The notes beneath the pieces were generated by a model that worked only from the letters and a program-made list of their open reading frames with translations, was not told where the DNA came from and made no database searches. From positions 1 through 64,000 of the IMG/VR virus record IMGVR_UViG_3300021371_000007: a DNA stretch of 64,000 nt; one strand, 5' to 3'. This document shows positions 1-64,000 of this stretch, one piece after another (position 1 is the stretch's first letter; the number at the start of each line of letters is the position of its first letter). Made by a program: the position numbers and the translations under genes. The stretch is from a virus.

Positions 1-458
1 TAACAGGTCATGTAGGTAATGTTACTTTCACTTATGCTACTGGTAGCATAAACAACCTAACTGTTACTAATGACTTATTGATACACGGCAAAACAACTTT
101 AAAAACAGGGGTTATTGAAGGATTTTCTAACATAACAGGCGCAACAGGAGTTACTACTCATGACTGTAGTAACGGTCATATTTTTAGGCATACAGGTATA
201 GCAGCTAACTTTACTGCAAATTTTACTAACTTAGGGCTTACAAATGATCATGGGTCAACAGTAGCTCTATTGCTCATACAAGGTAGCACCTCTTATATAC
301 CTACAGCAGTTCAGATAGGAGGAGTATCACAAACTATACTTTGGCAGGGAGGTAGTTCTCCAAGCGGTACAAATAATGGAACAGATATAGTTACTTTTAG
401 TATTATACAGGCGAGCGGTACGTATACAATATTAGGAAATTTAATATCTTATTCATAG
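1..458 (+). CDS. Partial phage structural / fibre-like protein (C-terminal part)
   Basis: The reading frame is open from base 3, so the gene begins outside the window and only about 151 C-terminal residues are seen. The TTG at 78 is not needed as a start. The visible part is rich in Thr, Ser, Gly and Asn with alternating hydrophobic residues, as in beta-structured fibre or tail-appendage ends, and has no Cys pair or catalytic motif that I recognise. It lies 9 bases before the FG-GAP protein gene and runs the same way, so both probably belong to one virion-appendage module upstream of the terminase. The function is inferred from composition and place only; it could also be a head decoration protein. 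Confidence 0.55.
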   Translation, partial: TGHVGNVTFTYATGSINNLTVTNDLLIHGKTTLKTGVIEGFSNITGATGVTTHDCSNGHIFRHTGIAANFTANFTNLGLTNDHGSTVALLLIQGSTSYIPTAVQIGGVSQTILWQGGSSPSGTNNGTDIVTFSIIQASGTYTILGNLISYS

Positions 459-467
459 GGAGTTAAT

Positions 468-3400
468 ATGCCATTTTTAGCAGCTATAAGCGCAGGATTT
501 GGGGCTAACATAATAAATAGTATTTCTAGTGTATTAGACTGGATTCAACATGCTAAATTAACGTCTTCAAATAATTCTGGTAATGATAAATTTGGAGAGA
601 AAGTAGCTATTGATGGTAATATTGCTGTAGTAGGCGCACCAAATTATGATACAGGTGGAGGAGTTAACAGTCCTAAGGGGGCTGCATATGTATTCACTCG
701 CTCAGGAGATACCTGGACTCAACAAGCCATGATACAGTCTAATGACATAGCCGTTGGAGATACCTTTGGTATTACAGTTGCTATTAGCGGTAACACTATT
801 ATTGTAGGTGCTGAGTATGAAGATGGCTCATCTTCTAGCGCAACAAACTATGGATCAGTATACGTTTTTACAGGATCAGGGTCTAGTTGGACTCAACAAG
901 CTAAATTAGGTGATCCTAACCCTAGTACTAACGATTGGTTTGGAAGTAAAAGTATAGCTATTAGCGGTAACACTATTGTTATAGGTAGTATTTATTCTGA
1001 TGATACCGCTACTAATTCAGGTACTGCTCATGTATATACTCGTTCGGGCTCAACGTGGACCTATAGAACACAGTTGGAAGCTAGTGATGCAGCACAAAGT
1101 GATAGATTTGGCGCGGGAGTACAAATAAACGGAAACACTATACTAGTAGGAGCCCATAGTGAAGGAGGTTCTGGAAATTCTAGAGGAGCAGTTTATGCTT
1201 TCACAGGCTCAGGTTCTAGTTGGACGCAACAAGCAAAGCTAACAGCTAGTGATGCTCAAGACTATGATTACTTTGGATATGGACTAGACCTAGATGGTGA
1301 TACTGCTGTAATAGGAGCTTTTGGAGAAGATAATATAGGAAGTAACTCAGGGTCCGCTTACGTGTTTACCAGATCAGGAACTACTTGGTCTCAGCAACAA
1401 AAATTAACCGCCTCTGATACGGCATTTGGTTATGATATAGGCCTCTCAGTAGCTATTGAAGGGAGTCTAATTGCTTTAGGAGCTAGAGGCGCAGATTCTG
1501 ATACAGGAGCGGTTTACATATTTAAGCTAGACGGAGGTACCTGGACAGAAGAACAAAAATTAATTTCCGATGAAGGTGCTGAGGATGACGATTTTGGTGA
1601 ATATATAAGCTTATCATCTGATTATATTATAGCATCTACAAAGGATGAGTCCGCCTTTATATTTAAGTATACTAAGCCTACCTACTCTGTAACAGTCCCT
1701 AGTAGTATAAATGAAGGATCGGCAGGAACTATAAACGTAGCTACAACTAATGTTACTGATAGTACTACTCTATATTATACTCTTACTAACTCTTCAGACT
1801 TTAGTGCTTCTAGTGGTAGTTTTACTATTAACTCTAATTCCGGCTCTTTTAATGTCACTCCAACGGCGGATAATACTACAGAAGGATCTGAAACGTTTCA
1901 AGTAGAAATTAGAATAGAAAGTACTAGCGGTACTATTGTAACTACTTCTAACTCTATAACGATAAATGATACTAGTACCGAATCTTATAGTATTATTCCA
2001 GCAGTGAACAATGTAAACGAAGGCAGTAGCCTAACTTTTAATGTAACCACAGCAGGAGTTGCAAACGGAACAACTTTATATTACACATTATCAAATTCAG
2101 GAGATTTTGCATCTTCATCAGGAAGCTTTACTATTAACAGCAATGCAGGATCATTTTCTGTTACCCCAACAGCAGATAACACTACAGAAGGCAGTGAAAC
2201 TTTTACTGTAAGTTTAAGAACGGGCAGTGTGTCAGGCACAGTAGTAGCAGTGTCAAGCTCTGTAACTATAAATGACACTAGTACTAGCCCTGTAAGTTGG
2301 TCGTCACCTACTGCAGCTGCTAAATTGCTAGCCTCTGATGCGCAAACTAGTGACAATTTTGGGCAATCTGTTTCTATATCTAATAATGGAACTATAGCTA
2401 TAGTAGGGTCCCCTAATGAAGACACAGGCGGTACAAGTACTGGAGCTGCTTATATATACTCTGTATCTGGAAGTACTTGGACACAACAGGCTAAAATACA
2501 AGCATCTGATAAGGCATCATATGATGCCTTTGGGTACTCTGTTTCTATTGACGGTGACGGAGATACTGCTATTGTAGGGGCGTATGCTGAAGATCCTAGT
2601 GGTATTACAGATGCAGGTTCTGCATACATATTTACCCGTTCAGGGTCTACATGGACTCAACAAGGTAAAATATATGCATCCGATAAAGCAAATTCAGACT
2701 ATTTTGGTAGAGGCGTTTCTATTTCTGGTGATGGGAATACAGTAGTAGTAAGCGCGCATCTTGAAGATCCTATAGGAGCTTCATTTGCTAATCAAGATGC
2801 TGGTTCTGCCTATATATTTACTAGATCAGGAACAAGTTGGTCACAACAGTCTAAACTACAAGCTTCTGATGCACAAGGGAGTGATAATTTCGGACAATCT
2901 GTTTCTATATCTAATGATGGGGATACAGTTATAGTGGGTGCATATAATGAAGACACAGGCGGTACAGATGCCGGAGCTGCATATATATACACTAGATCTG
3001 GAAGTACTTGGACACAACAGGCTAAAATACAAGCTTCTAATAAAGGAAGTAGTGATAGATTTGGGCAATCTGTTTCTATTGATAGTGATGGGGATACTGC
3101 TATAGTTGGTGCTGCATTCGAAGACACAGGAGGTAGTAGTGCTGGCTCTGCATACGTATTTACCCGATCAGGAACAAGCTGGAGTCAGCAAGCGCAAATA
3201 CAACCAACTAATGTTATTGCTGGTGATCTATTCGGTAGAAGCGTTTCTATTTCTGGTGACGGGAATACAGTCATAGGAAGCTCCTATGTAGAAGATACAG
3301 GGTTTACTAATGCTGGGTCTGCTTATATTTTCACTAGATCTGGAAGTACTTGGACTCAACAGTCTAAAATACAAGCTTATGACGCACAAGCTAGTGCTTA

Positions 3401-3518
3401 TTTTGGTCAACTTGTGAATATATCTAATGACGGCAACACAGCAATTATAGGTGCTAATAATACTGATAGTGGTAGCACATCAGCCGCTGGAGCAGCTTAT
3501 ATATATAAGCCATCTTAA
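468..3518 (+). CDS. FG-GAP beta-propeller / Calx-beta repeat protein (virion appendage candidate)
   Basis: This is a 1016-residue protein made of two blocks of FG-GAP-like repeats (about residues 25-400 and 610-1016) flanking two Calx-beta-like domains (about 405-505 and 506-610). The propeller repeats recur about every 50-60 residues with the pattern D-x-FG-x-S-V-x-I-(S/D)-G-(D/N)-G-x-x-x-x-VGA, then AYIFTRSGSTWTQQ. The Calx-beta units share the motif TADNTTEGSETF. Such modules bind calcium and often contact glycans or other surface ligands in known families. No signal peptide is evident and AGGGAG precedes the ATG at 468. Its place beside a fibre-like end and before the terminase suggests a host-recognition or adhesin-like virion protein (inference). 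The near-identical repeats invite recombination and copy-number change. Confidence 0.75.
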   Translation: MPFLAAISAGFGANIINSISSVLDWIQHAKLTSSNNSGNDKFGEKVAIDGNIAVVGAPNYDTGGGVNSPKGAAYVFTRSGDTWTQQAMIQSNDIAVGDTFGITVAISGNTIIVGAEYEDGSSSSATNYGSVYVFTGSGSSWTQQAKLGDPNPSTNDWFGSKSIAISGNTIVIGSIYSDDTATNSGTAHVYTRSGSTWTYRTQLEASDAAQSDRFGAGVQINGNTILVGAHSEGGSGNSRGAVYAFTGSGSSWTQQAKLTASDAQDYDYFGYGLDLDGDTAVIGAFGEDNIGSNSGSAYVFTRSGTTWSQQQKLTASDTAFGYDIGLSVAIEGSLIALGARGADSDTGAVYIFKLDGGTWTEEQKLISDEGAEDDDFGEYISLSSDYIIASTKDESAFIFKYTKPTYSVTVPSSINEGSAGTINVATTNVTDSTTLYYTLTNSSDFSASSGSFTINSNSGSFNVTPTADNTTEGSETFQVEIRIESTSGTIVTTSNSITINDTSTESYSIIPAVNNVNEGSSLTFNVTTAGVANGTTLYYTLSNSGDFASSSGSFTINSNAGSFSVTPTADNTTEGSETFTVSLRTGSVSGTVVAVSSSVTINDTSTSPVSWSSPTAAAKLLASDAQTSDNFGQSVSISNNGTIAIVGSPNEDTGGTSTGAAYIYSVSGSTWTQQAKIQASDKASYDAFGYSVSIDGDGDTAIVGAYAEDPSGITDAGSAYIFTRSGSTWTQQGKIYASDKANSDYFGRGVSISGDGNTVVVSAHLEDPIGASFANQDAGSAYIFTRSGTSWSQQSKLQASDAQGSDNFGQSVSISNDGDTVIVGAYNEDTGGTDAGAAYIYTRSGSTWTQQAKIQASNKGSSDRFGQSVSIDSDGDTAIVGAAFEDTGGSSAGSAYVFTRSGTSWSQQAQIQPTNVIAGDLFGRSVSISGDGNTVIGSSYVEDTGFTNAGSAYIFTRSGSTWTQQSKIQAYDAQASAYFGQLVNISNDGNTAIIGANNTDSGSTSAAGAAYIYKPS

Positions 3519-3545
3519 AAATGTGATATTAAAGAAAGTAAATAA

Positions 3546-4811
3546 ATGAGTGAATATTTTAAAGTACCAGTAGATAAACTAGTACAAAAACTACCCGCCA
3601 AATTTGGGTTTAAGGAGTTTAATCCTAGTCAGTTAGCTATGCAAAGAGGTTTAGAAGAGCATAGATTTTGGACGCATATATCAGCCAGACGAACAGGTAA
3701 ATCTAGCGCCGCATCTGTACTAGCTTTAGCAAAACTATTAGAGCCTAATCAGCAAGTGCTAGTTGTAGCACCTGATTATAATTTATCATCTATTATCTGG
3801 GACTATACTACAGAGCTTATTAGTGTGCTAGGTATAGAAACTAAAAGACTAAATTTAAAAGATAGGGTTGTTAGATTAGTTAATGATAGCACTTTTAGGC
3901 TATTATCTGCTAATAATAGATCAACTCTTGTAGGTAGGGCAGCTAATTTATTAATTGTAGATGAGGCTGCTATTATATCTGATGATGAATATTTTACTAG
4001 AGATTTAAGACCTGCCTTATCTACTTATGAAGGAAGTAGAGCTTTATTTATATCTACCCCTAGAGGTAAACAAAATTATTTGTATAAATATTGGAGTAGA
4101 GGAGCTGACGATAAGTATCCTGAGTGGGGTGCAGGTCTTTTTCCTTGGCATGTTAATCCTGCATTAAAAGAAGCTGATATATCAGAAGCAAAAAGAACAC
4201 TTCCTCCTAGTATATTTCAACAAGAGTATCATTGTGATTGGGTAAGTTTTGAGGGACAAATATATAAAGTAGAAGACTCTATACACTTAGTGGATACTGC
4301 GGAAACTGTTAAGCCTAACGATGATAGATATACTTTTATTGCAGGGCTAGATATGGGATTCAGAGATGATACTGCTTTTGTAGTTTTAGCTACTGATGGT
4401 ACTAATTTTTTTGTAGTAGATGAATATGTAGCCAGTGAAGGCACTACTTCTTCTCATGCAGAAATTATAAGTGAGATAATAGAACACTGGGGTATAGAAA
4501 ATATATACATAGATTCTGCTGCTGCTCAGACAAAAGCTGATTTAGCATATGACTATGATATTTTTTGTGAGAACGCGGTTAAGTCTGTAAATGATGGTAT
4601 TAGTTATGTTCAAGTATTAATTCAAAATGAAAATTTATTTTTTGACTTAGAAAATACTACTAAAACTTATTCTAGTGTTAATGGTTATAGATGGAATACA
4701 AGAGGTGAAAAATCAAAACCTTTACACGATTGGACATCTCATTGTTGCGATGCTTTAAGGTACGCTATATACTCATATGCAAAATCATCATCGGTAGGTA
4801 TTTATGGATAA
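3546..4811 (+). CDS. terL: Terminase large subunit (DNA packaging ATPase/nuclease)
   Basis: This 421-residue protein has the two-domain plan of large terminases. The N-terminal ATPase has a Walker-A-like loop SARRTGKS (about residues 46-53) and Walker B LLIVDEAA (about 136-142) with the usual D-E. The C-terminal RNase H-like nuclease shows GLDMGFRDDTAF (Asp near 269), a second acidic site YIDSAA (about 320), and a third in the stretch TSHCCDALRYA (about 397-407). It drives DNA into the prohead and cuts concatemers. The length is normal for the family. A separate small terminase subunit is not obvious; the basic 79-residue protein that overlaps the end by 8 bases is only a weak candidate. Confidence 0.93.
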   Translation: MSEYFKVPVDKLVQKLPAKFGFKEFNPSQLAMQRGLEEHRFWTHISARRTGKSSAASVLALAKLLEPNQQVLVVAPDYNLSSIIWDYTTELISVLGIETKRLNLKDRVVRLVNDSTFRLLSANNRSTLVGRAANLLIVDEAAIISDDEYFTRDLRPALSTYEGSRALFISTPRGKQNYLYKYWSRGADDKYPEWGAGLFPWHVNPALKEADISEAKRTLPPSIFQQEYHCDWVSFEGQIYKVEDSIHLVDTAETVKPNDDRYTFIAGLDMGFRDDTAFVVLATDGTNFFVVDEYVASEGTTSSHAEIISEIIEHWGIENIYIDSAAAQTKADLAYDYDIFCENAVKSVNDGISYVQVLIQNENLFFDLENTTKTYSSVNGYRWNTRGEKSKPLHDWTSHCCDALRYAIYSYAKSSSVGIYG

Positions 4812-5043
4812 AAATAATCTAAACTCAGTAAAAAGAGGTATGTTTCCTTTACGAAAAAAACATACTAAACAAAGCTTAAAAAAAGATGTTAAAGCACTAA
4901 GAGCTAACGGATATCCTATACACATAGCTCTACATACTTTAGACTCTTCAAGAAAAAAGAAAAAGAGTTCTAATAGTAAATTAAAGAGGGGATTGATAAT
5001 AAATTCCCCTAAAAGGTATACAATAAGAAAAGATACAAAATAA
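4804..5043 (+). CDS. Small strongly basic protein, unknown
   Basis: The gene encodes 79 residues, very rich in Lys and Arg (runs such as SRKKKKSS), with no Cys or membrane segment. The ATG at 4804 overlaps the end of the terminase gene, so the two are probably translationally coupled. The charge suggests nucleic-acid binding. Its place between the large terminase and an HNH nuclease is compatible with a packaging accessory or a degenerate small terminase, but no terminase helix-turn-helix can be made out. I do not recognise a family. Confidence 0.6.
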   Translation: MDKNNLNSVKRGMFPLRKKHTKQSLKKDVKALRANGYPIHIALHTLDSSRKKKKSSNSKLKRGLIINSPKRYTIRKDTK

Positions 5044-5047
5044 ATTT

Positions 5048-5482
5048 TTGACTCTAAGCAAAATAAGATTTATAATTGATAAAATGAAAGAATTAAAACG
5101 ACTTCCTGTTAAGTATGTGAGAGACTTTATAAAGAAAGATTATACTCATAAAGATCACTGTTTTATTTGTAATACAAAAGAAAACTTAGAATTACATCAT
5201 GTATTCAGTGTTTCAGAACTTTGGAACGAATGGTTAGAAAAAGAAAAAATTGATAACTCTATACTAGACTACGATTTAATCAAGGTTTTGAGAGTTCGTT
5301 TTTATCAAGAAAATAAGCACTTATTAGGGCCTGATAATTTATACACTCTTTGTAAAATACATCATCAAAGACTCCACAGTATATACGGTGCTAGATATTC
5401 TAACTGGAGATCTGTTAAGGTTAAAACTTGGCTAGAGAGTCAGAGATTGAAATTTGGAGAACAAAATGGCAGGTCCAATTAG
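5048..5482 (+). CDS. HNH endonuclease, packaging-associated
   Basis: The protein has 144 residues with a zinc-binding HNH fold: CFIC (Cys38, Cys41), ELHH (His50, His51) and LCKIHH followed by His110 (Cys102, His105, His106). HNH proteins of this kind often sit beside terminase and portal genes in HK97-type phages and assist cleavage at packaging; that role here is inferred from context. The frame opens with TTG at 5048; an in-frame ATG at 5084 (residue 13) is an alternative, and neither has a clear Shine-Dalgarno site. The end overlaps the start of the portal gene by 17 bases. Confidence 0.8.
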   Translation: MTLSKIRFIIDKMKELKRLPVKYVRDFIKKDYTHKDHCFICNTKENLELHHVFSVSELWNEWLEKEKIDNSILDYDLIKVLRVRFYQENKHLLGPDNLYTLCKIHHQRLHSIYGARYSNWRSVKVKTWLESQRLKFGEQNGRSN

Positions 5483-6764
5483 TTGGGTACGAGAAAAACT
5501 TAATCCTATTCAGCCCTATCTACAAAGTCAAGAACCTACAGTTCAGCCAGACAGCAATGTAGATTTTAGAGCTGCTTACGATCAAGTTGAGATAGTACAC
5601 AGATGCATAGAAATGATAGTCAACGCAGTAGTGGGTATACCCTTTGCAGTTGAACCCGGTAATCAAGGTGGTCCAGTTAAAAAAGTAAGTAAATTACTTA
5701 ATTCAAGGCCTAATCCTTTTGAAGATAGAACCAGATTTATGAGAAGAGCTGTAATGGATCTTTTATTAGATGGTAATGCTTTCTTCTATTATGATGGTAA
5801 TGATATGTATTTATTACCAGCTAACGATATAGAAATAGAAACAGATGCCAAGAGATTTGTAAAAGGCTATACTTATATGTTGTCAGGGGGTGAAACCGAA
5901 AATAGTTCAGGATTTCAGCCTTTTGCAAGCTCTACTCCTTACGCTTCTTCTGGCGGTTCTAAGAAAAAGCCTAAGCAAACTATTCATTTTGATTCTACAG
6001 AAGTTATACATATCAAAGATGATAATGATGAGAGTATATTTAGAGGAAAAAGTAGACTAAGATCTCTATCTGACCTTATAAATTTATATTATGCTTTGCT
6101 TAAGTTTCAAAGACAATTCTTTAAAAATAATGCTATACCTGGTGTTGTTTTAACTACAGATACCGTTCTTAGCTCAAAAGTGAAAGAACGGTTATTACAA
6201 AGCTGGCGAAACACATATACTACAATATTTGATGGAGCCAGAAATCCTGCCATATTAGATGGCGGATTAAAAATAGATAAGTTTAGTGACATAAACTTTC
6301 AAAATTTAGATTTTGAAAACAGTGTAGAACGATTGCAGCAAGATATGGCTAAATCTTTAGGAGTACCTTATACTCTATTAAAAAGTGGTAATAATGCTAA
6401 TATCTCTTCTAATCAAGTACTATTTTATGAGCACACTATTATTCCAATAGTTACTCAATTTACTAGTGCTTTTGAGCATCATTTTAACAGTGTTTCTATA
6501 AGACCCGAATTAGTATCTATACCTGCGCTACAACCAGACTTAAAATCTCAAGCGCAGTATTTTAGTTCTTTAGTTAATGCTGGTATTATTACTCCAGACG
6601 AAGCTAGAGAAAAACTTAATTTTCCTACTTTAGGATTAGATACTACTTCAGAAATTCGCATACCTCAGAATATCACAGGAAGTGCCACTAGTCCAGAGTT
6701 GGGCGGTAGACCTTCATCAGACGATACAGAAGATATGCCTATAACGGAGCCAACAAATGAGTGA
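5466..6764 (+). CDS. HK97-family portal protein
   Basis: This 432-residue protein forms the dodecameric ring at one capsid vertex through which DNA is packaged and to which the neck is attached. Features typical of the HK97 portal family are the N-terminal helix YDQVEIVHRCIEMIVNAV, an IIHIKD-like strand (here EVIHIKDDND), and the region RLQQDMAKSLGVPYTLL before the C-terminal clip and crown. A TTG at 5454 opens the frame, but the ATG at 5466 is preferred because GGAG lies 6-9 bases upstream of it inside the HNH gene. The C-terminus is Pro/Thr/Ser-rich and overlaps the next gene by 8 bases. Confidence 0.92.
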   Translation: MAGPISWVREKLNPIQPYLQSQEPTVQPDSNVDFRAAYDQVEIVHRCIEMIVNAVVGIPFAVEPGNQGGPVKKVSKLLNSRPNPFEDRTRFMRRAVMDLLLDGNAFFYYDGNDMYLLPANDIEIETDAKRFVKGYTYMLSGGETENSSGFQPFASSTPYASSGGSKKKPKQTIHFDSTEVIHIKDDNDESIFRGKSRLRSLSDLINLYYALLKFQRQFFKNNAIPGVVLTTDTVLSSKVKERLLQSWRNTYTTIFDGARNPAILDGGLKIDKFSDINFQNLDFENSVERLQQDMAKSLGVPYTLLKSGNNANISSNQVLFYEHTIIPIVTQFTSAFEHHFNSVSIRPELVSIPALQPDLKSQAQYFSSLVNAGIITPDEAREKLNFPTLGLDTTSEIRIPQNITGSATSPELGGRPSSDDTEDMPITEPTNE

Positions 6765-9471
6765 TAAAAAGTTTTATATCAATAGTGATAATATAGAAAT
6801 TAAATCAAAAACAGATAGTGCTAACAAGCCTTTTAAAATAGCTGGTTACGCTAATACTACATCAAAAGACAGAACTGGTGATGTAGTTTTATCAGAGGCA
6901 TGGGTTAAAGGCATAGAGAACTACAGAAAAAATCCTGTTTTACTCTATCAACATGATCATGGAAAGCCTATTGGTAAATCCGATACTGTAAGAGTAGACA
7001 AAAAAGGTATTTTTGTAGAAGCTTCAGTATCAAGTGCAGCTGAAAAACTACACGGAGTGCAATCTTTAATTGAAGATGGGGCGCTAAAAAGTTTTAGTGT
7101 AGGTTTCAGAGTAAAAGATGCAGATTATGATAGAACTGCAGATACTTTTGTAATTAAAGACCTAGAATTACTAGAGATTAGTGTGGTAAGTGTTCCCGCA
7201 AATCAAGAGTCTTTATTTAGTATCAGAAAAAGTTTCGAATCAGATGAAAGTTTTGAGTCTTTTAAGTCTCAATTCGAAAAAGAGGAGGAAGAAGTTTTGG
7301 AAGAAAAAACAACAGAAGAAACTGCAGTAGAAGAGTCTTTAGAAATTGAAGAAACTGTAGTAGAAGCTTCAGTACAAGAAGCTTCTGAAGACAAGTCTAT
7401 TGAAGAAAAAGATCTTGTTATAGACGAAGAAAAAGAAGCGGTTGAAGCAGAGGGATCTTATGAAGATCCTAATACTCTAATCCCTTTTTATAATATGCTA
7501 AGTACTGAGACTTCTCAGTTAGTTAATGGCGATTGTGTAAAAATGAAAGGCAATCGTTATAAAATTTCAAAAATTGCTACCGCCGAATCCCCATATTTCA
7601 TATTTAAAGAAATTGACATTAACGGGGTTTCAAGCGATAATACTATTAAGATTAATGCAGAAAATCTATCTGTAGTTAATGCTTGGGATCTTTCTACTAA
7701 ATTCGATATTGAAATCATCGACCATAGTGAAAGTAAGTCTTTAACAGATAAAGACAGAGAAGAAATTAAATCTAATTTCTCTGATCTTGTTAAAGCTTCC
7801 GAATTTAATCTTTTTGGCTTAAAACAAGAAGATAAAATTAAAAATAATGATCAGTATCAAACAACTTTAAACAACCTGTTAAATCTGAAAAGCATGGAAG
7901 CAGGAACTTGGAGTGATACTCACTATACGTTAGCAAAACGTTTTGTTAATACTATTAAAGCACTTATCGACCTTCCACAAGAAGAAGATAGAGATTTCGC
8001 ACTAAAACTATACGGTTATATTACCGAAAATAAGGAGAATAATGAGATGGCAACTCAAGATATTGGTGATCCCATCACTGTTGATACAAAAGCTGCAGGC
8101 ACCCAGGTTGTTGAAGAGAAAAAAGTTTCTAATCACGTTTCTGAGCCAGAAGTAGCAAAACTAGTCGAAAAGACTGGTGATAAAATCATGGAAGAATCAG
8201 AAGCTAAAATTAAAGCTAATAATGAAAACCATGAAGACTCTCGTTTAGCTGAAGAGCTTGCAGAGTTAAAAGGGCAAATGAAAGCCTACCGTGAGCAAAT
8301 TGACTCATACACAACTAGTAAAATGGTTTATCAAGAAAATACTCGTAGAAACGAGCAGTTTTCTCAGAAAGACCTATCTAACGCTTACTTTTTAGCTAAA
8401 GCTATGCGTAGAGACCCACTAAGCACTAAGTACGGCATGCGTATGAAAGATGTAGTACAAGGTGGTCAAGTAGATGCGTTTGAAAATGCATTTTCTACAA
8501 ACGTATATGAAGAAATGAGACAACAACTTGTTGTTGCTCCTTTGTTCAACCGCATCGAAGTTAACGCAAAACAGTTTTCAGTACCTGTTGCAAGCGAAGA
8601 CACAGATGACTCGATTGCTCAGTTTGAGTCCGGCACTTATGCCACAGACACAAACAACTATGTACCTGCCACAAATCAGCACGTACTAAAGAGCGTTGAC
8701 TTAACACCCCATAAATTTATGGTTAAGACACACATCGCAAAAGACGAAGAAGAAGATACACTACTTCCATTAGTAGACTTTTTACGTTCAGCAGCTACAC
8801 GTCGTTTAGCTCGCTTTACAGATAAAGTATTACTTCGTGGTAACGGTGGATTAACTGGCTTTGATGCTACTGAATCAATGTCAGCAGGTAGCACTACAGG
8901 AATAGGCGGAGTTGCTTCACCTATTACAGGTATTGTAAATCACGCTGGTGCAGTAGCCGCATTAAACGTATACAGAGGTGTAGGTTTAACAGGTGCTGCA
9001 GCTAATACAGCAACTGCTACTGCAGCTACTGTAGCTTCAGCTCGCGCAGCTATGGGCAAATATGGCTTAGCTATGGGAGACCAGTTAGTACTTCTTACTT
9101 CAGTAGAAGGTTATAATAACTTTGTAACTGAAACTGATTTCCAAACTGTAGATAAGTTTGGTCCTCAAGCTACCTACTTAACAGGCTCTATTGGTGCTAT
9201 TTATGGTATCCCAATTCAGATTTCTGAATTTATGGATTCTGTATCAGCAACAGCTAATAACCGTGTACTTGGTACTATGGTTTATAAGCCTGGATTCTTG
9301 ATTGGTGAGCGTCGTTCTATGGAAGTAGAAAGCGATTACCTTCCAGATCGCCAAGTTACAGCGCTTTATATGTCAACACGTTATGATATGAAAGCACTTA
9401 CAACAGAGTCAGCAGCTGCACTAAGCTCTTCTTACTCTTATGCTGTAAACATGTTAAGCGGTGCTGAGTAA
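6757..9471 (+). CDS. Prohead protease fused to major capsid protein
   Basis: A single 904-residue frame joins two head genes that are usually separate. Residues about 25-160 are an HK97-type (S78) prohead protease, with candidate catalytic His66/His68, Ser114 in KSFSVGF, and Glu140 in LLEISVVSVPAN. Residues about 165-225 are a very acidic Glu-rich linker, then come a small beta-rich domain (about 225-310) and a helical part. From about 430 the sequence is a capsid protein: a coiled-coil delta-like segment (about 495-530), then the HK97 fold with the E-loop region and a C-terminal end after SDYLPDRQV. An internal Shine-Dalgarno and ATG at 8047 suggest separate capsid synthesis. The 3' half uses CGT arginine codons unlike the 5' half. 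Confidence 0.9.
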   Translation: MSDKKFYINSDNIEIKSKTDSANKPFKIAGYANTTSKDRTGDVVLSEAWVKGIENYRKNPVLLYQHDHGKPIGKSDTVRVDKKGIFVEASVSSAAEKLHGVQSLIEDGALKSFSVGFRVKDADYDRTADTFVIKDLELLEISVVSVPANQESLFSIRKSFESDESFESFKSQFEKEEEEVLEEKTTEETAVEESLEIEETVVEASVQEASEDKSIEEKDLVIDEEKEAVEAEGSYEDPNTLIPFYNMLSTETSQLVNGDCVKMKGNRYKISKIATAESPYFIFKEIDINGVSSDNTIKINAENLSVVNAWDLSTKFDIEIIDHSESKSLTDKDREEIKSNFSDLVKASEFNLFGLKQEDKIKNNDQYQTTLNNLLNLKSMEAGTWSDTHYTLAKRFVNTIKALIDLPQEEDRDFALKLYGYITENKENNEMATQDIGDPITVDTKAAGTQVVEEKKVSNHVSEPEVAKLVEKTGDKIMEESEAKIKANNENHEDSRLAEELAELKGQMKAYREQIDSYTTSKMVYQENTRRNEQFSQKDLSNAYFLAKAMRRDPLSTKYGMRMKDVVQGGQVDAFENAFSTNVYEEMRQQLVVAPLFNRIEVNAKQFSVPVASEDTDDSIAQFESGTYATDTNNYVPATNQHVLKSVDLTPHKFMVKTHIAKDEEEDTLLPLVDFLRSAATRRLARFTDKVLLRGNGGLTGFDATESMSAGSTTGIGGVASPITGIVNHAGAVAALNVYRGVGLTGAAANTATATAATVASARAAMGKYGLAMGDQLVLLTSVEGYNNFVTETDFQTVDKFGPQATYLTGSIGAIYGIPIQISEFMDSVSATANNRVLGTMVYKPGFLIGERRSMEVESDYLPDRQVTALYMSTRYDMKALTTESAAALSSSYSYAVNMLSGAE
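8032..8049 (+). promoter_or_regulatory. Internal ribosome-binding site and start for the capsid protein
   Basis: AAGGAG at 8032-8037 is followed after 9 bases by ATG at 8047, in the same frame as the long gene (codon 431). Starting there gives a 474-residue capsid protein without the protease. A site this strong inside a coding region, together with a change to CGT-rich codon use just after it, supports independent high-level translation of the capsid. That the start is used is an inference. Confidence 0.65.
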
Positions 9472-9497
9472 TCAGTAACTACTTATAGTTAGCAAAG

Positions 9498-9540
9498 AAA
9501 AGGGGATGCGGGCTCCCAGCCCCATTCCCTTTTTATTTTT
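9498..9540 (+). terminator. Rho-independent terminator after the capsid gene
   Basis: A G+C-rich stem formed by AAAAGGGGATGCGGGCT against AGCCCCATTCCCTTTT (one wobble, one bulge, loop CCC) is followed by a T-rich tract. It lies 27 bases after the capsid stop and should limit readthrough of the abundant capsid message into the connector gene. Confidence 0.85.
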
Positions 9541-9553
9541 TAGGAGACAGTAA

Positions 9554-10819
9554 ATGTTAGTGACTCTATTAGAAATTAAAGAGTTTTTAAAAATAAAACT
9601 AGATAATGATAGTGAAGATAGCAGATTAAGATCTATAAATTCGTATGTATCTAGTTTAATAGAATCTTACTGTGGCAGAGTAATATCTTCAGGTAATTAT
9701 ACAGAATATTTTAACGGAGGAGTTTCCTCTGTTTTTATTAAGAATCCTCCTATTAACTCTGTACATGAAGTTTCTCACTATACTGGAAATTCTTATACTA
9801 CTTTAGGTGGGCCAGGTTCTTTAGGACAACAAATAGAAATAGAAGGCTCTTCACACAAAATTACTTCTTTAGGTAATGCTAAAACTAGTAAAAGAGTTAA
9901 ACAATTTGGCATTTCTAGCCTACATTTAGCTGAGGCAGGAGACTACTTATCAGTAAGCAGTTCTGATGATTTTAATTTAGGTACTGAACCCTTTACTATA
10001 GAGCTTTTCATACGCCCTGCAAACTTAAATAATTCTACTTTTATATCTAGAAATGATAATGATAATGATAACTGGGAGCTTTCATATGATTCTAGCAATG
10101 GTGTATTTTTTAGAGCAAAAAGTGATGACATAGAAACAGCTTATATATCCGGCACTACTGTGTCTGTAAATACTTTTACTCATATAGCAGTAGTTAAAGA
10201 AGATACACAATTAAAGATATATCAAAATGGAAATCAAGTAGGGTCTTCAGTAGCTCATGCTAATTCAATTCCTAATTTATCTTCCTCTTTAGAAGTAGGA
10301 AGAATATCTCAAACAGATAATAAAAACTTCATTGGGTATATAGATGATATAAGAGTTTCTTGGAATGCTAAATACTCGAGTAATTTTAGTACGTCTTTAC
10401 AAGCTGCAGCATCTGACGAGGATACTAAATTATTAATTCCTTTTAACGAAGGCGCTAATAAAACAGATATAACTGACTTTTCTAGAAAAGTAAATGAGTA
10501 TGTGTGGTACCCTGATACGGGTGAGGTTAGTTTTGACTCTGGGATGGGTAGTGGCTCCCCTAGTTTAGGATTTTTTAATCCTAGAAAATTTAATAATTTT
10601 ACTAATGGAGTTAGAGTTACTTACAACGGGGGTTATGCTTCTGTTCCTAATGACTTAAAACTAGCTTCGTTAGAGATGATAAAAGTTCTCTATAAAGGAA
10701 GAGAGGGAGCAAAAAGCGTATCTCTTCAAGGAGATAATTCTTCTTCTCATGACTTAAGTTTAGATGGTTTTCCTCCTCAAGTTAGAAGAGTTTTAAATCT
10801 TTATAGGCTGCCCATGTAA
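9554..10819 (+). CDS. Head-tail connector (gp6-like) with inserted LamG-like domain
   Basis: The first 80 or so residues (LLEIKEFLKI, SSLIESYCGR, FIKNPPINSV) and the last 110 (VRVTYNGGY, PNDLKLASLEMIKVLY) match the layout of HK97 gp6-type head-tail connector proteins. Between them, about residues 118-310, lies a beta-sandwich segment of the laminin G/concanavalin type: FTIELFIRP, FTHIAVVKE, LKIYQNGNQVGS and IDDIRVSW are its hallmark strands. The connector binds the portal ring at the neck. The insert would project from the neck and may bind sugars. Length is 421 residues against about 100-200 for plain connectors. TAGGAGACAG precedes the ATG. Confidence 0.75.
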   Translation: MLVTLLEIKEFLKIKLDNDSEDSRLRSINSYVSSLIESYCGRVISSGNYTEYFNGGVSSVFIKNPPINSVHEVSHYTGNSYTTLGGPGSLGQQIEIEGSSHKITSLGNAKTSKRVKQFGISSLHLAEAGDYLSVSSSDDFNLGTEPFTIELFIRPANLNNSTFISRNDNDNDNWELSYDSSNGVFFRAKSDDIETAYISGTTVSVNTFTHIAVVKEDTQLKIYQNGNQVGSSVAHANSIPNLSSSLEVGRISQTDNKNFIGYIDDIRVSWNAKYSSNFSTSLQAAASDEDTKLLIPFNEGANKTDITDFSRKVNEYVWYPDTGEVSFDSGMGSGSPSLGFFNPRKFNNFTNGVRVTYNGGYASVPNDLKLASLEMIKVLYKGREGAKSVSLQGDNSSSHDLSLDGFPPQVRRVLNLYRLPM

Positions 10820-12279
10820 TGATATCTGTATTAGCTTTTATGGATGGAAAAAAATTAGAAAAAGCTCTTAGCGAAGTAAAAGCTAAAAGTCCTTCAGTTA
10901 AATTAGGCGTAGTCGGTGAAAGAATTACTAAAGGAATTTTTAAAACTAGTAGAGAAGCTACTACAAGAAGCGGTAAAGCCGACATTGTAGGTGTACCTTC
11001 TAAAAATGTTTTATCAGTTATTCAAGCAATAGAAGGTAAGAACTCTCCTACCGTAGCGTCATTAAACGATCTTATAAATGATTCTATGGGGGTTAAGTCT
11101 TTTGATATAGAAGCTAAAGCCACAGGAAAGCTATTAGGAGGTACTGGATTTGCAGGAAGTAAAAGAGGTACTTTAAAAGTAACTGGAGCTACTGCTAGTC
11201 TCAATCCTAGAGGTCAAATAGATATTGATTATATAGAAAGACAAAGAGTATTAATAACAGAGCTAGTAGAGCTAGGTATGACTAACAATACAGGTAGGGT
11301 ATCTAAAATAAATAAGCTATTCGAAGATTTAAGAATAGAAGTTGATGGTTCTTATACTTCTAACGACTTGAAAGAGCTACAAGACGAAATATTTAAAGTA
11401 GTTGGAGGTTCTAGAGGTAAAGCTGTTATTAGAAATGCTTATGATAAAGTTATGAATGACCCTAAAAAGTTTAGACAGTTTATGGATGGACCCTTTGGTA
11501 AGCTTATAACAAATAAAGTTACTAACTTAACAGCACAAATAAATGTTAAGGATACTAAGTCTGATAATACTTTAACTTTTTTTCAAACTTTTATAGGTTT
11601 AAAATTTACTAGTAAAGATATAGTTAGAAAAAAAGGGTCAACAGGTTCTTATTCTTTCTTTTTAAGTAGCGCATTTGAAAAAAAATTATTAGAGGAAACT
11701 AGACGTAAGCTTGAGCAAAATGCTATAGGAGTTATAGAAGAAGATATAAATAAAGTATTTAATATTAGTGGTAAGACAACTTTAAACAATATACTAAAAC
11801 GCCCTGGCAGCTTAAAAGAAATAGTTGACTCTTTGACTTTTGATCTTAATGTTCAAGTACCTAGCGGAGGATCTATAGCCCTAAACTTTGGTATAACGGG
11901 TACTAAACTTTTTGATGATATAAACGCTAAAACTGCTAGAGCTTTAAGTAATAATTTAGTAATATCATCTAAAGTACGAAAAGGCAGGTTTGCTTCTGCT
12001 GCTCAACTAACTTCTTTATTACAGATAGAAGTACTAAGCAGAATGAGAAAATCTGGAAGACCTAAACCTCCTACGCTTACTAACAGGTCGGGTAGGTTTG
12101 TTGAAAATTTAGAAATAGCCCAAGTTAATTATAAAAATTCTATAATTAACTATTATTCAATGCCTCTATATTACTCATTAGAGGAGTATGGGTATGATGT
12201 TGAAAATTTAATTGAAGGTAGTATAAGAGATATAACGCAAAAACTGTATTCTCGTCAGTTTAACTTGATACGTGCTTAA
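10819..12279 (+). CDS. Putative neck / head-tail joining protein
   Basis: The protein has 486 residues, is rich in Lys and mixed alpha/beta, with no catalytic motif that I recognise. Its ATG overlaps the stop of the connector gene (TAATG), so translation is coupled. By position between the connector and the tail terminator it should be a head-closure, neck or tail-completion protein; the C-terminal part (FASAAQLTSLLQIEVLSRMR and the following residues) resembles the short tail-completion proteins of HK97-type phages, with a long extra domain before it. The function is inferred from gene order. Confidence 0.55.
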   Translation: MISVLAFMDGKKLEKALSEVKAKSPSVKLGVVGERITKGIFKTSREATTRSGKADIVGVPSKNVLSVIQAIEGKNSPTVASLNDLINDSMGVKSFDIEAKATGKLLGGTGFAGSKRGTLKVTGATASLNPRGQIDIDYIERQRVLITELVELGMTNNTGRVSKINKLFEDLRIEVDGSYTSNDLKELQDEIFKVVGGSRGKAVIRNAYDKVMNDPKKFRQFMDGPFGKLITNKVTNLTAQINVKDTKSDNTLTFFQTFIGLKFTSKDIVRKKGSTGSYSFFLSSAFEKKLLEETRRKLEQNAIGVIEEDINKVFNISGKTTLNNILKRPGSLKEIVDSLTFDLNVQVPSGGSIALNFGITGTKLFDDINAKTARALSNNLVISSKVRKGRFASAAQLTSLLQIEVLSRMRKSGRPKPPTLTNRSGRFVENLEIAQVNYKNSIINYYSMPLYYSLEEYGYDVENLIEGSIRDITQKLYSRQFNLIRA

Positions 12280-12295
12280 GTTTAAAAAAATTAAA

Positions 12296-12324
12296 TTGCC
12301 GTAGTTATTTTCCTGTGTTATACT
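12296..12324 (+). promoter_or_regulatory. Sigma-70-type promoter before the tail genes
   Basis: TTGCCG at 12296-12301 and TATACT at 12319-12324 are separated by 17 bases, in one of the few gaps of the rightward half. The start site would be near 12331, followed by an AGGTGG ribosome site and the tail terminator gene. It would supply tail messages downstream of the capsid terminator. Confidence 0.65.
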
Positions 12325-12345
12325 CTTATAAAGTTAGGTGGAAAA

Positions 12346-12801
12346 ATGTCTCAAAGACGAGATATAATAAAAACATTAATTGATAACTTAATATTAATAG
12401 ATGGTACTGGCTCACCTTTTGGGGGTTATGTATTTAAAACTAGTGTGCATGAAAATGTATATAGAGGCTTTAAGCCATTAGAAGAAATTAATGACTTTCC
12501 CTCAATTTATATTGTTCCAGGAGCAGAAATAAGAGATTATAACAGTACTCTTGGAGGAACTACTATTAATTCTTTACTTCCCGTAGTGTTGCGATGCTAT
12601 ATTTACGATGAAGAAGACGAATTAGTAAATGAACATATAAATGATATTACACAAGATATTGAACATATTATTTATAGTTTACCAACGACTAATGAAATCC
12701 TAGACTTAACATTAACGTCTATAAACACAGATGAAGGACTTCTAACCCCCTATGGAATTGTAGAATTACAAGTACAAGTTCGTTATGAAGTCACCTTATA
12801 A
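12346..12801 (+). CDS. Tail terminator-like protein
   Basis: The gene encodes 151 residues just before the tail tube gene, where the tail terminator (lambda gpU position) normally lies. It starts with an amphipathic helix (RDIIKTLIDNLI), then a Pro/Ile strand (DFPSIYIVPG) and a C-terminal LQVQVRYEV strand, in line with DUF3168/gpU-type folds. Such proteins cap the finished tail tube and join it to the head. It has its own promoter 22 bases upstream and an AGGTGG site. The assignment rests on order and fold-like pattern. Confidence 0.6.
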   Translation: MSQRRDIIKTLIDNLILIDGTGSPFGGYVFKTSVHENVYRGFKPLEEINDFPSIYIVPGAEIRDYNSTLGGTTINSLLPVVLRCYIYDEEDELVNEHINDITQDIEHIIYSLPTTNEILDLTLTSINTDEGLLTPYGIVELQVQVRYEVTL

Positions 12802-12812
12802 GGAGATAATAA

Positions 12813-14105
12813 ATGCCCAATTGCGGTCCTAATACACAGATTAACCTTCAGAGAAACACTGAAGTTTTTTGGTCAACTATTGACTTGAATGGCGGAGGCG
12901 TATCGGCTTCAATGACGCCTGACAACACTTGGAGAGTAGAAGTTTTAGCTGGTTATGCTTTTAACCAGAGTGCTACTAACCAAGATATTACTACTTTAGA
13001 ATCAGGTAATACACCTGACAGAGCTACACAAAGATTTAACACTTCAGTTAACCCAGTAGAATGGAGCATGAGTACTTATGTCCGTCCTACAGGGATGATA
13101 ACTACTGATGGTCAAGACTCGCCCACAGGTAATTCTAAACCAGTATCAGACTGGTTCTTATGGCAGTCTATGCTATCAAATAATGCTCCAGCGGCAGCAG
13201 GAGTAGAGACTAGTTCTTGGGAAAATAATGGTATTTTTCACTTAGGACATAGAGGCTTTGGCGATAATGCTGATGTAGTTGCAGCTTCCAATGCTAATGT
13301 TACTGCTCACAGCTCTAACTTCCCAACCATGAAAGAGTATTCACTTTACTTTAAAGTGGATAACGTAGTATATCAAGTTGGTCAAGCAGCGGTTAACGAA
13401 GGATCTATTGACGCAGCTATTGATTCAATTGCTACTACTTCTTGGAGTGGTTTTGGTACTAACTTGTTTGAACTAACAGGAGGCACCAGAGACGAGGCTA
13501 TTGCAGTATTTGGAGGCACATTAAACGACGGTTCTACAGCAGCAGCTAATAGTTCTACTGATGTAGGAAATTCAGCAACTCAATCTTACCATCCATTTGG
13601 TACTTCTAAAGTAGCTGGTTCTGATATATCATCAGCGTTTATTAAGAATAGATTAAGTTCTATTGCAGTAACATCGTCTGCTTCTGGAGCATCAAAAGCT
13701 TATACATTCCCAGTAACTGGGTTAAGCTGGGGATACAACAACAACGCTTCTTATTTAACACCAGAAGAATTAGCGTCACTTAACTCACCTATTGGTCAGT
13801 TTACAGGTGCTAAATCAGTAACAGGTAGCTTTACTGCGTATTTACGTGCAGGAGCAAACCAATCTGCTGAGTTCTTAAAAGATATTGTTACTAACACCGC
13901 GGTGCAAACTAAAGGTGCAAGTGCTAACCTACAAATCGGTGGTACAACAGCTCCTTACTTTGCGGTAAATATGCCGTCAGTACAATTTGACTTCCCATCA
14001 CACTCAATTGATGATGTTGTGGGTATTACAGTTGATTTCTTAGCACAAGAGACAGATCCTACTTGTGGTGACGAATTCACATTCTTTGTTAGCTCAACTA
14101 GCTAA
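12813..14105 (+). CDS. Major tail tube protein
   Basis: The protein has 430 residues with a strong ribosome site (AAGGAG, 8 bases before the ATG). Composition is rich in Thr, Ser, Ala and Asn with beta strands, and the gene lies directly between tail terminator and tail-assembly chaperone, which is the normal place for the tube subunit. Codon choice (CGT, GGT, AAC) resembles that of the capsid gene, fitting very high expression. The length is larger than simple tube proteins (about 150-250), so an additional Ig-like or decoration domain is likely, probably in the middle. Four early Met/Pro/Cys residues (MPNCGP) are not a lipobox. Confidence 0.8.
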   Translation: MPNCGPNTQINLQRNTEVFWSTIDLNGGGVSASMTPDNTWRVEVLAGYAFNQSATNQDITTLESGNTPDRATQRFNTSVNPVEWSMSTYVRPTGMITTDGQDSPTGNSKPVSDWFLWQSMLSNNAPAAAGVETSSWENNGIFHLGHRGFGDNADVVAASNANVTAHSSNFPTMKEYSLYFKVDNVVYQVGQAAVNEGSIDAAIDSIATTSWSGFGTNLFELTGGTRDEAIAVFGGTLNDGSTAAANSSTDVGNSATQSYHPFGTSKVAGSDISSAFIKNRLSSIAVTSSASGASKAYTFPVTGLSWGYNNNASYLTPEELASLNSPIGQFTGAKSVTGSFTAYLRAGANQSAEFLKDIVTNTAVQTKGASANLQIGGTTAPYFAVNMPSVQFDFPSHSIDDVVGITVDFLAQETDPTCGDEFTFFVSSTS

Positions 14106-14116
14106 TAAAAATTAAA

Positions 14117-14148
14117 AAATTCATGAAAGTTGAGGGGTTCATGAATTT
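14117..14148 (+). repeat. Perfect hairpin 1 after the tail tube gene
   Basis: AAATTCATGAA (14117-14127) and TTCATGAATTT (14138-14148) form an 11-bp perfect stem with the 10-base loop AGTTGAGGGG. It lacks a T-run, so it is not a normal terminator. The loop bases TGAGGGG (14131-14137) are complementary to CCCCTCA in the loop of the next hairpin (14191-14197). Confidence 0.8.
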
Positions 14149-14159
14149 ATTATCACTAG

Positions 14160-14233
14160 GAGACAGCTATTCTTAGCAAGCAGCAAACATCCCCTCACTT
14201 GTTGTACGTTAGATCGAATAGCTGTCTCTTTTT
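14160..14233 (+). terminator. Terminator-like long-loop hairpin before the chaperone gene
   Basis: GAGACAGCTATTC (14160-14172) pairs perfectly with GAATAGCTGTCTC (14216-14228), 13 bp, followed by TTTTT. The loop is unusually long (43 bases) and contains ATCCCCTC at 14189-14196. That sequence is complementary both to the loop of hairpin 1 and, over 8 bases, to the chaperone ribosome site at 14245-14252. It may lower downstream transcription and also control translation. Confidence 0.75.
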
Positions 14234-14244
14234 AACTTAATATA

Positions 14245-14252
14245 GAGGGGAT
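14245..14252 (+). promoter_or_regulatory. Chaperone Shine-Dalgarno site complementary to upstream loop
   Basis: GAGGGGAT lies 7 bases before the ATG at 14260 and contains the ribosome site GAGGGG. It is an exact 8-base complement of the loop sequence at 14189-14196, so pairing would form a pseudoknot that hides the site. Confidence 0.6.
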
Positions 14253-14259
14253 AAATCCT

Positions 14260-14691
14260 ATGAGTATGATTAAAAATTTAATGATTAACGAAAAAGTTGT
14301 CGAAGTGGAATTTCCAGATAGCGATAATTTTTATGTTAGCTTAACTTATTTAAACAGAGAAAAATTAACAAAAATTAGAAATAGATCTTTAACTATCAAA
14401 TTTAACAAACGTTCTCGCCAAAGAGAAGAAGAAGTAGATAACGAAAAGTTTCTCGAAGAATATGCTAGAGAAGTTGTTAGAGGTTGGAGAGGTCTTACAA
14501 TCAGAGAATTAGCAAGGCTAATGCCTATTGAGACTGCTGGAGCTAACTTAGAGCAAGAAGTTCCGTATTCAGAAGAAGACGCGCTAGAGCTTTTACGAAA
14601 CTCTACTATCTTTGATCAGTTTGTCACAGACTGTCAGAATGATTTCGAAGTCTTTGAGAAAGATAAGACAGACTCACAAGTAAAAAACTAA
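14260..14691 (+). CDS. Tail assembly chaperone (lambda gpG equivalent)
   Basis: The protein has 143 residues and lies between tail tube and tape measure genes, the place of lambda gpG. It is charged and helical with no catalytic motif, as for this family of tape-measure chaperones. The gene ends in GTA AAA AAC TAA; the heptamer A-AAA-AAC (14682-14688) is a classical -1 slippery site just before the stop, so a share of ribosomes should continue into the next frame to give the longer GT form. In known siphoviruses the G:GT ratio matters for tail assembly. Translation may be controlled by the RNA element upstream. Confidence 0.85.
   Translation: MSMIKNLMINEKVVEVEFPDSDNFYVSLTYLNREKLTKIRNRSLTIKFNKRSRQREEEVDNEKFLEEYAREVVRGWRGLTIRELARLMPIETAGANLEQEVPYSEEDALELLRNSTIFDQFVTDCQNDFEVFEKDKTDSQVKN
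14682..14688 (+). promoter_or_regulatory. -1 programmed frameshift site (A AAA AAC)
   Basis: The heptamer has the X-XXY-YYZ pattern in the zero frame of the chaperone gene, one codon before its TAA. After slipping, reading resumes at C14688 with CTA AGA CGC TAC and is open to 15056. Confidence 0.88.
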
Positions 14692-15056
14692 GACGCTACA
14701 TATCAGAATCATTGCAGTCTGGGGGTATAACCAAAGAGCAATATTTTATGATGTGTGAGCAAATGGGTACTACTCCCATAGAGGAAGAAATACCTGTAGA
14801 TTATTCTGACCTAAGTGACGAGTGTCAAATAGTACTAGCTATATTTAATATACTACCAGATAGTATTGGAGGTATGAGTGGTGCTTGGTTGGGAAAAGAC
14901 TATTCTGGTCTTAGAACATTTATGGATATATACGGTATTCAAGATGAGATGTTGTTTTTAAACTTATTAACAGTATTAGTTCAGGAAACTTCTGAGCATT
15001 ACGCTAAAAAACAAAAAGAACAACAACAAAAATCTAAACTTAAAGGTAGAAAATGA
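14688..15056 (+). CDS. Frameshift extension of tail assembly chaperone (GT product)
   Basis: This 122-residue extension has no good start of its own: the TTG at 14712 lacks a ribosome site and the frame is open straight through from the slippery site. Joined to the upstream part it makes a protein of about 265 residues. The middle holds a hydrophobic helical stretch (ECQIVLAIFNILPDSIGG) and the tail end is Lys/Gln-rich, as expected for a T domain that touches the tail tube subunit while the G part holds the tape measure (known for lambda). It ends at TGA 15054-15056, immediately before and in frame with the tape measure. Confidence 0.85.
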   Translation, partial: LRRYISESLQSGGITKEQYFMMCEQMGTTPIEEEIPVDYSDLSDECQIVLAIFNILPDSIGGMSGAWLGKDYSGLRTFMDIYGIQDEMLFLNLLTVLVQETSEHYAKKQKEQQQKSKLKGRK

Positions 15057-18000
15057 TTGGCAGGCAATATTAATACTAACGTTAATCTTAACGTTAAATC
15101 AACAGGCACTAAACGAGCAACTAAAGATATAAATGCTTTAAACTCTGCTCTCCGTAAAATTGGTGCTGCCTCAGATAACTCTACTAAAGGGTCTGATAAG
15201 TTAAACAGATCTACTACTAGATTAGGACAGTCTTCTGCTTCTGCAGGCAGGCAGTTCTCAGCACAAGCCGCAGGACTTGGTGGGCTCGTAGGAGCTTACG
15301 CAGGTGCTGCGGCTACTGTTTTTGCACTACAGCAAGCTTTTTCAGCATTAAATAGAGCTGCCCAAGTAGATAATATTATTAGAGGTACACAAACTCTTGC
15401 TGCTAAAGTAGGCGAGAACGGTAATCAAATATTACAAAGCTTACAAGATATTACTCAGGGACAGGTAGCGCTAGGTGAAGCTGCAGAAAAAGCCAACCTT
15501 GCTTTATCTACAGGTTTTAGTACAAAGCAAATAGAACAGCTTGCTAATATATCTACTAAAGTTTCTGTTGCTTTAGGAAGAAACTTATCTGATGCTTTTG
15601 AAAGACTTACTAGAGGTGCTGCAAAACTTGAACCAGAACTTTTAGATGAACTTGGTATATTTACTAAGCTAGAACCAGCTACTAAAGCATATGCTAAAGA
15701 AATAGGAAAAGCAGTAAATGACTTAACAGAATTTGAGCGTAGACAAGCGTTTGTTAATGCTATTATCGAAGAAGGTAATAGAAAATTTAGTGAGATTGAT
15801 ACTAGTGCTCCCTCCGCACAAAAAAGCCTTAATAGGCTTAGTGCTACTTTACAAGATTTAGGACACAAATTCGGTGTTTTAGCCGCAGAAGCTTTAGTCC
15901 CTGTTATTGACTTTTTTACTAAAGACTTTACAGGGGCTATTTCTGTTTTTGCGCTAGTAGCTAGACAGTTAGCGTCTTCAGGTCTCACATCACTAACTGC
16001 GGGTATTAATTCATTTTCGGCATCTTTAGATTCAAATATAGCTAGATTAGGAGATCAAATATCTGCTTCTAAAAACTCCCAACAAGCTATGACAGACTTC
16101 TCAGAGTCAGTAAAAAATAATAATAACTTTATGGTATTAGGTAATAAAGCTCAAGCAGAACAAGCTTTAAAATTTAAAGGTATGGGCGCGGCATCTACTT
16201 TAGCCGCTACAGATTTAAAATCTTTTATTGCAGTACAACAAGAACAAATTAACCTTGGAGCCTCAAGACTAGTTCAATTAGAGAAAGAAAATAAATCTTT
16301 AATTGCTAGATCAAAGCTAGGACCCCTTACTAGTCCCGCAGATATTGCAGCTCTTAAATCATATAGCGCTGAAAGTGAAAAGTTACAAGCAAACCAATTT
16401 ATATTAACTAAAAGAATTAATGACGCTAACGTTGCTTTAGTGGCTCAATCAACTAAGTTAAAAGCTGTGGCTGTGGCCAGTAGGGTTGCAGCTGTATCTG
16501 TTAGGGCTTTGACAAATGCTTTTTCTGTGTTACTACGAGTTTTAAATGTAGCACTGTTAGCTTTAAGTTTTGGTCCTTTACTTTTAAATTTAGTAGGACA
16601 GATAGGTATATTTAATACTGCTATAAACTACTTAAAAGATACTTTTTTAGCCTTAAGAAATGCTAATAAAGATTTAGAGCTAGGCATAAGAGCTTTAGGG
16701 GCTAGATCTGAAGTAGGTATAAGCAAAATAACTGAACAGTACAAACAATTAGGCCTTTCTGCTAGAGAAGCTGCAGACGCACAAGAAAGTGCTATTAAAA
16801 GAGTAGCGGCTGCGCTAAAAGATAATGATTCTAAAATAGAAGAAGTATTTGGTAAATTTAGTGGTGCAGCAACCATAAGTGGGTTAATGGCTATAGCAGC
16901 AGGAGTTACTGCTATTTTTAGTGCTGCAGCCGCAGGCATAGCCGCTATTGTTGTAGGGGGTCTTAGTTTAATAGATATGTCTCTAGCATATCTTTTTGGT
17001 TATGAATCTATAAGTAAAAAACTTGCTAGTAGCGCAGCAGAGGCTTTAGGAGGCCCATCAAAGACCCTTAAAGAGGGAGAAGAAGCAGCAGCCTCTTTAA
17101 GAAAAGAAGTGGAAGAGCTACAAGACTCTTTTAATAGAACAGGAGACTTAGCCTTATTACAAGAAATAGATCAAATAAATGCGTTTAGAGATGCTATACT
17201 AGATACAGATTCAGCAGTTACTATGTTTACAGGAACTTTATCTAGACTTACAGGTCAAGACGCTTCTTTAATTGATGAACTATTAGGTACTACAGAAGCT
17301 GATTTTAGTGATACATCGTTAAAATTAGGAGGATTAGAGATAGCAACTAGAGAAGTAGGTAAAACTTTTACTGTTGCAAATGAGTCTATAGGATTAATTT
17401 TACCTACTTTTGTAGGATTTGAGTCTACCCTACTTAGAGCTAATAATGCTATGAGAGATGGCTCTGTAAGCAGTAAGTCTTTCGTAGAAATTATTAATAG
17501 TTTAAGAACTTCTCAATCTAACTTATCAGATACTATAGATATTGTTACTTCTAGAATATCTATACAAGAACAAAAGATTAAAAAGCTAAACGCAGAAGGA
17601 ACTGAAGAAGCTAGAGTGAGAGCAGATGAATTAGTAGACTCTAATAGAGATTTAATAACTACTTTAGGAGCTTTAGAAACTAGGTTTGAAGAAACTACTA
17701 ATAGATTAAATGAGTTATCTGAGGCAGGAGATCAAGCTAATAAATCTTTAGTTAAATTTGAAAATATACAAAAAGTATTTAAGTCAGCAGCAGATACTAT
17801 TACTAATGCAAAGTTCAAAGGGCTATTTGTTGAAACAGCAGAGGGCCTTGAGTTTGCAACTTCTTCTACGCAAAAATTTGTTAATCAGGTTAATAGCTTA
17901 AAAAATGAGCTTGTAGGCATAGGAGGTCTTACCGATTTAGAAGATAATGTTGCAGCTTTTGAAAAATTAGGTCAAGTAATTAGAAGTGATGATGGTAGTG

Positions 18001-21000
18001 TTACTACAACTACTGATAGAGCTGCAGAAGCAGTAAGAGAATTAAATCTTGCGGTAGCTAATAGAGAGTTTATGGAAAAATCTATTAAAGGTCTTTTATT
18101 AGGTCAAGTAGAGGCTGTAAAACAACAAACTAGAGAGCTTGAAAAGCAATCAAGAATAGCTAGACAACAACTTCAACAGGCAACTTTAAAAGCAGAAATA
18201 GACATATCTAAGGCGCGACTTACTTCTCTTAATAAAGCTAGAGCAGAAGAAATAAGTATTAGAAAAGTAAAAGCTGACGGTGCAGCAATATCTAGTGATC
18301 TAGCAGCAGCAGAGTTATCTATAGCTAGAGATATCTTATCTGAGAGAGAAAAGTCTATAGATATACAACAAGAACAGCTTAAAATAGTATCTCAAATAGC
18401 AGAAGAAAGAATAAAAGGAGCTAAAGAAGAGCTATCAGCACAAAAACAAATGATATCTTTAGCTAAAGAGGGTCTAGCCTTTGATGACTCCTTCTTTGAC
18501 AAAGATATTACTAAGATACTAAATTTACTTGCTGACATAGGATCAGCTTCTTTAGACGTAGAAATATCTCAAAAAGAGACAGATTTAGCAGAAAAGCAAG
18601 CAGAAACAGCAGCTCAATTAGCAAAGTTAGAAGCAAATAAGCAAACTTTTGCAGCAGAAATACTGGCAAAAGAACAAGAACTATCTTTACTAGAGATAGA
18701 CTCTAGAGTTGCAGATCTTAGTGCTCGTATAGAGATTTCAAGAGCAGAGAGACAAAATGAAATTGATTCCCTCACTGAGAGACGCAGCATAGCTGAGTTA
18801 GAAGCACAACTAAAAAGAGAGACTTATGCAGCTAATCTAGAAAATAAAAGAGAAGAGTTAAAAATACTAGACCAAAAAAGACAAGATACTATAAAACTAG
18901 TAGATTCTTTTAATAATCTAACTACTGATATGGGTACAGAGTTTGATACCTTTATATCGGAATTACAAGCAACTTTAAGTACTCAAAAAATAGCACTAGA
19001 AGCAAAAGAGACTATTGTAGTAGACCCTTCTGATGACAAAAGTGCTGATCCTGTACAATCTAGTGCAGAGGCATTAAATAAATCCGCAGATTCTCTAGAA
19101 ACTGTTGCTAAAGAAACATCTACTTTAGTAGAAGAAGTTACTAACACAGGACAATCTTCTTTAGACTCTTTACAGGCGTTAGAAACTTCTGCACAAGCTA
19201 CTAATGAGATAGCTAAAATAACTAATACTACGTTAGATACCACTATTTCTAACAAAAAAATAGAAAATGATTTAATAAGTAAAAACGAAGATGAAAGACT
19301 TGCTGCTTTAGGAGCTGAAAGTGCTGCACTAAAAGAGAAACACGCAATTGAGACTGAGAATAGTAATGCAGCACTAGAAACTGCAAACAAAACTGCTGAA
19401 TTAGAAGAAGAAAAAGCCAAAAACGCCGAAGCTGCTTTACAAGCTCAAATAAAAGCAAACCAATTAGCTCAGAGACAAGCTGCTTTTCAGATTATGAATC
19501 AAACAGGAACCTTACTGAGAGAGCTATCAGTAGGTAGGGCTGAAAAAGCAAGAGATAAAGCAGCAGAGAGTAGAGATAAGGTACTGGATAAACAGGAGGA
19601 AGTACTATCTAGAGTAAGCTCTTTGAGAAGTTCTGAGGCCGATGCTATGGCTGGAGCTGTTGATATTTTAAAAGAACGCAGAGCCTTAGAAAGAGATATA
19701 ATTTCTTCTATTGCAGACAGTGATGCTAGTGGTTACTTAAAAACTACAGAAGCTTATTTTCAAAACTTAAATGCCTTAGATGAGCAAACTAAAGTATTAA
19801 GTGAAGCTCAAGCTAATAGAGCTATAGCAGAAGCAGAGCTAGCTGTTCAAGACTATAAAGTTATAGAAGCGACTAATAACTTATCTAGTGCAGAAAAAGA
19901 TTTAGAAAACGCACACAACAGTTTAGTAGGTAAAACAGGAGATGTACTTCAAAAATTTGGAAGCTTAGGTAATAGTATGGTTAGCTTAGTAGGCTTAGCC
20001 CAACAACTAACGGGCGCCTTTACTACTCTAGGTAATACTTTAGTAGGCTCAGTAACTGGAGAGAGTAATAATCAAATTACTGAAGCAGTAAAAGATGGTT
20101 TTGATAAGTCAAAAGCTGCTGAAACTTCTGCTCAAGTTACAGGAAATGTAGTTACAGACTTAAAAAACGTTCTTGTAGGTAGTGTAAGAGAGTTAGGTGG
20201 TGCATTTGAAAGATTTAATCAAGAAAGTATTGGAGCTGCAGGAGGCGCTGCTCAATATTTTGCAGAATCTGACGGTAGTTTAACAGATTTTGCTGCTGCG
20301 GGCTTAGGTAAAGCAGTTACTCCTATGATAACTGGGTTTATAGAAGATTTTATTACCACAGCTTTAGGTCCTGTAGGTGGTATAGCTATGACTGCTATAG
20401 ATTTTATAGCAGGAGACTTTATATCTGGAGTTATTGGTGACGCGCTAGAAGGTATTAGTAACTTTTTTGCTCCTCGTAAGTGGAATAGATCAACTGTTGA
20501 TTTAACTACTGGTAATATAACAGATAGAAAAGATAGTGGAGTTGATCTGGATCCTGTAGCTAAATCAGCATTTAAAATGAATCAAGCATTAGAAACTGTT
20601 ACTGGAGGTCTTCAAAGATTTACTGAATCACAAGCAATACTAACCACTAAAGGTTCAGATATTAGAGAAAGATTCTTAGAGCTAAGGGGCGGTGGAGCTG
20701 AGGCAGTTAGATTAGACTTTAATAGCGAAAACTTTGGTAAGGACTTATTTGAAGGACTTATTAAAGGCTTAGATCCTAGATCTTTAACGGAAGACATGAA
20801 AACCGCTATAGGTAATATGGACTTCGGTAAAGAGATAGAAGATAACATGAAAGACCTTAATTTTGCTAAAGGCTTTGATGGTTTGATGACGCAATTAGAA
20901 TCTGCAGGAGGTAAATTTACTAATCTTGGTGAGTTTATAGAATTAGTAAATATTAAAGCAGAAGCTGCAGCTGCTTCATTTGCGCAAGGAGCCTTACAGC

Positions 21001-24000
21001 AAGCATTAGACTTAATAGAAGAATCTGGAAGAGTGTTCGGAGAACAATCTGAACAAGTACGAAGAGCAAAAGATGCAGCTCAGAATATGGTTTTAGCGCA
21101 TTTAGATTTACATGTAGCGGAAGATCGCACTGTAAGCCTACTTAGTGATACGTCTACTAATTTGAGTGGCATGGCTATGGCTATGGAGACTGTAAAAGCA
21201 GAAATGAATGCTATGCAAGAAGCTATTGAGGCTACAGGGGTTAATGCTGACGAAGCTTCTAGAATAATAGAAGAAGGCATAACACTTAAAATTAGACAAA
21301 TGGCTCAAGACTTTGGGGATGCGTTAAGTGACGTAATTCAGTTTGGTGATAGTCTAGAATCAAGCGCTGTTCAAGGATTAAAAGATGTTTTAGAATATCA
21401 ACAGGCTATAGTAAGAGATGCTGCCCATATTCAAGAACAGCTAGGTAATGGTTATGATTTTATAGCTCGTGCAGAAAAAGCTTTAGCTATTCAAAGAGGT
21501 AATATAGTAGCTAAAGCTTCAGATCAAGAATTAAAAGCTCTTAGTGATTTAGCAGGTGCAGGACAAGAATTTAGTAACGCTGCTATGAAAGCAGCTACTG
21601 ATGCTGAAATAACTAGAAGAGTTATGAATAATATATTTGAGGGGGCAAAACAGCTTACTCAAGCACAAAGAAGTTCAAGATCTGTAGGAAGAGGTCTGGC
21701 TTTTGCTGAGGGAGGTTTTGTACCAGGTACCCCTGAACAACAAAATAAAGACTCAGTGCCTGCATTACTAATGCCTGGAGAGTATGTATTAAATAAAGAA
21801 GCAGTTAAGAATGTTGGAGTAGGAACTTTAGCTGCTTTTAATTCTGGAGCTTTTAAAAAGATGGAAGCTGGGGGTAGTACTACTGGAGGAGTCATTACTC
21901 CTAATAAAATAGCTACTGATGCTTTTGGGGGTACTTTTGGTATAGACCCTGCTACTCAAGCACTATTCAAAAACTTTAGTCAAGATATGACTACTACTTT
22001 AGAGTTTTATGAAGCTAGAGAGCTAGTTGCTCAAGCTAATATAGAACTTTTTGAGACTTATTCAGACCTTAGAGAGGCTGCAGGGGCTAGCAATGATCTT
22101 ATGAATGCTTTTGGTCTTATAGTAGATCATATAGAGCGAGGGGAAATAGGTCTCGCTACTGCAGTATTTGATATAGCACATAATCTAACAGAAGCCACTA
22201 GCGCTACAGAAGCTTATACTCTTTCTCTATCTCAAAATCAAGCACAACAAGCTTTAGCTTCTGCCGGTGTTAATTTACAAAATGAAAATATAGACACTTT
22301 AACAGATAACTTAACTAGTTTCTACACTAGTATAAATACGTCTTCTGTAACTGCTGGAGATTTAGAAGCTGTAATAAGTCAAATGAATATAGCGCTATCT
22401 CAAGGAGTTATATTTGGTAGTGAGTATGGATCAATACTAGATGATGTTACTTCAGATTTTGATAATGCTTTAGCAGCCTTAGATGAATATTCTTCTTTCT
22501 TCTTAGAGCTTCAAGATATTACTTTAGACCCTACAGGAATTATAAGCTCTATAAGATCTGTTCAGTATGCATTTGAAGATGGTATGAATACTATGACAGA
22601 TGCGGTCACAGATGGATTTATAGATACAATAGAAGCTGCTACTGTACAAGTTAGACTTAATAAAAGACTAGAAAAAGAAAGAATAGATTTAATTAAAAAC
22701 TCTTCAGATGAGCAACTTAGAATAATTAGAGATACACAAGATTCAATTGCAGACGCAACTTTTAAAACAGGCGCTATAGCAGAAATAGCTGTTAGAAAAA
22801 TACTAGCAGTATCTTCTGCTTTTGGTACCTTTGAACAAGGATTAGTAGGTTTTTATAATAACTTAGTACAATCATCAGATAACTTTACTAGAACTTTAAG
22901 TGCTTCTGTAGTTAGTAGTATACAAGCAGCAGGTATAGTAATAGATGATGAGTTAGATACTAATTTCTTAGGTACACTAACTAATTTTGCTACACTATCT
23001 AAAAGTGGTTCTTCAAGTGTTCAAGCACTATCTACTGCGTTAGAACAATTAAATTATCAGTTAGAGATTGGAGAGACTATAGACACTGACACTTATAAAG
23101 AGGGAGTGGCCTTTTTACAGTCTTCCTTTATGGAGTTTTTAGATTTATTTAGTGGTATGTCTAATGCCTTTAGAGAAGCAGAATCAAACCTTGATAATTT
23201 TAAAACTACTTTACACTCTTCTTTCACCTCTATAACTGATGAACTAGAAGCTTTACTTAAAACTTTAGTAACTACTTATAGAACTACTTTAGCAGATGTT
23301 AAGACTATGTATCAAGAAGCAGTATCTCAACAAAAAGAAGCAGAAGAGTCATTATATGGAGTATTATTTAGTGCGCAAAATGCCTTTATAGATGCTGGAG
23401 GACATTTAGATGGTCACATATCTAGAATAGATGATATTGTAAAAGGTTTAGATCCTACATATCAGGGATATGCAGGATTAGATCAGTATTTAAAACAACT
23501 TCAAATAGATGTTCAAGCAGGTATCACTTCTTTAGGCGATATAAACACATCTCAATCTTTAGCAGCACTACAAACTAATCTTTCTAATAGTTTAGCAGAC
23601 TTAGCCATACTTCAAACACTTCCTGATTCTGCAGATAAATTTGTAAAAATAAGTAGAAAACTTTCAGAAATAGATGATATTAATAATCAAATATCTGCAG
23701 GAACTCAATCTACAGACGCACTAAAAGAAGCTACGTTAGACTTACTAAAAGTTGAAGAAGAGCTAAACTTTAATAATACTACTGCAGGACTACAACAAGT
23801 AGACTTAACCTTACAAGGTATAAGTCAAGATTTGCTTCAAAATGCTATAGATGCTAGAACTGCATTTAATACTTCTAATCAACTTTTAGATGATTTCACT
23901 ACAGCTTTAAACGCTAATTTTACTCCTAATTTAGTAGCTTCTACTACTGCTGTTAATAGCAGCACATTAAGTCTGTCTTCCTTTATAGCAGAGATGCAAT

Positions 24001-27000
24001 CTGCTAATCAAGTATTTTCAGACATAACTACTGCGGTTTCTGCTATAAATGCTACAGGAATTCAAGAAATAATAGATACCTTAGATGTAATATCTAACCC
24101 TACGGATGAAGTGAATGTAGATGTAGTAGATACTAGTTATAGAGGTATTTCAGATTTAAACGATATTTTAAGTAACTTTACTGGCATAGTCGCTGCCAAA
24201 ACTGCTTTTGAAAATCTATATGGATCAATAGCTGCAGTAACTCCTGTTTTACCTTTACAAGAATTTAATGACTTAAATGCTGAATTTATAAATTTAGAAA
24301 ATACAATAACTTCATTACTAGGTACTATGGGTAATAATAGTATTGCGGATATGGATGCAACTTTTGAGCAATTTGTATTAGACTCTATAGCTTTATTACA
24401 GAATCCTTTAACTTTATCAGGAGTTTCTACTTCAGGTTCTACAACTAATATAGCTGCTCAAGCTATTACAGGTTCAGGAGCTGTTAATAATCCTCAAATA
24501 AGTACTCAAACTTCTTTACTTCAACAAATTTTAACTCAAGGTTTAGGGGTTCAGAGTCCTGGCTACTTATTCTACACTAATCAAATATTAGAGCAAATAA
24601 GAACAGTATTAGAAGATATGTTAGTATTACAAGGAGGCACTCTACCTACTTATGCTAATATCACTTCTACCTTTACTGCTCCTACAGCAACTGGAAGTAC
24701 TACTACTGCTACTGTGCCTACAGGAACTACTACAGGATTACCTAGTTTAAATCAATCAGGAATACTAGGCCTTACGGGTCAGCTATTTGAAGTAGAAGAG
24801 CCTATAACTAGACCTGCTGATTATTTTTATATTGTAATACCTAAACTTGTTGCTATAGACGAATTTTATATAGTAGACCCTATTGAAGTAGATTATGAGT
24901 TTTTCTTTGATCTAACTCCTGTATCTGTTACTTCTATAGACACTGGTAATGGAGGGGATCATTTCTTTAATATAACTACAGTAGATACTGATTTTGATAA
25001 ATGGTTTAATGCTCCAACTTTAATAGACACTGAATATAGTAAATGGTTTAATGATCCCACTGTAATAGATACTAACTTTAATAAGTGGTTAAAAATTGTA
25101 GAAGAAGAAACAGGTATTTTTGATTGGGTCACAATAACTAAGTCTGCAGCTAATTATCAAACATTCTTTGAGGCACCTACTAAGGTAAATCACTCTGTAG
25201 CTACTTGGTATAACTTACCTACCAAGTTAGATAATACAGCTAATTTATGGTATAACTTACCTACCAAGAAAGATATAGACTATACAGATTGGTTTACGTT
25301 AAATAAAGTAGCTGTTAAATACTCGCAGTTTTTTGATCCCGAAGATAAAATAGCTTTAACAGATCATATAGATCCTGTTACAGTAGCTGCAGATTCTTTA
25401 TTTACTATAAACAAAAACTCAAAAGATGCTGATGATTTATACTCTATAAACTCTATAGAAAAAGACTATTCAACCTTCTTTAAAATAACAGCTAAAGATT
25501 TTGATTATACAGATTTCTTTAAAATAGTTGAAAAAGATATTACTGATTTTATACAAATATCAAAATCCACAAAGACGGCTATAGAGCTATTCACTATTCA
25601 AAAAAGTGAAGTAACAGGTAGCACTTTATTTTCTATAACAGCAGATTCAGTAGCAGCGTCTACACTTATAACTGTAAAGGCCAATAATAGAATACAAGTA
25701 GGAGCAGATGAGATATTTGATAAACCTACCTCAAAAATGGCTTTAAGCTTGTCAGATATATTTAGTAATTATGAAAGCGGTGCTTTTGATTGGACAAAAG
25801 CTGTAATAAGTGTAGGCCAAGTAATTAATGAGGACAAGCTTAAAGAAGGTCTGGCAAATAAGGCTATTCTTGCTACGGGTGATATTTTTGATAACTGGAA
25901 CGGTTCAGGCTTTGATATTGATAGTGTTGACATTAGCTACTTAGATTTATTTAACTTAGCAGTTACAGATATAGAATATACAACACTATTTAAACTGCCT
26001 AATGATGCAGGCAAAGAAAGTTTACACTGGAGTAGCTGGTTTAAAGTAGATCCTGCAGATAAAATGGATGCAAGAGATTTATTTACTTTTATATCTCCTG
26101 AACCCGTATCCGCCCTTGATTTATTTAATCCTACATCTCAATCGGTAGATGGGTCTGCTCTTTTTGTATTAAGTAATACTTTACAAAAAATAGATGCTAA
26201 TAATCTTTATGACATTGAAAAAGAAACTAAAGCGGCTACTGACTTCTTTACTATTACAGGAGTGCAACTTAAAGGCGCAGACTTTATTGATTTAAGTTAC
26301 TTAGCCGACTCTAAATATATAGCAGAAGCTAAGAATGTATTAGACGTTACCGGTAAGCTTACTGTTCAATCTTCTGATGTATTCAAAGTATCCGGTACTT
26401 TAGATAAAACAGCTAATCAAGTATATAATATAACCAAGAGTGATAAAGCAGGAGCTGCTTTCTGGGAAGTTACTGCTAGTGAGCAATCAGGGGCTTCTTT
26501 CTTTACGCCTACTAAAAGTGAATTAGCAGGTTTAAATTTCTTTAGTCCTACTCAAAGCACTATAACAGCTAACGATTTATTTAACTTTAATAAAGTAAAA
26601 ATAGATGTTAGCACTATGTTTGAATCTGAGTTATCTACTCTAACAGATGCAGTTAATGATCAAGATAGCTACTTAATTACTAACTATGGCAAATTAGAAA
26701 CTATAAAAAGTTATACTAAAGTATCTAGTGAGAAGCTTACAAATATCGCAAAAGCAGATTCAGATTTTCATGCTGCTATATTAGAAGATACTGCCTACTT
26801 AGAAACTATTGCTACCTCTTTAGGAGATTTAGCTGATATTAAAGCTAATACTGCCGATATTAAAACTAATACTTCTGTAAACGTATCTAAGCTTACTAAA
26901 ATAGAAAATAATACAGACGGTATAGAAGAGAAATTAGATCATATTTCTGATGATTTAGATGGTATTGCAAAAGACTTGGCAGATAAATTAGATCATATTT

Positions 27001-28319
27001 CTGATAATTTGGATACTTTAGAAAAAACTGCAAACGCTATTGAAGGGTATGTATTATATCTACCTGGCATGTCTACAGAGCTTACCGATCAAGGAAAAAC
27101 TTTGGTTACTATAGATAGTGTATTAGACGCTATAGAAATAGACACTTCAAATATGGTTACCTACCTAGAAAGCATAGCTACTAATAGTGCATATCTTAAA
27201 ACAATAGATCAAGATACAAGCCATTTAAAAACTAATGCAGATAATAAAATCTCTCATATTTCTGGTAATTTAGATGATATAATAAGTAATACAGATAAGA
27301 ACAGAACTCGCTATAAATACTCAGGCGCTACATCAGTTAACTTAGCAACTGGAGGTCCTGTAGTGGGGCCAGGAACTTCTACTAGCGACTCTATTCCTGC
27401 CAACTTGTCCAACGGTGAGTATGTAATAAAAGCTTCTTCTGCTAAAAGTATGGGTAGAGAGGTGTTAGACATGCTTAATTCTACAGGGTCTATATCCTCA
27501 CTAGGTAGAAAAGGAGATACAGAATTAGCGCATATTAACACTGTAGAAGCACAAATGCTTAAGTCAATAGGTGGTTCAGGCTCTAAAAATCCTCTTTCTG
27601 GTCTTAAAGAGTTTTTCTTTGATGACTTTAATCCTTTAACAGGTCTTAAAGACGCTGCACTCTCTGCTGCTAAATCAATTATAAGTAACACAAATAATCC
27701 AGAAGGTTATAGGCCAGAAAAAATAGGTAGTAATGCTAGTTGGAATACCGCAAACTTTGCTAATAATACTTTTGCTAAAAAAGTACTAGTAGAGCTTACA
27801 AGATATATAGCAGCTAATAGAGATGGAAAAGCCTTTACTCACTCTCAAGCCTTTAACTCTATTTCTGATGCATGGTTTGAGTATGATAAACCTAATATTA
27901 TACAATTTAATAGAGGTTCCTCGTTTAACAACGGTATCAGAGGTACAAGTAGTATAAGTAGCTTAATAACAAGACTTCAAAATGCTTATCCTTCTTTTGC
28001 TAACGGTGGTGAGATTTCAGGTGCTGGTACTAGTACTAGTGACTCTATAATGGCTATGTTGTCGGACGGTGAGTATATTATTAGAAATTCATCTGTTGAC
28101 AATGTGGGGGTAAATACTTTAGACTATATAAATAATACGGGACAACTACCTCAAGGCGACACTAATGTAGAAGTAAATATTACTAATAATGGGTCTCCAG
28201 TGGACGTAGAAGCTGAGCCTAAAGTTAGTATAATAGACGGTAAGGTAGTGGTAGATGTTATACTTAAAGATTTAAGAACTAATGGTCCTATTAAGAAGAC
28301 TATTAAGAAGATAAAGTAG
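15057..28319 (+). CDS. Tape measure protein, giant (4420 residues)
   Basis: This sets tail length and is delivered through the tube during infection. The frame starts with TTG at 15057, directly after the in-frame TGA of the chaperone extension; AAAGGTAG lies about 10 bases upstream, and no ATG follows for some 350 residues. Hydrophobic segments lie near residues 490-520, 604-647 and 1755-1797, long coiled-coil stretches near 815-1620, and about 30 degenerate repeats with FF/WF/LF cores near 3245-3860. A Gly-rich unit ending (S/P)GEYV(I/L) occurs three times (about 2220, 4100, 4315). No lysozyme or peptidase motif is visible. At roughly 0.15 nm per residue the tail could exceed 600 nm (rule-of-thumb inference). 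Confidence 0.93.
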   Translation: MAGNINTNVNLNVKSTGTKRATKDINALNSALRKIGAASDNSTKGSDKLNRSTTRLGQSSASAGRQFSAQAAGLGGLVGAYAGAAATVFALQQAFSALNRAAQVDNIIRGTQTLAAKVGENGNQILQSLQDITQGQVALGEAAEKANLALSTGFSTKQIEQLANISTKVSVALGRNLSDAFERLTRGAAKLEPELLDELGIFTKLEPATKAYAKEIGKAVNDLTEFERRQAFVNAIIEEGNRKFSEIDTSAPSAQKSLNRLSATLQDLGHKFGVLAAEALVPVIDFFTKDFTGAISVFALVARQLASSGLTSLTAGINSFSASLDSNIARLGDQISASKNSQQAMTDFSESVKNNNNFMVLGNKAQAEQALKFKGMGAASTLAATDLKSFIAVQQEQINLGASRLVQLEKENKSLIARSKLGPLTSPADIAALKSYSAESEKLQANQFILTKRINDANVALVAQSTKLKAVAVASRVAAVSVRALTNAFSVLLRVLNVALLALSFGPLLLNLVGQIGIFNTAINYLKDTFLALRNANKDLELGIRALGARSEVGISKITEQYKQLGLSAREAADAQESAIKRVAAALKDNDSKIEEVFGKFSGAATISGLMAIAAGVTAIFSAAAAGIAAIVVGGLSLIDMSLAYLFGYESISKKLASSAAEALGGPSKTLKEGEEAAASLRKEVEELQDSFNRTGDLALLQEIDQINAFRDAILDTDSAVTMFTGTLSRLTGQDASLIDELLGTTEADFSDTSLKLGGLEIATREVGKTFTVANESIGLILPTFVGFESTLLRANNAMRDGSVSSKSFVEIINSLRTSQSNLSDTIDIVTSRISIQEQKIKKLNAEGTEEARVRADELVDSNRDLITTLGALETRFEETTNRLNELSEAGDQANKSLVKFENIQKVFKSAADTITNAKFKGLFVETAEGLEFATSSTQKFVNQVNSLKNELVGIGGLTDLEDNVAAFEKLGQVIRSDDGSVTTTTDRAAEAVRELNLAVANREFMEKSIKGLLLGQVEAVKQQTRELEKQSRIARQQLQQATLKAEIDISKARLTSLNKARAEEISIRKVKADGAAISSDLAAAELSIARDILSEREKSIDIQQEQLKIVSQIAEERIKGAKEELSAQKQMISLAKEGLAFDDSFFDKDITKILNLLADIGSASLDVEISQKETDLAEKQAETAAQLAKLEANKQTFAAEILAKEQELSLLEIDSRVADLSARIEISRAERQNEIDSLTERRSIAELEAQLKRETYAANLENKREELKILDQKRQDTIKLVDSFNNLTTDMGTEFDTFISELQATLSTQKIALEAKETIVVDPSDDKSADPVQSSAEALNKSADSLETVAKETSTLVEEVTNTGQSSLDSLQALETSAQATNEIAKITNTTLDTTISNKKIENDLISKNEDERLAALGAESAALKEKHAIETENSNAALETANKTAELEEEKAKNAEAALQAQIKANQLAQRQAAFQIMNQTGTLLRELSVGRAEKARDKAAESRDKVLDKQEEVLSRVSSLRSSEADAMAGAVDILKERRALERDIISSIADSDASGYLKTTEAYFQNLNALDEQTKVLSEAQANRAIAEAELAVQDYKVIEATNNLSSAEKDLENAHNSLVGKTGDVLQKFGSLGNSMVSLVGLAQQLTGAFTTLGNTLVGSVTGESNNQITEAVKDGFDKSKAAETSAQVTGNVVTDLKNVLVGSVRELGGAFERFNQESIGAAGGAAQYFAESDGSLTDFAAAGLGKAVTPMITGFIEDFITTALGPVGGIAMTAIDFIAGDFISGVIGDALEGISNFFAPRKWNRSTVDLTTGNITDRKDSGVDLDPVAKSAFKMNQALETVTGGLQRFTESQAILTTKGSDIRERFLELRGGGAEAVRLDFNSENFGKDLFEGLIKGLDPRSLTEDMKTAIGNMDFGKEIEDNMKDLNFAKGFDGLMTQLESAGGKFTNLGEFIELVNIKAEAAAASFAQGALQQALDLIEESGRVFGEQSEQVRRAKDAAQNMVLAHLDLHVAEDRTVSLLSDTSTNLSGMAMAMETVKAEMNAMQEAIEATGVNADEASRIIEEGITLKIRQMAQDFGDALSDVIQFGDSLESSAVQGLKDVLEYQQAIVRDAAHIQEQLGNGYDFIARAEKALAIQRGNIVAKASDQELKALSDLAGAGQEFSNAAMKAATDAEITRRVMNNIFEGAKQLTQAQRSSRSVGRGLAFAEGGFVPGTPEQQNKDSVPALLMPGEYVLNKEAVKNVGVGTLAAFNSGAFKKMEAGGSTTGGVITPNKIATDAFGGTFGIDPATQALFKNFSQDMTTTLEFYEARELVAQANIELFETYSDLREAAGASNDLMNAFGLIVDHIERGEIGLATAVFDIAHNLTEATSATEAYTLSLSQNQAQQALASAGVNLQNENIDTLTDNLTSFYTSINTSSVTAGDLEAVISQMNIALSQGVIFGSEYGSILDDVTSDFDNALAALDEYSSFFLELQDITLDPTGIISSIRSVQYAFEDGMNTMTDAVTDGFIDTIEAATVQVRLNKRLEKERIDLIKNSSDEQLRIIRDTQDSIADATFKTGAIAEIAVRKILAVSSAFGTFEQGLVGFYNNLVQSSDNFTRTLSASVVSSIQAAGIVIDDELDTNFLGTLTNFATLSKSGSSSVQALSTALEQLNYQLEIGETIDTDTYKEGVAFLQSSFMEFLDLFSGMSNAFREAESNLDNFKTTLHSSFTSITDELEALLKTLVTTYRTTLADVKTMYQEAVSQQKEAEESLYGVLFSAQNAFIDAGGHLDGHISRIDDIVKGLDPTYQGYAGLDQYLKQLQIDVQAGITSLGDINTSQSLAALQTNLSNSLADLAILQTLPDSADKFVKISRKLSEIDDINNQISAGTQSTDALKEATLDLLKVEEELNFNNTTAGLQQVDLTLQGISQDLLQNAIDARTAFNTSNQLLDDFTTALNANFTPNLVASTTAVNSSTLSLSSFIAEMQSANQVFSDITTAVSAINATGIQEIIDTLDVISNPTDEVNVDVVDTSYRGISDLNDILSNFTGIVAAKTAFENLYGSIAAVTPVLPLQEFNDLNAEFINLENTITSLLGTMGNNSIADMDATFEQFVLDSIALLQNPLTLSGVSTSGSTTNIAAQAITGSGAVNNPQISTQTSLLQQILTQGLGVQSPGYLFYTNQILEQIRTVLEDMLVLQGGTLPTYANITSTFTAPTATGSTTTATVPTGTTTGLPSLNQSGILGLTGQLFEVEEPITRPADYFYIVIPKLVAIDEFYIVDPIEVDYEFFFDLTPVSVTSIDTGNGGDHFFNITTVDTDFDKWFNAPTLIDTEYSKWFNDPTVIDTNFNKWLKIVEEETGIFDWVTITKSAANYQTFFEAPTKVNHSVATWYNLPTKLDNTANLWYNLPTKKDIDYTDWFTLNKVAVKYSQFFDPEDKIALTDHIDPVTVAADSLFTINKNSKDADDLYSINSIEKDYSTFFKITAKDFDYTDFFKIVEKDITDFIQISKSTKTAIELFTIQKSEVTGSTLFSITADSVAASTLITVKANNRIQVGADEIFDKPTSKMALSLSDIFSNYESGAFDWTKAVISVGQVINEDKLKEGLANKAILATGDIFDNWNGSGFDIDSVDISYLDLFNLAVTDIEYTTLFKLPNDAGKESLHWSSWFKVDPADKMDARDLFTFISPEPVSALDLFNPTSQSVDGSALFVLSNTLQKIDANNLYDIEKETKAATDFFTITGVQLKGADFIDLSYLADSKYIAEAKNVLDVTGKLTVQSSDVFKVSGTLDKTANQVYNITKSDKAGAAFWEVTASEQSGASFFTPTKSELAGLNFFSPTQSTITANDLFNFNKVKIDVSTMFESELSTLTDAVNDQDSYLITNYGKLETIKSYTKVSSEKLTNIAKADSDFHAAILEDTAYLETIATSLGDLADIKANTADIKTNTSVNVSKLTKIENNTDGIEEKLDHISDDLDGIAKDLADKLDHISDNLDTLEKTANAIEGYVLYLPGMSTELTDQGKTLVTIDSVLDAIEIDTSNMVTYLESIATNSAYLKTIDQDTSHLKTNADNKISHISGNLDDIISNTDKNRTRYKYSGATSVNLATGGPVVGPGTSTSDSIPANLSNGEYVIKASSAKSMGREVLDMLNSTGSISSLGRKGDTELAHINTVEAQMLKSIGGSGSKNPLSGLKEFFFDDFNPLTGLKDAALSAAKSIISNTNNPEGYRPEKIGSNASWNTANFANNTFAKKVLVELTRYIAANRDGKAFTHSQAFNSISDAWFEYDKPNIIQFNRGSSFNNGIRGTSSISSLITRLQNAYPSFANGGEISGAGTSTSDSIMAMLSDGEYIIRNSSVDNVGVNTLDYINNTGQLPQGDTNVEVNITNNGSPVDVEAEPKVSIIDGKVVVDVILKDLRTNGPIKKTIKKIK

Positions 28320-28325
28320 AGGGAC

Positions 28326-28706
28326 ATGGCAACATACACATATCCAGATGATGCGTCAATGGACGATAGAAAACCAGATAGGGGCTATAGCATTGCTAGA
28401 GCCCCTAATAATACATCTTTTAGCTCTGTTTTAGGCTATGAAAAAAGAAAAAGATTATCTAGAAAGGTACTAAGAAAATTTACTTTTAGCTATACAAATA
28501 TAAGTGAGGCTAGAAAAACTAGTATTGAAAATTTTTACTTAGACAGAGGTGGAAACTTTGAGACTTTTAAATTAGACTTAGCTCATTTTGGACTATCAGG
28601 AACCGCTAATGTTAAGTTTTCTGAATCTTTAGATATAAACCATGTAATCTCTGGTGATAATACTGATATATTTAACATATCTCTAATACTAACTGAGGTG
28701 GCTTAA
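28326..28706 (+). CDS. Minor tail protein, lambda gpM-like
   Basis: The protein has 126 residues and stands directly after the tape measure and before a gpL-like gene, the place of gpM in lambda. It begins with a basic region (YEKRKRLSRKVLRKFTFSYT), then an alpha helix (ARKTSIENFYLDRGG) and beta strands, the same order as gpM. It should form part of the tail tip, linking tube and tip complex. The match is by order and secondary-structure pattern, not by strong identity. Confidence 0.65.
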   Translation: MATYTYPDDASMDDRKPDRGYSIARAPNNTSFSSVLGYEKRKRLSRKVLRKFTFSYTNISEARKTSIENFYLDRGGNFETFKLDLAHFGLSGTANVKFSESLDINHVISGDNTDIFNISLILTEVA

Positions 28707-30496
28707 TGTCTTCTCGTTCGTATGATTTTATACTTACACTGGCTGATACAAGTAGCTTTTCTGTAGGAAATTCTGTGCTAGGAGTTTCTTCTAATGCTTT
28801 TGGTCAAGTAATATCTAAAGATAGCAGTAATCTAAAAGTAAAAGTAGCTAATTCTAAACACTACTTTATTTCTTCAGAAAATATAATTTCTAATGTGACA
28901 GTCAATACGTCTGCTACATATCAACAATCTTTTACTTCTACTCCTATAGTAATAGACAGTAATTCTTATTCTATAAACGGTACAAGTAATACTTTTGCGC
29001 TACCTCATGTCCCCTTACATAAAGCAGAAATTGAAATATATGCTGATAATGTATTTATAGAATCTGAAAAATATGTATGGCCTAGTACAGTTTTAGATGA
29101 TGTAGGTGTAGATTTTAAAGACATAGAGATAATAACTTTTCCCGCAGCAAATGATAGAGCTATAGTATCTAGTGCTAATTTTCCTACTACGGGTACTAAT
29201 AATTTAACCTTAAAAGTATCTACAGGAGATAAAGATTCTTTATCTTTTTTAGGCTCTAACACGCCTACTACTCAAATACAAACAGGAGCTAGTACCATAA
29301 CTACTATACATCCTTCTAATTTTGTGCTAAATAGAAATGCTTTTGAAGAAGAACCTATTGTAAGATTATACTCTATTTATTATCCAGGAGAGTGGTATCC
29401 TGCTAATGATAAGGGTAATCCAACAGCAGAGGGTACAGGAAGACCTTGGCCTTACGGTTTTCCTATTAGATACGCAGAAATAATAGGAGAAGACTTTTCT
29501 ATTGATGACTATACAATAACTCATCAAAGTAATAATTATGTATCTTTTCCTATTAACTATCCTGGAATATCTATTAGTTCTGATGGGTCTATAGGAGAGA
29601 TAGACTTAGAAATAAGTAGTATTGATTTATCTCTACCTACCTTAGTAGAAGATCCGTTTTTAGTAGGCTATAATAATACTTCTGCAATATCTAGCACAGT
29701 TAATGGTGAAGTACTAACTAATATTGATCCAAGGACTGTACTTTCTAATCCTTCTTATGACGCAAATATAGTAGATTCTAGAGGAGAAAACCAGCCTTAT
29801 GATCATTCTACTACTATTTCTCTAGGAGAAGAATGGGTATCTTTGATGCCTGATAGTAGAGACTTACTAGGAGCAGTAGTAGAGGTAAGAAGCTACTATG
29901 CATCTTCACTAGAGTATTGGCCTGAGTTTTCTATTATAAGTAGTGTATCTGGAAACTCTATAGGCTTAGAATCTACAGCTCCTTATAGAGTAGGAGACAC
30001 AGTTAATAGTAATGTAAGTACTAGCACTGCTACTATCACTGCTGTATATAGTAATAACTATATAAAATTAGATCAGTCTATTTCTGGTGCTGTGATAGGA
30101 GATAAGCTTTTAATAAATAATAGTAATTATGATCCTGATGCTTATGTAGAAAGAAAATTTACAATTAATAAACTTAACTCATATAATGATTCTTCTATTA
30201 GTTTCAACTTAGGAAGCAGAACAACTAATTTGCTAAAAGAAGTCCCAAGAAGAAAATTTTATAAAAACACTTGTCCTTGGAAATATAAAGGAGTAGAGTG
30301 TAAGTATCCTAGTGGTGGCACAGGAGTAATTAGCAATAGTATACTACCTAAAACTGCTAATGGTATGTTTACTATAAACAATGTAGCTACTTCTGATCCC
30401 AACTTAGATAAATGTTCTAAAAGTATATCTGCTTGTAGATTAAGAAATAATCTGTTAAATTGGGGAGGGTTTCCTGGTGTTAGAAACAAAATTTAA
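28706..30496 (+). CDS. Minor tail protein, lambda gpL-like with C-terminal four-Cys motif
   Basis: This 596-residue protein ends in a segment with four cysteines: NTCPWKYKGVECKYP near residues 521-535, and DKCSKSISACRLR with LLNWGGFPG near 568-590. The same C-terminal pattern occurs in lambda gpL, which binds an iron-sulphur cluster in the tail tip. The N-terminal 500 residues are much longer than in lambda and rich in Ser, Thr and Asn, with strand-forming repeats. It overlaps the previous stop (TAATG) and overlaps the next gene by 20 bases. Confidence 0.8.
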   Translation: MSSRSYDFILTLADTSSFSVGNSVLGVSSNAFGQVISKDSSNLKVKVANSKHYFISSENIISNVTVNTSATYQQSFTSTPIVIDSNSYSINGTSNTFALPHVPLHKAEIEIYADNVFIESEKYVWPSTVLDDVGVDFKDIEIITFPAANDRAIVSSANFPTTGTNNLTLKVSTGDKDSLSFLGSNTPTTQIQTGASTITTIHPSNFVLNRNAFEEEPIVRLYSIYYPGEWYPANDKGNPTAEGTGRPWPYGFPIRYAEIIGEDFSIDDYTITHQSNNYVSFPINYPGISISSDGSIGEIDLEISSIDLSLPTLVEDPFLVGYNNTSAISSTVNGEVLTNIDPRTVLSNPSYDANIVDSRGENQPYDHSTTISLGEEWVSLMPDSRDLLGAVVEVRSYYASSLEYWPEFSIISSVSGNSIGLESTAPYRVGDTVNSNVSTSTATITAVYSNNYIKLDQSISGAVIGDKLLINNSNYDPDAYVERKFTINKLNSYNDSSISFNLGSRTTNLLKEVPRRKFYKNTCPWKYKGVECKYPSGGTGVISNSILPKTANGMFTINNVATSDPNLDKCSKSISACRLRNNLLNWGGFPGVRNKI

Positions 30497-30854
30497 ATTA
30501 CTGTTAGACGCTATAGGAAAATATTCTCAGTCTCAATATCCTTTAGAGGCTTGTGGGATAATTACTTTAGATTTTGAGTTTATACCTAGCAATAACTTAA
30601 GTAATAATCCTAGACATAGTTTTATAATCGATCCTATTATTGTTAATAAGTATGATGGAAATATATGGGGTATTTTTCACTCTCACACAGATGAAAAGTT
30701 CGAGACCCCCTCCGAGTTAGATATGTCTTTAACAGTATATCCAGACATAAAATTTATATTATTCAATAATAAAAATTATTACATATATTGGTACGACACA
30801 GATAAAAATATTAAAAGGTACGAAAAGTTTAATGAAGATCACTGTAAATATTAA
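30477..30854 (+). CDS. JAMM/Mov34-type peptidase, lambda gpK N-domain-like
   Basis: The protein has 125 residues with the elements of a JAMM metallopeptidase: Glu24 in PLEACGI, the H-S-H pair (His68, His70) in GIFHSHTDE, Ser79 and Asp82. The spacing between the second His and Ser is 8 residues rather than the usual 7. Unlike lambda gpK there is no NlpC/P60 domain attached. In lambda-type tails this protein helps tail-tip assembly. It starts with GTG at 30477 inside the gpL-like gene, with GGGAGGG upstream, and overlaps the next gene by 23 bases. Confidence 0.75.
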   Translation: MLETKFKLLLDAIGKYSQSQYPLEACGIITLDFEFIPSNNLSNNPRHSFIIDPIIVNKYDGNIWGIFHSHTDEKFETPSELDMSLTVYPDIKFILFNNKNYYIYWYDTDKNIKRYEKFNEDHCKY

Positions 30855-31449
30855 TAAGCCTCTTAGATCTTTCTTTGATGATAGATCTTCTATAATACTA
30901 GATGCATCAGACTATTTTGATATATACTCTGGTCTTAAGAATATGTTTCCTAAATTTAATAAGTTACTAAATTCTATAAAAAATACAGAGTCTAAATTTC
31001 AAGACGTAGTATTTATAGAAGATAATAAAATTATAGACGTATCTAAATTTAAACTAATAATTAAAGAAAACTTAGCAGTATCGTTAACTCCCGTATTTTT
31101 TGGCGCAGCTCCCTCTTATACTTTTTCTAATCTATATAGCGATATCAAATCTAGTTTTATGTATCCTTTATTCGGTTTATCTACTGCTAGTACAGAGTCT
31201 TCTGACTTTGAAGGATTAGATAAAAGAATACTAGACTCATCCTTATTTGGAAGAGCAGAAGAAGTATATGCAGCAGGTATGAGAACAGAAAATGATGTAT
31301 TTGGAGAATTACAAATTAATACTAATGCAAAACTACCTATAGGACTTCACTATGGTCTTGTAAGAGTATCAGGTACTTTAATAAATAACTACACTAAAAC
31401 ATATAGATGTGATCCTGATGTGTTTAGAGTAAAGGATGTAATACCTTAA
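30832..31449 (+). CDS. Tail assembly protein, lambda gpI-like
   Basis: The protein has 205 residues, between gpK-like and gpJ-like genes as in lambda. It begins with a ubiquitin-like stretch (MKITVNINKPLRSFF, FKLIIKENLAVSLTPVF), and its end has the phrase LPIGLHYGLVRVSGTLIN, which recalls gpI proteins. The middle segment is Ser-rich. In lambda gpI is needed for tail-tip assembly and may be absent from the virion. Start and stop overlap both neighbours, so the cluster is translationally coupled. Confidence 0.7.
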   Translation: MKITVNINKPLRSFFDDRSSIILDASDYFDIYSGLKNMFPKFNKLLNSIKNTESKFQDVVFIEDNKIIDVSKFKLIIKENLAVSLTPVFFGAAPSYTFSNLYSDIKSSFMYPLFGLSTASTESSDFEGLDKRILDSSLFGRAEEVYAAGMRTENDVFGELQINTNAKLPIGLHYGLVRVSGTLINNYTKTYRCDPDVFRVKDVIP

Positions 31450-33938
31450 TGGCTATTTCACCACTAACCCTGTCTGTAGGTCAAAATCAAACATTTCAAA
31501 AGCAATTAACTAAACTAAATACAGATATTCAGTTTAGTCATGTCGCTATTGGTGAAGGACCTATATACAGAATAAATCCTAACGGTGTTCAAGATATTAG
31601 AATAGATGGTAAGTTTATTGATGATTTAATAACTGTTAATAATGAACCAGATCCTTATGTTTTTCAATATAAAAGTACTACTGGCAGTATTAATCAGCAA
31701 GTACTTACTCCTTTTAGTGACGAAGTAACAAACAATATAAGGTTTTCCTCTCCTATTGTTCTTAAATCTGGACAGATAAAAGGTGTTGTAACAGGAGTGC
31801 CTGAAGCTAATGTAGTATTTTTTCCTACTTCTGCTTCTGTAGGGGATAATCCTATAGACACTTTAGTGTTTAAATTTTCTGTAGAAGAACTATATAAACA
31901 AGATACTAATAATAACTCTACTACAGGGCCTCAGAATCAAAGATTAGATTTAAGAATAGTAGTACACGACAGGAATGAAACAACTAACATAAATAATTAT
32001 ATTGCTTTAGTACAGCACTCTTTCACTGAGACTATTACTTTTGATACTATATTAGAGGTGCCTATAAGCATACCTTCAGCTAATCAAAGCGAAAATGGAT
32101 ATAGAGTATCTGTATTAAAAGGCTCTGACGACACTTTAGATTCTGAGATTAGTTCTGAAGTTTCTTTTTTAGGATTTAATGAAATATCCCACGAACCTTT
32201 CTCTTATCCTAGAACAGCTAGTATAGGCTATGCCTTAAAAGCTACAGGACTGAGATCAGATGCTGTTTTAAATTACTCTAGTTTAGTAAAAGGTCTTATA
32301 GTCAAAGTTCCTTCTAATTATGATCAACCTATATTAAGTAATGGAGAAGTAGATTGGAGAGAAGTAGAAGTTGATGCTATAACTTCTACCGGGTACGAAC
32401 TTCAATCCTCTCCAGGAACTATTCAATTTGATGCTAATCCTGTAGTTTATAAAGGTATTTGGGACGGTACTTTTAAGTATGATTGGACTCAGAACCCTGC
32501 ATGGATTATATATGATTTATTAACTAATACTTCTTACGGCTATGGAATACCCGAATCATATGTAGACAAATATAACTTTTATAAAGCTTCACAAATATTT
32601 GACGCAGTAGAGCCTGAAACAGGAAAATTTATAGGTGTTGAAACATATGCTGACGGTAGTATACGTCATAAACCTAGAGGACAATTTACTTCTATACTAG
32701 AAGATCAAATAGGTTTATCTTCATCTAAAATAATAAAAGAAAGAAGAATAGTATGTGATCTTAGTGTTACAGACTCTATAGAAACTTATGATCTTATAAA
32801 TAAAATAGTAGCATCTGCCAAAGGTTATTTAGAAATTAGTAATGATAAGATAGGATTGGTGTTAGACTATCCTAATTCTCTTCCAGAACAAATGTTTAAT
32901 GAGGTTAATTTAACAGAAATAAAATACTCAGGAAATAGAGCAGAGGATTACGTAACGGCGGTAGAAGTTTCTTTTAATGATGGTGCTAATAATTATAATA
33001 AAGACTTAATAAAGATATATGATCCTGATTCTGATATGCTAGAAGAAAAAGTAGCTAGTATAGACTTAATAGGCTGCTCTAGAAGAAGTGAGGCTATTAG
33101 ATTTGCTCAATACATATTAGCCTCTAAAAAATATGTAAAAAGAAAAGTAGAATTTTCTACTTTTGTAACTACATCAGATTTAACTCCTGGAACTATTGTT
33201 TCTTTATCTACTCAGACAGTAGGATCTATATACGGATACAATGGTATTATTCAAGATAACTCTGCGGCTAGCAGCGCTACAACAAATTTAAAACTACAAC
33301 ACATTTCTTATCCTCCAATTTCTAATGCCGTATTTGAAAGTAATACTCAACCTCTAGCGTTACGTCACTACAGTCAAGAAAGTGGTAAATCTGAGCTTTA
33401 TATTATAAGTAACACTCAAGTTTCTTACGCTACTACTGGTAATGTACAAGGATCTTTGTCTGGCTATGATTTTATAGAAGTTAAAGCTTTAAGTAAATGG
33501 GACCCTTTAGTAAATACTTTTGTAGGAATTAGTACTTTTGATCCTTTTAATACTCCTAAAGAAAAAGATTTATGGGCTCTTGGAGAAATAGACCCTAGTA
33601 ACTATTACTCTACTAACGCTGCAAAGTTATTTAGAGTAGACTCTATATATATGCCCTCTGGTGCAGAAACTAGTATTTCTGCTAGTGAATATGTACCAAA
33701 AGTATATATAGACAGTGAAAATATTATAAACTTTGAGCCTATACCTATTAAAACAATAGCTAATCCTCTTATAAAACCTGCCCCTCCTATATTTTCTATT
33801 AGCCCTGTTTATACTAATACAGGTGCTGGTAATCCAATTTTAAACTTTTTATTTAATGTACAAAGCAGCTCGAATATTCAAATAGCTCAAGCTTTTATAC
33901 CTAGTTCAAGCTTTGTACCTGTATTGGGGGCTATATAA
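31449..33938 (+). CDS. Central tail-tip / host-specificity protein, lambda gpJ-like (N-terminal part)
   Basis: The 829 residues contain the conserved core of gpJ-type tail hub proteins: a segment with NPAWIIYDLLTNTSYGYGIP (near residues 350-370), the LINKIVASAKGYLEISNDK helix-strand unit (near 455), and a long beta-rich part after it. It forms the baseplate hub at the tail tip and opens towards the host. In lambda the receptor-binding region is the C-terminus of the same chain; here it may be the next gene, which begins one base before this one ends. Confidence 0.8.
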   Translation: MAISPLTLSVGQNQTFQKQLTKLNTDIQFSHVAIGEGPIYRINPNGVQDIRIDGKFIDDLITVNNEPDPYVFQYKSTTGSINQQVLTPFSDEVTNNIRFSSPIVLKSGQIKGVVTGVPEANVVFFPTSASVGDNPIDTLVFKFSVEELYKQDTNNNSTTGPQNQRLDLRIVVHDRNETTNINNYIALVQHSFTETITFDTILEVPISIPSANQSENGYRVSVLKGSDDTLDSEISSEVSFLGFNEISHEPFSYPRTASIGYALKATGLRSDAVLNYSSLVKGLIVKVPSNYDQPILSNGEVDWREVEVDAITSTGYELQSSPGTIQFDANPVVYKGIWDGTFKYDWTQNPAWIIYDLLTNTSYGYGIPESYVDKYNFYKASQIFDAVEPETGKFIGVETYADGSIRHKPRGQFTSILEDQIGLSSSKIIKERRIVCDLSVTDSIETYDLINKIVASAKGYLEISNDKIGLVLDYPNSLPEQMFNEVNLTEIKYSGNRAEDYVTAVEVSFNDGANNYNKDLIKIYDPDSDMLEEKVASIDLIGCSRRSEAIRFAQYILASKKYVKRKVEFSTFVTTSDLTPGTIVSLSTQTVGSIYGYNGIIQDNSAASSATTNLKLQHISYPPISNAVFESNTQPLALRHYSQESGKSELYIISNTQVSYATTGNVQGSLSGYDFIEVKALSKWDPLVNTFVGISTFDPFNTPKEKDLWALGEIDPSNYYSTNAAKLFRVDSIYMPSGAETSISASEYVPKVYIDSENIINFEPIPIKTIANPLIKPAPPIFSISPVYTNTGAGNPILNFLFNVQSSSNIQIAQAFIPSSSFVPVLGAI

Positions 33939-36900
33939 TGGCTAATTTAACTTTCTTAGTGGCTAACACCACTCCTTTTGTAGGGCAGCCTTCTGCAGCC
34001 TTATTTGGTAAAAACGGGTCTAAGTCCTCTTTAGGTACTGTAAAACCTTTAGTTCTAAACACAGAATTAATAGATACTAGTATTACTTTTTCTGTTTCTA
34101 ATCTGCACTTAATGTATGATGATAACTTTGACTCTCACTTACTAGAGGCTAGAAATAATACTCAGCTAGTAACTCTTAAAGGTCAGTCGCCAGATAACTT
34201 ATTAAGGTATAATTTAAATATAAAATCAGCGTCTAATACCGCAGGAGTAGCTGAAAATACAGTAGGTCACGATTCTACCTTAGTTGCTTTAAGCTCTAAT
34301 ATAACTTCTTTTGATATTACAGCTAATACTTTAACTATAGACTATAATACTGCAGAGGTAGCGACAGTAGTTAAAAATGCTTTACTACCTTCTCCTTTTT
34401 ATGTTGAGCTTCAACAATTAATAGAGCCTACAATATCTAGTTCTAATACTTTTTTTATATCTGGTGATCTTAATATCCTATCTAATACGCATAACGTAGC
34501 CAATCAAGCAGGAACTATGCTTTTACCTATAGGAGTAGCCCCTCCTGCTAAAGGTCTAATAAGTACTTTTGTGAATGGGAGCTTAGTTGAAGAAGAAGTA
34601 ACTGAGTTTTCTTGGTCTGCAGGAGATAATTATATAAACCATAATATATCATCAAGCGACTTAGAAATAATTACTTCAGTAGAAAACTACTCTTCTCCTG
34701 CATTTGAATCTAAAGATAATATATTTATAGTTGATAATGAGCAATTAAATACAATAAATTCAGTATCTTATATAGCTAGCTCTCCCACGTATAACACATC
34801 TTTAACTGCCTCTGATTTTTTTAAAGTAACGCTTACAGATAATATTGCTTCTTCAGTGGGTAAGACTACTATAATGAACACATCAGAAGATTTAATTGCT
34901 GATATTAGTTCTATTGACACTATAAACAAACAAGTGACCCTTACCTATGACGAACTTAAATATGATAAAGGATATGAGCTTGCAAATAATGGTGTTTATA
35001 TATTATGTCCTTTTAGCTATAATGACTTTAACTCTGTAACTTTAGTAGACAACAAAATACAAACTCCAGCTACAGCAGGCGTATTTGTATTTCAGGTATC
35101 TGCCGTAAATGAGTTTAATAGGTCTAGTGTGCCTATTACTCAATCTGTAGCTACAGCTTATCCACCATTAGGACAAGTATCTGAGACTGAAGTGGTGTTA
35201 ACTGAAAACTTATTTAGAGATAGAACTAAAGGAGTAATGTCTAGAGTAATTGGGCAATTTCCTCACATTATAAATAGAAATGTAAAAACATACGATATAA
35301 GCTATAAAATAGTTCAATTATCAGGAGCAGATTCTCATCCTAGTGGTATGACTAATTTTACTAGTTTTATGGTAGATGCTAATGAGGCCGGAGAAGACGG
35401 TAACATTCACTTTGTTATAAGTAACTTAGATTTAGGACAAGCAGGAAACACTTACTCCCTTCAAGTAAAGATTTTACCTATAAATGGTCTTATATCTGGA
35501 ATACCAGTATATAAATCTTTAACGCTATCAGGTAAATCTGATAGGCCTTTAGAATTAAATAGTTTTAACATAACCCAAACTAATGACTCTATAGTTTTTG
35601 ATGTAGAATATCCTGTAGATTCACAAAATAATTTAGATGAGTTAGATATCTTACATACAGAAGTAAGATCTTTAAAACCTGTAGTAGGAATAGACAATCA
35701 AAACAATATTAATGATGCTTTTTTAAGGGGAGATAAAGTAATGCTATTACCCCATCCTTTAAGTAGGGCTGAAGTATCTTTAGACAGATTTACATCAGGA
35801 TCCTATACCTTTACTGCTAAGACTGTTGATACTAGCGGTAATTATTCTTTAAATGCTTTAGCTAGAAATTTACAAGTAGAAATATCTACACAAACTGATA
35901 CGCTAGCTATTTGGAATGAGGCTGCTCCTAATACTAATATATCTTCTTCAGTAGGGAACTATAACTATGGGGATAACGTTTTTGTAGGAGTTACAGAAGT
36001 AGATAACGGAGGATTAGTATATCACATAGATCCTATAACTTCTCCTATACTAGGAGTAGATACTCCGTCCAGCTTAGCAGAAGATGCTAATGCTTCTGCT
36101 AATGGGTTTTCATGGGCGCAAGGCCAGAGTCAAGGCTTTGATAAAACTGACTTACTTATTACTTCTGCTAACTCTGTTTATATTAGCCCTGTTAGAGATT
36201 TAGGATCTGTAGTAAGAGGTAATATTGTTGTATCTAGTTTAGTTAATTCTTCATTGTTAGAAAAGTTTTTAGAAGTATCACAAGATTTAATAGTGGGAGT
36301 ATCTGAAGGACATAGTTCTCATGCTAATGTTTTATTTGATTCTGATTTTGAAATAGGTACTGTAACAGGCTATAATAATTCAGAATCTTCTTTTTCCTTT
36401 AGCAATACTCATAATACTATTATTGACGGTTCTGCCAATAATAAAGTATTTGTAATTGTAAATCCAGGACAGGAAGTCATAGGTTCTATGGACGCTGCAG
36501 ACGATGTTTCTAATATACATAGTTATGCTCTTATAGCAGGCGCTATAAATACTAATGCTATAGAACTCAGTGCCGTATACTATGCTAATGGAAAGCCCGT
36601 GCCTACAGGCAACTCTACTAATAGTACTGCTCTTTCTAACATAACTCAATCTGGCAGTACTTATAAATTAGTAGATATGAATCAATTTGTAGATGCTTTT
36701 GGAGCTAGAGACTTTTCTCCTGATGTAGAAGTATCTAAAAACGTTTATGTGAGATTCTCATCTGCTAATGTTTTTGAAACTTCTGATAATGTTTCTTCTA
36801 AACCTCATGGAAATGTTAACATTTCTTTGTTTGATGAAGGGGATGATGATGAAAACTGGCAATCAAACTACTTTGGTTTAAGACGCTTTAGATATTTTCA

Positions 36901-37237
36901 AGTTAAAACTGAATTTGATATAAATGATTACGGAGACTCAGCAAATACCTTTATAGATGAACTAAACTATGAAGTTAGGGGCATAAAAAAAGAATTTACA
37001 ACAGTTGTGAGCTCTGCTAATAAAGTTCAAGGAAACTTAGTAGTAGACTATAGCAGTGCAGAATTTTTTAGAACACCTACAGTGTTTACTCAAATACTAT
37101 CGGCTAATACCAGCCTCATATCTAGAACTAGCGATTTGACAAATGAAAGTTGCAATGTTACTATATTTAATACACAGAATGGAAATGTTGTTGACAATGC
37201 AGATGTCGAAATAACTATTTCAGCTACAGGAGCATAA
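33938..37237 (+). CDS. Tail-tip fibre protein with fibronectin-III-like segments
   Basis: The protein has 1099 residues and is rich in Ser, Asn, Thr and Val with a beta-sandwich look. Units such as LGQAGNTYSLQVKILPING and SGSYTFTAKTVDTSGNYS have the form of fibronectin-type III domains. It follows the gpJ-like gene with TAATG overlap, so the lambda gpJ function seems split over two chains: hub in the first, outer fibre and probable receptor contact in this one (inference). No catalytic motif or collagen repeat is seen. Confidence 0.65.
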   Translation: MANLTFLVANTTPFVGQPSAALFGKNGSKSSLGTVKPLVLNTELIDTSITFSVSNLHLMYDDNFDSHLLEARNNTQLVTLKGQSPDNLLRYNLNIKSASNTAGVAENTVGHDSTLVALSSNITSFDITANTLTIDYNTAEVATVVKNALLPSPFYVELQQLIEPTISSSNTFFISGDLNILSNTHNVANQAGTMLLPIGVAPPAKGLISTFVNGSLVEEEVTEFSWSAGDNYINHNISSSDLEIITSVENYSSPAFESKDNIFIVDNEQLNTINSVSYIASSPTYNTSLTASDFFKVTLTDNIASSVGKTTIMNTSEDLIADISSIDTINKQVTLTYDELKYDKGYELANNGVYILCPFSYNDFNSVTLVDNKIQTPATAGVFVFQVSAVNEFNRSSVPITQSVATAYPPLGQVSETEVVLTENLFRDRTKGVMSRVIGQFPHIINRNVKTYDISYKIVQLSGADSHPSGMTNFTSFMVDANEAGEDGNIHFVISNLDLGQAGNTYSLQVKILPINGLISGIPVYKSLTLSGKSDRPLELNSFNITQTNDSIVFDVEYPVDSQNNLDELDILHTEVRSLKPVVGIDNQNNINDAFLRGDKVMLLPHPLSRAEVSLDRFTSGSYTFTAKTVDTSGNYSLNALARNLQVEISTQTDTLAIWNEAAPNTNISSSVGNYNYGDNVFVGVTEVDNGGLVYHIDPITSPILGVDTPSSLAEDANASANGFSWAQGQSQGFDKTDLLITSANSVYISPVRDLGSVVRGNIVVSSLVNSSLLEKFLEVSQDLIVGVSEGHSSHANVLFDSDFEIGTVTGYNNSESSFSFSNTHNTIIDGSANNKVFVIVNPGQEVIGSMDAADDVSNIHSYALIAGAINTNAIELSAVYYANGKPVPTGNSTNSTALSNITQSGSTYKLVDMNQFVDAFGARDFSPDVEVSKNVYVRFSSANVFETSDNVSSKPHGNVNISLFDEGDDDENWQSNYFGLRRFRYFQVKTEFDINDYGDSANTFIDELNYEVRGIKKEFTTVVSSANKVQGNLVVDYSSAEFFRTPTVFTQILSANTSLISRTSDLTNESCNVTIFNTQNGNVVDNADVEITISATGA

Positions 37238-37238
37238 G

Positions 37239-37865
37239 ATGGCTATAACTACTTCAAATACTTTTCATACAGCTGCTATCTCTGACACTATATCAAGTGC
37301 CAGAGGATATTGGAATTCTAGTTTTCAAGCACTGCTAAGAAATTTTAATAGTGCCAATGCTACTCCTAATTCTAATAATTTAAATTTTGAAGGAGCACTC
37401 ACTACTGAGCCTGACGGTATGTTATATTATAATAATACTACTGGAGGGATGTACTTACATACTACTAAGTTTGGTCAAGGTCCTTACGGTAATTTTAGAA
37501 GAGCAGGACTAGGCACTAGACCCTACACTACTGTAGCAGCTGCTGCACTAGATAGTGCTGCATTAGACCCTGGAGAGTTAATAGTAGTAATTAATGATAC
37601 AGGAGGCACTGCTGCTAATAATAGAGTTTATTTAGTATCAGATGATAATAAACATTTAATTGATGTAGGAATACCTACTACAGACGGGGTTATAGCTAAT
37701 AATACTATAGTATCGAAAAGTATTACAGGAAATGAAATAGCAGATAACGCTATTACTTCAGATCACATAGCTCCAGGTACTGTTATTGAAACGGATTTTG
37801 CAGATGAGTCAGTTACAGATAGTAAATTAGACTCTTCCCTAGTTATGTTGAGCATGGTACTATAA
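37239..37865 (+). CDS. Short tail fibre / tip protein
   Basis: The protein has 208 residues. The first half is Ser/Asn/Gly-rich (MLYYNNTTGGMYLHTT), and the end carries short repeats such as NEIADNAITSDHIAPGTV and DESVTDSKLDSSL, a repeat type common in trimeric fibre stalks. It follows the large fibre gene by one base and overlaps the spanin gene. I infer a tail-tip or side-fibre subunit; receptor contact cannot be shown from sequence. Confidence 0.6.
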   Translation: MAITTSNTFHTAAISDTISSARGYWNSSFQALLRNFNSANATPNSNNLNFEGALTTEPDGMLYYNNTTGGMYLHTTKFGQGPYGNFRRAGLGTRPYTTVAAAALDSAALDPGELIVVINDTGGTAANNRVYLVSDDNKHLIDVGIPTTDGVIANNTIVSKSITGNEIADNAITSDHIAPGTVIETDFADESVTDSKLDSSLVMLSMVL

Positions 37866-38218
37866 TGTTTTCAAAAGTTTTATTTGGATTTTTGTTAGCT
37901 AGTCTTACTGCTTCTGGATTTTTATTTTGGCAAAATAACGTCTTAAAAGAGAATCTAGTGAAAATAGAAGCAGTTTATGAGCGTCAAAAAACGACTATTT
38001 TAAAAATGGAAAAAAGTTTTTCAACTTCTGTTGAAGAAAATTCTAGATTACAAAAAGCTTTAACAGCACAAGAAAACGCTATAGATAGTTTACGAAAGAC
38101 ACTAACTAAACATGACTTAACTAAGATTGCTAAATCTAAACCAGAAATATTAGAAAAGAAGATAAATGATGCGACTAACGAATTATTTAATGATATTACC
38201 TCTTTTACTAGCGACTAG
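37865..38218 (+). CDS. Rz: Inner-membrane spanin (Rz-like)
   Basis: The 117-residue protein has one N-terminal membrane helix (VLFGFLLASLTASGFLFW) followed by a charged coiled coil (about residues 30-90) reaching into the periplasm. This is the plan of Rz-type i-spanins, which join with an outer-membrane lipoprotein to fuse the two membranes in the last step of lysis. The next gene starts inside this one, in another frame, and encodes a lipoprotein, which is the classical overlapping Rz/Rz1 layout. This also shows that the host is a diderm (Gram-negative) bacterium. Confidence 0.8.
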   Translation: MFSKVLFGFLLASLTASGFLFWQNNVLKENLVKIEAVYERQKTTILKMEKSFSTSVEENSRLQKALTAQENAIDSLRKTLTKHDLTKIAKSKPEILEKKINDATNELFNDITSFTSD

Positions 38219-38516
38219 TTGTGGTATAATACCTAGAGAAATAGAAGTTGTTGAAACTGAAATAGAAATTCCTATTATTTTTCAAGACTCTCCTAAGCCT
38301 GTTGAAACTTATCCGATAAATTTTAAAGTTATCAATGAAGAGAACTTAGAAGCTTTTTTAAATGAGCTTAGATCTTTAGAAGGTGAGGTAGTTTTTGTGG
38401 CTTTAGATGTTAGAGACTATGAAAAATTAGCACTAAATACTCAGGATCTAGTTAGATATATAAAACAACAAAAAGAAATAATAATTTACTATGAAACACT
38501 ATTAGAGGGAGATTAA
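38166..38516 (+). CDS. Rz1: Outer-membrane spanin lipoprotein (Rz1-like)
   Basis: The 116-residue protein starts with a lipoprotein signal: MRLTNYLMILPLLLATSC, where ATSC is a lipobox with the Cys at position 19 (18 if the second ATG, 38169, is used). The gene begins inside the Rz-like gene in another frame (overlap 53 bases). After export and lipidation the protein would be anchored in the outer membrane and bind Rz through the C-terminal part. It is longer than most Rz1 proteins (about 40-70 residues mature) and low in proline. Confidence 0.75.
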   Translation: MMRLTNYLMILPLLLATSCGIIPREIEVVETEIEIPIIFQDSPKPVETYPINFKVINEENLEAFLNELRSLEGEVVFVALDVRDYEKLALNTQDLVRYIKQQKEIIIYYETLLEGD

Positions 38517-38520
38517 AGTG

Positions 38521-38557
38521 TTACATTAATATAAGGCTTTAAATAATATATTATTTA
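38521..38557 (+). promoter_or_regulatory. Promoter candidate with overlapping 18-bp palindrome
   Basis: TTACAT (38521-38526), 17 bases, then TAATAT (38544-38549) fit a sigma-70 promoter in the gap before the small membrane genes. The -10 lies in the perfect palindrome TAAATAATATATTATTTA (38540-38557). AT-only palindromes occur by chance in such DNA, so the operator idea is weak. Confidence 0.4.
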
Positions 38558-38578
38558 TAGCATACGGAGGCGATATAA

Positions 38579-39061
38579 ATGATAGATCCAATAACGGCTA
38601 TTAGCGCAGCAACAGCTGCGTTTAATGGTGTGAAAAAGCTTGTTGCTGCCGGTAGAGAGATAGAAGATGTAGTAGGTCAACTAGGTAAATGGTATGGCGC
38701 AGCTGCTGACTTAAACCGAGCAGAGCAACAAAGAAAAAACCCCCCTATATTCAGTAAACTATTCAATGGGGGTTCAATAGAAGAAGAAGCTTTAGGTATA
38801 ATAGTACAAAAGAAAAAATTAGAAGAACAAGAAAAGCAACTTCAAGACTTACTAAACATAAGATTTGGTTTTGGTACTTGGAAAGAGATGGTAGAACTTC
38901 GTCGCAAAATTAAAAAAGAACGAGAAGAGACTATGTATAAACAAGAAGAGCGTAAAGCGGCTTTTTTTGAGGGGTTACTTCTTATATTTTTAATCACTTT
39001 AGGTGCAGGAGTCATAGGTATAACTACATTTTTAGTGGGTACCGGCGCTGGTTGGTGGTAA
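38579..39061 (+). CDS. Membrane-anchored protein with coiled coil, unknown
   Basis: The 160-residue protein has an Ala-rich amphipathic N-terminus, a charged coiled coil (about residues 75-125, EEALGIIVQKKKLEEQEKQL and onward) and a C-terminal membrane helix (EGLLLIFLITLGAGVIGITT). ACGGAGG precedes the ATG. It follows the spanins and precedes other small membrane proteins. Proteins of this general look are often carried in the same place by marine phages; a part in lysis or virion entry is possible but not shown. Confidence 0.65.
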   Translation: MIDPITAISAATAAFNGVKKLVAAGREIEDVVGQLGKWYGAAADLNRAEQQRKNPPIFSKLFNGGSIEEEALGIIVQKKKLEEQEKQLQDLLNIRFGFGTWKEMVELRRKIKKEREETMYKQEERKAAFFEGLLLIFLITLGAGVIGITTFLVGTGAGWW

Positions 39062-39231
39062 TATGGCCTTTAGTCTACACTACTCTAACTATGATCTTTA
39101 TTGATAATCAACCCCCTTCAACCTTAGTACGAGTATGTAGATATCAACATCCAGAAATTGTATGGAAAAAGCGTCAATACTGGATATGGGAGTGGCAGCA
39201 ATGCCCTCCAGGAATTATTAGAGATAATTAA
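39055..39231 (+). CDS. Small aromatic-rich protein, unknown (overlaps previous stop)
   Basis: Translation from GTG at 39055 gives 58 residues; from ATG at 39091 it gives 46. The body is rich in Trp, Tyr, Arg and Pro (for example VWKKRQYWIWEWQQCPPG) with two Cys, a composition unlikely for random AT-rich DNA. The frame fills the gap between two membrane genes exactly, ending 19 bases before the next ATG. It could be a small membrane-surface or virion protein. The start is uncertain. Confidence 0.45.
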   Translation: MVIWPLVYTTLTMIFIDNQPPSTLVRVCRYQHPEIVWKKRQYWIWEWQQCPPGIIRDN

Positions 39232-39250
39232 TTTCAAAGGAGAACTACAT

Positions 39251-39619
39251 ATGGCAGCAGCAAAAACACTACAGCCTGACTCTATTTTTGCAGAGCTAGA
39301 TACAGATGGTGATGGAGTTATTACAGACGAAGAAATGGCACGCGCAAAAGAAATAGCTGAATTTGAACATAAGCGTAAAATGCAAGAAAATGAAGATAAG
39401 AAAGAAGATCAAATCAGAGCTATGGCGTGGTTTGCTCTTTGGGGCATGCTATTATATCCTATATTAATACTAGCAACTTCTTTCTTAGGAGTAAAAGACG
39501 CCGCACAATTAATAGGAGATATAGCTCCTACTTATTTTGTAGCTATTGCAGGATTAGTTGCAGCATTCTTTGGTGCACAGGCGTATTCAAAAAATAAAGC
39601 TAATGCTGATAAAAAATAA
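39251..39619 (+). CDS. EF-hand protein with two membrane helices (holin candidate)
   Basis: The 122-residue protein begins with a canonical EF-hand loop, DTDGDGVITDEE (Asp17, Asp19, Asp21, Glu28), a charged helix, then two membrane segments (WFALWGMLLYPILILATSFL and YFVAIAGLVAAFFGAQAY). AAGGAGA lies 8 bases before the ATG at 39251; a longer frame opens at TTG 39158 but lacks such a site. Two-helix small membrane proteins next to spanins are often class II holins; a calcium-binding head would be unusual. Holin function is inferred from topology and place. Confidence 0.7.
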   Translation: MAAAKTLQPDSIFAELDTDGDGVITDEEMARAKEIAEFEHKRKMQENEDKKEDQIRAMAWFALWGMLLYPILILATSFLGVKDAAQLIGDIAPTYFVAIAGLVAAFFGAQAYSKNKANADKK

Positions 39620-39633
39620 AAGGAGATAAGAAA

Positions 39634-39861
39634 TTGGAAAATAAATATCAAAAATGGATAGACATGGCAACAGCTGTAGATTCTTGGAGAATTTTTCCTA
39701 GACTATTTATTACTACTTATATATACTTATTATATAAAGTAGTTGTATGGTATATGGGAATAGAAGATCCTACGATGGAGCAATCAGGCCTAGTAAGCAT
39801 AGTAGTTGGTGCTGGGGCTGCATGGTTTGGTTTATATACCGGATCAGGAAAAACTAAATAA
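39634..39861 (+). CDS. Small two-helix membrane protein (holin-like), TTG start
   Basis: The protein has 75 residues with two membrane segments (RLFITTYIYLLYKVVVWYMG and LVSIVVGAGAAWFGLYTG) and a basic C-terminus. It starts at TTG 39634, which is well supported by AAAGGAGAT 7 bases upstream. Together with the EF-hand protein it makes a likely holin or holin/antiholin set. The phrase VVGAGAAWFGLY is one I associate with conserved small proteins of marine phages, without an assigned role. Confidence 0.65.
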   Translation: MENKYQKWIDMATAVDSWRIFPRLFITTYIYLLYKVVVWYMGIEDPTMEQSGLVSIVVGAGAAWFGLYTGSGKTK

Positions 39862-40022
39862 AAAAAGTAAATGTTACTATAGAAGATTTAATTCTGTTTA
39901 TAGTAATTTTAATTGTATGGTTAGATACCTCTTGGTTGGATATATACTATTCAAATCATATACTTAGAGTACAAGAGTTTGTTTTAAGTATCTTTCCTTT
40001 TATATCTGTTTTATTATATTAA
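39858..40022 (+). other. Possible small membrane-protein frame without a normal start
   Basis: An open frame of 54 codons begins right after a TAA at 39855 and overlaps the end of the preceding gene. It encodes a hydrophobic helix (DLILFIVILIVWLD) and a second one near its end (SIFPFISVLLY). It has no ATG, GTG or TTG before the first helix; only ATA 39858 would allow the full product. It may be a decayed gene, one with a rare start, or chance. Confidence 0.25.
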
Positions 40023-40025
40023 ACT

Positions 40026-40055
40026 AAAAAGAGGGCTTTCGCCCTCTTTTTTTTT
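40026..40055. terminator. Bidirectional terminator between the two genome halves
   Basis: AAAAAGAGGGC, loop TTTC, GCCCTC and nine T form a strong hairpin with A-run and T-run on the two sides. It ends both the rightward late genes and the leftward operon closing with glutaredoxin. Confidence 0.9.
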
Positions 40056-40443
40056 ATCCAGTTGCTTCTTTCATAGTTGAAAAATAGTTTCTTGAGTAGT
40101 AACTTTCAAGTTCTTTATAACTTCCTAGTAGCTTACCGTTTTGATAAATACAAGGGGAATAGTTTAAACCTTTTCCTATAGCTTCTTGAGCAGAAGACTG
40201 ACTATGTGTTTGATGATGAATATGTTGTTCTCCATGCTTTCTTAATAAATCTAAGGCTTTTTGAGACCAGTCACAGTTTGGAATAGACACCATACTCCAA
40301 ACTACTTTTTTGGAGTTATCTTTTAGCCAGCTTGCTGGCTTAGGCGGAGACGGTATAGTCTCTTCTTTTTTTATGGGTGTAGCCTTCTTAATAGTATTAC
40401 TCTTATTAGTAGTTTTAGGTGTTGTAATAGTTTTTTCTGTCAT
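40054..40443 (-). CDS. Glutaredoxin-like protein
   Basis: The 129-residue protein has a thioredoxin-fold domain from about residue 45 with the active site Cys57-Asp-Trp-Ser60 (one-cysteine CxxS type), a cis-Pro element (YSPCIYQNGKLLGSYKE) and a normal C-terminal helix. The first 40 residues are a Lys/Thr/Pro-rich tail of unknown use. Glutaredoxins reduce ribonucleotide reductase, and the phage carries NrdA and NrdB, so electron supply to dNTP synthesis is the likely job. The loss of the second active-site Cys would favour a glutathione-dependent mechanism. It is the last gene of the exonuclease-ThyX-GroES operon. Confidence 0.8.
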   Translation of the reverse strand: MTEKTITTPKTTNKSNTIKKATPIKKEETIPSPPKPASWLKDNSKKVVWSMVSIPNCDWSQKALDLLRKHGEQHIHHQTHSQSSAQEAIGKGLNYSPCIYQNGKLLGSYKELESYYSRNYFSTMKEATG

Positions 40444-40454
40444 AATTAACTCCT

Positions 40455-40742
40455 TTAGTGTACTATGCCTAAAATATCAGATTCTTTTACTATTAGAAGA
40501 TCTTCTCCATCAATAGTTACTTCTGTTCCTGACCATTTACCAAACAAAATAGTATCTCCAGTAGATACAGATAAGGGTATTAATTCTCCGTTATCTTTTC
40601 TTAGTCCTTTACCACAAGCTACTACCGTACCCTCTGCAGGTTTTTCTTTAGCACTTTCAGGAATTATAATACCCCCAGAAGTAGTTTCTTCTACTTCTGT
40701 TCGCCTAATAAGTACACGATCTTGAAGAGGTGTTAATGCCAT
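40455..40742 (-). CDS. groES: GroES-type co-chaperonin
   Basis: At 95 residues this is full length for GroES. Clear family features are the start [12 protein letters not shown], the mobile loop with [15 protein letters not shown] that binds GroEL, and the ends of strands such as [14 protein letters not shown] and [13 protein letters not shown]. It would cap the host GroEL ring and assist folding of the phage capsid or other large proteins, as T4 gp31 does. The loop form GGIIIP is unlike that of E. coli (GGIVLTG) and closer to alphaproteobacterial or generic bacterial GroES, hinting at the donor. Confidence 0.95.
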
Positions 40743-40754
40743 AATATTTTCTCC

Positions 40755-41420
40755 TTATGTTAATTTATTTACTATCGGGAATATAGATGCAATAGCCTTT
40801 GCACAAGCATGTGCAATATCCATATGCTCCTGCTGTGTACCATTAGCACCACGTAGTTCAATGTAATGTACCCAACTACGTAGAGTTCCATTCATATATA
40901 AACGTGTTTTAGTATTTCCTTCTGGTAATACTGCACGAGCTTGTTCTTTGGCAATACCATTCGCAATTGCCCAGTCGTATGCGTTTGATGCAGCCGCCCA
41001 TACATTTCGTTGATGTTGTTCCCATGAAACATGTAAATTTACATCATCTGTAATTATACTGTTTTGTCTGTTCTTAGTGTCTTGTAATCGTGCTTTACGC
41101 ATTACAAATGCATTTCCCATCTCTGAGGGTTCTGCATAGCGTTGGCTAAATTCTTGAAATGCAAATGAACGATGACGCACTATCTGGTGTGCAATATCAC
41201 GTGTTGTTTCTATCTCCATTACAGCATTTGCCATTTCTAAGGGTGACCAATGTTGATGCTTAATTAAATACTTAATAAGTCTTTCACTGGTTTCTGTATT
41301 GATCTGTGCGCTAGGGTTTGATACTTTTGCACAAAAAGCAATTAATTCTTGTAAGTTAGTTAATCCTTCTTCTTCAAATATATCTGTAGCCTTACTATAG
41401 CTTATTAATCTTACTTTCAT
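40755..41420 (-). CDS. thyX: Flavin-dependent thymidylate synthase ThyX
   Basis: The 221-residue enzyme makes dTMP from dUMP with methylene-tetrahydrofolate, FAD and NADPH. The ThyX signature RHR-x7-S is present (Arg82-His83-Arg84, Ser92; RHRSFAFQEFSQRY). Length is normal. With NrdAB and glutaredoxin it supplies dNTPs. It lies 12 bases from groES and 2 bases from the exonuclease in one operon. Confidence 0.95.
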   Translation of the reverse strand: MKVRLISYSKATDIFEEEGLTNLQELIAFCAKVSNPSAQINTETSERLIKYLIKHQHWSPLEMANAVMEIETTRDIAHQIVRHRSFAFQEFSQRYAEPSEMGNAFVMRKARLQDTKNRQNSIITDDVNLHVSWEQHQRNVWAAASNAYDWAIANGIAKEQARAVLPEGNTKTRLYMNGTLRSWVHYIELRGANGTQQEHMDIAHACAKAIASIFPIVNKLT

Positions 41421-41422
41421 TA

Positions 41423-42274
41423 TTATACCTTTGCTAGGGCTTCGCCCATTATTGTTTTTATAACTTCAGGGTTTTCTGACATATTAATAGCTTCTTCTAA
41501 ATAAGTATTTAGATCCATTAGTTGTTTATTAAGTAATAATATTTCTTTACCACTATTCAAGTTTTGTATATATTTAGCTTTACCTGCTATAGGTAGATTG
41601 TTTATTAAATTATCTAGACTTTTGTATTCTTTTACTAAGGATTGACTACGTTTTTTACCTATACCATCAATACCCATAATACCATCACTCTTATCGCCCT
41701 CAATAATCCTAGAAAATAGAAACTCTTGAGGAGTAAATTGCCAATCTTCGTGTAAAGAGTCTAGAGTTATCTCTTTTCTAGAGAATAGATTGAATATATT
41801 AACATTATGGTCTAATAGTTGATATAAGTCTCTATCACTAGAGACAATCCATACGTTATCGTATTGCTCTTTTAAATTATTTGCTAAATAAGTTATTAGG
41901 TCATCAGCTTCAATACCTTTGAACTTATAGTGTTCAAAAGGTAATAATTCTGTAGTGTCTTTTAAACAGTTGAAAAAACCTGTGAATCTAATTTTTTCTT
42001 CTTCTGTTCTCTCTACTTTTCTATTTTGTTTATACCCAGGATAAATAGCTTTTCTATAAGAAGAAGCACCTACATCAAAACAGCAAACTATTCTTTTTGC
42101 AGAATAGCTTTTTCCTAAACTACTAATAGTCTTAATATATTCTTGAGAGTAGTCATCAAAATTAGGTCTATGTAGGTATCTGAAAGCTACATTATTAGCA
42201 TCAATCAAAAGAAGGTTATTTTCTTCGTATTTATTTTGTTCTAGTTCGGCTAGATCATTCCAACTTGCACTCAT
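41423..42274 (-). CDS. 5'-3' exonuclease / flap endonuclease
   Basis: The 283-residue protein has the FEN family order: LLIDANNVAFRY (first metal Asp), CCFDVG with a basic arch (RKAIYPGYKQNRK), GIEADDLI and SSDRDLYQLL (acidic cluster), and a helix-hairpin-helix near GDKSDGIMGIDGIGKKRS. It removes RNA primers and flaps in replication, as the T4 RNase H or T5 exonuclease. The separate gene fits the phage DNA polymerase, which lacks a 5'-3' exonuclease domain. A promoter lies 26-54 bases upstream. Confidence 0.92.
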   Translation of the reverse strand: MSASWNDLAELEQNKYEENNLLLIDANNVAFRYLHRPNFDDYSQEYIKTISSLGKSYSAKRIVCCFDVGASSYRKAIYPGYKQNRKVERTEEEKIRFTGFFNCLKDTTELLPFEHYKFKGIEADDLITYLANNLKEQYDNVWIVSSDRDLYQLLDHNVNIFNLFSRKEITLDSLHEDWQFTPQEFLFSRIIEGDKSDGIMGIDGIGKKRSQSLVKEYKSLDNLINNLPIAGKAKYIQNLNSGKEILLLNKQLMDLNTYLEEAINMSENPEVIKTIMGEALAKV

Positions 42275-42299
42275 TAAATTTTCTCCATATTTATACTTT

Positions 42300-42328
42300 A
42301 TAATATAATATATTTAATCACTAAGCAA
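42300..42328 (-). promoter_or_regulatory. Promoter of the exonuclease-thyX-groES-glutaredoxin operon
   Basis: On the minus strand TTGCTT (42328-42323) and TATTAT (42305-42300) are 17 bases apart. A ribosome site GGAG lies before the ATG at 42274. A second TATTAT five bases upstream has poor spacing. Confidence 0.6.
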
Positions 42329-42340
42329 GTTAAATCTAAC

Positions 42341-42787
42341 TTAAATAGGTTCTAATTTTACAGCCTCTAATACCCACTCATCAAATAAACCCATTTTAAA
42401 ATATAAGTCATCCACTCTAACAGTTATTTGATTACGCACTTCAACCTGATTAGACCAGCAACAGTATATTTTACTCCTATCCCACTTATATATTAATAGT
42501 GGTTCTTTTTTCATAGTATCGGCTTCTCTTATAGTTTGTTTCCAAAAATCTAATAGTAGCGCAGATTTTTTAGCTGTTAATAAGTTATTCCAATTTATTT
42601 CTTTATGATGTTTAGCCTCTATACAATATGTAAAATTTGGAAGCCAAGGACAATAGACATCACCCTTAAGATACTCTAATGCTCCTGATAACGGTACTCT
42701 TTCAAACTTATTATTAAAGTGATTAGAAAAAAGATCTCTAACTACATACTCAAAACTTCTTCCTTTAGTCTTACTTTTACTACTCAT
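42341..42787 (-). CDS. Holliday junction resolvase-like PD-(D/E)xK nuclease
   Basis: The 148-residue protein starts with KGRSFEYVVRDLF (helix with Glu), ERVPLSGALEYLKGDVY (Asp of the motif) and YCIEAKHHKE (E-x-K), the layout of archaeal-Hjc-like and phage resolvases. It would resolve recombination branches before packaging. The C-terminal half is rich in Trp and Lys. It is transcribed leftward between the small-gene cluster and the exonuclease operon. Confidence 0.75.
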   Translation of the reverse strand: MSSKSKTKGRSFEYVVRDLFSNHFNNKFERVPLSGALEYLKGDVYCPWLPNFTYCIEAKHHKEINWNNLLTAKKSALLLDFWKQTIREADTMKKEPLLIYKWDRSKIYCCWSNQVEVRNQITVRVDDLYFKMGLFDEWVLEAVKLEPI

Positions 42788-42843
42788 AATATCTCCTTTG
42801 TATAATACTAATATAAAAAAGAACCATAAGTCTAATATAATAT

Positions 42844-42872
42844 AAAAAAAGAGCCCTTATTGGACTCTTTTT
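42844..42872 (-). terminator. Terminator after the small-gene cluster
   Basis: AAAAAGAGCCC and GGACTCTTTTT form a hairpin (one mismatch, loop TTATT) with a T-run when read on the minus strand; it lies 10 bases after the stop at 42882. Confidence 0.7.
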
Positions 42873-42881
42873 ACTTTTATA

Positions 42882-43055
42882 CTATAAATACTTACCATCA
42901 ATGCTATGAGTTCTTGAGTTATACCAAGCCCATATAAAACAATTAATCTTACTATAACGACTATACCAAGGGCCTGTGTGTGTTACTCCAAGACACCAGC
43001 CTTGATATCTTAAGTGATAATACCAGTCAAGAATTCTTTTATATCGTAGGATCAT
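42882..43055 (-). CDS. Small aromatic-rich protein, unknown
   Basis: From ATG at 43055 the product has 57 residues, rich in Tyr, Trp and Arg (LDWYYHLRYQGWCLGVTH, SKINCFIWAWYNSRTH). The start is chosen because GGAG lies 6 bases before it; longer frames run to 43100 without such a site. It overlaps the end of the preceding membrane protein gene and comes just before a terminator. No family is recognised. Confidence 0.5.
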   Translation of the reverse strand: MILRYKRILDWYYHLRYQGWCLGVTHTGPWYSRYSKINCFIWAWYNSRTHSIDGKYL

Positions 43056-43227
43056 ACTGTTCTCCATTATAGCCTGGATACGTATCTTTATCTTGAACAC
43101 CAGAGTTGCATCCTACAACTACAATTAATAAAAATACTATAGACCATAACGTTACTCTTTTGCTCCACACTATAAACGCATTAAAAGTATTCTCTGCTTC
43201 TATTTGTGCTTGCTCTCTAGGAGTCAT
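43039..43227 (-). CDS. Small single-helix membrane protein, possible lipoprotein
   Basis: ATG at 43227 with AAGGAAAT upstream gives 62 residues: a charged N-terminus (MTPREQAQIEAENTFNAF), one hydrophobic helix (TLWSIVFLLIVVVGCNSG) and a polar tail. VVVGC could act as a lipobox though the basic-hydrophobic spacing is long for a signal peptide. A longer frame to 43389 is a shadow of the gene before it. Role unknown. Confidence 0.6.
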   Translation of the reverse strand: MTPREQAQIEAENTFNAFIVWSKRVTLWSIVFLLIVVVGCNSGVQDKDTYPGYNGEQYDPTI

Positions 43228-43228
43228 T

Positions 43229-43411
43229 TTATTTCCTTTTGTTACGCATTTCTTGAACCTGTAATATACAACGTTTCGCTTCCTCGTGATATCCCATTCT
43301 TGCGAGCTCCGCTGCCGCTCTGGAGTACCCAATCGTCTGCGTAAACCGATCGAAGGAAGACCACAAACCCGATAAGGGTGAGAATACATAATTGCTTACC
43401 AATGCTGTCAT
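43229..43411 (-). CDS. Small host-like protein with RAAAELARMGYHEEAKR motif
   Basis: The 60-residue product has a C-terminal helix (SRAAAELARMGYHEEAKRCI) like that of small proteins found next to DUF1127 genes in alphaproteobacteria (from memory, not searched). GGGAGGG precedes the ATG at 43411, which overlaps the stop of the DUF1127 gene. Its base composition is close to half G+C over about 43270-43380, far above the window, pointing to recent gain from a bacterium. Confidence 0.65.
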   Translation of the reverse strand: MTALVSNYVFSPLSGLWSSFDRFTQTIGYSRAAAELARMGYHEEAKRCILQVQEMRNKRK

Positions 43412-43644
43412 TATAGTCCCTCCCTATTTTTAATATTAGATCCTGAACGAGCTACAGCATAAATGTCACCCCGTGTAAGACCTATGTCTTCTAAATCATA
43501 ATCTGATAATCTAGATAATTCTTTAATAGTTTGTTTAGCTATACGCTTATCTCTACGGTATTCTACAAGAGTTCGTAAAGATTCAATTAAGTTTTCAATT
43601 ATTCTTGTAGAAAAACTATGTGCTATTAATATGTGTTGTGTCAT
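43411..43644 (-). CDS. DUF1127 (YjiS-like) small protein
   Basis: The product has 77 residues from ATG 43644. The C-terminal part, RIAKQTIKELSRLSDYDLEDIGLTRGDI, carries the DUF1127 core (L-S-D-x-x-L-x-D-I-G-(L/I)-x-R-x-D-I). DUF1127 proteins are small Arg-rich proteins of proteobacteria, with links to stress, phosphate and RNA regulation. An upstream ATG at 43653 lies directly on AGAGG and is less likely; the 43644 start makes a TAATG junction with the DUF3563-like gene. It is uncommon in phages to my knowledge. A host-takeover regulator is one possible role. Confidence 0.8.
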   Translation of the reverse strand: MTQHILIAHSFSTRIIENLIESLRTLVEYRRDKRIAKQTIKELSRLSDYDLEDIGLTRGDIYAVARSGSNIKNREGL

Positions 43645-43805
43645 TATACCCATCCTCTTAAATTAGGATTCATATTTCCGTATATTAATTTTTTTTGTCT
43701 TCTCTCTAAGTCTACTAAGTCAGTAGATTTAGCTAAGTATTCTGTAATTCTTTCTTGTTCTGTTTTCGGTTTTAACTTGTTAAATAGTTTTCTTAAAAGT
43801 TTCAT
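43644..43805 (-). CDS. DUF3563-like small protein
   Basis: The 53-residue product begins MKLLRKLFNKLKPKTEQ and has the core ITEYLAKSTDLVDLERRQKK, which recalls DUF3563 proteins of proteobacteria (YLA-x-(A/S)-D-x-x-D-L-E-R-R). AGGAGA lies 5 bases before the ATG at 43805. It is the first gene of the leftward small-gene cluster and is coupled to the DUF1127 gene by TAATG. Function unknown. Confidence 0.65.
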   Translation of the reverse strand: MKLLRKLFNKLKPKTEQERITEYLAKSTDLVDLERRQKKLIYGNMNPNLRGWV

Positions 43806-43827
43806 ATTTTTCTCCTTCTATAATTAT

Positions 43828-43856
43828 AGTATATAATAAAAAGCTTCAAAAAACAA
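43828..43856 (-). promoter_or_regulatory. Promoter of the small-gene cluster
   Basis: On the minus strand TTGTTT (43856-43851), 17 bases, TATACT (43833-43828). Transcription would begin near 43821, shortly before the ribosome site of the DUF3563-like gene. A TTGACA at 43872-43867 has no suitable -10. Confidence 0.5.
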
Positions 43857-43877
43857 CTATAATTATGTCAAACCCGG

Positions 43878-43894
43878 TATGCACAGTTTGCATA
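43878..43894. repeat. Inverted repeat TATGCA-5-TGCATA (operator candidate)
   Basis: TATGCA, spacer CAGTT, TGCATA lies about 22 bases upstream of the -35 of the small-gene promoter. Its position would fit an activator or repressor site, but nothing else supports it. Confidence 0.35.
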
Positions 43895-43922
43895 GCTTAG
43901 AGGTAAAAAACGCTAAAATAAA

Positions 43923-43948
43923 ATAACCAGAGAATGCTCTCTGGTTAT
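43923..43948 (-). terminator. Terminator after tRNA-Thr
   Basis: ATAACCAGAGA, loop ATGC, TCTCTGGTTAT is an 11-bp perfect stem. On the minus strand it is followed by a T-rich tract (TTATTTT). It ends the long replication-nrd-tRNA operon. Confidence 0.8.
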
Positions 43949-43954
43949 AATTAA

Positions 43955-44030
43955 TGGTGCTCCCACACGGACTCGAACCGCGGACCTATTGATTACAAAT
44001 CAATTGCTCTACCAGCTGAGCTATAGGAGC
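43955..44030 (-). tRNA. tRNA-Thr (anticodon UGU), CCA encoded
   Basis: Read on the minus strand the 76-base gene has acceptor GCTCCTA pairing with TGGGAGC, D-arm TAGCTCAGCTGGTAGAGCA, anticodon stem ATTGA/TCAAT with loop TTTGTAA (anticodon TGT), T-arm GTTCGAGTC, discriminator A and encoded CCA. It would read ACA and probably ACU, both common in the AT-rich phage genes. It lies one base downstream of nrdB and is probably cut from the operon transcript. Confidence 0.95.
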
Positions 44031-44031
44031 T

Positions 44032-45162
44032 TTATAAACTAAATCCTTCGAAGGATTTATCGCTAACATCTTTTTTTGTACCGCCAATAACGTAGCTAGA
44101 AATTTCAGTTTCTTGAGGAGCCACTTGAACTTCTGCCCCGCTTATCCATTTTTGAGTCCAAGGAAGAGGGTTAGCTCTAGGAACACTAAAGTCAGGTTTT
44201 ACACCTGCAGCTACTAGTCTTTTATGAGTTATCCACTCTACATAGTCACTCAGTAATTTAGCATTTAAACCGATCATAGAGCCATCTTTAAATAAGTACT
44301 CTGCCCATTGTTTTTCTTGCTCCATAGCTTCTGTAAACATACTTCTAACAGTACTTTCACACTCTGGAATAATAGTAGCATAATCAGGATCATCTTTAGG
44401 TAATAACTTAATCATTTGCTGTGTAGATGCAAGATGTAAGTTTTCGTCGCGGGCAATTAACTTAATAATCTTAGCATTACCTTCCATCTTCTTTAATTCG
44501 GCAAATGCCCAACTACATGCAAAGCTTACATAAAAACGAACACCCTCTAAAATATTAACACTAGCTATACAAAGATACAATAATTTTTTAAGCTCATACA
44601 TATCAACTATATACTTTTCACCGTTAATTGTGTGGGTTCCTTCACCAAACAATTGATATAATTTGCTTAATTTTAAAAGTTCATCATAGTACTTAGTAAT
44701 GTCAGAGGCGCAGTCTGTTATTTCGGTGACGTTCATCATTTCATCAAATATAACACTAGGATTAGTATAAATATTTCTAATAATATGAGTATAGCTACGA
44801 GAGTGAATAGACTCACTAAAAGTCCAAGTTAAAATCCAATTTTCTAATTCTGGAAGCCCTACTATACCCCCAAAAGCTTCTACAGGGGCTCTTCCTTGAA
44901 CAGAGTCTAGTAAGATTTGACGTTTTAAGTTCGCAGTAAAAATATGCTGCTCGTGTTCTGTTAAACCTCTAAAATCTTTACTATCTTTAGTTACGTCTAT
45001 TTCTTCTGGTCGCCAAAAGAAACCTAACTGTTTGTCTGTAAGCTTGTCAAATTGTTTATACTTTAAAGTATCATACCTCTGAATGTCTACTCCTCCTTCT
45101 GGATCTAAAAACATTAAAGAGGTTAAGTGCTTATTTCTACTATTTTCATTTAATACTGACAT
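44032..45162 (-). CDS. nrdB: Ribonucleotide reductase beta subunit, class Ia
   Basis: The 376-residue protein carries the diiron-tyrosyl radical site: LDSVQGRAP (first Asp), SESIHSRSYTH with Glu, His and the radical Tyr, and ARDENLHLAS with Glu and His. It generates the radical used by NrdA to make dNDPs. The ATG at 45162 is preferred over 45186 because AAGGAAAA lies before it. It follows nrdA with 11 bases spacing. Overall length and motifs match E. coli NrdB type. Confidence 0.95.
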   Translation of the reverse strand: MSVLNENSRNKHLTSLMFLDPEGGVDIQRYDTLKYKQFDKLTDKQLGFFWRPEEIDVTKDSKDFRGLTEHEQHIFTANLKRQILLDSVQGRAPVEAFGGIVGLPELENWILTWTFSESIHSRSYTHIIRNIYTNPSVIFDEMMNVTEITDCASDITKYYDELLKLSKLYQLFGEGTHTINGEKYIVDMYELKKLLYLCIASVNILEGVRFYVSFACSWAFAELKKMEGNAKIIKLIARDENLHLASTQQMIKLLPKDDPDYATIIPECESTVRSMFTEAMEQEKQWAEYLFKDGSMIGLNAKLLSDYVEWITHKRLVAAGVKPDFSVPRANPLPWTQKWISGAEVQVAPQETEISSYVIGGTKKDVSDKSFEGFSL

Positions 45163-45173
45163 AATTTTTTCCT

Positions 45174-47489
45174 TTATAATACACAACTTTCACAATAGTC
45201 ATCATACTCTTCATCTGAGTCAAAACTATCTCTGTCTAATTCTTCTTTATCTTCTAAGCTATTTAAGTCTAGTTCGCCTTGACCATCATAGGTATTAAAG
45301 TAATATAATTGTTTACCTCCATACTTATAAAACATTAATAAGTGTTGTAACATTAAACTCATAGGTATTTTTTCTTCTTCAAAATACTGAGGGTTATAGC
45401 TTGTATTAACACTAATACCTTGATCAATATATTTTTGTAGTACAGCCATAATCTTAATATATCCTTCTGGAGAACGTTGGTTCCATAATAAATCATATTT
45501 ATTTTTTAGCTTGTGTATTCCAGGAACTACTTGTTTTAATACTCCATGTTTAGATTGCTTAATACTTACTAAGCTTCTAGGAGGTTCAATACCATTAGTA
45601 CTATTACTTATCTGAGCACTAGTTTCTGCGGGCATAAGAGCCATTAGCGTTGAGTTACGGATACCTGTTGTTTTTAGTTGTTCACGTAGTCCTGACCAAT
45701 CCATACGTTCTATGTGTGGGACTAGCTCGTCTACGTCTTTCTTGTATGTTTGATTAGGGGTAATACCATGTCCATATTTTGTTTCCATAACTCCTGGGCA
45801 TGCACCTTTATCAACGGCTAAATCTGCACTTGCTTTAATTAAGTAATAACTCCATGCTTCTGCCCACTCATCTATAAGAGATAATCCTTGCTCATCTATA
45901 TCTTGATAATTAAGATTATTTTTAGCTAACCAATACGCAAAATTAATAATACCAACGCCTAAAGGTCTTCTTTTTTCTGTAGATAACTGTGCTGCACGTA
46001 AAGGGTAATCTTGATAGCTTAGTAGGGCGTCTAAACCTCTTATGGCTAAAGCCCCTACTCTCTCAAAGTCTTCTTTACATTTTACATTACCCCAATTAAC
46101 AGCACTTAAAGTACATAGGCTTATCTCTCCTTCTTCATCGAATATATCTTTTAAAGGCTTGGTAGGTAAGTCTATCTCTGCACATAAATTAGACTGATGA
46201 ATAGGAGCTACTTTCTCATCAAAACTAGAATGTGTATTAGCATGGTCCACATTTTGTAAGTATATACGTCCTGTATTTTTACGTTCTTCCATAAATGAAG
46301 AAAATAAGTCAATAGCACTTACAGTTTTCTTTCGTAGCTTTGTATTTTTTTCTGCTCCCTCATACATTATTTTAAAAGTATCAGGATCGTTAAAGAATGA
46401 GTCATACAACCCTGGAACATCGCTAGGAGAAAATAGAGTTATATCTCCTCCAGTAATTAAGCGTTCGTAAAACAACTTATTAAATTGTACGCCATAATCC
46501 ATATGTCTTACACGATTTTCTTCTGTGCCTTTGTTATTTTTTAGTACGAGTAAGTCTTCAACCTCTAAGTGCCAAATTGGGTAATATAAAGTTGCTGCTC
46601 CATTTCTAACACCGCCTTGAGAACAGCTCCTTGTAGCTGCTTGAAACATCTTATAAAAAGGAATTACCCCTGTGTGATAGGCATCTCCTTTACGTATGGG
46701 AGAACCGATAGACCTAATTCTTCCTGCTCCAATACCAATACCTGCTTTTTGACTGACGTACTTAACAATACTAGAACTAGTAGCATTAATACTGTCAAGA
46801 CTATCATCAGCTTCAATAAGTACACAAGAAGAGAATTGTCGTTGTGGAGTACGCAGACCCGCCATGATAGGAGTAGGCAAGCTAAGCTCATGTAAACTAA
46901 TAGCATCATAGTAATCTTTTACCCATTTTAATCTAGTTTCTTTAGGATAGTTAGCAAATAGTGTCATAGATATTAACATATAGGCTACCTGAGGAGTTTC
47001 ATATATAATCTCTTCAACTCTATTTTGTACTAAATATTTACCTCTAAATTGCTCCATAGCAACATAAGTTAATTTATCATCTCGTACATGTTTGATATAT
47101 TTATTAATAGTTGAAAATTCTTTTTTAGAGTAAGTTTCTATAAGCTCACGATCATAAAACCCTAATTTTACATTTTTTTCTACTATAGAATACAGATCAG
47201 GAGGATCAAACTGCCCATATACCTCTTTACGAAGGTTGTAGTTTATTAGTCTTCCTGCAACCCATTGATAATTAGGAGTTTGCTCTGAGATTAAGTCTGC
47301 GGCACTTTTTATAAGTGTTTCTTGTACGTCTGATGTTTTAATACCATCAAAAAACTGTATTTTACTTTTAATCTCTACCTCACTAGGGCTTACTCCTGCT
47401 ATACCCTCACAAGCTAAAAAAACTACCTTATGTAGTTTTTCAATGTTTAGATCTTCTTTTTTACCTGTTCTTTTTATAACTTGTATCAT
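45174..47489 (-). CDS. nrdA: Ribonucleotide reductase alpha subunit, class Ia
   Basis: The 771-residue protein starts with an ATP-cone (IQVIKRTGKKEDLNIEKL), so it keeps an allosteric activity site. The barrel has the active-site Cys in FSSCVLIEAD, the N-x-C-x-E loop SNLCAEIDLPTKPL, and the C-terminal CESC pair that takes electrons from glutaredoxin. It converts ribonucleoside diphosphates to deoxy forms together with NrdB. It sits between sbcC and nrdB in the long operon. No intein or intron is present. Confidence 0.96.
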   Translation of the reverse strand: MIQVIKRTGKKEDLNIEKLHKVVFLACEGIAGVSPSEVEIKSKIQFFDGIKTSDVQETLIKSAADLISEQTPNYQWVAGRLINYNLRKEVYGQFDPPDLYSIVEKNVKLGFYDRELIETYSKKEFSTINKYIKHVRDDKLTYVAMEQFRGKYLVQNRVEEIIYETPQVAYMLISMTLFANYPKETRLKWVKDYYDAISLHELSLPTPIMAGLRTPQRQFSSCVLIEADDSLDSINATSSSIVKYVSQKAGIGIGAGRIRSIGSPIRKGDAYHTGVIPFYKMFQAATRSCSQGGVRNGAATLYYPIWHLEVEDLLVLKNNKGTEENRVRHMDYGVQFNKLFYERLITGGDITLFSPSDVPGLYDSFFNDPDTFKIMYEGAEKNTKLRKKTVSAIDLFSSFMEERKNTGRIYLQNVDHANTHSSFDEKVAPIHQSNLCAEIDLPTKPLKDIFDEEGEISLCTLSAVNWGNVKCKEDFERVGALAIRGLDALLSYQDYPLRAAQLSTEKRRPLGVGIINFAYWLAKNNLNYQDIDEQGLSLIDEWAEAWSYYLIKASADLAVDKGACPGVMETKYGHGITPNQTYKKDVDELVPHIERMDWSGLREQLKTTGIRNSTLMALMPAETSAQISNSTNGIEPPRSLVSIKQSKHGVLKQVVPGIHKLKNKYDLLWNQRSPEGYIKIMAVLQKYIDQGISVNTSYNPQYFEEEKIPMSLMLQHLLMFYKYGGKQLYYFNTYDGQGELDLNSLEDKEELDRDSFDSDEEYDDYCESCVL

Positions 47490-47498
47490 GGCACTCCT

Positions 47499-49322
47499 TT
47501 ATACTATCCTACTCATATTATTTTCTTTTACTATCTCTATCTTAGGTATTAGAGGGTGGTTATAGTCGTGACTAATAAGAAAAACATTTAATCCTTCTTC
47601 TACAGATAAAACTTCAAATAGCTTTTCTTTTCCTGCCTCGTCTAGTACACCTGTTATCTCATCTAAAAATAGTAGATTTAAACTATTACCGCCTATTTTA
47701 GAAAGAGTAGATCTTACTGCGAGTAATACGCTTGTTTGTACCCTACTAAACTCTCCCCCTGATAAAGACTCTATAGTTACTTCCTTACCTTCATTAATAA
47801 CAATTACATTCAGTTTTTCTCCTGTTAATCTAAATAGTACTGAAAACTGACCGTCAGACAGTATAGATAAATATTTATTAATAGTTTGTTCTAAATCTTT
47901 TGCTACATTCTCTAGTTTAAATGCTACAATACCCGAAGAAGAAAACGCTTTTTTAAGTATTTGAATATTGTTAACCTTATCTTGAAGATTTAGTATATCA
48001 TTTCTTAATACTAGCTGTCTAGATAAAAATTTTTCCTTTTCCTCTGAAAATAGATCTACTTTTGTGTTGTGCACCCTAATATCTTCGTTTATTTTTTCTG
48101 TATAATTTTTTTCTGTTTTTTGAATTTTTAAGGTATTTTTTAAAGTACTTAATTCTGCTTGTATTTCTCTCTTATCAGGAACCTCAGTAGGAAGAGTCTT
48201 ATCAATTAGATTAGAAATAGTCTCAAACTTTTCTATATTTTTTTGATTTATTTCATATTTTTTAAGTAAAGATTTATACACATCATTTTTAGCGGTTAAA
48301 GAAATAAACTTATCTTTATAGTTACTATAAATAATCTTACTATCTTCTATTTGTTGCTCAAATTTATTTTTTTGTATTATAGATTGAGATATATCTAATT
48401 CTTGACCACATGCATAACATTTATCTTCTAAGTCTAGACCTTTTAATTTTTTATTAGTATCTTCAACAACTCTTTTAGCATTATTAGCCGTTTCTCTGGC
48501 CTCTTGTATTTCTTTATCTAAGTTTGGGTCTTCTGGCTTTTCTAAAGACACATCAAAATAAATAGATTCTAACTCTTTGATATTTATATTATTCTTGTCT
48601 ATCTGTCTAGTATCTTTTTCTAGATTAGATAGAGAAGCTTCTAGCTTAATAATTTCTTCTTCTAAGGAGGGGTCTATATCTATTATCTGTACAAATTCTT
48701 TTTTACTTCCTATATTTATATTTGAAATACTAGTTTCTACTGCTTTTTGTTCGCCTTTAAAAGAAACTAATTTTCGTTCTTCTTCTGTTCCTGTCTTTTT
48801 TATCTCTTCTCCAATAGTTAAATATTTTTCTAAACTAAATAGATTTATTAAGAACTTTTTTCTGTTAGAGTCTGTAGCTTTTAAAAAGTCTAGTAAGTCT
48901 GTTGAGCTTTGATAAGATAACTGAGAAAATACTTCAAAAGTCATACCGAATAGAGAGTGTAGTTTCTTATAAGTATCTAGAACTTTATGTTCTGATATAT
49001 CTTCTTTTCCTTTATATAAAACTACTTTAGTCTGTGCCCCTGATCTTTTAACATCTAACGCGTACTCTATAGAATCGACAGAAAAAATTAAGTTAGCAGA
49101 CCAGTTTTTTGAGTTGGAATACTTGTTTAGTATATCCCCCTTTTTAATTCCTTTAATATTTTTATTAAAAAGTATTTCTTGTAGTATAAAAGCAATAGAG
49201 CTTTTACCGCTACCGTTAGGCGCAGATAATTGAGTTATTTTTTCTTTATCTAACTGTATAGATATATTTTCTCCATAACTATACATATTACTAAATTTTA
49301 AAGTTTTTAGAATAATAGACAT
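47499..49322 (-). CDS. SbcC/Rad50-type recombination ATPase (T4 gp46-like)
   Basis: The 607-residue protein has Walker A APNGSGKS near residue 35, long coiled coils, a zinc-hook CYAC (near residues 300-303), the ABC signature LSGGEFSRVQ and Walker B LLFLDEI. With the next gene it forms an SbcCD/Mre11-Rad50 complex that trims DNA ends for recombination-dependent replication. It is short for SbcC (about 1000) but normal for phage gp46 types. Confidence 0.92.
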   Translation of the reverse strand: MSIILKTLKFSNMYSYGENISIQLDKEKITQLSAPNGSGKSSIAFILQEILFNKNIKGIKKGDILNKYSNSKNWSANLIFSVDSIEYALDVKRSGAQTKVVLYKGKEDISEHKVLDTYKKLHSLFGMTFEVFSQLSYQSSTDLLDFLKATDSNRKKFLINLFSLEKYLTIGEEIKKTGTEEERKLVSFKGEQKAVETSISNINIGSKKEFVQIIDIDPSLEEEIIKLEASLSNLEKDTRQIDKNNINIKELESIYFDVSLEKPEDPNLDKEIQEARETANNAKRVVEDTNKKLKGLDLEDKCYACGQELDISQSIIQKNKFEQQIEDSKIIYSNYKDKFISLTAKNDVYKSLLKKYEINQKNIEKFETISNLIDKTLPTEVPDKREIQAELSTLKNTLKIQKTEKNYTEKINEDIRVHNTKVDLFSEEKEKFLSRQLVLRNDILNLQDKVNNIQILKKAFSSSGIVAFKLENVAKDLEQTINKYLSILSDGQFSVLFRLTGEKLNVIVINEGKEVTIESLSGGEFSRVQTSVLLAVRSTLSKIGGNSLNLLFLDEITGVLDEAGKEKLFEVLSVEEGLNVFLISHDYNHPLIPKIEIVKENNMSRIV

Positions 49323-49325
49323 AAT

Positions 49326-50291
49326 TTATTTTATACCTAACTCTTTAAATTGATTTATAATAGGTTCTTTATCTTCTATTTTTATATAAGATAAGTACTC
49401 TTCTAATTCCTCTACCAAGCTTTTATTTCTAAGATCCAACTTAGAGTCTTCTGCAGGCTGTATAGCTATTTTTTTATCTATTAAGTCTGAGTTCTCTATC
49501 TTAGATACTTCATCTATAGACCCTGTAATTTCATATATTACATGGTCGTAGTCATGAGGAATTATGTCTTTTTGTTTAGATACTGTTTTTCTAATTAATT
49601 TAGGAAGCTTTAAATCAACAAATTCTCGTGAATAGTTTTGAGAATCTATACAGTTAAATATATCTATACCATATTGCCTTTTAAAATCTCTATCGAAGTG
49701 AGTGTTTAAAGGGCTGCCAGGATAGTAAGCATTATAATCTTTATACTTATGATTAAAATGTAAGTCTCCTAGTAATATTAAAGGCCAGTCTCTTAACTGT
49801 TCAAAATCAAACTCTTCACTTACATGAGGAGGAACTTCTCCTCTTATATGTGTTACTAAAATATCATCTTTTACATATTTAGGTATATTACCTATTTGCA
49901 TTTCCCCATAAGGAAAAAACTGAAACCATTTGTTATGTGACGAATATCTAGCATTTTTTGTTACTATTTTTACTTTCGTATTAGTTATAGCATTATCTTG
50001 ATTAAAGTACTCTAAAAAGGTTTCTCCTTTTTTAGTAGCTTCATGATTTCCTGGTATTATAAAAGTATCTATAGTTACTGAGTTAATATAACTAAGAAAC
50101 AGACAAATCTCATCGGGTTCAGGTTTTTTATCAAAAACATCTCCTGCTATAATATGAATGTCACAAGAAGATTCAAGCTCACGCAACTTTTGAAACATGA
50201 GCTTAAATCTATTTTCTTGCCAAGCATATGGCACTTTCTTTTTTCTTAATAGTATATGCCAGTCTGCGCTGGAAAGAATTTTAACCGCCAT
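49326..50291 (-). CDS. SbcD/Mre11-type nuclease (T4 gp47-like)
   Basis: The 321-residue metallophosphatase has the motifs SSADWH, AGDVFD, PGNHE, THIRGE and GDLHFN in the normal order. It is the nuclease partner of the SbcC-like ATPase. Its start overlaps the end of the glycosyltransferase gene by 11 bases, and only 3 bases separate it from the ATPase gene. Confidence 0.92.
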   Translation of the reverse strand: MAVKILSSADWHILLRKKKVPYAWQENRFKLMFQKLRELESSCDIHIIAGDVFDKKPEPDEICLFLSYINSVTIDTFIIPGNHEATKKGETFLEYFNQDNAITNTKVKIVTKNARYSSHNKWFQFFPYGEMQIGNIPKYVKDDILVTHIRGEVPPHVSEEFDFEQLRDWPLILLGDLHFNHKYKDYNAYYPGSPLNTHFDRDFKRQYGIDIFNCIDSQNYSREFVDLKLPKLIRKTVSKQKDIIPHDYDHVIYEITGSIDEVSKIENSDLIDKKIAIQPAEDSKLDLRNKSLVEELEEYLSYIKIEDKEPIINQFKELGIK

Positions 50292-51294
50292 AATTAAATA
50301 TTTTGTTTAAGTTTCCTTGAAAAGTAAAAGAACCAACATGATTAAGTTTAGTATTAGGATCTACCCATATTTTACCACCTAAAGCTTGCCATCTTCTACA
50401 GAAAGTATAGTCCTCAGATAAATATCTATTATCTTTAGGATCGTGTATTGTATCAAATAGAGAGTAGCAATACTTATTAAACTTTGGATCTATAGAGCTA
50501 TCATTCTTATAAAATAAGTCTGGATACGCTTCAAACATCGCTTTAACTACTTCTTTTTTTACTATAAAGAATCCTGTAGAAGCATCTAATACTTCTACGG
50601 CACCGTCTGAACTCGCTACTTTTTTAGTTTCTCTATTTTCAAACTTTAAATTTATAGCATACTCAGCACCAAAAGTTGCAGGGTCTTCTTCTTTTCTTTC
50701 TACTGCTCTACTAACTCCTGCCCAATCTACTGTTTTCTTTGGGTATGCAGCAGCAGTTATATTTTTATTCATGGCTAACATTCTTAATACTGAGTCAGCC
50801 TCGAATTCTATATCAGCATCAATAAACATTAAATGGGTAGCTGATTCATCTGCCATAAACATAGCTGTTAATATGTTTCTAGCTCTAGTTACTAAGCTTT
50901 CATTTCTTAAGGTTGTAATTCTAAAATTAATACCATTTTGAATCATAGCTTGAGACAGCTTAAACATACTTAAAAAATATTGATCTGTAACCATCCCCCC
51001 ATAACAAGGAGTAGCAAAGAATATATTCATTTTTTTAAGCTCTTCAGAGTCTAACTTTACTTGTTGAGGGCCTACTTGATTAAAATACGCTTTTCCATCT
51101 TCAGGTATTTTTACGCCCTCTAAAGAGGGATTTCCTATTCCTTTAGGAGTAGATAGTTCTTTAAAAGCTTTAGTATCAATAGATATTTCTGATTGAGCTG
51201 CTTTAGGTTTGTTATTAGCCTCAGAAGAAGTTTTAGGGGAGCTGGAAGGCTCCCCTTTACTACCTGAGTACTCAGATAATTTTTTCTTAGTCAT
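50281..51294 (-). CDS. GT-A glycosyltransferase-like protein
   Basis: The 337-residue protein has a disordered Ser/Lys-rich first 90 residues, then a GT-A fold: IFFATPCYGG, NESLVTRARN, LMFIDADIEF (D-x-D), a long loop, and LSEDYTFCRRW near the end, which fits the acid-base or acceptor site. The family includes phage proteins often found in replication regions of large marine phages. The donor sugar and target are unknown; DNA, virion or host surface glycans are all possible. It lies between SSB and SbcD. Confidence 0.8.
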   Translation of the reverse strand: MTKKKLSEYSGSKGEPSSSPKTSSEANNKPKAAQSEISIDTKAFKELSTPKGIGNPSLEGVKIPEDGKAYFNQVGPQQVKLDSEELKKMNIFFATPCYGGMVTDQYFLSMFKLSQAMIQNGINFRITTLRNESLVTRARNILTAMFMADESATHLMFIDADIEFEADSVLRMLAMNKNITAAAYPKKTVDWAGVSRAVERKEEDPATFGAEYAINLKFENRETKKVASSDGAVEVLDASTGFFIVKKEVVKAMFEAYPDLFYKNDSSIDPKFNKYCYSLFDTIHDPKDNRYLSEDYTFCRRWQALGGKIWVDPNTKLNHVGSFTFQGNLNKIFNYGG

Positions 51295-51962
51295 TAAATA
51301 TCTTCCATTCTTTCATCATCATCTACTCTTAAATCAGCAGCTACTGCTTCTGAAAAGTAGGCGGTATTGCGAAGTAAAAATTCTTTTTGAGCTTCATATG
51401 TTGGACGTTTAAATATCTTCTCTAGCTCAAAAAGTTCAGCATTTTTTTCTTCATCTGTAAGAGGTACAGTTCTTCTAGAAGGGATACAAGTATATTTTAC
51501 ATTCATAACTTGTGGTCCAGTCTTTTCTTTCTTGATAGTAATATCGTATCCTTCTTCTGTATCTGAAGGATTACCGTACTCTGGGTTCATAGCATAGTCT
51601 AAGATTTGTCTATATATAGTAGGCTTAAGATCAAATAATTTAATAGACCCGTCTTTTCTATCTACTGCATTACACACATAAGAAAATACAGGTTTATCTT
51701 GATAGATGTCAGGATCAATTTCTTTTACAGGATCAATACCTTCCTGTTCTTGGAAAGTTTCGTTTTCTCTTACGAAACTTAGACATTCAATAGGGGTTCT
51801 TTTTCCTTCGTTATTGGTTACCCAATAAACAAAACGAGGCATTACATCCCCAATTAATCTAATCTTATTTTCTCCTTCTGTGAGCTTAATACGCTCAATA
51901 TTTCTATTCCCACCACTATTATTTGCGGGTTGTACTTTTAAGTTTGTCCATTGTAAGGCCAT
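51294..51962 (-). CDS. ssb: Single-stranded DNA-binding protein (gp32-like)
   Basis: The 222-residue protein has a beta-rich core with NKIRLIGDVMPRFVYW, a middle part with two Cys and many aromatic residues, and an acidic end (RVDDDERMEDI), the usual plan of phage SSBs with a C-terminal partner-binding tail. It is in the long replication operon next to the UvsW-like helicase and SbcCD. The OB fold is inferred. Confidence 0.75.
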   Translation of the reverse strand: MALQWTNLKVQPANNSGGNRNIERIKLTEGENKIRLIGDVMPRFVYWVTNNEGKRTPIECLSFVRENETFQEQEGIDPVKEIDPDIYQDKPVFSYVCNAVDRKDGSIKLFDLKPTIYRQILDYAMNPEYGNPSDTEEGYDITIKKEKTGPQVMNVKYTCIPSRRTVPLTDEEKNAELFELEKIFKRPTYEAQKEFLLRNTAYFSEAVAADLRVDDDERMEDI

Positions 51963-51963
51963 A

Positions 51964-52401
51964 TTATTTCTCCAATATAAGTTTTATTTTCCGATCAGAA
52001 TGATTTATAAGAGGATTTTTATGATATTTTGTATCTACAAAGTAATCAGGTAAAAATCTATTTTTATTATCTAAACTTCTCTGACCAAGGATATGTAAGT
52101 AATCGCTTTTGATATTACTAGGAAGAGAATAGTGTAGCCATGAACCGTTTGTCATATAACACTGAGGCTCTTCTATTGTAAATCTAGAGACGATTTTATC
52201 AGGATATTTATCAAAATATCCTTTAGTAATAAGAAATTGTGGAAAGTTATCTATTTTTAACTTTTCTTTTAGGTTATAAAAGTTATTAGATATTATTTTA
52301 TTAGGTCCTATAGCTAAAGCAAAGGTTAATAAAATTTCTGCGTCTTTGATATTTTTAGCAGCTTTTTTTATTTCTAATATATTTAATAGTATACGCTTCA
52401 T
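51964..52401 (-). CDS. Unknown protein, replication operon
   Basis: The 145-residue product starts at ATG 52401 with AGGT just upstream; a TTG at 52416 would add five residues. It is rich in Asn, Lys, Tyr and Ile with no clear motif. It lies between the UvsW-like helicase and SSB genes, so a link to recombination or to the sugar genes of the operon is possible. I do not recognise it. Confidence 0.55.
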   Translation of the reverse strand: MKRILLNILEIKKAAKNIKDAEILLTFALAIGPNKIISNNFYNLKEKLKIDNFPQFLITKGYFDKYPDKIVSRFTIEEPQCYMTNGSWLHYSLPSNIKSDYLHILGQRSLDNKNRFLPDYFVDTKYHKNPLINHSDRKIKLILEK

Positions 52402-52418
52402 GAGACCTGCTGTCAATA

Positions 52419-53726
52419 TTAATTTGAATTTATATGAAATTGTTGCTTATCATACCATTGTAATCTTTTTTCTTGCATGTTTTTTACTATAGGTCCTCGC
52501 AACCAAAAGTCTACAATTAGAGGAAATTTCTTTTCTTCGTGTTCTCTTACTATTCTTCCTATTCTCTGTTCCAGTTTAGCATAGTTATTTTGAGGACAAG
52601 TAAAAAATATAGTATCTAACCTATGGCAAGATATTCCTTCATCAAATATCTTTGTACTCAATATAGCATTAACAGATTTACCAGCGTTTTCTAGTATAGA
52701 TTCTCTATCAGAGTTTTTAGTCGCACCTACTAAAAGTCTAGAGCCTTCTAGTTTTTCATGTATACCGTTTAACATATCAATTCGCTCACTTACTATTAGT
52801 ATACATCTACCTAATGCTATTTTTCTTCTAGCCGTGTCACATATTAAATCTATATAGTTGTCATTTCTGGCTAAAGTGTTTAAAGCTAGTGCCCAGTCTC
52901 TAGCAGGGTTTCTTATTCTAAAATTAATATCTGTACGTACAACCTCTACTGACGGCGTAAGCCGTGCTTTGTCTACTGCAGTTATTCTATTAGGACCAAA
53001 ATAGTCAGATAGGACTATGTGCATACCATCTTTTCTAGTTGGGGTAGCAGATAACGCTATTTTAGTTCTAGCACTTAAACCATTAACTACTCTACTAAAC
53101 ATTTCAGCGGGGCATAAATGTGCTTCATCTACTAGTACTACTTCAAAATTATTTTTTAGCGTATCTAAGTGATTTATAAGAGTCTTATATATAGCTACTG
53201 TAATATCTTTTACTTGTAACTTGCCATCTCCAATAAAGCCTATATCTTCTCCAGGTATTAGCTCTTTTAAAGAGTCATACCATTGATATGCTAGTAGCTT
53301 AGTATGTACTATAATAACAGTAGGCTTAGAGTTATTAGCTATCAAATAGCAACCAAGAAAAGTTTTACCCCAACCACAAGGAGCTTTTATAAGACCGTTA
53401 TACAGTCTTTCATTTTTATATATTTTATTAGCTACTTGTTGTTGTTCTGTTTTTAAAATACCTTTAAACTTCCAATTTCTTCTGTTAAAAAGAGGTCTAT
53501 TGTCTACGACATTTTTAAAATCTATTTTGTAGAAAGACCCTGAAGGTATAGAATGAACATCTTCTCCCTCTTCAGGAAACTGAAAAGTAGTAGCAAATTC
53601 ATCACCTATTTTATAATGAAAATGATCATAAAATATATCATCCACATCTTGTTCTAAATCTTCTTTTTTGAAATAGATTTTATCTGAGATTGTAGCATTT
53701 TTTAAGACAAATTTAGTATAGCTCAT
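52419..53726 (-). CDS. UvsW-like DEAD/DEAH-box helicase
   Basis: The 435-residue SF2 helicase shows motif I APCGWGKT, Ia, motif II VLVDEAHLC, motif III ALSATPTR, motif V (ILSTKIFDEGIS) and motif VI EQRIGRIVREH. The N-terminal extension (about 100 residues) precedes the Q-like region. UvsW in T4 remodels branched DNA and turns off origin replication. ATGA overlap joins it to the gene before. Confidence 0.88.
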   Translation of the reverse strand: MSYTKFVLKNATISDKIYFKKEDLEQDVDDIFYDHFHYKIGDEFATTFQFPEEGEDVHSIPSGSFYKIDFKNVVDNRPLFNRRNWKFKGILKTEQQQVANKIYKNERLYNGLIKAPCGWGKTFLGCYLIANNSKPTVIIVHTKLLAYQWYDSLKELIPGEDIGFIGDGKLQVKDITVAIYKTLINHLDTLKNNFEVVLVDEAHLCPAEMFSRVVNGLSARTKIALSATPTRKDGMHIVLSDYFGPNRITAVDKARLTPSVEVVRTDINFRIRNPARDWALALNTLARNDNYIDLICDTARRKIALGRCILIVSERIDMLNGIHEKLEGSRLLVGATKNSDRESILENAGKSVNAILSTKIFDEGISCHRLDTIFFTCPQNNYAKLEQRIGRIVREHEEKKFPLIVDFWLRGPIVKNMQEKRLQWYDKQQFHINSN

Positions 53727-54247
53727 AATCTTATTCTATCCTTTTTATTATAGAAAGCGCTAAATTCATAAATATGCCAACAAAAATCTATGTATACTAA
53801 TCCTGCCCATAAGTTTTTTAAATTTTCAATATTAAGTAAAAATTTAGGTAGCTCAAAAGGATGACTTATATTTTCTACCCAAAAAGCAGTCTCTTTTACT
53901 TTTATTATTTTTCTATAACTCATTTTATAGTGCTTATAGTAATTATCAAAGTAGTGAGTATTTAAATTACTGTCATACCCCCAATTACTTTTACTAAGTA
54001 GTAATGCGCTTAAATTTGTACAAGTATAATCATATTTTATAGTATAATTATTAACACTATTTAAATATTCTAATCTCTTTAAATAGTTATCATCAGACAT
54101 ATTGTCCCAGCTATCTACTAATAGCAAACTATCAGAGGAAATAAAATCCTTTTTAATAAATAACTTTTTATCTCTAAATATCTCATCTACGGGAGAATTT
54201 TTTAAAGTAAATATAGGATATTTTATATTATAAAATTTACTTCTCAT
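53723..54247 (-). CDS. Unknown protein next to sulfotransferase-like gene
   Basis: The product has 174 residues, is Asn/Lys/Tyr-rich, has a Trp-rich C-terminal part (NLWAGLVYIDFCWHIYEF), and shows no recognised motif. It overlaps its neighbours by 11 and 4 bases, so expression is coupled. By place it may act with the sulfotransferase-like protein. No function can be given. Confidence 0.6.
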   Translation of the reverse strand: MRSKFYNIKYPIFTLKNSPVDEIFRDKKLFIKKDFISSDSLLLVDSWDNMSDDNYLKRLEYLNSVNNYTIKYDYTCTNLSALLLSKSNWGYDSNLNTHYFDNYYKHYKMSYRKIIKVKETAFWVENISHPFELPKFLLNIENLKNLWAGLVYIDFCWHIYEFSAFYNKKDRIRL

Positions 54248-54878
54248 AGCCTCTTAGTCTTAACCAATTATTTAGTCTGCTGTTATATTTATAGTTTTTT
54301 TCAGATAGGTAATTTTTAAAATCTGTATGTTTTAGATTGATATGATTATGATGATACATAGTAATAGGATCTTGCTCACCTGTACTTAATTTATTTGCTA
54401 TCAGTATATTCTTTTGTATAGTGTTACTATCAGATAACTCATCTAATATATACTTAGGCAATAATAAATTTAAGTGCCTAACTATTTTATAAATTGCTCT
54501 ATCTATATTTAGAATATCATACTCATACCTAAGACTAAGTATTTTTAAATCCTCTTTTAAAGCTTTATCAAATACTAAATAATCATACTCTAGTAAGAAG
54601 TCAAACCAATCTTTAAAAGTATTTACATTAAATTGCTTATACGACCACTCACAAAATTCTTCTTCTGTTAAGTTTCTTTTTCTCATAATAGATGCAGTTA
54701 TAGATCTTAAGTCTCTATAGGAATATATATTAAAGTCTCTATCACTTACAGGATACGTTATCCACTTTTCATGACATTTTTTTACGTTTGTAACTATAAA
54801 TCTTTTATTTATTAACTGTTTACAAATATTAAAAGAAACAGTAGTTCCGCTTCTATAAAGCCCGTTTACATATATCAT
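54237..54878 (-). CDS. Sulfotransferase-like protein
   Basis: The 213-residue protein begins IYVNGLYRSGTTVSFNICKQ, a P-loop-like PAPS-binding element (RSGTT) as in sulfotransferases, and has YRDLRSITASIMRKR where the second PAPS-binding motif is expected. Late residues (LKHTDFKNYL) form a C-terminal helix. It could transfer sulfate to a glycan or small molecule. It overlaps the DNA polymerase gene by 4 bases (ATGA) in the replication operon, an unusual place. Kinase-like P-loop enzymes are an alternative. Confidence 0.65.
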   Translation of the reverse strand: MIYVNGLYRSGTTVSFNICKQLINKRFIVTNVKKCHEKWITYPVSDRDFNIYSYRDLRSITASIMRKRNLTEEEFCEWSYKQFNVNTFKDWFDFLLEYDYLVFDKALKEDLKILSLRYEYDILNIDRAIYKIVRHLNLLLPKYILDELSDSNTIQKNILIANKLSTGEQDPITMYHHNHINLKHTDFKNYLSEKNYKYNSRLNNWLRLRGYEK

Positions 54879-57118
54879 CTATAGTCTTTAAGCTCCCCCC
54901 AACTAGGACCTACTTCAATATCTACTTTAATAGGTTTGCCCTCGATAAACACGCCTCTATCTTTTTGTAAATTCAAAGATAAGTTATCTGCATAGATATC
55001 TATATAGTCTTCTCTAACTTCTGCAATAGTAGAATCATGTACTGTAGCAAAAATTCTAATGTTATCCTGATGCTGATTATCTTGTACCCATTTAACGGTA
55101 TCTACAATACCTAATAAGTTAATGTCTGATGCGACACTTTGAATTAAGAAGTTTAGACCAGATCTCTCTGCATGAGCGGCCACCCCTCTAGAATCAGCGC
55201 CTGCTTCTGGAAGACGTCTTTTACGACCGAAGGCGCTGTAAGTAAAGTGATTTTCTTTAATAAAAGAAATATTACCATCAATCCATCTTTTTAAGTCTTT
55301 TGCTTGAGTAAAGTACAATTTGATAAAGCGTTTAGCTTCCTCAATAGATACATTAGCAGTTTCTGCAATTTTAGACGGCCCAGCACCATATAAAATACCA
55401 AAAGTAATAGCTTTTGCGTTTTGTCTTTCAGCAGCGTATAAATTTTTTACTTCATCAATCTCACAAGGAAGTTTAAACATACTGTGAGCTACATAAGAGT
55501 GAAAGTCTAATTCTTCTACAAAAGCTCGCTGTAAAAAAGAATCTTCAGCTAACGCCGCAGCTACATATACTTCTGCTGTTCCTAAGTCTGCTTGTACTAT
55601 TTTAAATCCTGGAGAGGCTTTAAAAAACTTTTTAATACCTGAATCTTTATCTCTAGGAAGATTTTGGTAATTAAGAACTCCAGAAGACGATAGACGTCCT
55701 GCAGCAGTTCCAATAATATTAAAACTAGAGCGAAGCCTATTATCTGTATCTACTCCGTTCTTGATATTTTTAATATAAGTTGTAGAAAGTTTTACTTTCT
55801 TACGGAGGTCAAGGATAGCATCTGCAAGAGGATTATTCATTTCAGAAAGCACTTCTGCATCTGTAGATTTAGCACCTGTTGCAGTTTTCTTAGTAGAAGG
55901 AAGTTTTAATATGTTAAATAGCACCTCTCGTAAGTGAAAAGTACTATTAGGATTAAAAGTCTTTTTCTCTTGTTCTTCAAAAATTTTAATAGCAGGGTGC
56001 ATAGATATTTCAGCCATACATTCTTCAATATCAATTTTAAAATCTTCTTCAATATCAGTTAATACTTGAAGTTCAATAGGCCCTCCAGTATCTTCTAAAT
56101 ACATAAGAGCTTCAGTCGCAGGTTTTAATAGTTCTTTGTATACATAAGAAAATTTAGAGTTCTTATCTATTAAAGGCTTAAATTTATCATAAAGCTGAAA
56201 AGTAGCATCGGCGTCTTTACAAGCATATGGAGATAAAATATCTAAAGGCAGCATACCATAGTTAAAATCTGCTAGTAAGATTTTATTTTTTCTACAAAAC
56301 TCTTTCTTATAATCATGTAGGTCTTTGTCATAATCTCCTAAGTCTGTGAATTTCATAGCTAACTGTTTTAACCCGTGAGAGCCTACTGTTTCATCTAAGC
56401 AATAGTGCATAAGAATAGTATCTTCAAATTTTGGAAATTCAAACTTCAATGCTTGATACATAAACTGTACATCAAATTTAGCGTTGTGTAATACAATAGT
56501 TTTGTCTATAAACATTTGTTTTACTTCATCATAAAACTCTTCTATCACATCACAAGCTACAAAAATACCTTGATGAGCTCTAGCAGACATAGCTATACCA
56601 ATAATAGAACCTTTTCTAGCAGATAAAGCAGTAGTCTCAATATCTACAACTAAAGTATCTGCATTGTTAAACTGCTCTAAATAGGGTAAAAACTCTTCTG
56701 AAGTACTAACATAAGCATAGTCTTTTTCATATACTAAAGGCTGTTCTCCTGCTAAAACACTTCTTACCTTATCAAAACATTTTTGCAATTCTAATCGGTA
56801 TTGAGGCTTTATAGATAACATATTAGGATCAATAATAGGTATGTACTTTTCTTCTACTATCTGACCTGCATACTTAAGTATGCCTGTAAGACCGGAAGTA
56901 TATTTTAAAGATTCTGCACCCACAGGACAAATAATATCATACTCATCTAGAGTGGTTAAGTCTAGATCTACATTTTTCTTTAGAATTTTTTCTAAAGGTT
57001 CAGAAGATAGATACTTCACTTCAAAATCAATTCCCTTAGAGAAAGATTTTAATTTTGATACAGTATCTGCTTTTAAAGGATTACTAAGCACTAAAGCTAC
57101 TTTTAAATCTTTACTCAT
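54875..57118 (-). CDS. polA: DNA polymerase, family A
   Basis: The 747-residue protein has a 3'-5' exonuclease domain (VVDIETTALSAR, LHNAKFDVQF) and a polymerase domain with motif A VQADLGTAEVYVAA, motif B RQNAKAITFGILYG and motif C ATVHDSTIAEV. The residue at the E. coli 762 place is Phe. Motif C has HDS where HDE is usual. There is no 5'-3' exonuclease domain; a separate gene supplies it. About 130 N-terminal residues are of unknown use. The ATG at 57118 has GGAGA upstream and overlaps the primase end; the ATG at 57130 does not. Confidence 0.94.
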   Translation of the reverse strand: MSKDLKVALVLSNPLKADTVSKLKSFSKGIDFEVKYLSSEPLEKILKKNVDLDLTTLDEYDIICPVGAESLKYTSGLTGILKYAGQIVEEKYIPIIDPNMLSIKPQYRLELQKCFDKVRSVLAGEQPLVYEKDYAYVSTSEEFLPYLEQFNNADTLVVDIETTALSARKGSIIGIAMSARAHQGIFVACDVIEEFYDEVKQMFIDKTIVLHNAKFDVQFMYQALKFEFPKFEDTILMHYCLDETVGSHGLKQLAMKFTDLGDYDKDLHDYKKEFCRKNKILLADFNYGMLPLDILSPYACKDADATFQLYDKFKPLIDKNSKFSYVYKELLKPATEALMYLEDTGGPIELQVLTDIEEDFKIDIEECMAEISMHPAIKIFEEQEKKTFNPNSTFHLREVLFNILKLPSTKKTATGAKSTDAEVLSEMNNPLADAILDLRKKVKLSTTYIKNIKNGVDTDNRLRSSFNIIGTAAGRLSSSGVLNYQNLPRDKDSGIKKFFKASPGFKIVQADLGTAEVYVAAALAEDSFLQRAFVEELDFHSYVAHSMFKLPCEIDEVKNLYAAERQNAKAITFGILYGAGPSKIAETANVSIEEAKRFIKLYFTQAKDLKRWIDGNISFIKENHFTYSAFGRKRRLPEAGADSRGVAAHAERSGLNFLIQSVASDINLLGIVDTVKWVQDNQHQDNIRIFATVHDSTIAEVREDYIDIYADNLSLNLQKDRGVFIEGKPIKVDIEVGPSWGELKDYR

Positions 57119-57992
57119 ATTCTTCTCCAAATAATTTCATTAATTCTGACTTATTTAAGTCTCCGGCATCTCTGCCTTCAGGGGGCTGAACAATAATAGT
57201 TTCTATATCTCTAGCCTCTAGTAGTGCAGTAATATTTTCTGCAGCTTTGTTACCACTTATATCATTATCCATGAATATAGTAACTCTGGTACACCCTAAG
57301 TTATCTATCATAGACGCTTTTTCCTTACGAAAATTGTTTGTTCCGAAAATACAAACTGTATTTTTATATCCGTGTTGCCATAAGTTTAACATATCAAATA
57401 AGCCTTCAACAAGTATTAAATGACTTTTATCTACTATTTTGTCTATAGGGAATAATAAATCACTGGTAGCAGCGTTTGAAGGCTTTCTCATATATCTTGG
57501 ACTTTGTGTTTTGACGTTTAATATTTTGTATCTTCCTTCTATAAATCTAAGCTTTCCTTGTTGATAAACAGGAAAACATAAGTAGTCTACTAATCCTAAT
57601 TGTCCCGTAGTGAAACTTTCAAACTCTTTCATTATAGAACCATTTACTCCTTTAAAATCTAGAGTAAAATTTATCTTATCTGAAGGCAATATTATATTCA
57701 TTCCAAAAAACTTAGAATGAAGTTTATTTTTTAGCTTTTTAATCTTATAAGTCTGTTTAGTTTCTATTTCTACAGAAGAATCTTCTCCTATAGCTTTTAG
57801 CAACTTTTTATAGCTTCCTCCAAACCCACAAGAAAAACAATTAAATACGTTTTTATCTAAGTTAAATCGCATACTAGGATTGGAATCTTCATGCAGACCG
57901 CTAACACACTTAATAAGAATTTCTTCACTATGATTAGGATTATTTTCGTACTCAATTTGTTTTTTATCTAATATAGAGTATATATCATGCAT
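57111..57992 (-). CDS. DNA primase (CHC2 zinc finger plus Toprim)
   Basis: The 293-residue protein has an N-terminal zinc ribbon (CVSGLHEDSNPS, FNCFSCGFGGS) and a Toprim domain with VEGLFDMLNLWQHG and IFMDNDISGNKAAE. It makes RNA primers for the lagging strand. It is shorter than DnaG and has no helicase domain, which is encoded by the preceding gene; the two genes share one base. Together with the DnaB-type helicase it forms the primosome. Confidence 0.92.
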   Translation of the reverse strand: MHDIYSILDKKQIEYENNPNHSEEILIKCVSGLHEDSNPSMRFNLDKNVFNCFSCGFGGSYKKLLKAIGEDSSVEIETKQTYKIKKLKNKLHSKFFGMNIILPSDKINFTLDFKGVNGSIMKEFESFTTGQLGLVDYLCFPVYQQGKLRFIEGRYKILNVKTQSPRYMRKPSNAATSDLLFPIDKIVDKSHLILVEGLFDMLNLWQHGYKNTVCIFGTNNFRKEKASMIDNLGCTRVTIFMDNDISGNKAAENITALLEARDIETIIVQPPEGRDAGDLNKSELMKLFGEEYE

Positions 57993-59368
57993 TAACCTAA
58001 ATCCCTGCCCTGCTCTTTACTATCATCGCCATACTTATTTAGTATCCTACCGCCAATAGCCTTAGACTTATTAGAGTCTATTCTTAGACAATCCCAATCC
58101 ATATGTACGTTAAACTTTATAGCTTTACCATTTCTAATCTTAGCTACTTCAAAAGGTAAGGCAGTAGGATCTTCTGATAAATCACTAGGCATAAACCTAA
58201 AACTTTTATCAGCACTATCAAGAACACCTTTAGCAAATCTAGCTTCTCCTGACGCATCAATTTGATAGGGAGAGATCATAATAACTTTATACTTTCTTGC
58301 AAGAGTTTTTAGAGAATCAGATATATTAATTTGACTCTTCCAATCCATACGGTCTTCTACTTTTACAATGTTTAAATAATCAATAACACACATTTTAATA
58401 TTATGTTTAGTAGTCATCATATTTAGATAGTGATCTATTCTAGCGAGACTTAATTGTACATCATCAATAATATGAAAACGATTATCTTTAAAAGGAACTA
58501 TCCCTCTTTTAAGCTCTTGATCAAAATTATTAAAACTACCAGAAGTCAACAGATTACTGTATACAGAATCAGATGCTTCACCCGGTTTATAAAAAGTATT
58601 CAATTTACTTTTAGCTATAGAAAACTTCTGATCTTTAGTTAAATTATTAAGCATAAAATCACTAAAAGGCACACCACTAATCATACTCATGAGACGATAG
58701 TACACTTCTACATAGCGCATTTCAATACTCATGAACATTACAGAGTTATTAAGCAAGAAGTTATTTAAAGCCATATTCAAAGTGATAATAGACTTGCCTG
58801 ATCCTCTTCTGCCTCCAAAAAGCACTAGCTCTTCTAAGCCAAAACCTCCATTTGCAGAATCAAAGTCAGTGCTTAGACCACTAGGAAACATAACAAAGTT
58901 ATCTTCTTTAGGTACTGTTTCAATAGTTGCTACATCAAACAGTTCTTCTCCTTCTGGAATAAACTTTTGTACAGATAATACATGTTCTTGAATTTTATCT
59001 ATAATCTCAGTCTGTTCTAAATTCTCTAAGTCGTCTATAAATTTATCAATAAAACTAATAGTTTCTTCTCTTATATAATAATCTTGTAATTGAGAAGAAA
59101 TAAAATTAGAATCAATAGAAGTTTCACCTTCTAAAGTAATATCTATTAATTCTGAGCGCAAGTAAGCTTTAGAGCTTTCTTGTTTTTGTATTTCATAGAA
59201 CTCCTGCATAGAAGGAATTCTTAAGTTTTTAGTATAGAAATTGTTAATTTTTCTAAACAGCACAAGATTATTACCTGTGAAATATTTATTCACAAGTTTA
59301 TTGAAAAAATCAGGGCTCTGAGTTGTTAATAGCCTTTTTAAGGCCAACTTTTGTAAATCTACTGACAT
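57992..59368 (-). CDS. Replicative DNA helicase, DnaB type
   Basis: The 458-residue protein has a helical N-terminal domain and a RecA-type C-terminal domain: Walker A FGGRRGSGKS, motif H1a SIEMRYVEVYYRL, Walker B CVIDYLNIV, and motif H4 near KVIMISPYQIDASG. It unwinds DNA at the fork as a hexamer, T4 gp41 style. The ATG directly follows the TAG of the HTH gene. Confidence 0.92.
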   Translation of the reverse strand: MSVDLQKLALKRLLTTQSPDFFNKLVNKYFTGNNLVLFRKINNFYTKNLRIPSMQEFYEIQKQESSKAYLRSELIDITLEGETSIDSNFISSQLQDYYIREETISFIDKFIDDLENLEQTEIIDKIQEHVLSVQKFIPEGEELFDVATIETVPKEDNFVMFPSGLSTDFDSANGGFGLEELVLFGGRRGSGKSIITLNMALNNFLLNNSVMFMSIEMRYVEVYYRLMSMISGVPFSDFMLNNLTKDQKFSIAKSKLNTFYKPGEASDSVYSNLLTSGSFNNFDQELKRGIVPFKDNRFHIIDDVQLSLARIDHYLNMMTTKHNIKMCVIDYLNIVKVEDRMDWKSQINISDSLKTLARKYKVIMISPYQIDASGEARFAKGVLDSADKSFRFMPSDLSEDPTALPFEVAKIRNGKAIKFNVHMDWDCLRIDSNKSKAIGGRILNKYGDDSKEQGRDLG

Positions 59369-60124
59369 CTATTTTTTAATTACCGGAAATAATTCATGAC
59401 GAGGAACAAACATTCTTTGGTGAGAATAATCACCTTCTATCCATAAAAGATAGCTTTCTCTTCCATAGTCTTCAATATGTTTTAATACAGCCTTAATATG
59501 ATTTTTTAAAGAAGGAAGTTTCCACGTTACTCCATCTTCTAAAATCCAATAAATATTAAAGTGTACATCTTCTATAGGCTCTTTATGTTTTTTATAGTCA
59601 AAAGGGATAAGCTCTACATATTTTTGTATTCCTTGCTGTAAGTACTCTATATAATCTTCATCCATAGTTTTTTCTATAACAGCGAAACAATTAGTAGGAC
59701 CATGAAATACTTTATCACCCTTAGAAAATCTAATATCTAAGTCTTGAACAACGTGATCTGTTTGAGCGGGAGCACTCTTTTTTCTAGAACGAATAGGCAC
59801 TCCTAGTTCTAGTAAAAAAGATTTTACTTTTTGAGAAGATATATAGTTTCTCTTTGCTATACCACTTACACTATCTCCATCTTGATAGTCTTTAGCCATA
59901 GCCGTTTTTTCTGCGTTAGTAAACTCTTTAGTTTTAGCAGCTTTTTTAAGTCTAAGAGTTCTCTCTTCTTTTTCTAAAAAGTCATTAATAATATTATCTA
60001 ATCTTTTAGTATTATATGCGATACCTAAATGTTCACAAATAGCCTTCTTAGTTTTTTTACTTTTAATCATCCAAAGAGCTTGACGTATTTTTGCTTCTGG
60101 AATTTCTACATTTTTAATAACCAT
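59369..60124 (-). CDS. HTH DNA-binding protein at the head of the replication operon
   Basis: The 251-residue protein has two HTH-like modules, one near residues 10-50 (IRQALWMIKSKKTKKAICEH) and one near 67-110 (FTNAEKTAMAKDYQDGDSVS, then LLELGVPIRSRKK), and a C-terminal alpha/beta domain of unknown type rich in aromatic residues. GGAGG precedes the ATG, and a strong promoter lies just upstream. It could be a helicase loader, an origin-binding protein or a transcription factor; the gene order before the helicase favours a replication role (inference). Confidence 0.65.
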   Translation of the reverse strand: MVIKNVEIPEAKIRQALWMIKSKKTKKAICEHLGIAYNTKRLDNIINDFLEKEERTLRLKKAAKTKEFTNAEKTAMAKDYQDGDSVSGIAKRNYISSQKVKSFLLELGVPIRSRKKSAPAQTDHVVQDLDIRFSKGDKVFHGPTNCFAVIEKTMDEDYIEYLQQGIQKYVELIPFDYKKHKEPIEDVHFNIYWILEDGVTWKLPSLKNHIKAVLKHIEDYGRESYLLWIEGDYSHQRMFVPRHELFPVIKK

Positions 60125-60150
60125 TTAAGCCTCCATATTAACTTAATACC

Positions 60151-60180
60151 AGTATATAGTATAGAAGGTCTAAGTGTCAA
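60151..60180 (-). promoter_or_regulatory. Strong promoter of the replication-nrd operon
   Basis: On the minus strand TTGACA (60180-60175) is followed by TATACT (60156-60151, 18-base spacing) or TATATA (60158-60153, 16-base spacing). It lies between the stop at 60189 and the start at 60124 and would drive some 16 kb down to the tRNA. Confidence 0.75.
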
Positions 60181-60188
60181 TATATAAT

Positions 60189-60509
60189 TTAATTAATCTG
60201 ATACTTATACTCTGCCATCATAAAATATAAGTCATTACTTAACTCTCTAACTAGTCCTGTTTTTGTGTATACACAGGTAAAAGAGTCGGCTATTTCTTCG
60301 TCTTGTCTAAATACATACTCTAAAGCAAAACTAGCATTATATGCTTTTATTAATCCTTCAAACTCTTCTGCAGACTCTACGTCTGGATAAAATCTCTTTA
60401 TTAAATTGGTAAAGTACATTATTTTATCTTCTCCAGACATATTTAAAATATCTTGAAGTACCTTATCAGGTAAATTATGTAAAAATAAAGAACTGTCACT
60501 ATTACTCAT
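60189..60509 (-). CDS. Unknown small acidic protein
   Basis: The product has 106 residues from ATG 60509 (GGGG upstream); the frame is open ten residues further but starts inside the terminator region. It is helical and acidic with no recognised motif (SGEDKIMYFTNLIKRFYPDV; ASFALEYVFRQDEEIADSF). It lies alone between a terminator and the replication-operon promoter. Possible roles include tail-like assembly chaperone mimic or host inhibitor, but nothing supports one. Confidence 0.6.
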   Translation of the reverse strand: MSNSDSSLFLHNLPDKVLQDILNMSGEDKIMYFTNLIKRFYPDVESAEEFEGLIKAYNASFALEYVFRQDEEIADSFTCVYTKTGLVRELSNDLYFMMAEYKYQIN

Positions 60510-60522
60510 TTGATTACCCCAT

Positions 60523-60553
60523 AAAAAAGGGCACGACAATTGCTTGCCGTGCC
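60523..60553 (-). terminator. Terminator after the tetra-HTH gene
   Basis: On the minus strand GGCACGGCAA, loop GCAA (GNRA tetraloop), TTGTCGTGCC forms a 10-bp stem with one wobble, followed by CTTTTTTAT. Confidence 0.88.
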
Positions 60554-60579
60554 AGTTATTGCAGTTAATATTATAATTC

Positions 60580-61275
60580 TTAGGCTTCTAAAGCTTTTGG
60601 AGTATAATCTGTTGCAGAAATTCCGCGACGAGTTAACACAGTTTTAACACCGCGCTCACTTTTGCCAAATTGATCTGCTAACTCTGCAACACTCATACTG
60701 GTTGCCATATCTTCAATTCCTTCATAGGAATCGCTCTTAGCTGCTTTTTTATCACGCTGAGGTGCTTTAAGCTGCATAGAAAGAAGTTTTCCGCGAACGG
60801 AGTTTACAGATTTGCCAAGGGCTTCTGCAATATCTTCTAAGAAAGCGCCCGAACCCGCCATATCAGAAATCTGAGCTTCTTCCGCCTCTGAATAGGTGCG
60901 TGGAGCTACTTTTTTCTCAGCCGGTTTAATATGAGCTGTCATTTCTAATGAAAGAGCCTTACCGTTAACTTGACGAGAAGTTACGTCACGACCCCACTCA
61001 GCACTAAAGTGAGTTGCAATTTCTTCCGCAGTGTGTACACCGCTATTGCTTTCTAGAAATGATGTTAAAGCGGCTGTTTCGTCTGCATCAAATGCAGGAG
61101 CTGCTTTAGGTTTTGTTGGAACGTCGTAACCAAGTTTACGAAGTTTCGCAGTTACAGAGCGACGTGGAAAGTCAAACTCATCGCAAAGAGCGATAATAGT
61201 ATCTTCCGTAATGCCGCCTGCACATACTTGCTCCATACGAGCAACCATGTCTTCAGTATATTCAAATTTTGCCAT
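60580..61275 (-). CDS. Abundant-type DNA-binding protein with four HTH-like modules
   Basis: The 231-residue protein consists of four related helical units of about 45-50 residues, each ending in an HTH-like turn: SVTAKLRKLGYD (near 45), SRQVNGKALSLE (near 105), SVNSVRGKLLSMQL (near 160) and SERGVKTVLTRRGIS (near 212). It has its own promoter, a GAGGGG ribosome site and a strong terminator. Codon choice (CGT, GCT, GGT) and a higher G+C content resemble the capsid gene, so very high expression is expected. A nucleoid-like or global regulatory protein is likely. Confidence 0.7.
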   Translation of the reverse strand: MAKFEYTEDMVARMEQVCAGGITEDTIIALCDEFDFPRRSVTAKLRKLGYDVPTKPKAAPAFDADETAALTSFLESNSGVHTAEEIATHFSAEWGRDVTSRQVNGKALSLEMTAHIKPAEKKVAPRTYSEAEEAQISDMAGSGAFLEDIAEALGKSVNSVRGKLLSMQLKAPQRDKKAAKSDSYEGIEDMATSMSVAELADQFGKSERGVKTVLTRRGISATDYTPKALEA

Positions 61276-61345
61276 TTTTATTCCCCTCTGGTTTCAAATG
61301 TTTTGTGTTATTAATAAATGTGAAACTTTTTGTTTCGATAAGATG

Positions 61346-61374
61346 ATATTATCAAATATCAGTATACTTAGCAA
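61346..61374 (-). promoter_or_regulatory. Promoter of the tetra-HTH gene
   Basis: On the minus strand TTGCTA (61374-61369), 17 bases, TAATAT (61351-61346). The leader of about 65 bases contains a short hairpin GAAAC-AAAAA-GTTTC (61322-61336). The rest of the gap 61276-61449 shows nothing else. Confidence 0.65.
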
Positions 61375-61449
61375 GAAAAATATGAAAGTGTTTTTGTTTT
61401 TTGGTTGTTATTTTATAAATTGCTAAATTCATATATTTGTAATTTTATC

Positions 61450-61764
61450 TTATATTACTATCTTACCTTTTAAAGCATCAACAAGCAACTCTAAATTTGC
61501 TTTTTTTGTCAGGTTTAGACCTTCTATTTCAATTTCTAACATTTCTTCTATGTCTCTAATCATAGTTTTGACACTACGCTTATCTTCTTTTTCTTCTTCT
61601 GGTTTTCTATATATCTTCATTTGGACTAGTTTACTTATTACACTTCTGTGTCCTTTTTTAAAGTGATCTGCTACGTCATATACGTCTAGCCCTTCATCTA
61701 CATATAATCTTGTTAGAATCTCTTCTTCTTCATCACTCCAGGCTTTATTAGATTTAGTTGCCAT
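61450..61764 (-). CDS. Myb/SANT-like small DNA-binding protein
   Basis: The 104-residue protein starts with AWSDEEEEILTRLYVDEGLD and HFKKGHRSVISKLVQMKIY, the acidic start and trihelical HTH layout of Myb/SANT-like phage proteins. It looks like one module of the tetra-HTH protein downstream. The C-terminal half is a charged helix. It is coupled by TAATG to the PC4-like gene. Confidence 0.65.
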   Translation of the reverse strand: MATKSNKAWSDEEEEILTRLYVDEGLDVYDVADHFKKGHRSVISKLVQMKIYRKPEEEKEDKRSVKTMIRDIEEMLEIEIEGLNLTKKANLELLVDALKGKIVI

Positions 61765-62048
61765 TAAGATTCTCCTTCATCTTCAAATAATTCTAATTGT
61801 TTACTTTTAATTTTACTTAAATAAGTCTTGGTAAGTATATCTCCCGCCTTATCTAAAAGGTGAGCAGCCATATCTACAAACTCTGGTCTTAGCGCTAGTC
61901 CTTTTTTAGTAGGAAACCAGTTACCTGTATCTCCATCTTTCATATACTCTCTTATATGAATGTACTCTTGCCCTCTAAACTCGTTTATAGTTATTTTTAT
62001 AGCTTTATCTTCTGTTATATATCCTACAAAACCTAAATCAATTTCCAT
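61764..62048 (-). CDS. PC4-like single-strand DNA-binding protein with clamp-binding-like tail
   Basis: The 94-residue protein matches the PC4/YdbC fold: IKITINEFRGQEYIHIREYM, GNWFPTKKGLALRPE and a C-terminal helix FVDMAAHLLDKAGDIL. PC4-type proteins bind single-stranded DNA and act in transcription or replication. The C-terminal residues 84-88, QLELF, fit the bacterial sliding-clamp-binding consensus QL(x)LF, followed by an acidic end. It overlaps the glycosyltransferase end by 11 bases. Confidence 0.75.
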   Translation of the reverse strand: MEIDLGFVGYITEDKAIKITINEFRGQEYIHIREYMKDGDTGNWFPTKKGLALRPEFVDMAAHLLDKAGDILTKTYLSKIKSKQLELFEDEGES

Positions 62049-63171
62049 GAACTCTTTTTATCCTTGGATAATCATGTATCTTTTTAAGAGCATGATTATA
62101 CATAATCCCTGCTTCTTCCCAGTTTTTTATCTTACTACTTTTAGGAATAGCACGTTTCTTGCTATCGTATAACATTTTCATTTTGGATATCAAGTCTTGA
62201 ACTTCTGGTTCTAATAACCAAGTATGAGAACCCATTAAGTTAAAGCTATCTCCTGGTTTACCTGCAAAAATGTTATTAATGTCTACGATTTTTTGAGAAG
62301 ACTTTATTTTATAGTCTGTAACAAATTCATCGGTACAGCCTCCTCCAGTAACTAAAGGAATAGTCCCACAAGCTATTGCTTCTTGAACAGGCATTCCAAA
62401 ACCCTCACCCCTATAAGGATGAACTAACACGTCAACACTTCTATATAGATCTGCCATATCTTTTTCGGAATAGGAATCGTCTATATAAGTTATTTTAGCT
62501 AAGTTATTAGTATACTGTAATTTAATTAATTGTTCTTGTAATGATGTTTTTCCATAAACTTGAGGAGTATCTTTTACTATAAGTTCTACATTATCTTCTT
62601 TTTTAAATGTATTAGCCCATGCTTGTAGTAGTATATCAAAACCTTTTCTATACTGGTCGCATCCTACAAATAGAAAAGTGTACTTACTTCTCTTAGAAGT
62701 GTCTCTGTCTACATAAAATATATTTGGATCATACCCTATTGGAATACAAAAAAGCCTTTCTGGGTTAATACCCCCTTCTTGGTACACTGCACCTGTCCAA
62801 CGAGTAAAAGTAATAAGAGCATCAGCAAAAGTTTCAAATTTATACTGCCACTCAAAGGGTACTTTTGTAAATTCCCAAGGTTGTATGTATACTACTTTTG
62901 TATCATTAGAATGAGGCCATCTCCATATAGGAGGATAACTATGTCTTATTTGTATGTCAGGAACTACAGCAGTTTCTTCTTTAGGAAGTAAATTTTGTAA
63001 GCTTTGTAAGGTTTCTTGACTAATCTTAGCCTCTGAAGAAAAACTATCTATAGGAGAAATAACTACATTATTATACTTAGATAATTCAATAGCTAAGTAC
63101 CTATTTACAATAGACAAAGAGTGGTTATCATAAAATTTACCTATAATTTCTAAATTAATATTATTTTGCAT
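62038..63171 (-). CDS. GT4-family glycosyltransferase
   Basis: The 377-residue protein has the GT-B layout: a poorly conserved N-terminal Rossmann half and a C-terminal half with FLFVGCDQYRKGFDILLQAW, then VLVHPYRGEGFGMPVQEAIA, which carries the E-x7-E type nucleotide-sugar site. It transfers a sugar from an NDP donor; acceptor unknown. It follows a GT2-type gene and precedes the PC4 gene. Glycosylation of virion proteins, or of host surface, is possible. Confidence 0.88.
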   Translation of the reverse strand: MQNNINLEIIGKFYDNHSLSIVNRYLAIELSKYNNVVISPIDSFSSEAKISQETLQSLQNLLPKEETAVVPDIQIRHSYPPIWRWPHSNDTKVVYIQPWEFTKVPFEWQYKFETFADALITFTRWTGAVYQEGGINPERLFCIPIGYDPNIFYVDRDTSKRSKYTFLFVGCDQYRKGFDILLQAWANTFKKEDNVELIVKDTPQVYGKTSLQEQLIKLQYTNNLAKITYIDDSYSEKDMADLYRSVDVLVHPYRGEGFGMPVQEAIACGTIPLVTGGGCTDEFVTDYKIKSSQKIVDINNIFAGKPGDSFNLMGSHTWLLEPEVQDLISKMKMLYDSKKRAIPKSSKIKNWEEAGIMYNHALKKIHDYPRIKRVHGN

Positions 63172-63982
63172 ACATAATCACCGCTTGCTCTTTACAATAT
63201 TCTAATAAATCTTTTTCTTTAATTTTTAATAAAGATTCCCATTGAGGGCCCATATTACTAGTTTTAAAGTTTTTTAATTGTGTGTAGTTGTTAATATCTA
63301 CTTTAGCTTGTATATCATAAAACGGGTCTTGCTTACTTTCAATACTGTGTCCAAAGTTATTAATTTTTAAATCTAACTCGTCTTCTGGTCTGCAGAAACT
63401 CCAATGCAATATTGCCAAAGGAGATTGAATTCTTTTTTGATTATTAGTCCATCTACAATAATTAAAGGTATTATGTTTTAAAGTAGTAAAACCTTGAACT
63501 TCATTATTAGGAATACTTTTTCTATCTTCTTTAGATATCACTAGTATTTCACCGTCTCCAACTCTTTTATAAGGTAAAACCCAATAAAACATTAAATCTA
63601 CATCATAATTCTCTACTATAGGACAAAACTTATTAAAAAAGTCATCTGCATTTATTAGTATTTCATCAGCATCAAAAGAAAAAATCCAGTCATTAGAGCA
63701 TTGCTCTTTTAAAAAGTTTCTTTCATAGTTATCATTTTCAATAGGCACAGCACTCCTATGAAAATTTCCTTCTACTACTTCTATCTTATTGTCACCATCA
63801 ATATTACTTAGCTCTTTCCACAATTTATCTTCGTCAAAAGAAAACTTATTACGGCTCCAAGATATTCTATCTCTGTCTAAGCCTAATACTATTTCATCTA
63901 CATAATTGTAATAACTTTTTATAGAATTTACTAAATAACTAGCATCATAAGATATTAGACTAATTACACTTTTTTTACGCAT
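63161..63982 (-). CDS. GT2-like glycosyltransferase
   Basis: From ATG 63982 the product has 273 residues (TTG 63988 adds two). The GT-A features are ISLISYDASYLVNSIKSYYN, WIFSFDADEILIN (D-A-D metal and donor site) and a downstream acceptor part with WSFCRPEDEL. The family is typical of phage surface-modification genes. It overlaps the GT4 gene by 11 bases. The window ends 18 bases upstream, so its promoter is not visible. Confidence 0.8.
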   Translation of the reverse strand: MRKKSVISLISYDASYLVNSIKSYYNYVDEIVLGLDRDRISWSRNKFSFDEDKLWKELSNIDGDNKIEVVEGNFHRSAVPIENDNYERNFLKEQCSNDWIFSFDADEILINADDFFNKFCPIVENYDVDLMFYWVLPYKRVGDGEILVISKEDRKSIPNNEVQGFTTLKHNTFNYCRWTNNQKRIQSPLAILHWSFCRPEDELDLKINNFGHSIESKQDPFYDIQAKVDINNYTQLKNFKTSNMGPQWESLLKIKEKDLLEYCKEQAVIMYAK

Positions 63983-64000
63983 TTTCAACTACTCTATCTA

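Follow-up and report, generated by a model that had tools for sequence, protein, structure and literature searches.

Two kissing hairpins conserved between the tail tube and tail chaperone genes of uncultured, mostly aquatic phages

The window analysed here is the whole 64,000-nucleotide stretch from position 1 to 64,000 of the IMG/VR virus record IMGVR_UViG_3300021371_000007. It contains a T5-like tail module, in which the gene for the tail tube is followed by two chaperone frames and then by a 4420-aa tape measure frame. The tube protein shares about 27–30% identity with T5-like major tail proteins (tblastn). Between the tube and chaperone genes lies a gap of 154 nt that houses two hairpins (P1 and P2), each with a short motif in its loop (L1 and L2, respectively). 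The features of this region, in window coordinates, are as follows.

12813–14105, plus strand: tail tube (major tail) protein gene, 430 aa (PHROG phrog_3575, major tail protein, E 3e-52).
14117–14148, plus strand: hairpin P1, an 11-bp stem (arms 14117–14127 and 14138–14148) with a 10-nt loop, beginning 11 nt past the tube stop codon.
14131–14137, plus strand: L1, TGAGGGG in the P1 loop, which pairs with L2; GAGGGG is present in all relatives.
14159–14229, plus strand: hairpin P2 as folded, with outer (14159–14172/14216–14229), middle (14173–14177/14208–14212) and inner (14180–14186/14199–14205) stems.
14189–14197, plus strand: L2, ATCCCCTCA in the P2 loop, with either L1 or the chaperone ribosome site as potential pairing partner.
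14230–14237, plus strand: U-rich stretch 3' of P2, terminator-like in the window (UUUUU) and variable among relatives.
14245–14252, plus strand: chaperone ribosome site, GAGGGGAT, complementary to L2 and 7 bases 5' of the ATG at 14260.
14260–14691, plus strand: tail assembly chaperone gene, first frame, 143 aa (PHROG phrog_313, Tail assembly chaperone, E 4e-11).
14682–14688, plus strand: AAAAAAC slippery heptamer just 5' of the first-frame stop, where a -1 shift into the second chaperone frame is presumed to occur.
To 15056: second chaperone frame (phrog_3914, tail assembly chaperone, E 4e-18).

The heptamer AAAAAAC, followed by TAA or TAG, closes the first chaperone frame in 77 of 99 distinct relatives. 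The clade of L128 and L149 has no stop at this position and its first frame runs 13 residues further, apparently ending in sequences like GGGGGGA-TGA, which may also be slippery; in L066, both chaperone frames form a single 259-aa frame without a frameshift, representing either a true fusion or a sequence error. Elsewhere in the window, a single 904-aa frame (6757–9471) codes for both the head protease and the major capsid protein, the head-tail adaptor-like protein (9554–10819) carries a large insert that resembles domains from virion structural proteins, those of the baseplate wedge included, and a 1016-aa protein rich in FG-GAP repeats (468–3518) adjoins the terminase gene.

Both hairpins and their loop motifs lie where an earlier sequence-only reading of the window had placed them. 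That reading described two perfect hairpins, which holds for P1; P2 is perfect only over its outer stem of 14 bp; further in, a bulge of 3 nt leads to a 5-bp helix, which a 2x2 internal loop separates from the last 7 bp. The fold of the region beats each of 200 dinucleotide shuffles (z -3.74). As had also been claimed, L2 is exactly complementary to L1 over 7 bp and to the ribosome site over 8 bp, and the two pairings are mutually exclusive because both use the same C-run of L2. Predicted energies in the window favour ribosome-site pairing (-15.6 kcal/mol) over kissing of the two loops (-13.3 kcal/mol). The order is reversed in L005, a relative 97% identical to the window (ribosome site -12.9, kissing -15.7), and likewise in nearly all other relatives.

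Relatives were gathered by chaperone and tube protein searches, which recovered well over 200 loci from viral contigs and from two contigs of one SAR86 metagenome-assembled genome. Given that many of these loci overlap or are near-identical, distinct elements are the preferred count: a program delimited 99 from 212 loci, and in six further loci beyond its distance limit the motifs were found by inspection. The P1/L1 and P2/L2 motifs are present in every locus whose chaperone gene is preceded by 120 nt or more of sequence. Representative elements have a mean identity of 62% (minimum 48%), and the CCCCTC of L2 is invariant in all 47 of them. The regions have thus diverged, yet GAGGGG, CCCCTC and the stems are constant, which therefore points to selection; a chance origin is ruled out by conservation in 99 distinct relatives. 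The carriers of the element are a large group of uncultured, mostly aquatic phages. In 14 records, a covariance model detects one strong copy per genome (E about 1e-13 or better), located at the tube-chaperone junction, and genome scans including this model found no second strong copy elsewhere in the genome. The model also found no element in five whole T5-like genomes. In the closest cultured relatives, which are T5-like (L205–L209, L334, L335), a minor tail protein gene stands between the tube and chaperone genes with almost no gaps, whereas in the window's group the RNA element occupies that position. When viral contigs were scanned for the pattern GAGGGG..CCCCTC..GAGGGG, the non-chaperone sites among the matches listed looked chance-like, falling in G+C-rich or repetitive DNA.

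The stems covary strongly. RNAalifold, applied to 47 sequences, predicts the outer and middle stems of P2, with double compensatory changes at 15 of 16 pairs; in the outer stem, all 12 of 12 pairs have changed on both sides. Across the P2 stems and kissing pairs together, 95.2% of cells are paired, as compared with 80.0% in shuffled alignments and 40–52% when the structure is slid. The arms of P1 form 9.0 bp with their own partners and 5.3 bp when swapped between relatives (0 of 5000 permutations as good). MAFFT misplaced L1 in four of the 47 rows, and kissing statistics were therefore also computed on anchored motifs.

The proposal that the two loops kiss is supported both by complementarity, which extends over 6–13 bp in every relative found, and by covariation between L1 and its own L2. 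Own partners match better than swapped ones in 46 representatives (0 of 5000 permutations as good) and across 23 clades below 80% protein identity (6 of 5000 by length, 0 of 5000 by score). Duplex energies are -17.3 for own and -15.9 for swapped pairs. The invariant core of the kissing pairing is uninformative on covariation, and the signal comes from the flanking positions. The first pair after the core is mostly GC, GU or AU, and none of all 91 rows combines a non-G with C there; the next (columns 27–89) is AU in 12 cases, UA in nine, CG in five, GC in two and unpaired in 14. A stricter, tree-based count over six pairs gives about four changes in the same way and none opposite; with so few independent changes it falls short of significance (p 0.06–0.25). 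The two hairpins, their kissing pairing and their strict conservation are established by sequence comparison.

Pairing of L2 with the chaperone ribosome site, by which the sequence-only reading had the chaperone gene masked, fares less evenly. In its favour, a GAGGGG ribosome site is enriched at the chaperone gene, preceding 53 of 80 chaperone starts as compared with 3 of 316 other starts, and one of these three is the element's own L1 in L078. The GAGGGG state has undergone at least seven changes on the chaperone tree. In most relatives, both pairings of L2 remain at 6 bp or more, with 6–8 bp possible between L2 and the ribosome site. Against masking as a general feature, own ribosome sites match L2 no better than swapped ones (4777 of 5000 permutations as good; 2350 of 5000 by energy), and two clades have weakened or lost the match: the L214–L242 clade has GAGAGG as its ribosome site, which forms only 4 bp with L2, and the L266 clade has GAGG, which forms 5–6 bp. 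Kissing nevertheless persists at 7–11 bp in both. No relative found that keeps the genes has lost the kissing pairing, while ribosome-site pairing is refuted as a universal feature. Even L005 lacks the 8-bp match of the window and has 6 bp. Speaking for a role of this pairing, L236 retains an 8-bp match in a different register, with AGGGGG as its ribosome site. The linker between P2 and the ribosome site is only 7–9 nt long in several lineages, as compared with about 24 bp for P2, and GAGGGG is nonetheless kept there; judging from helix dimensions, a cis pseudoknot between L2 and the ribosome site with P2 intact looks sterically strained where the linker is about 7 nt. Separately, a gene at 61275 on the minus strand of the window, with a weak match to sigma-70 region 4, starts after CAGAGGGGAATAAAAATG; GAGGGG ribosome sites away from the chaperone gene are very few in the genome, and this one would also complement L2.

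The element is a real cis-acting RNA family, apparently undescribed, and is very probably a control element. The reading that we tentatively favour, and which may be correct, is that it acts in cis to set chaperone expression relative to the tube; kissing would be its conserved core, to which masking of the ribosome site would be added in some lineages. P1 and P2 would be held together by kissing between L1 (GAGGGG) and L2 (CCCCUC), in a position between the stop codon of the tube gene, whose protein is abundant, and the ribosome site of the chaperone, of which few copies are needed. The default state is likely the kissing complex, which would occupy the anti-ribosome-site sequence of L2. P1 starts about 0–14 nt after the tube stop and the GAGGGG of L1 lies 8–26 nt after it; this closeness, which in many lineages would bring a terminating ribosome into contact with P1, is the basis for a proposed coupling of tube and chaperone translation. 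A ribosome completing the tube gene would be expected to disturb P1. Where the ribosome site matches L2, the freed L2 would then hide the chaperone start and hold the tube-to-chaperone ratio at a high level. Where a clade has no such match, the kissing fold must work differently, for example as a rigid barrier between both cistrons. The output would likely be the amount of chaperone, and of the tape measure behind it, relative to the tube. In the window's own lineage, an exclusive two-state switch is plausible. A bolder form of the favoured reading appears unlikely, namely that these phages carry a new class of RNA switch in which ribosomes ending one structural gene break the kissing, the anti-ribosome-site loop shuts the next gene and tube translation thereby sets the ratio.

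The strongest alternative is that the element stabilises the 3' end of the tube mRNA, or serves as an RNase III type processing site or a partial terminator, without acting directly on the chaperone ribosome site. This is a possible though doubtful explanation. P2 is a long, nearly perfect helix of about 24 bp with an asymmetric bulge, compatible with the form of an RNase III site, for which a helix containing an internal loop and spanning some 20 bp or more is expected, and kissing adds rigidity. The first 8 bases 3' of P2 contain from two or three to seven T among relatives, many of which are U-rich here, and in phage Corndog a stem-loop to the right of the major tail gene is a predicted terminator (PMC4351075). 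A strong simple hairpin, terminator-like in the window, also follows the major capsid gene, in the gap before its downstream neighbour (9495–9540), and each of the 15 relatives checked has a counterpart in this gap, in many cases lacking a U-run. Hairpins after genes for abundant structural proteins are thus common in these phages; the kissing pair and the matching ribosome site are what set the tube-chaperone junction apart. Stabilisation, processing or termination would leave unexplained the near-invariance of L1 and L2, the covariation at the loop edges and the GAGGGG ribosome site. Furthermore, the U-run after P2 is missing in several lineages (L009, L066, L110, L252, L306 and others), and owing to this variation an intrinsic terminator is rejected as a general conserved function, including the weak terminator suggested in the sequence-only reading. 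The idea that the element promotes frameshifting or readthrough at the tube stop was likewise dropped on inspection, as no common slippery sequence was seen and the length of the element differs between relatives.

It is improbable that the kissing complex is instead recognised by a protein of the phage or its host, such as the tube protein or the chaperone acting as a translational repressor. Strictly conserved loop letters and a fixed two-hairpin geometry beside a ribosome site would suit such a role, for which the autogenous repression of T4 gene 32 provides a precedent (PMC535899), but base pairing already accounts for the conservation of the loops and no candidate protein emerged. Least probable of all is a strict two-state switch in all these phages, in which L2 pairs with either L1 or the ribosome site: the exclusive complementarities are real in the window, and both reach at least 6 bp in most relatives, but the loss or weakening of ribosome-site pairing in two clades, its lack of covariation and the short linkers refute such a switch as universal.

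Control of chaperone expression relative to the tube, as favoured here, would bear on a general requirement of long-tailed phages, in which tube, chaperone and tape measure are encoded side by side in one operon but required in very different quantities. How these ratios are set ahead of the well-known chaperone frameshift is largely open, and the element is conserved at exactly that junction across highly diverged phages. It also appears to represent a new family of structured RNAs, in which a kissing complex that occurs naturally within one molecule extends to as much as 13 bp. The element is also small enough for a plasmid reporter and makes sharp predictions, with single loop mutations expected to harm and double compensatory ones to rescue.

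A scan of the 64-kb window against Rfam 15 at the gathering cut-off returned only a tRNA, and relaxing the threshold to E<=10 around the element gave nothing credible and no match to mini-ykkC. No description of such an element was found in the open-licence literature. In the repZ/repA pseudoknot switch of IncI, IncB and IncL plasmids (ColIb-P9), a loop forms a long-range pairing close to the ribosome site of the next gene. Translation of an upstream frame alters which pairing forms, and the switch also includes a short leader peptide and an antisense RNA. The upstream frame of the phage element is a full structural gene, the tail tube, rather than a short leader peptide. Corndog mycobacteriophages carry a terminator-like stem-loop after the major tail gene, with a simple 12-bp stem and a T-rich tail (PMC4351075); its position in the operon is that of the element, though a second hairpin, a kissing loop and a conserved loop motif are not described. 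The leader of T4 gene 32 contains a pseudoknot upstream of a phage ribosome site that is bound by gp32 (PMC535899), and thus differs as a single protein-bound pseudoknot from the two kissing hairpins described here. A further likeness, in architecture only, is to the guanidine-II riboswitch (mini-ykkC), in which the loops of two linked hairpins kiss near a ribosome site and the kissing is proposed to free the downstream Shine-Dalgarno site (PMC9300104). Membership of this class is excluded, given that the loops contain GAGGGG and CCCCUC in all relatives instead of ACGR and there is no Rfam match. Whereas the guanidine-II riboswitch has its anti-Shine-Dalgarno sequence in the linker, kisses through two GC pairs of its ACGR loops and binds guanidinium, the phage element pairs its loops over 6–13 bp, shows no ligand loop and lies inside a phage late operon.
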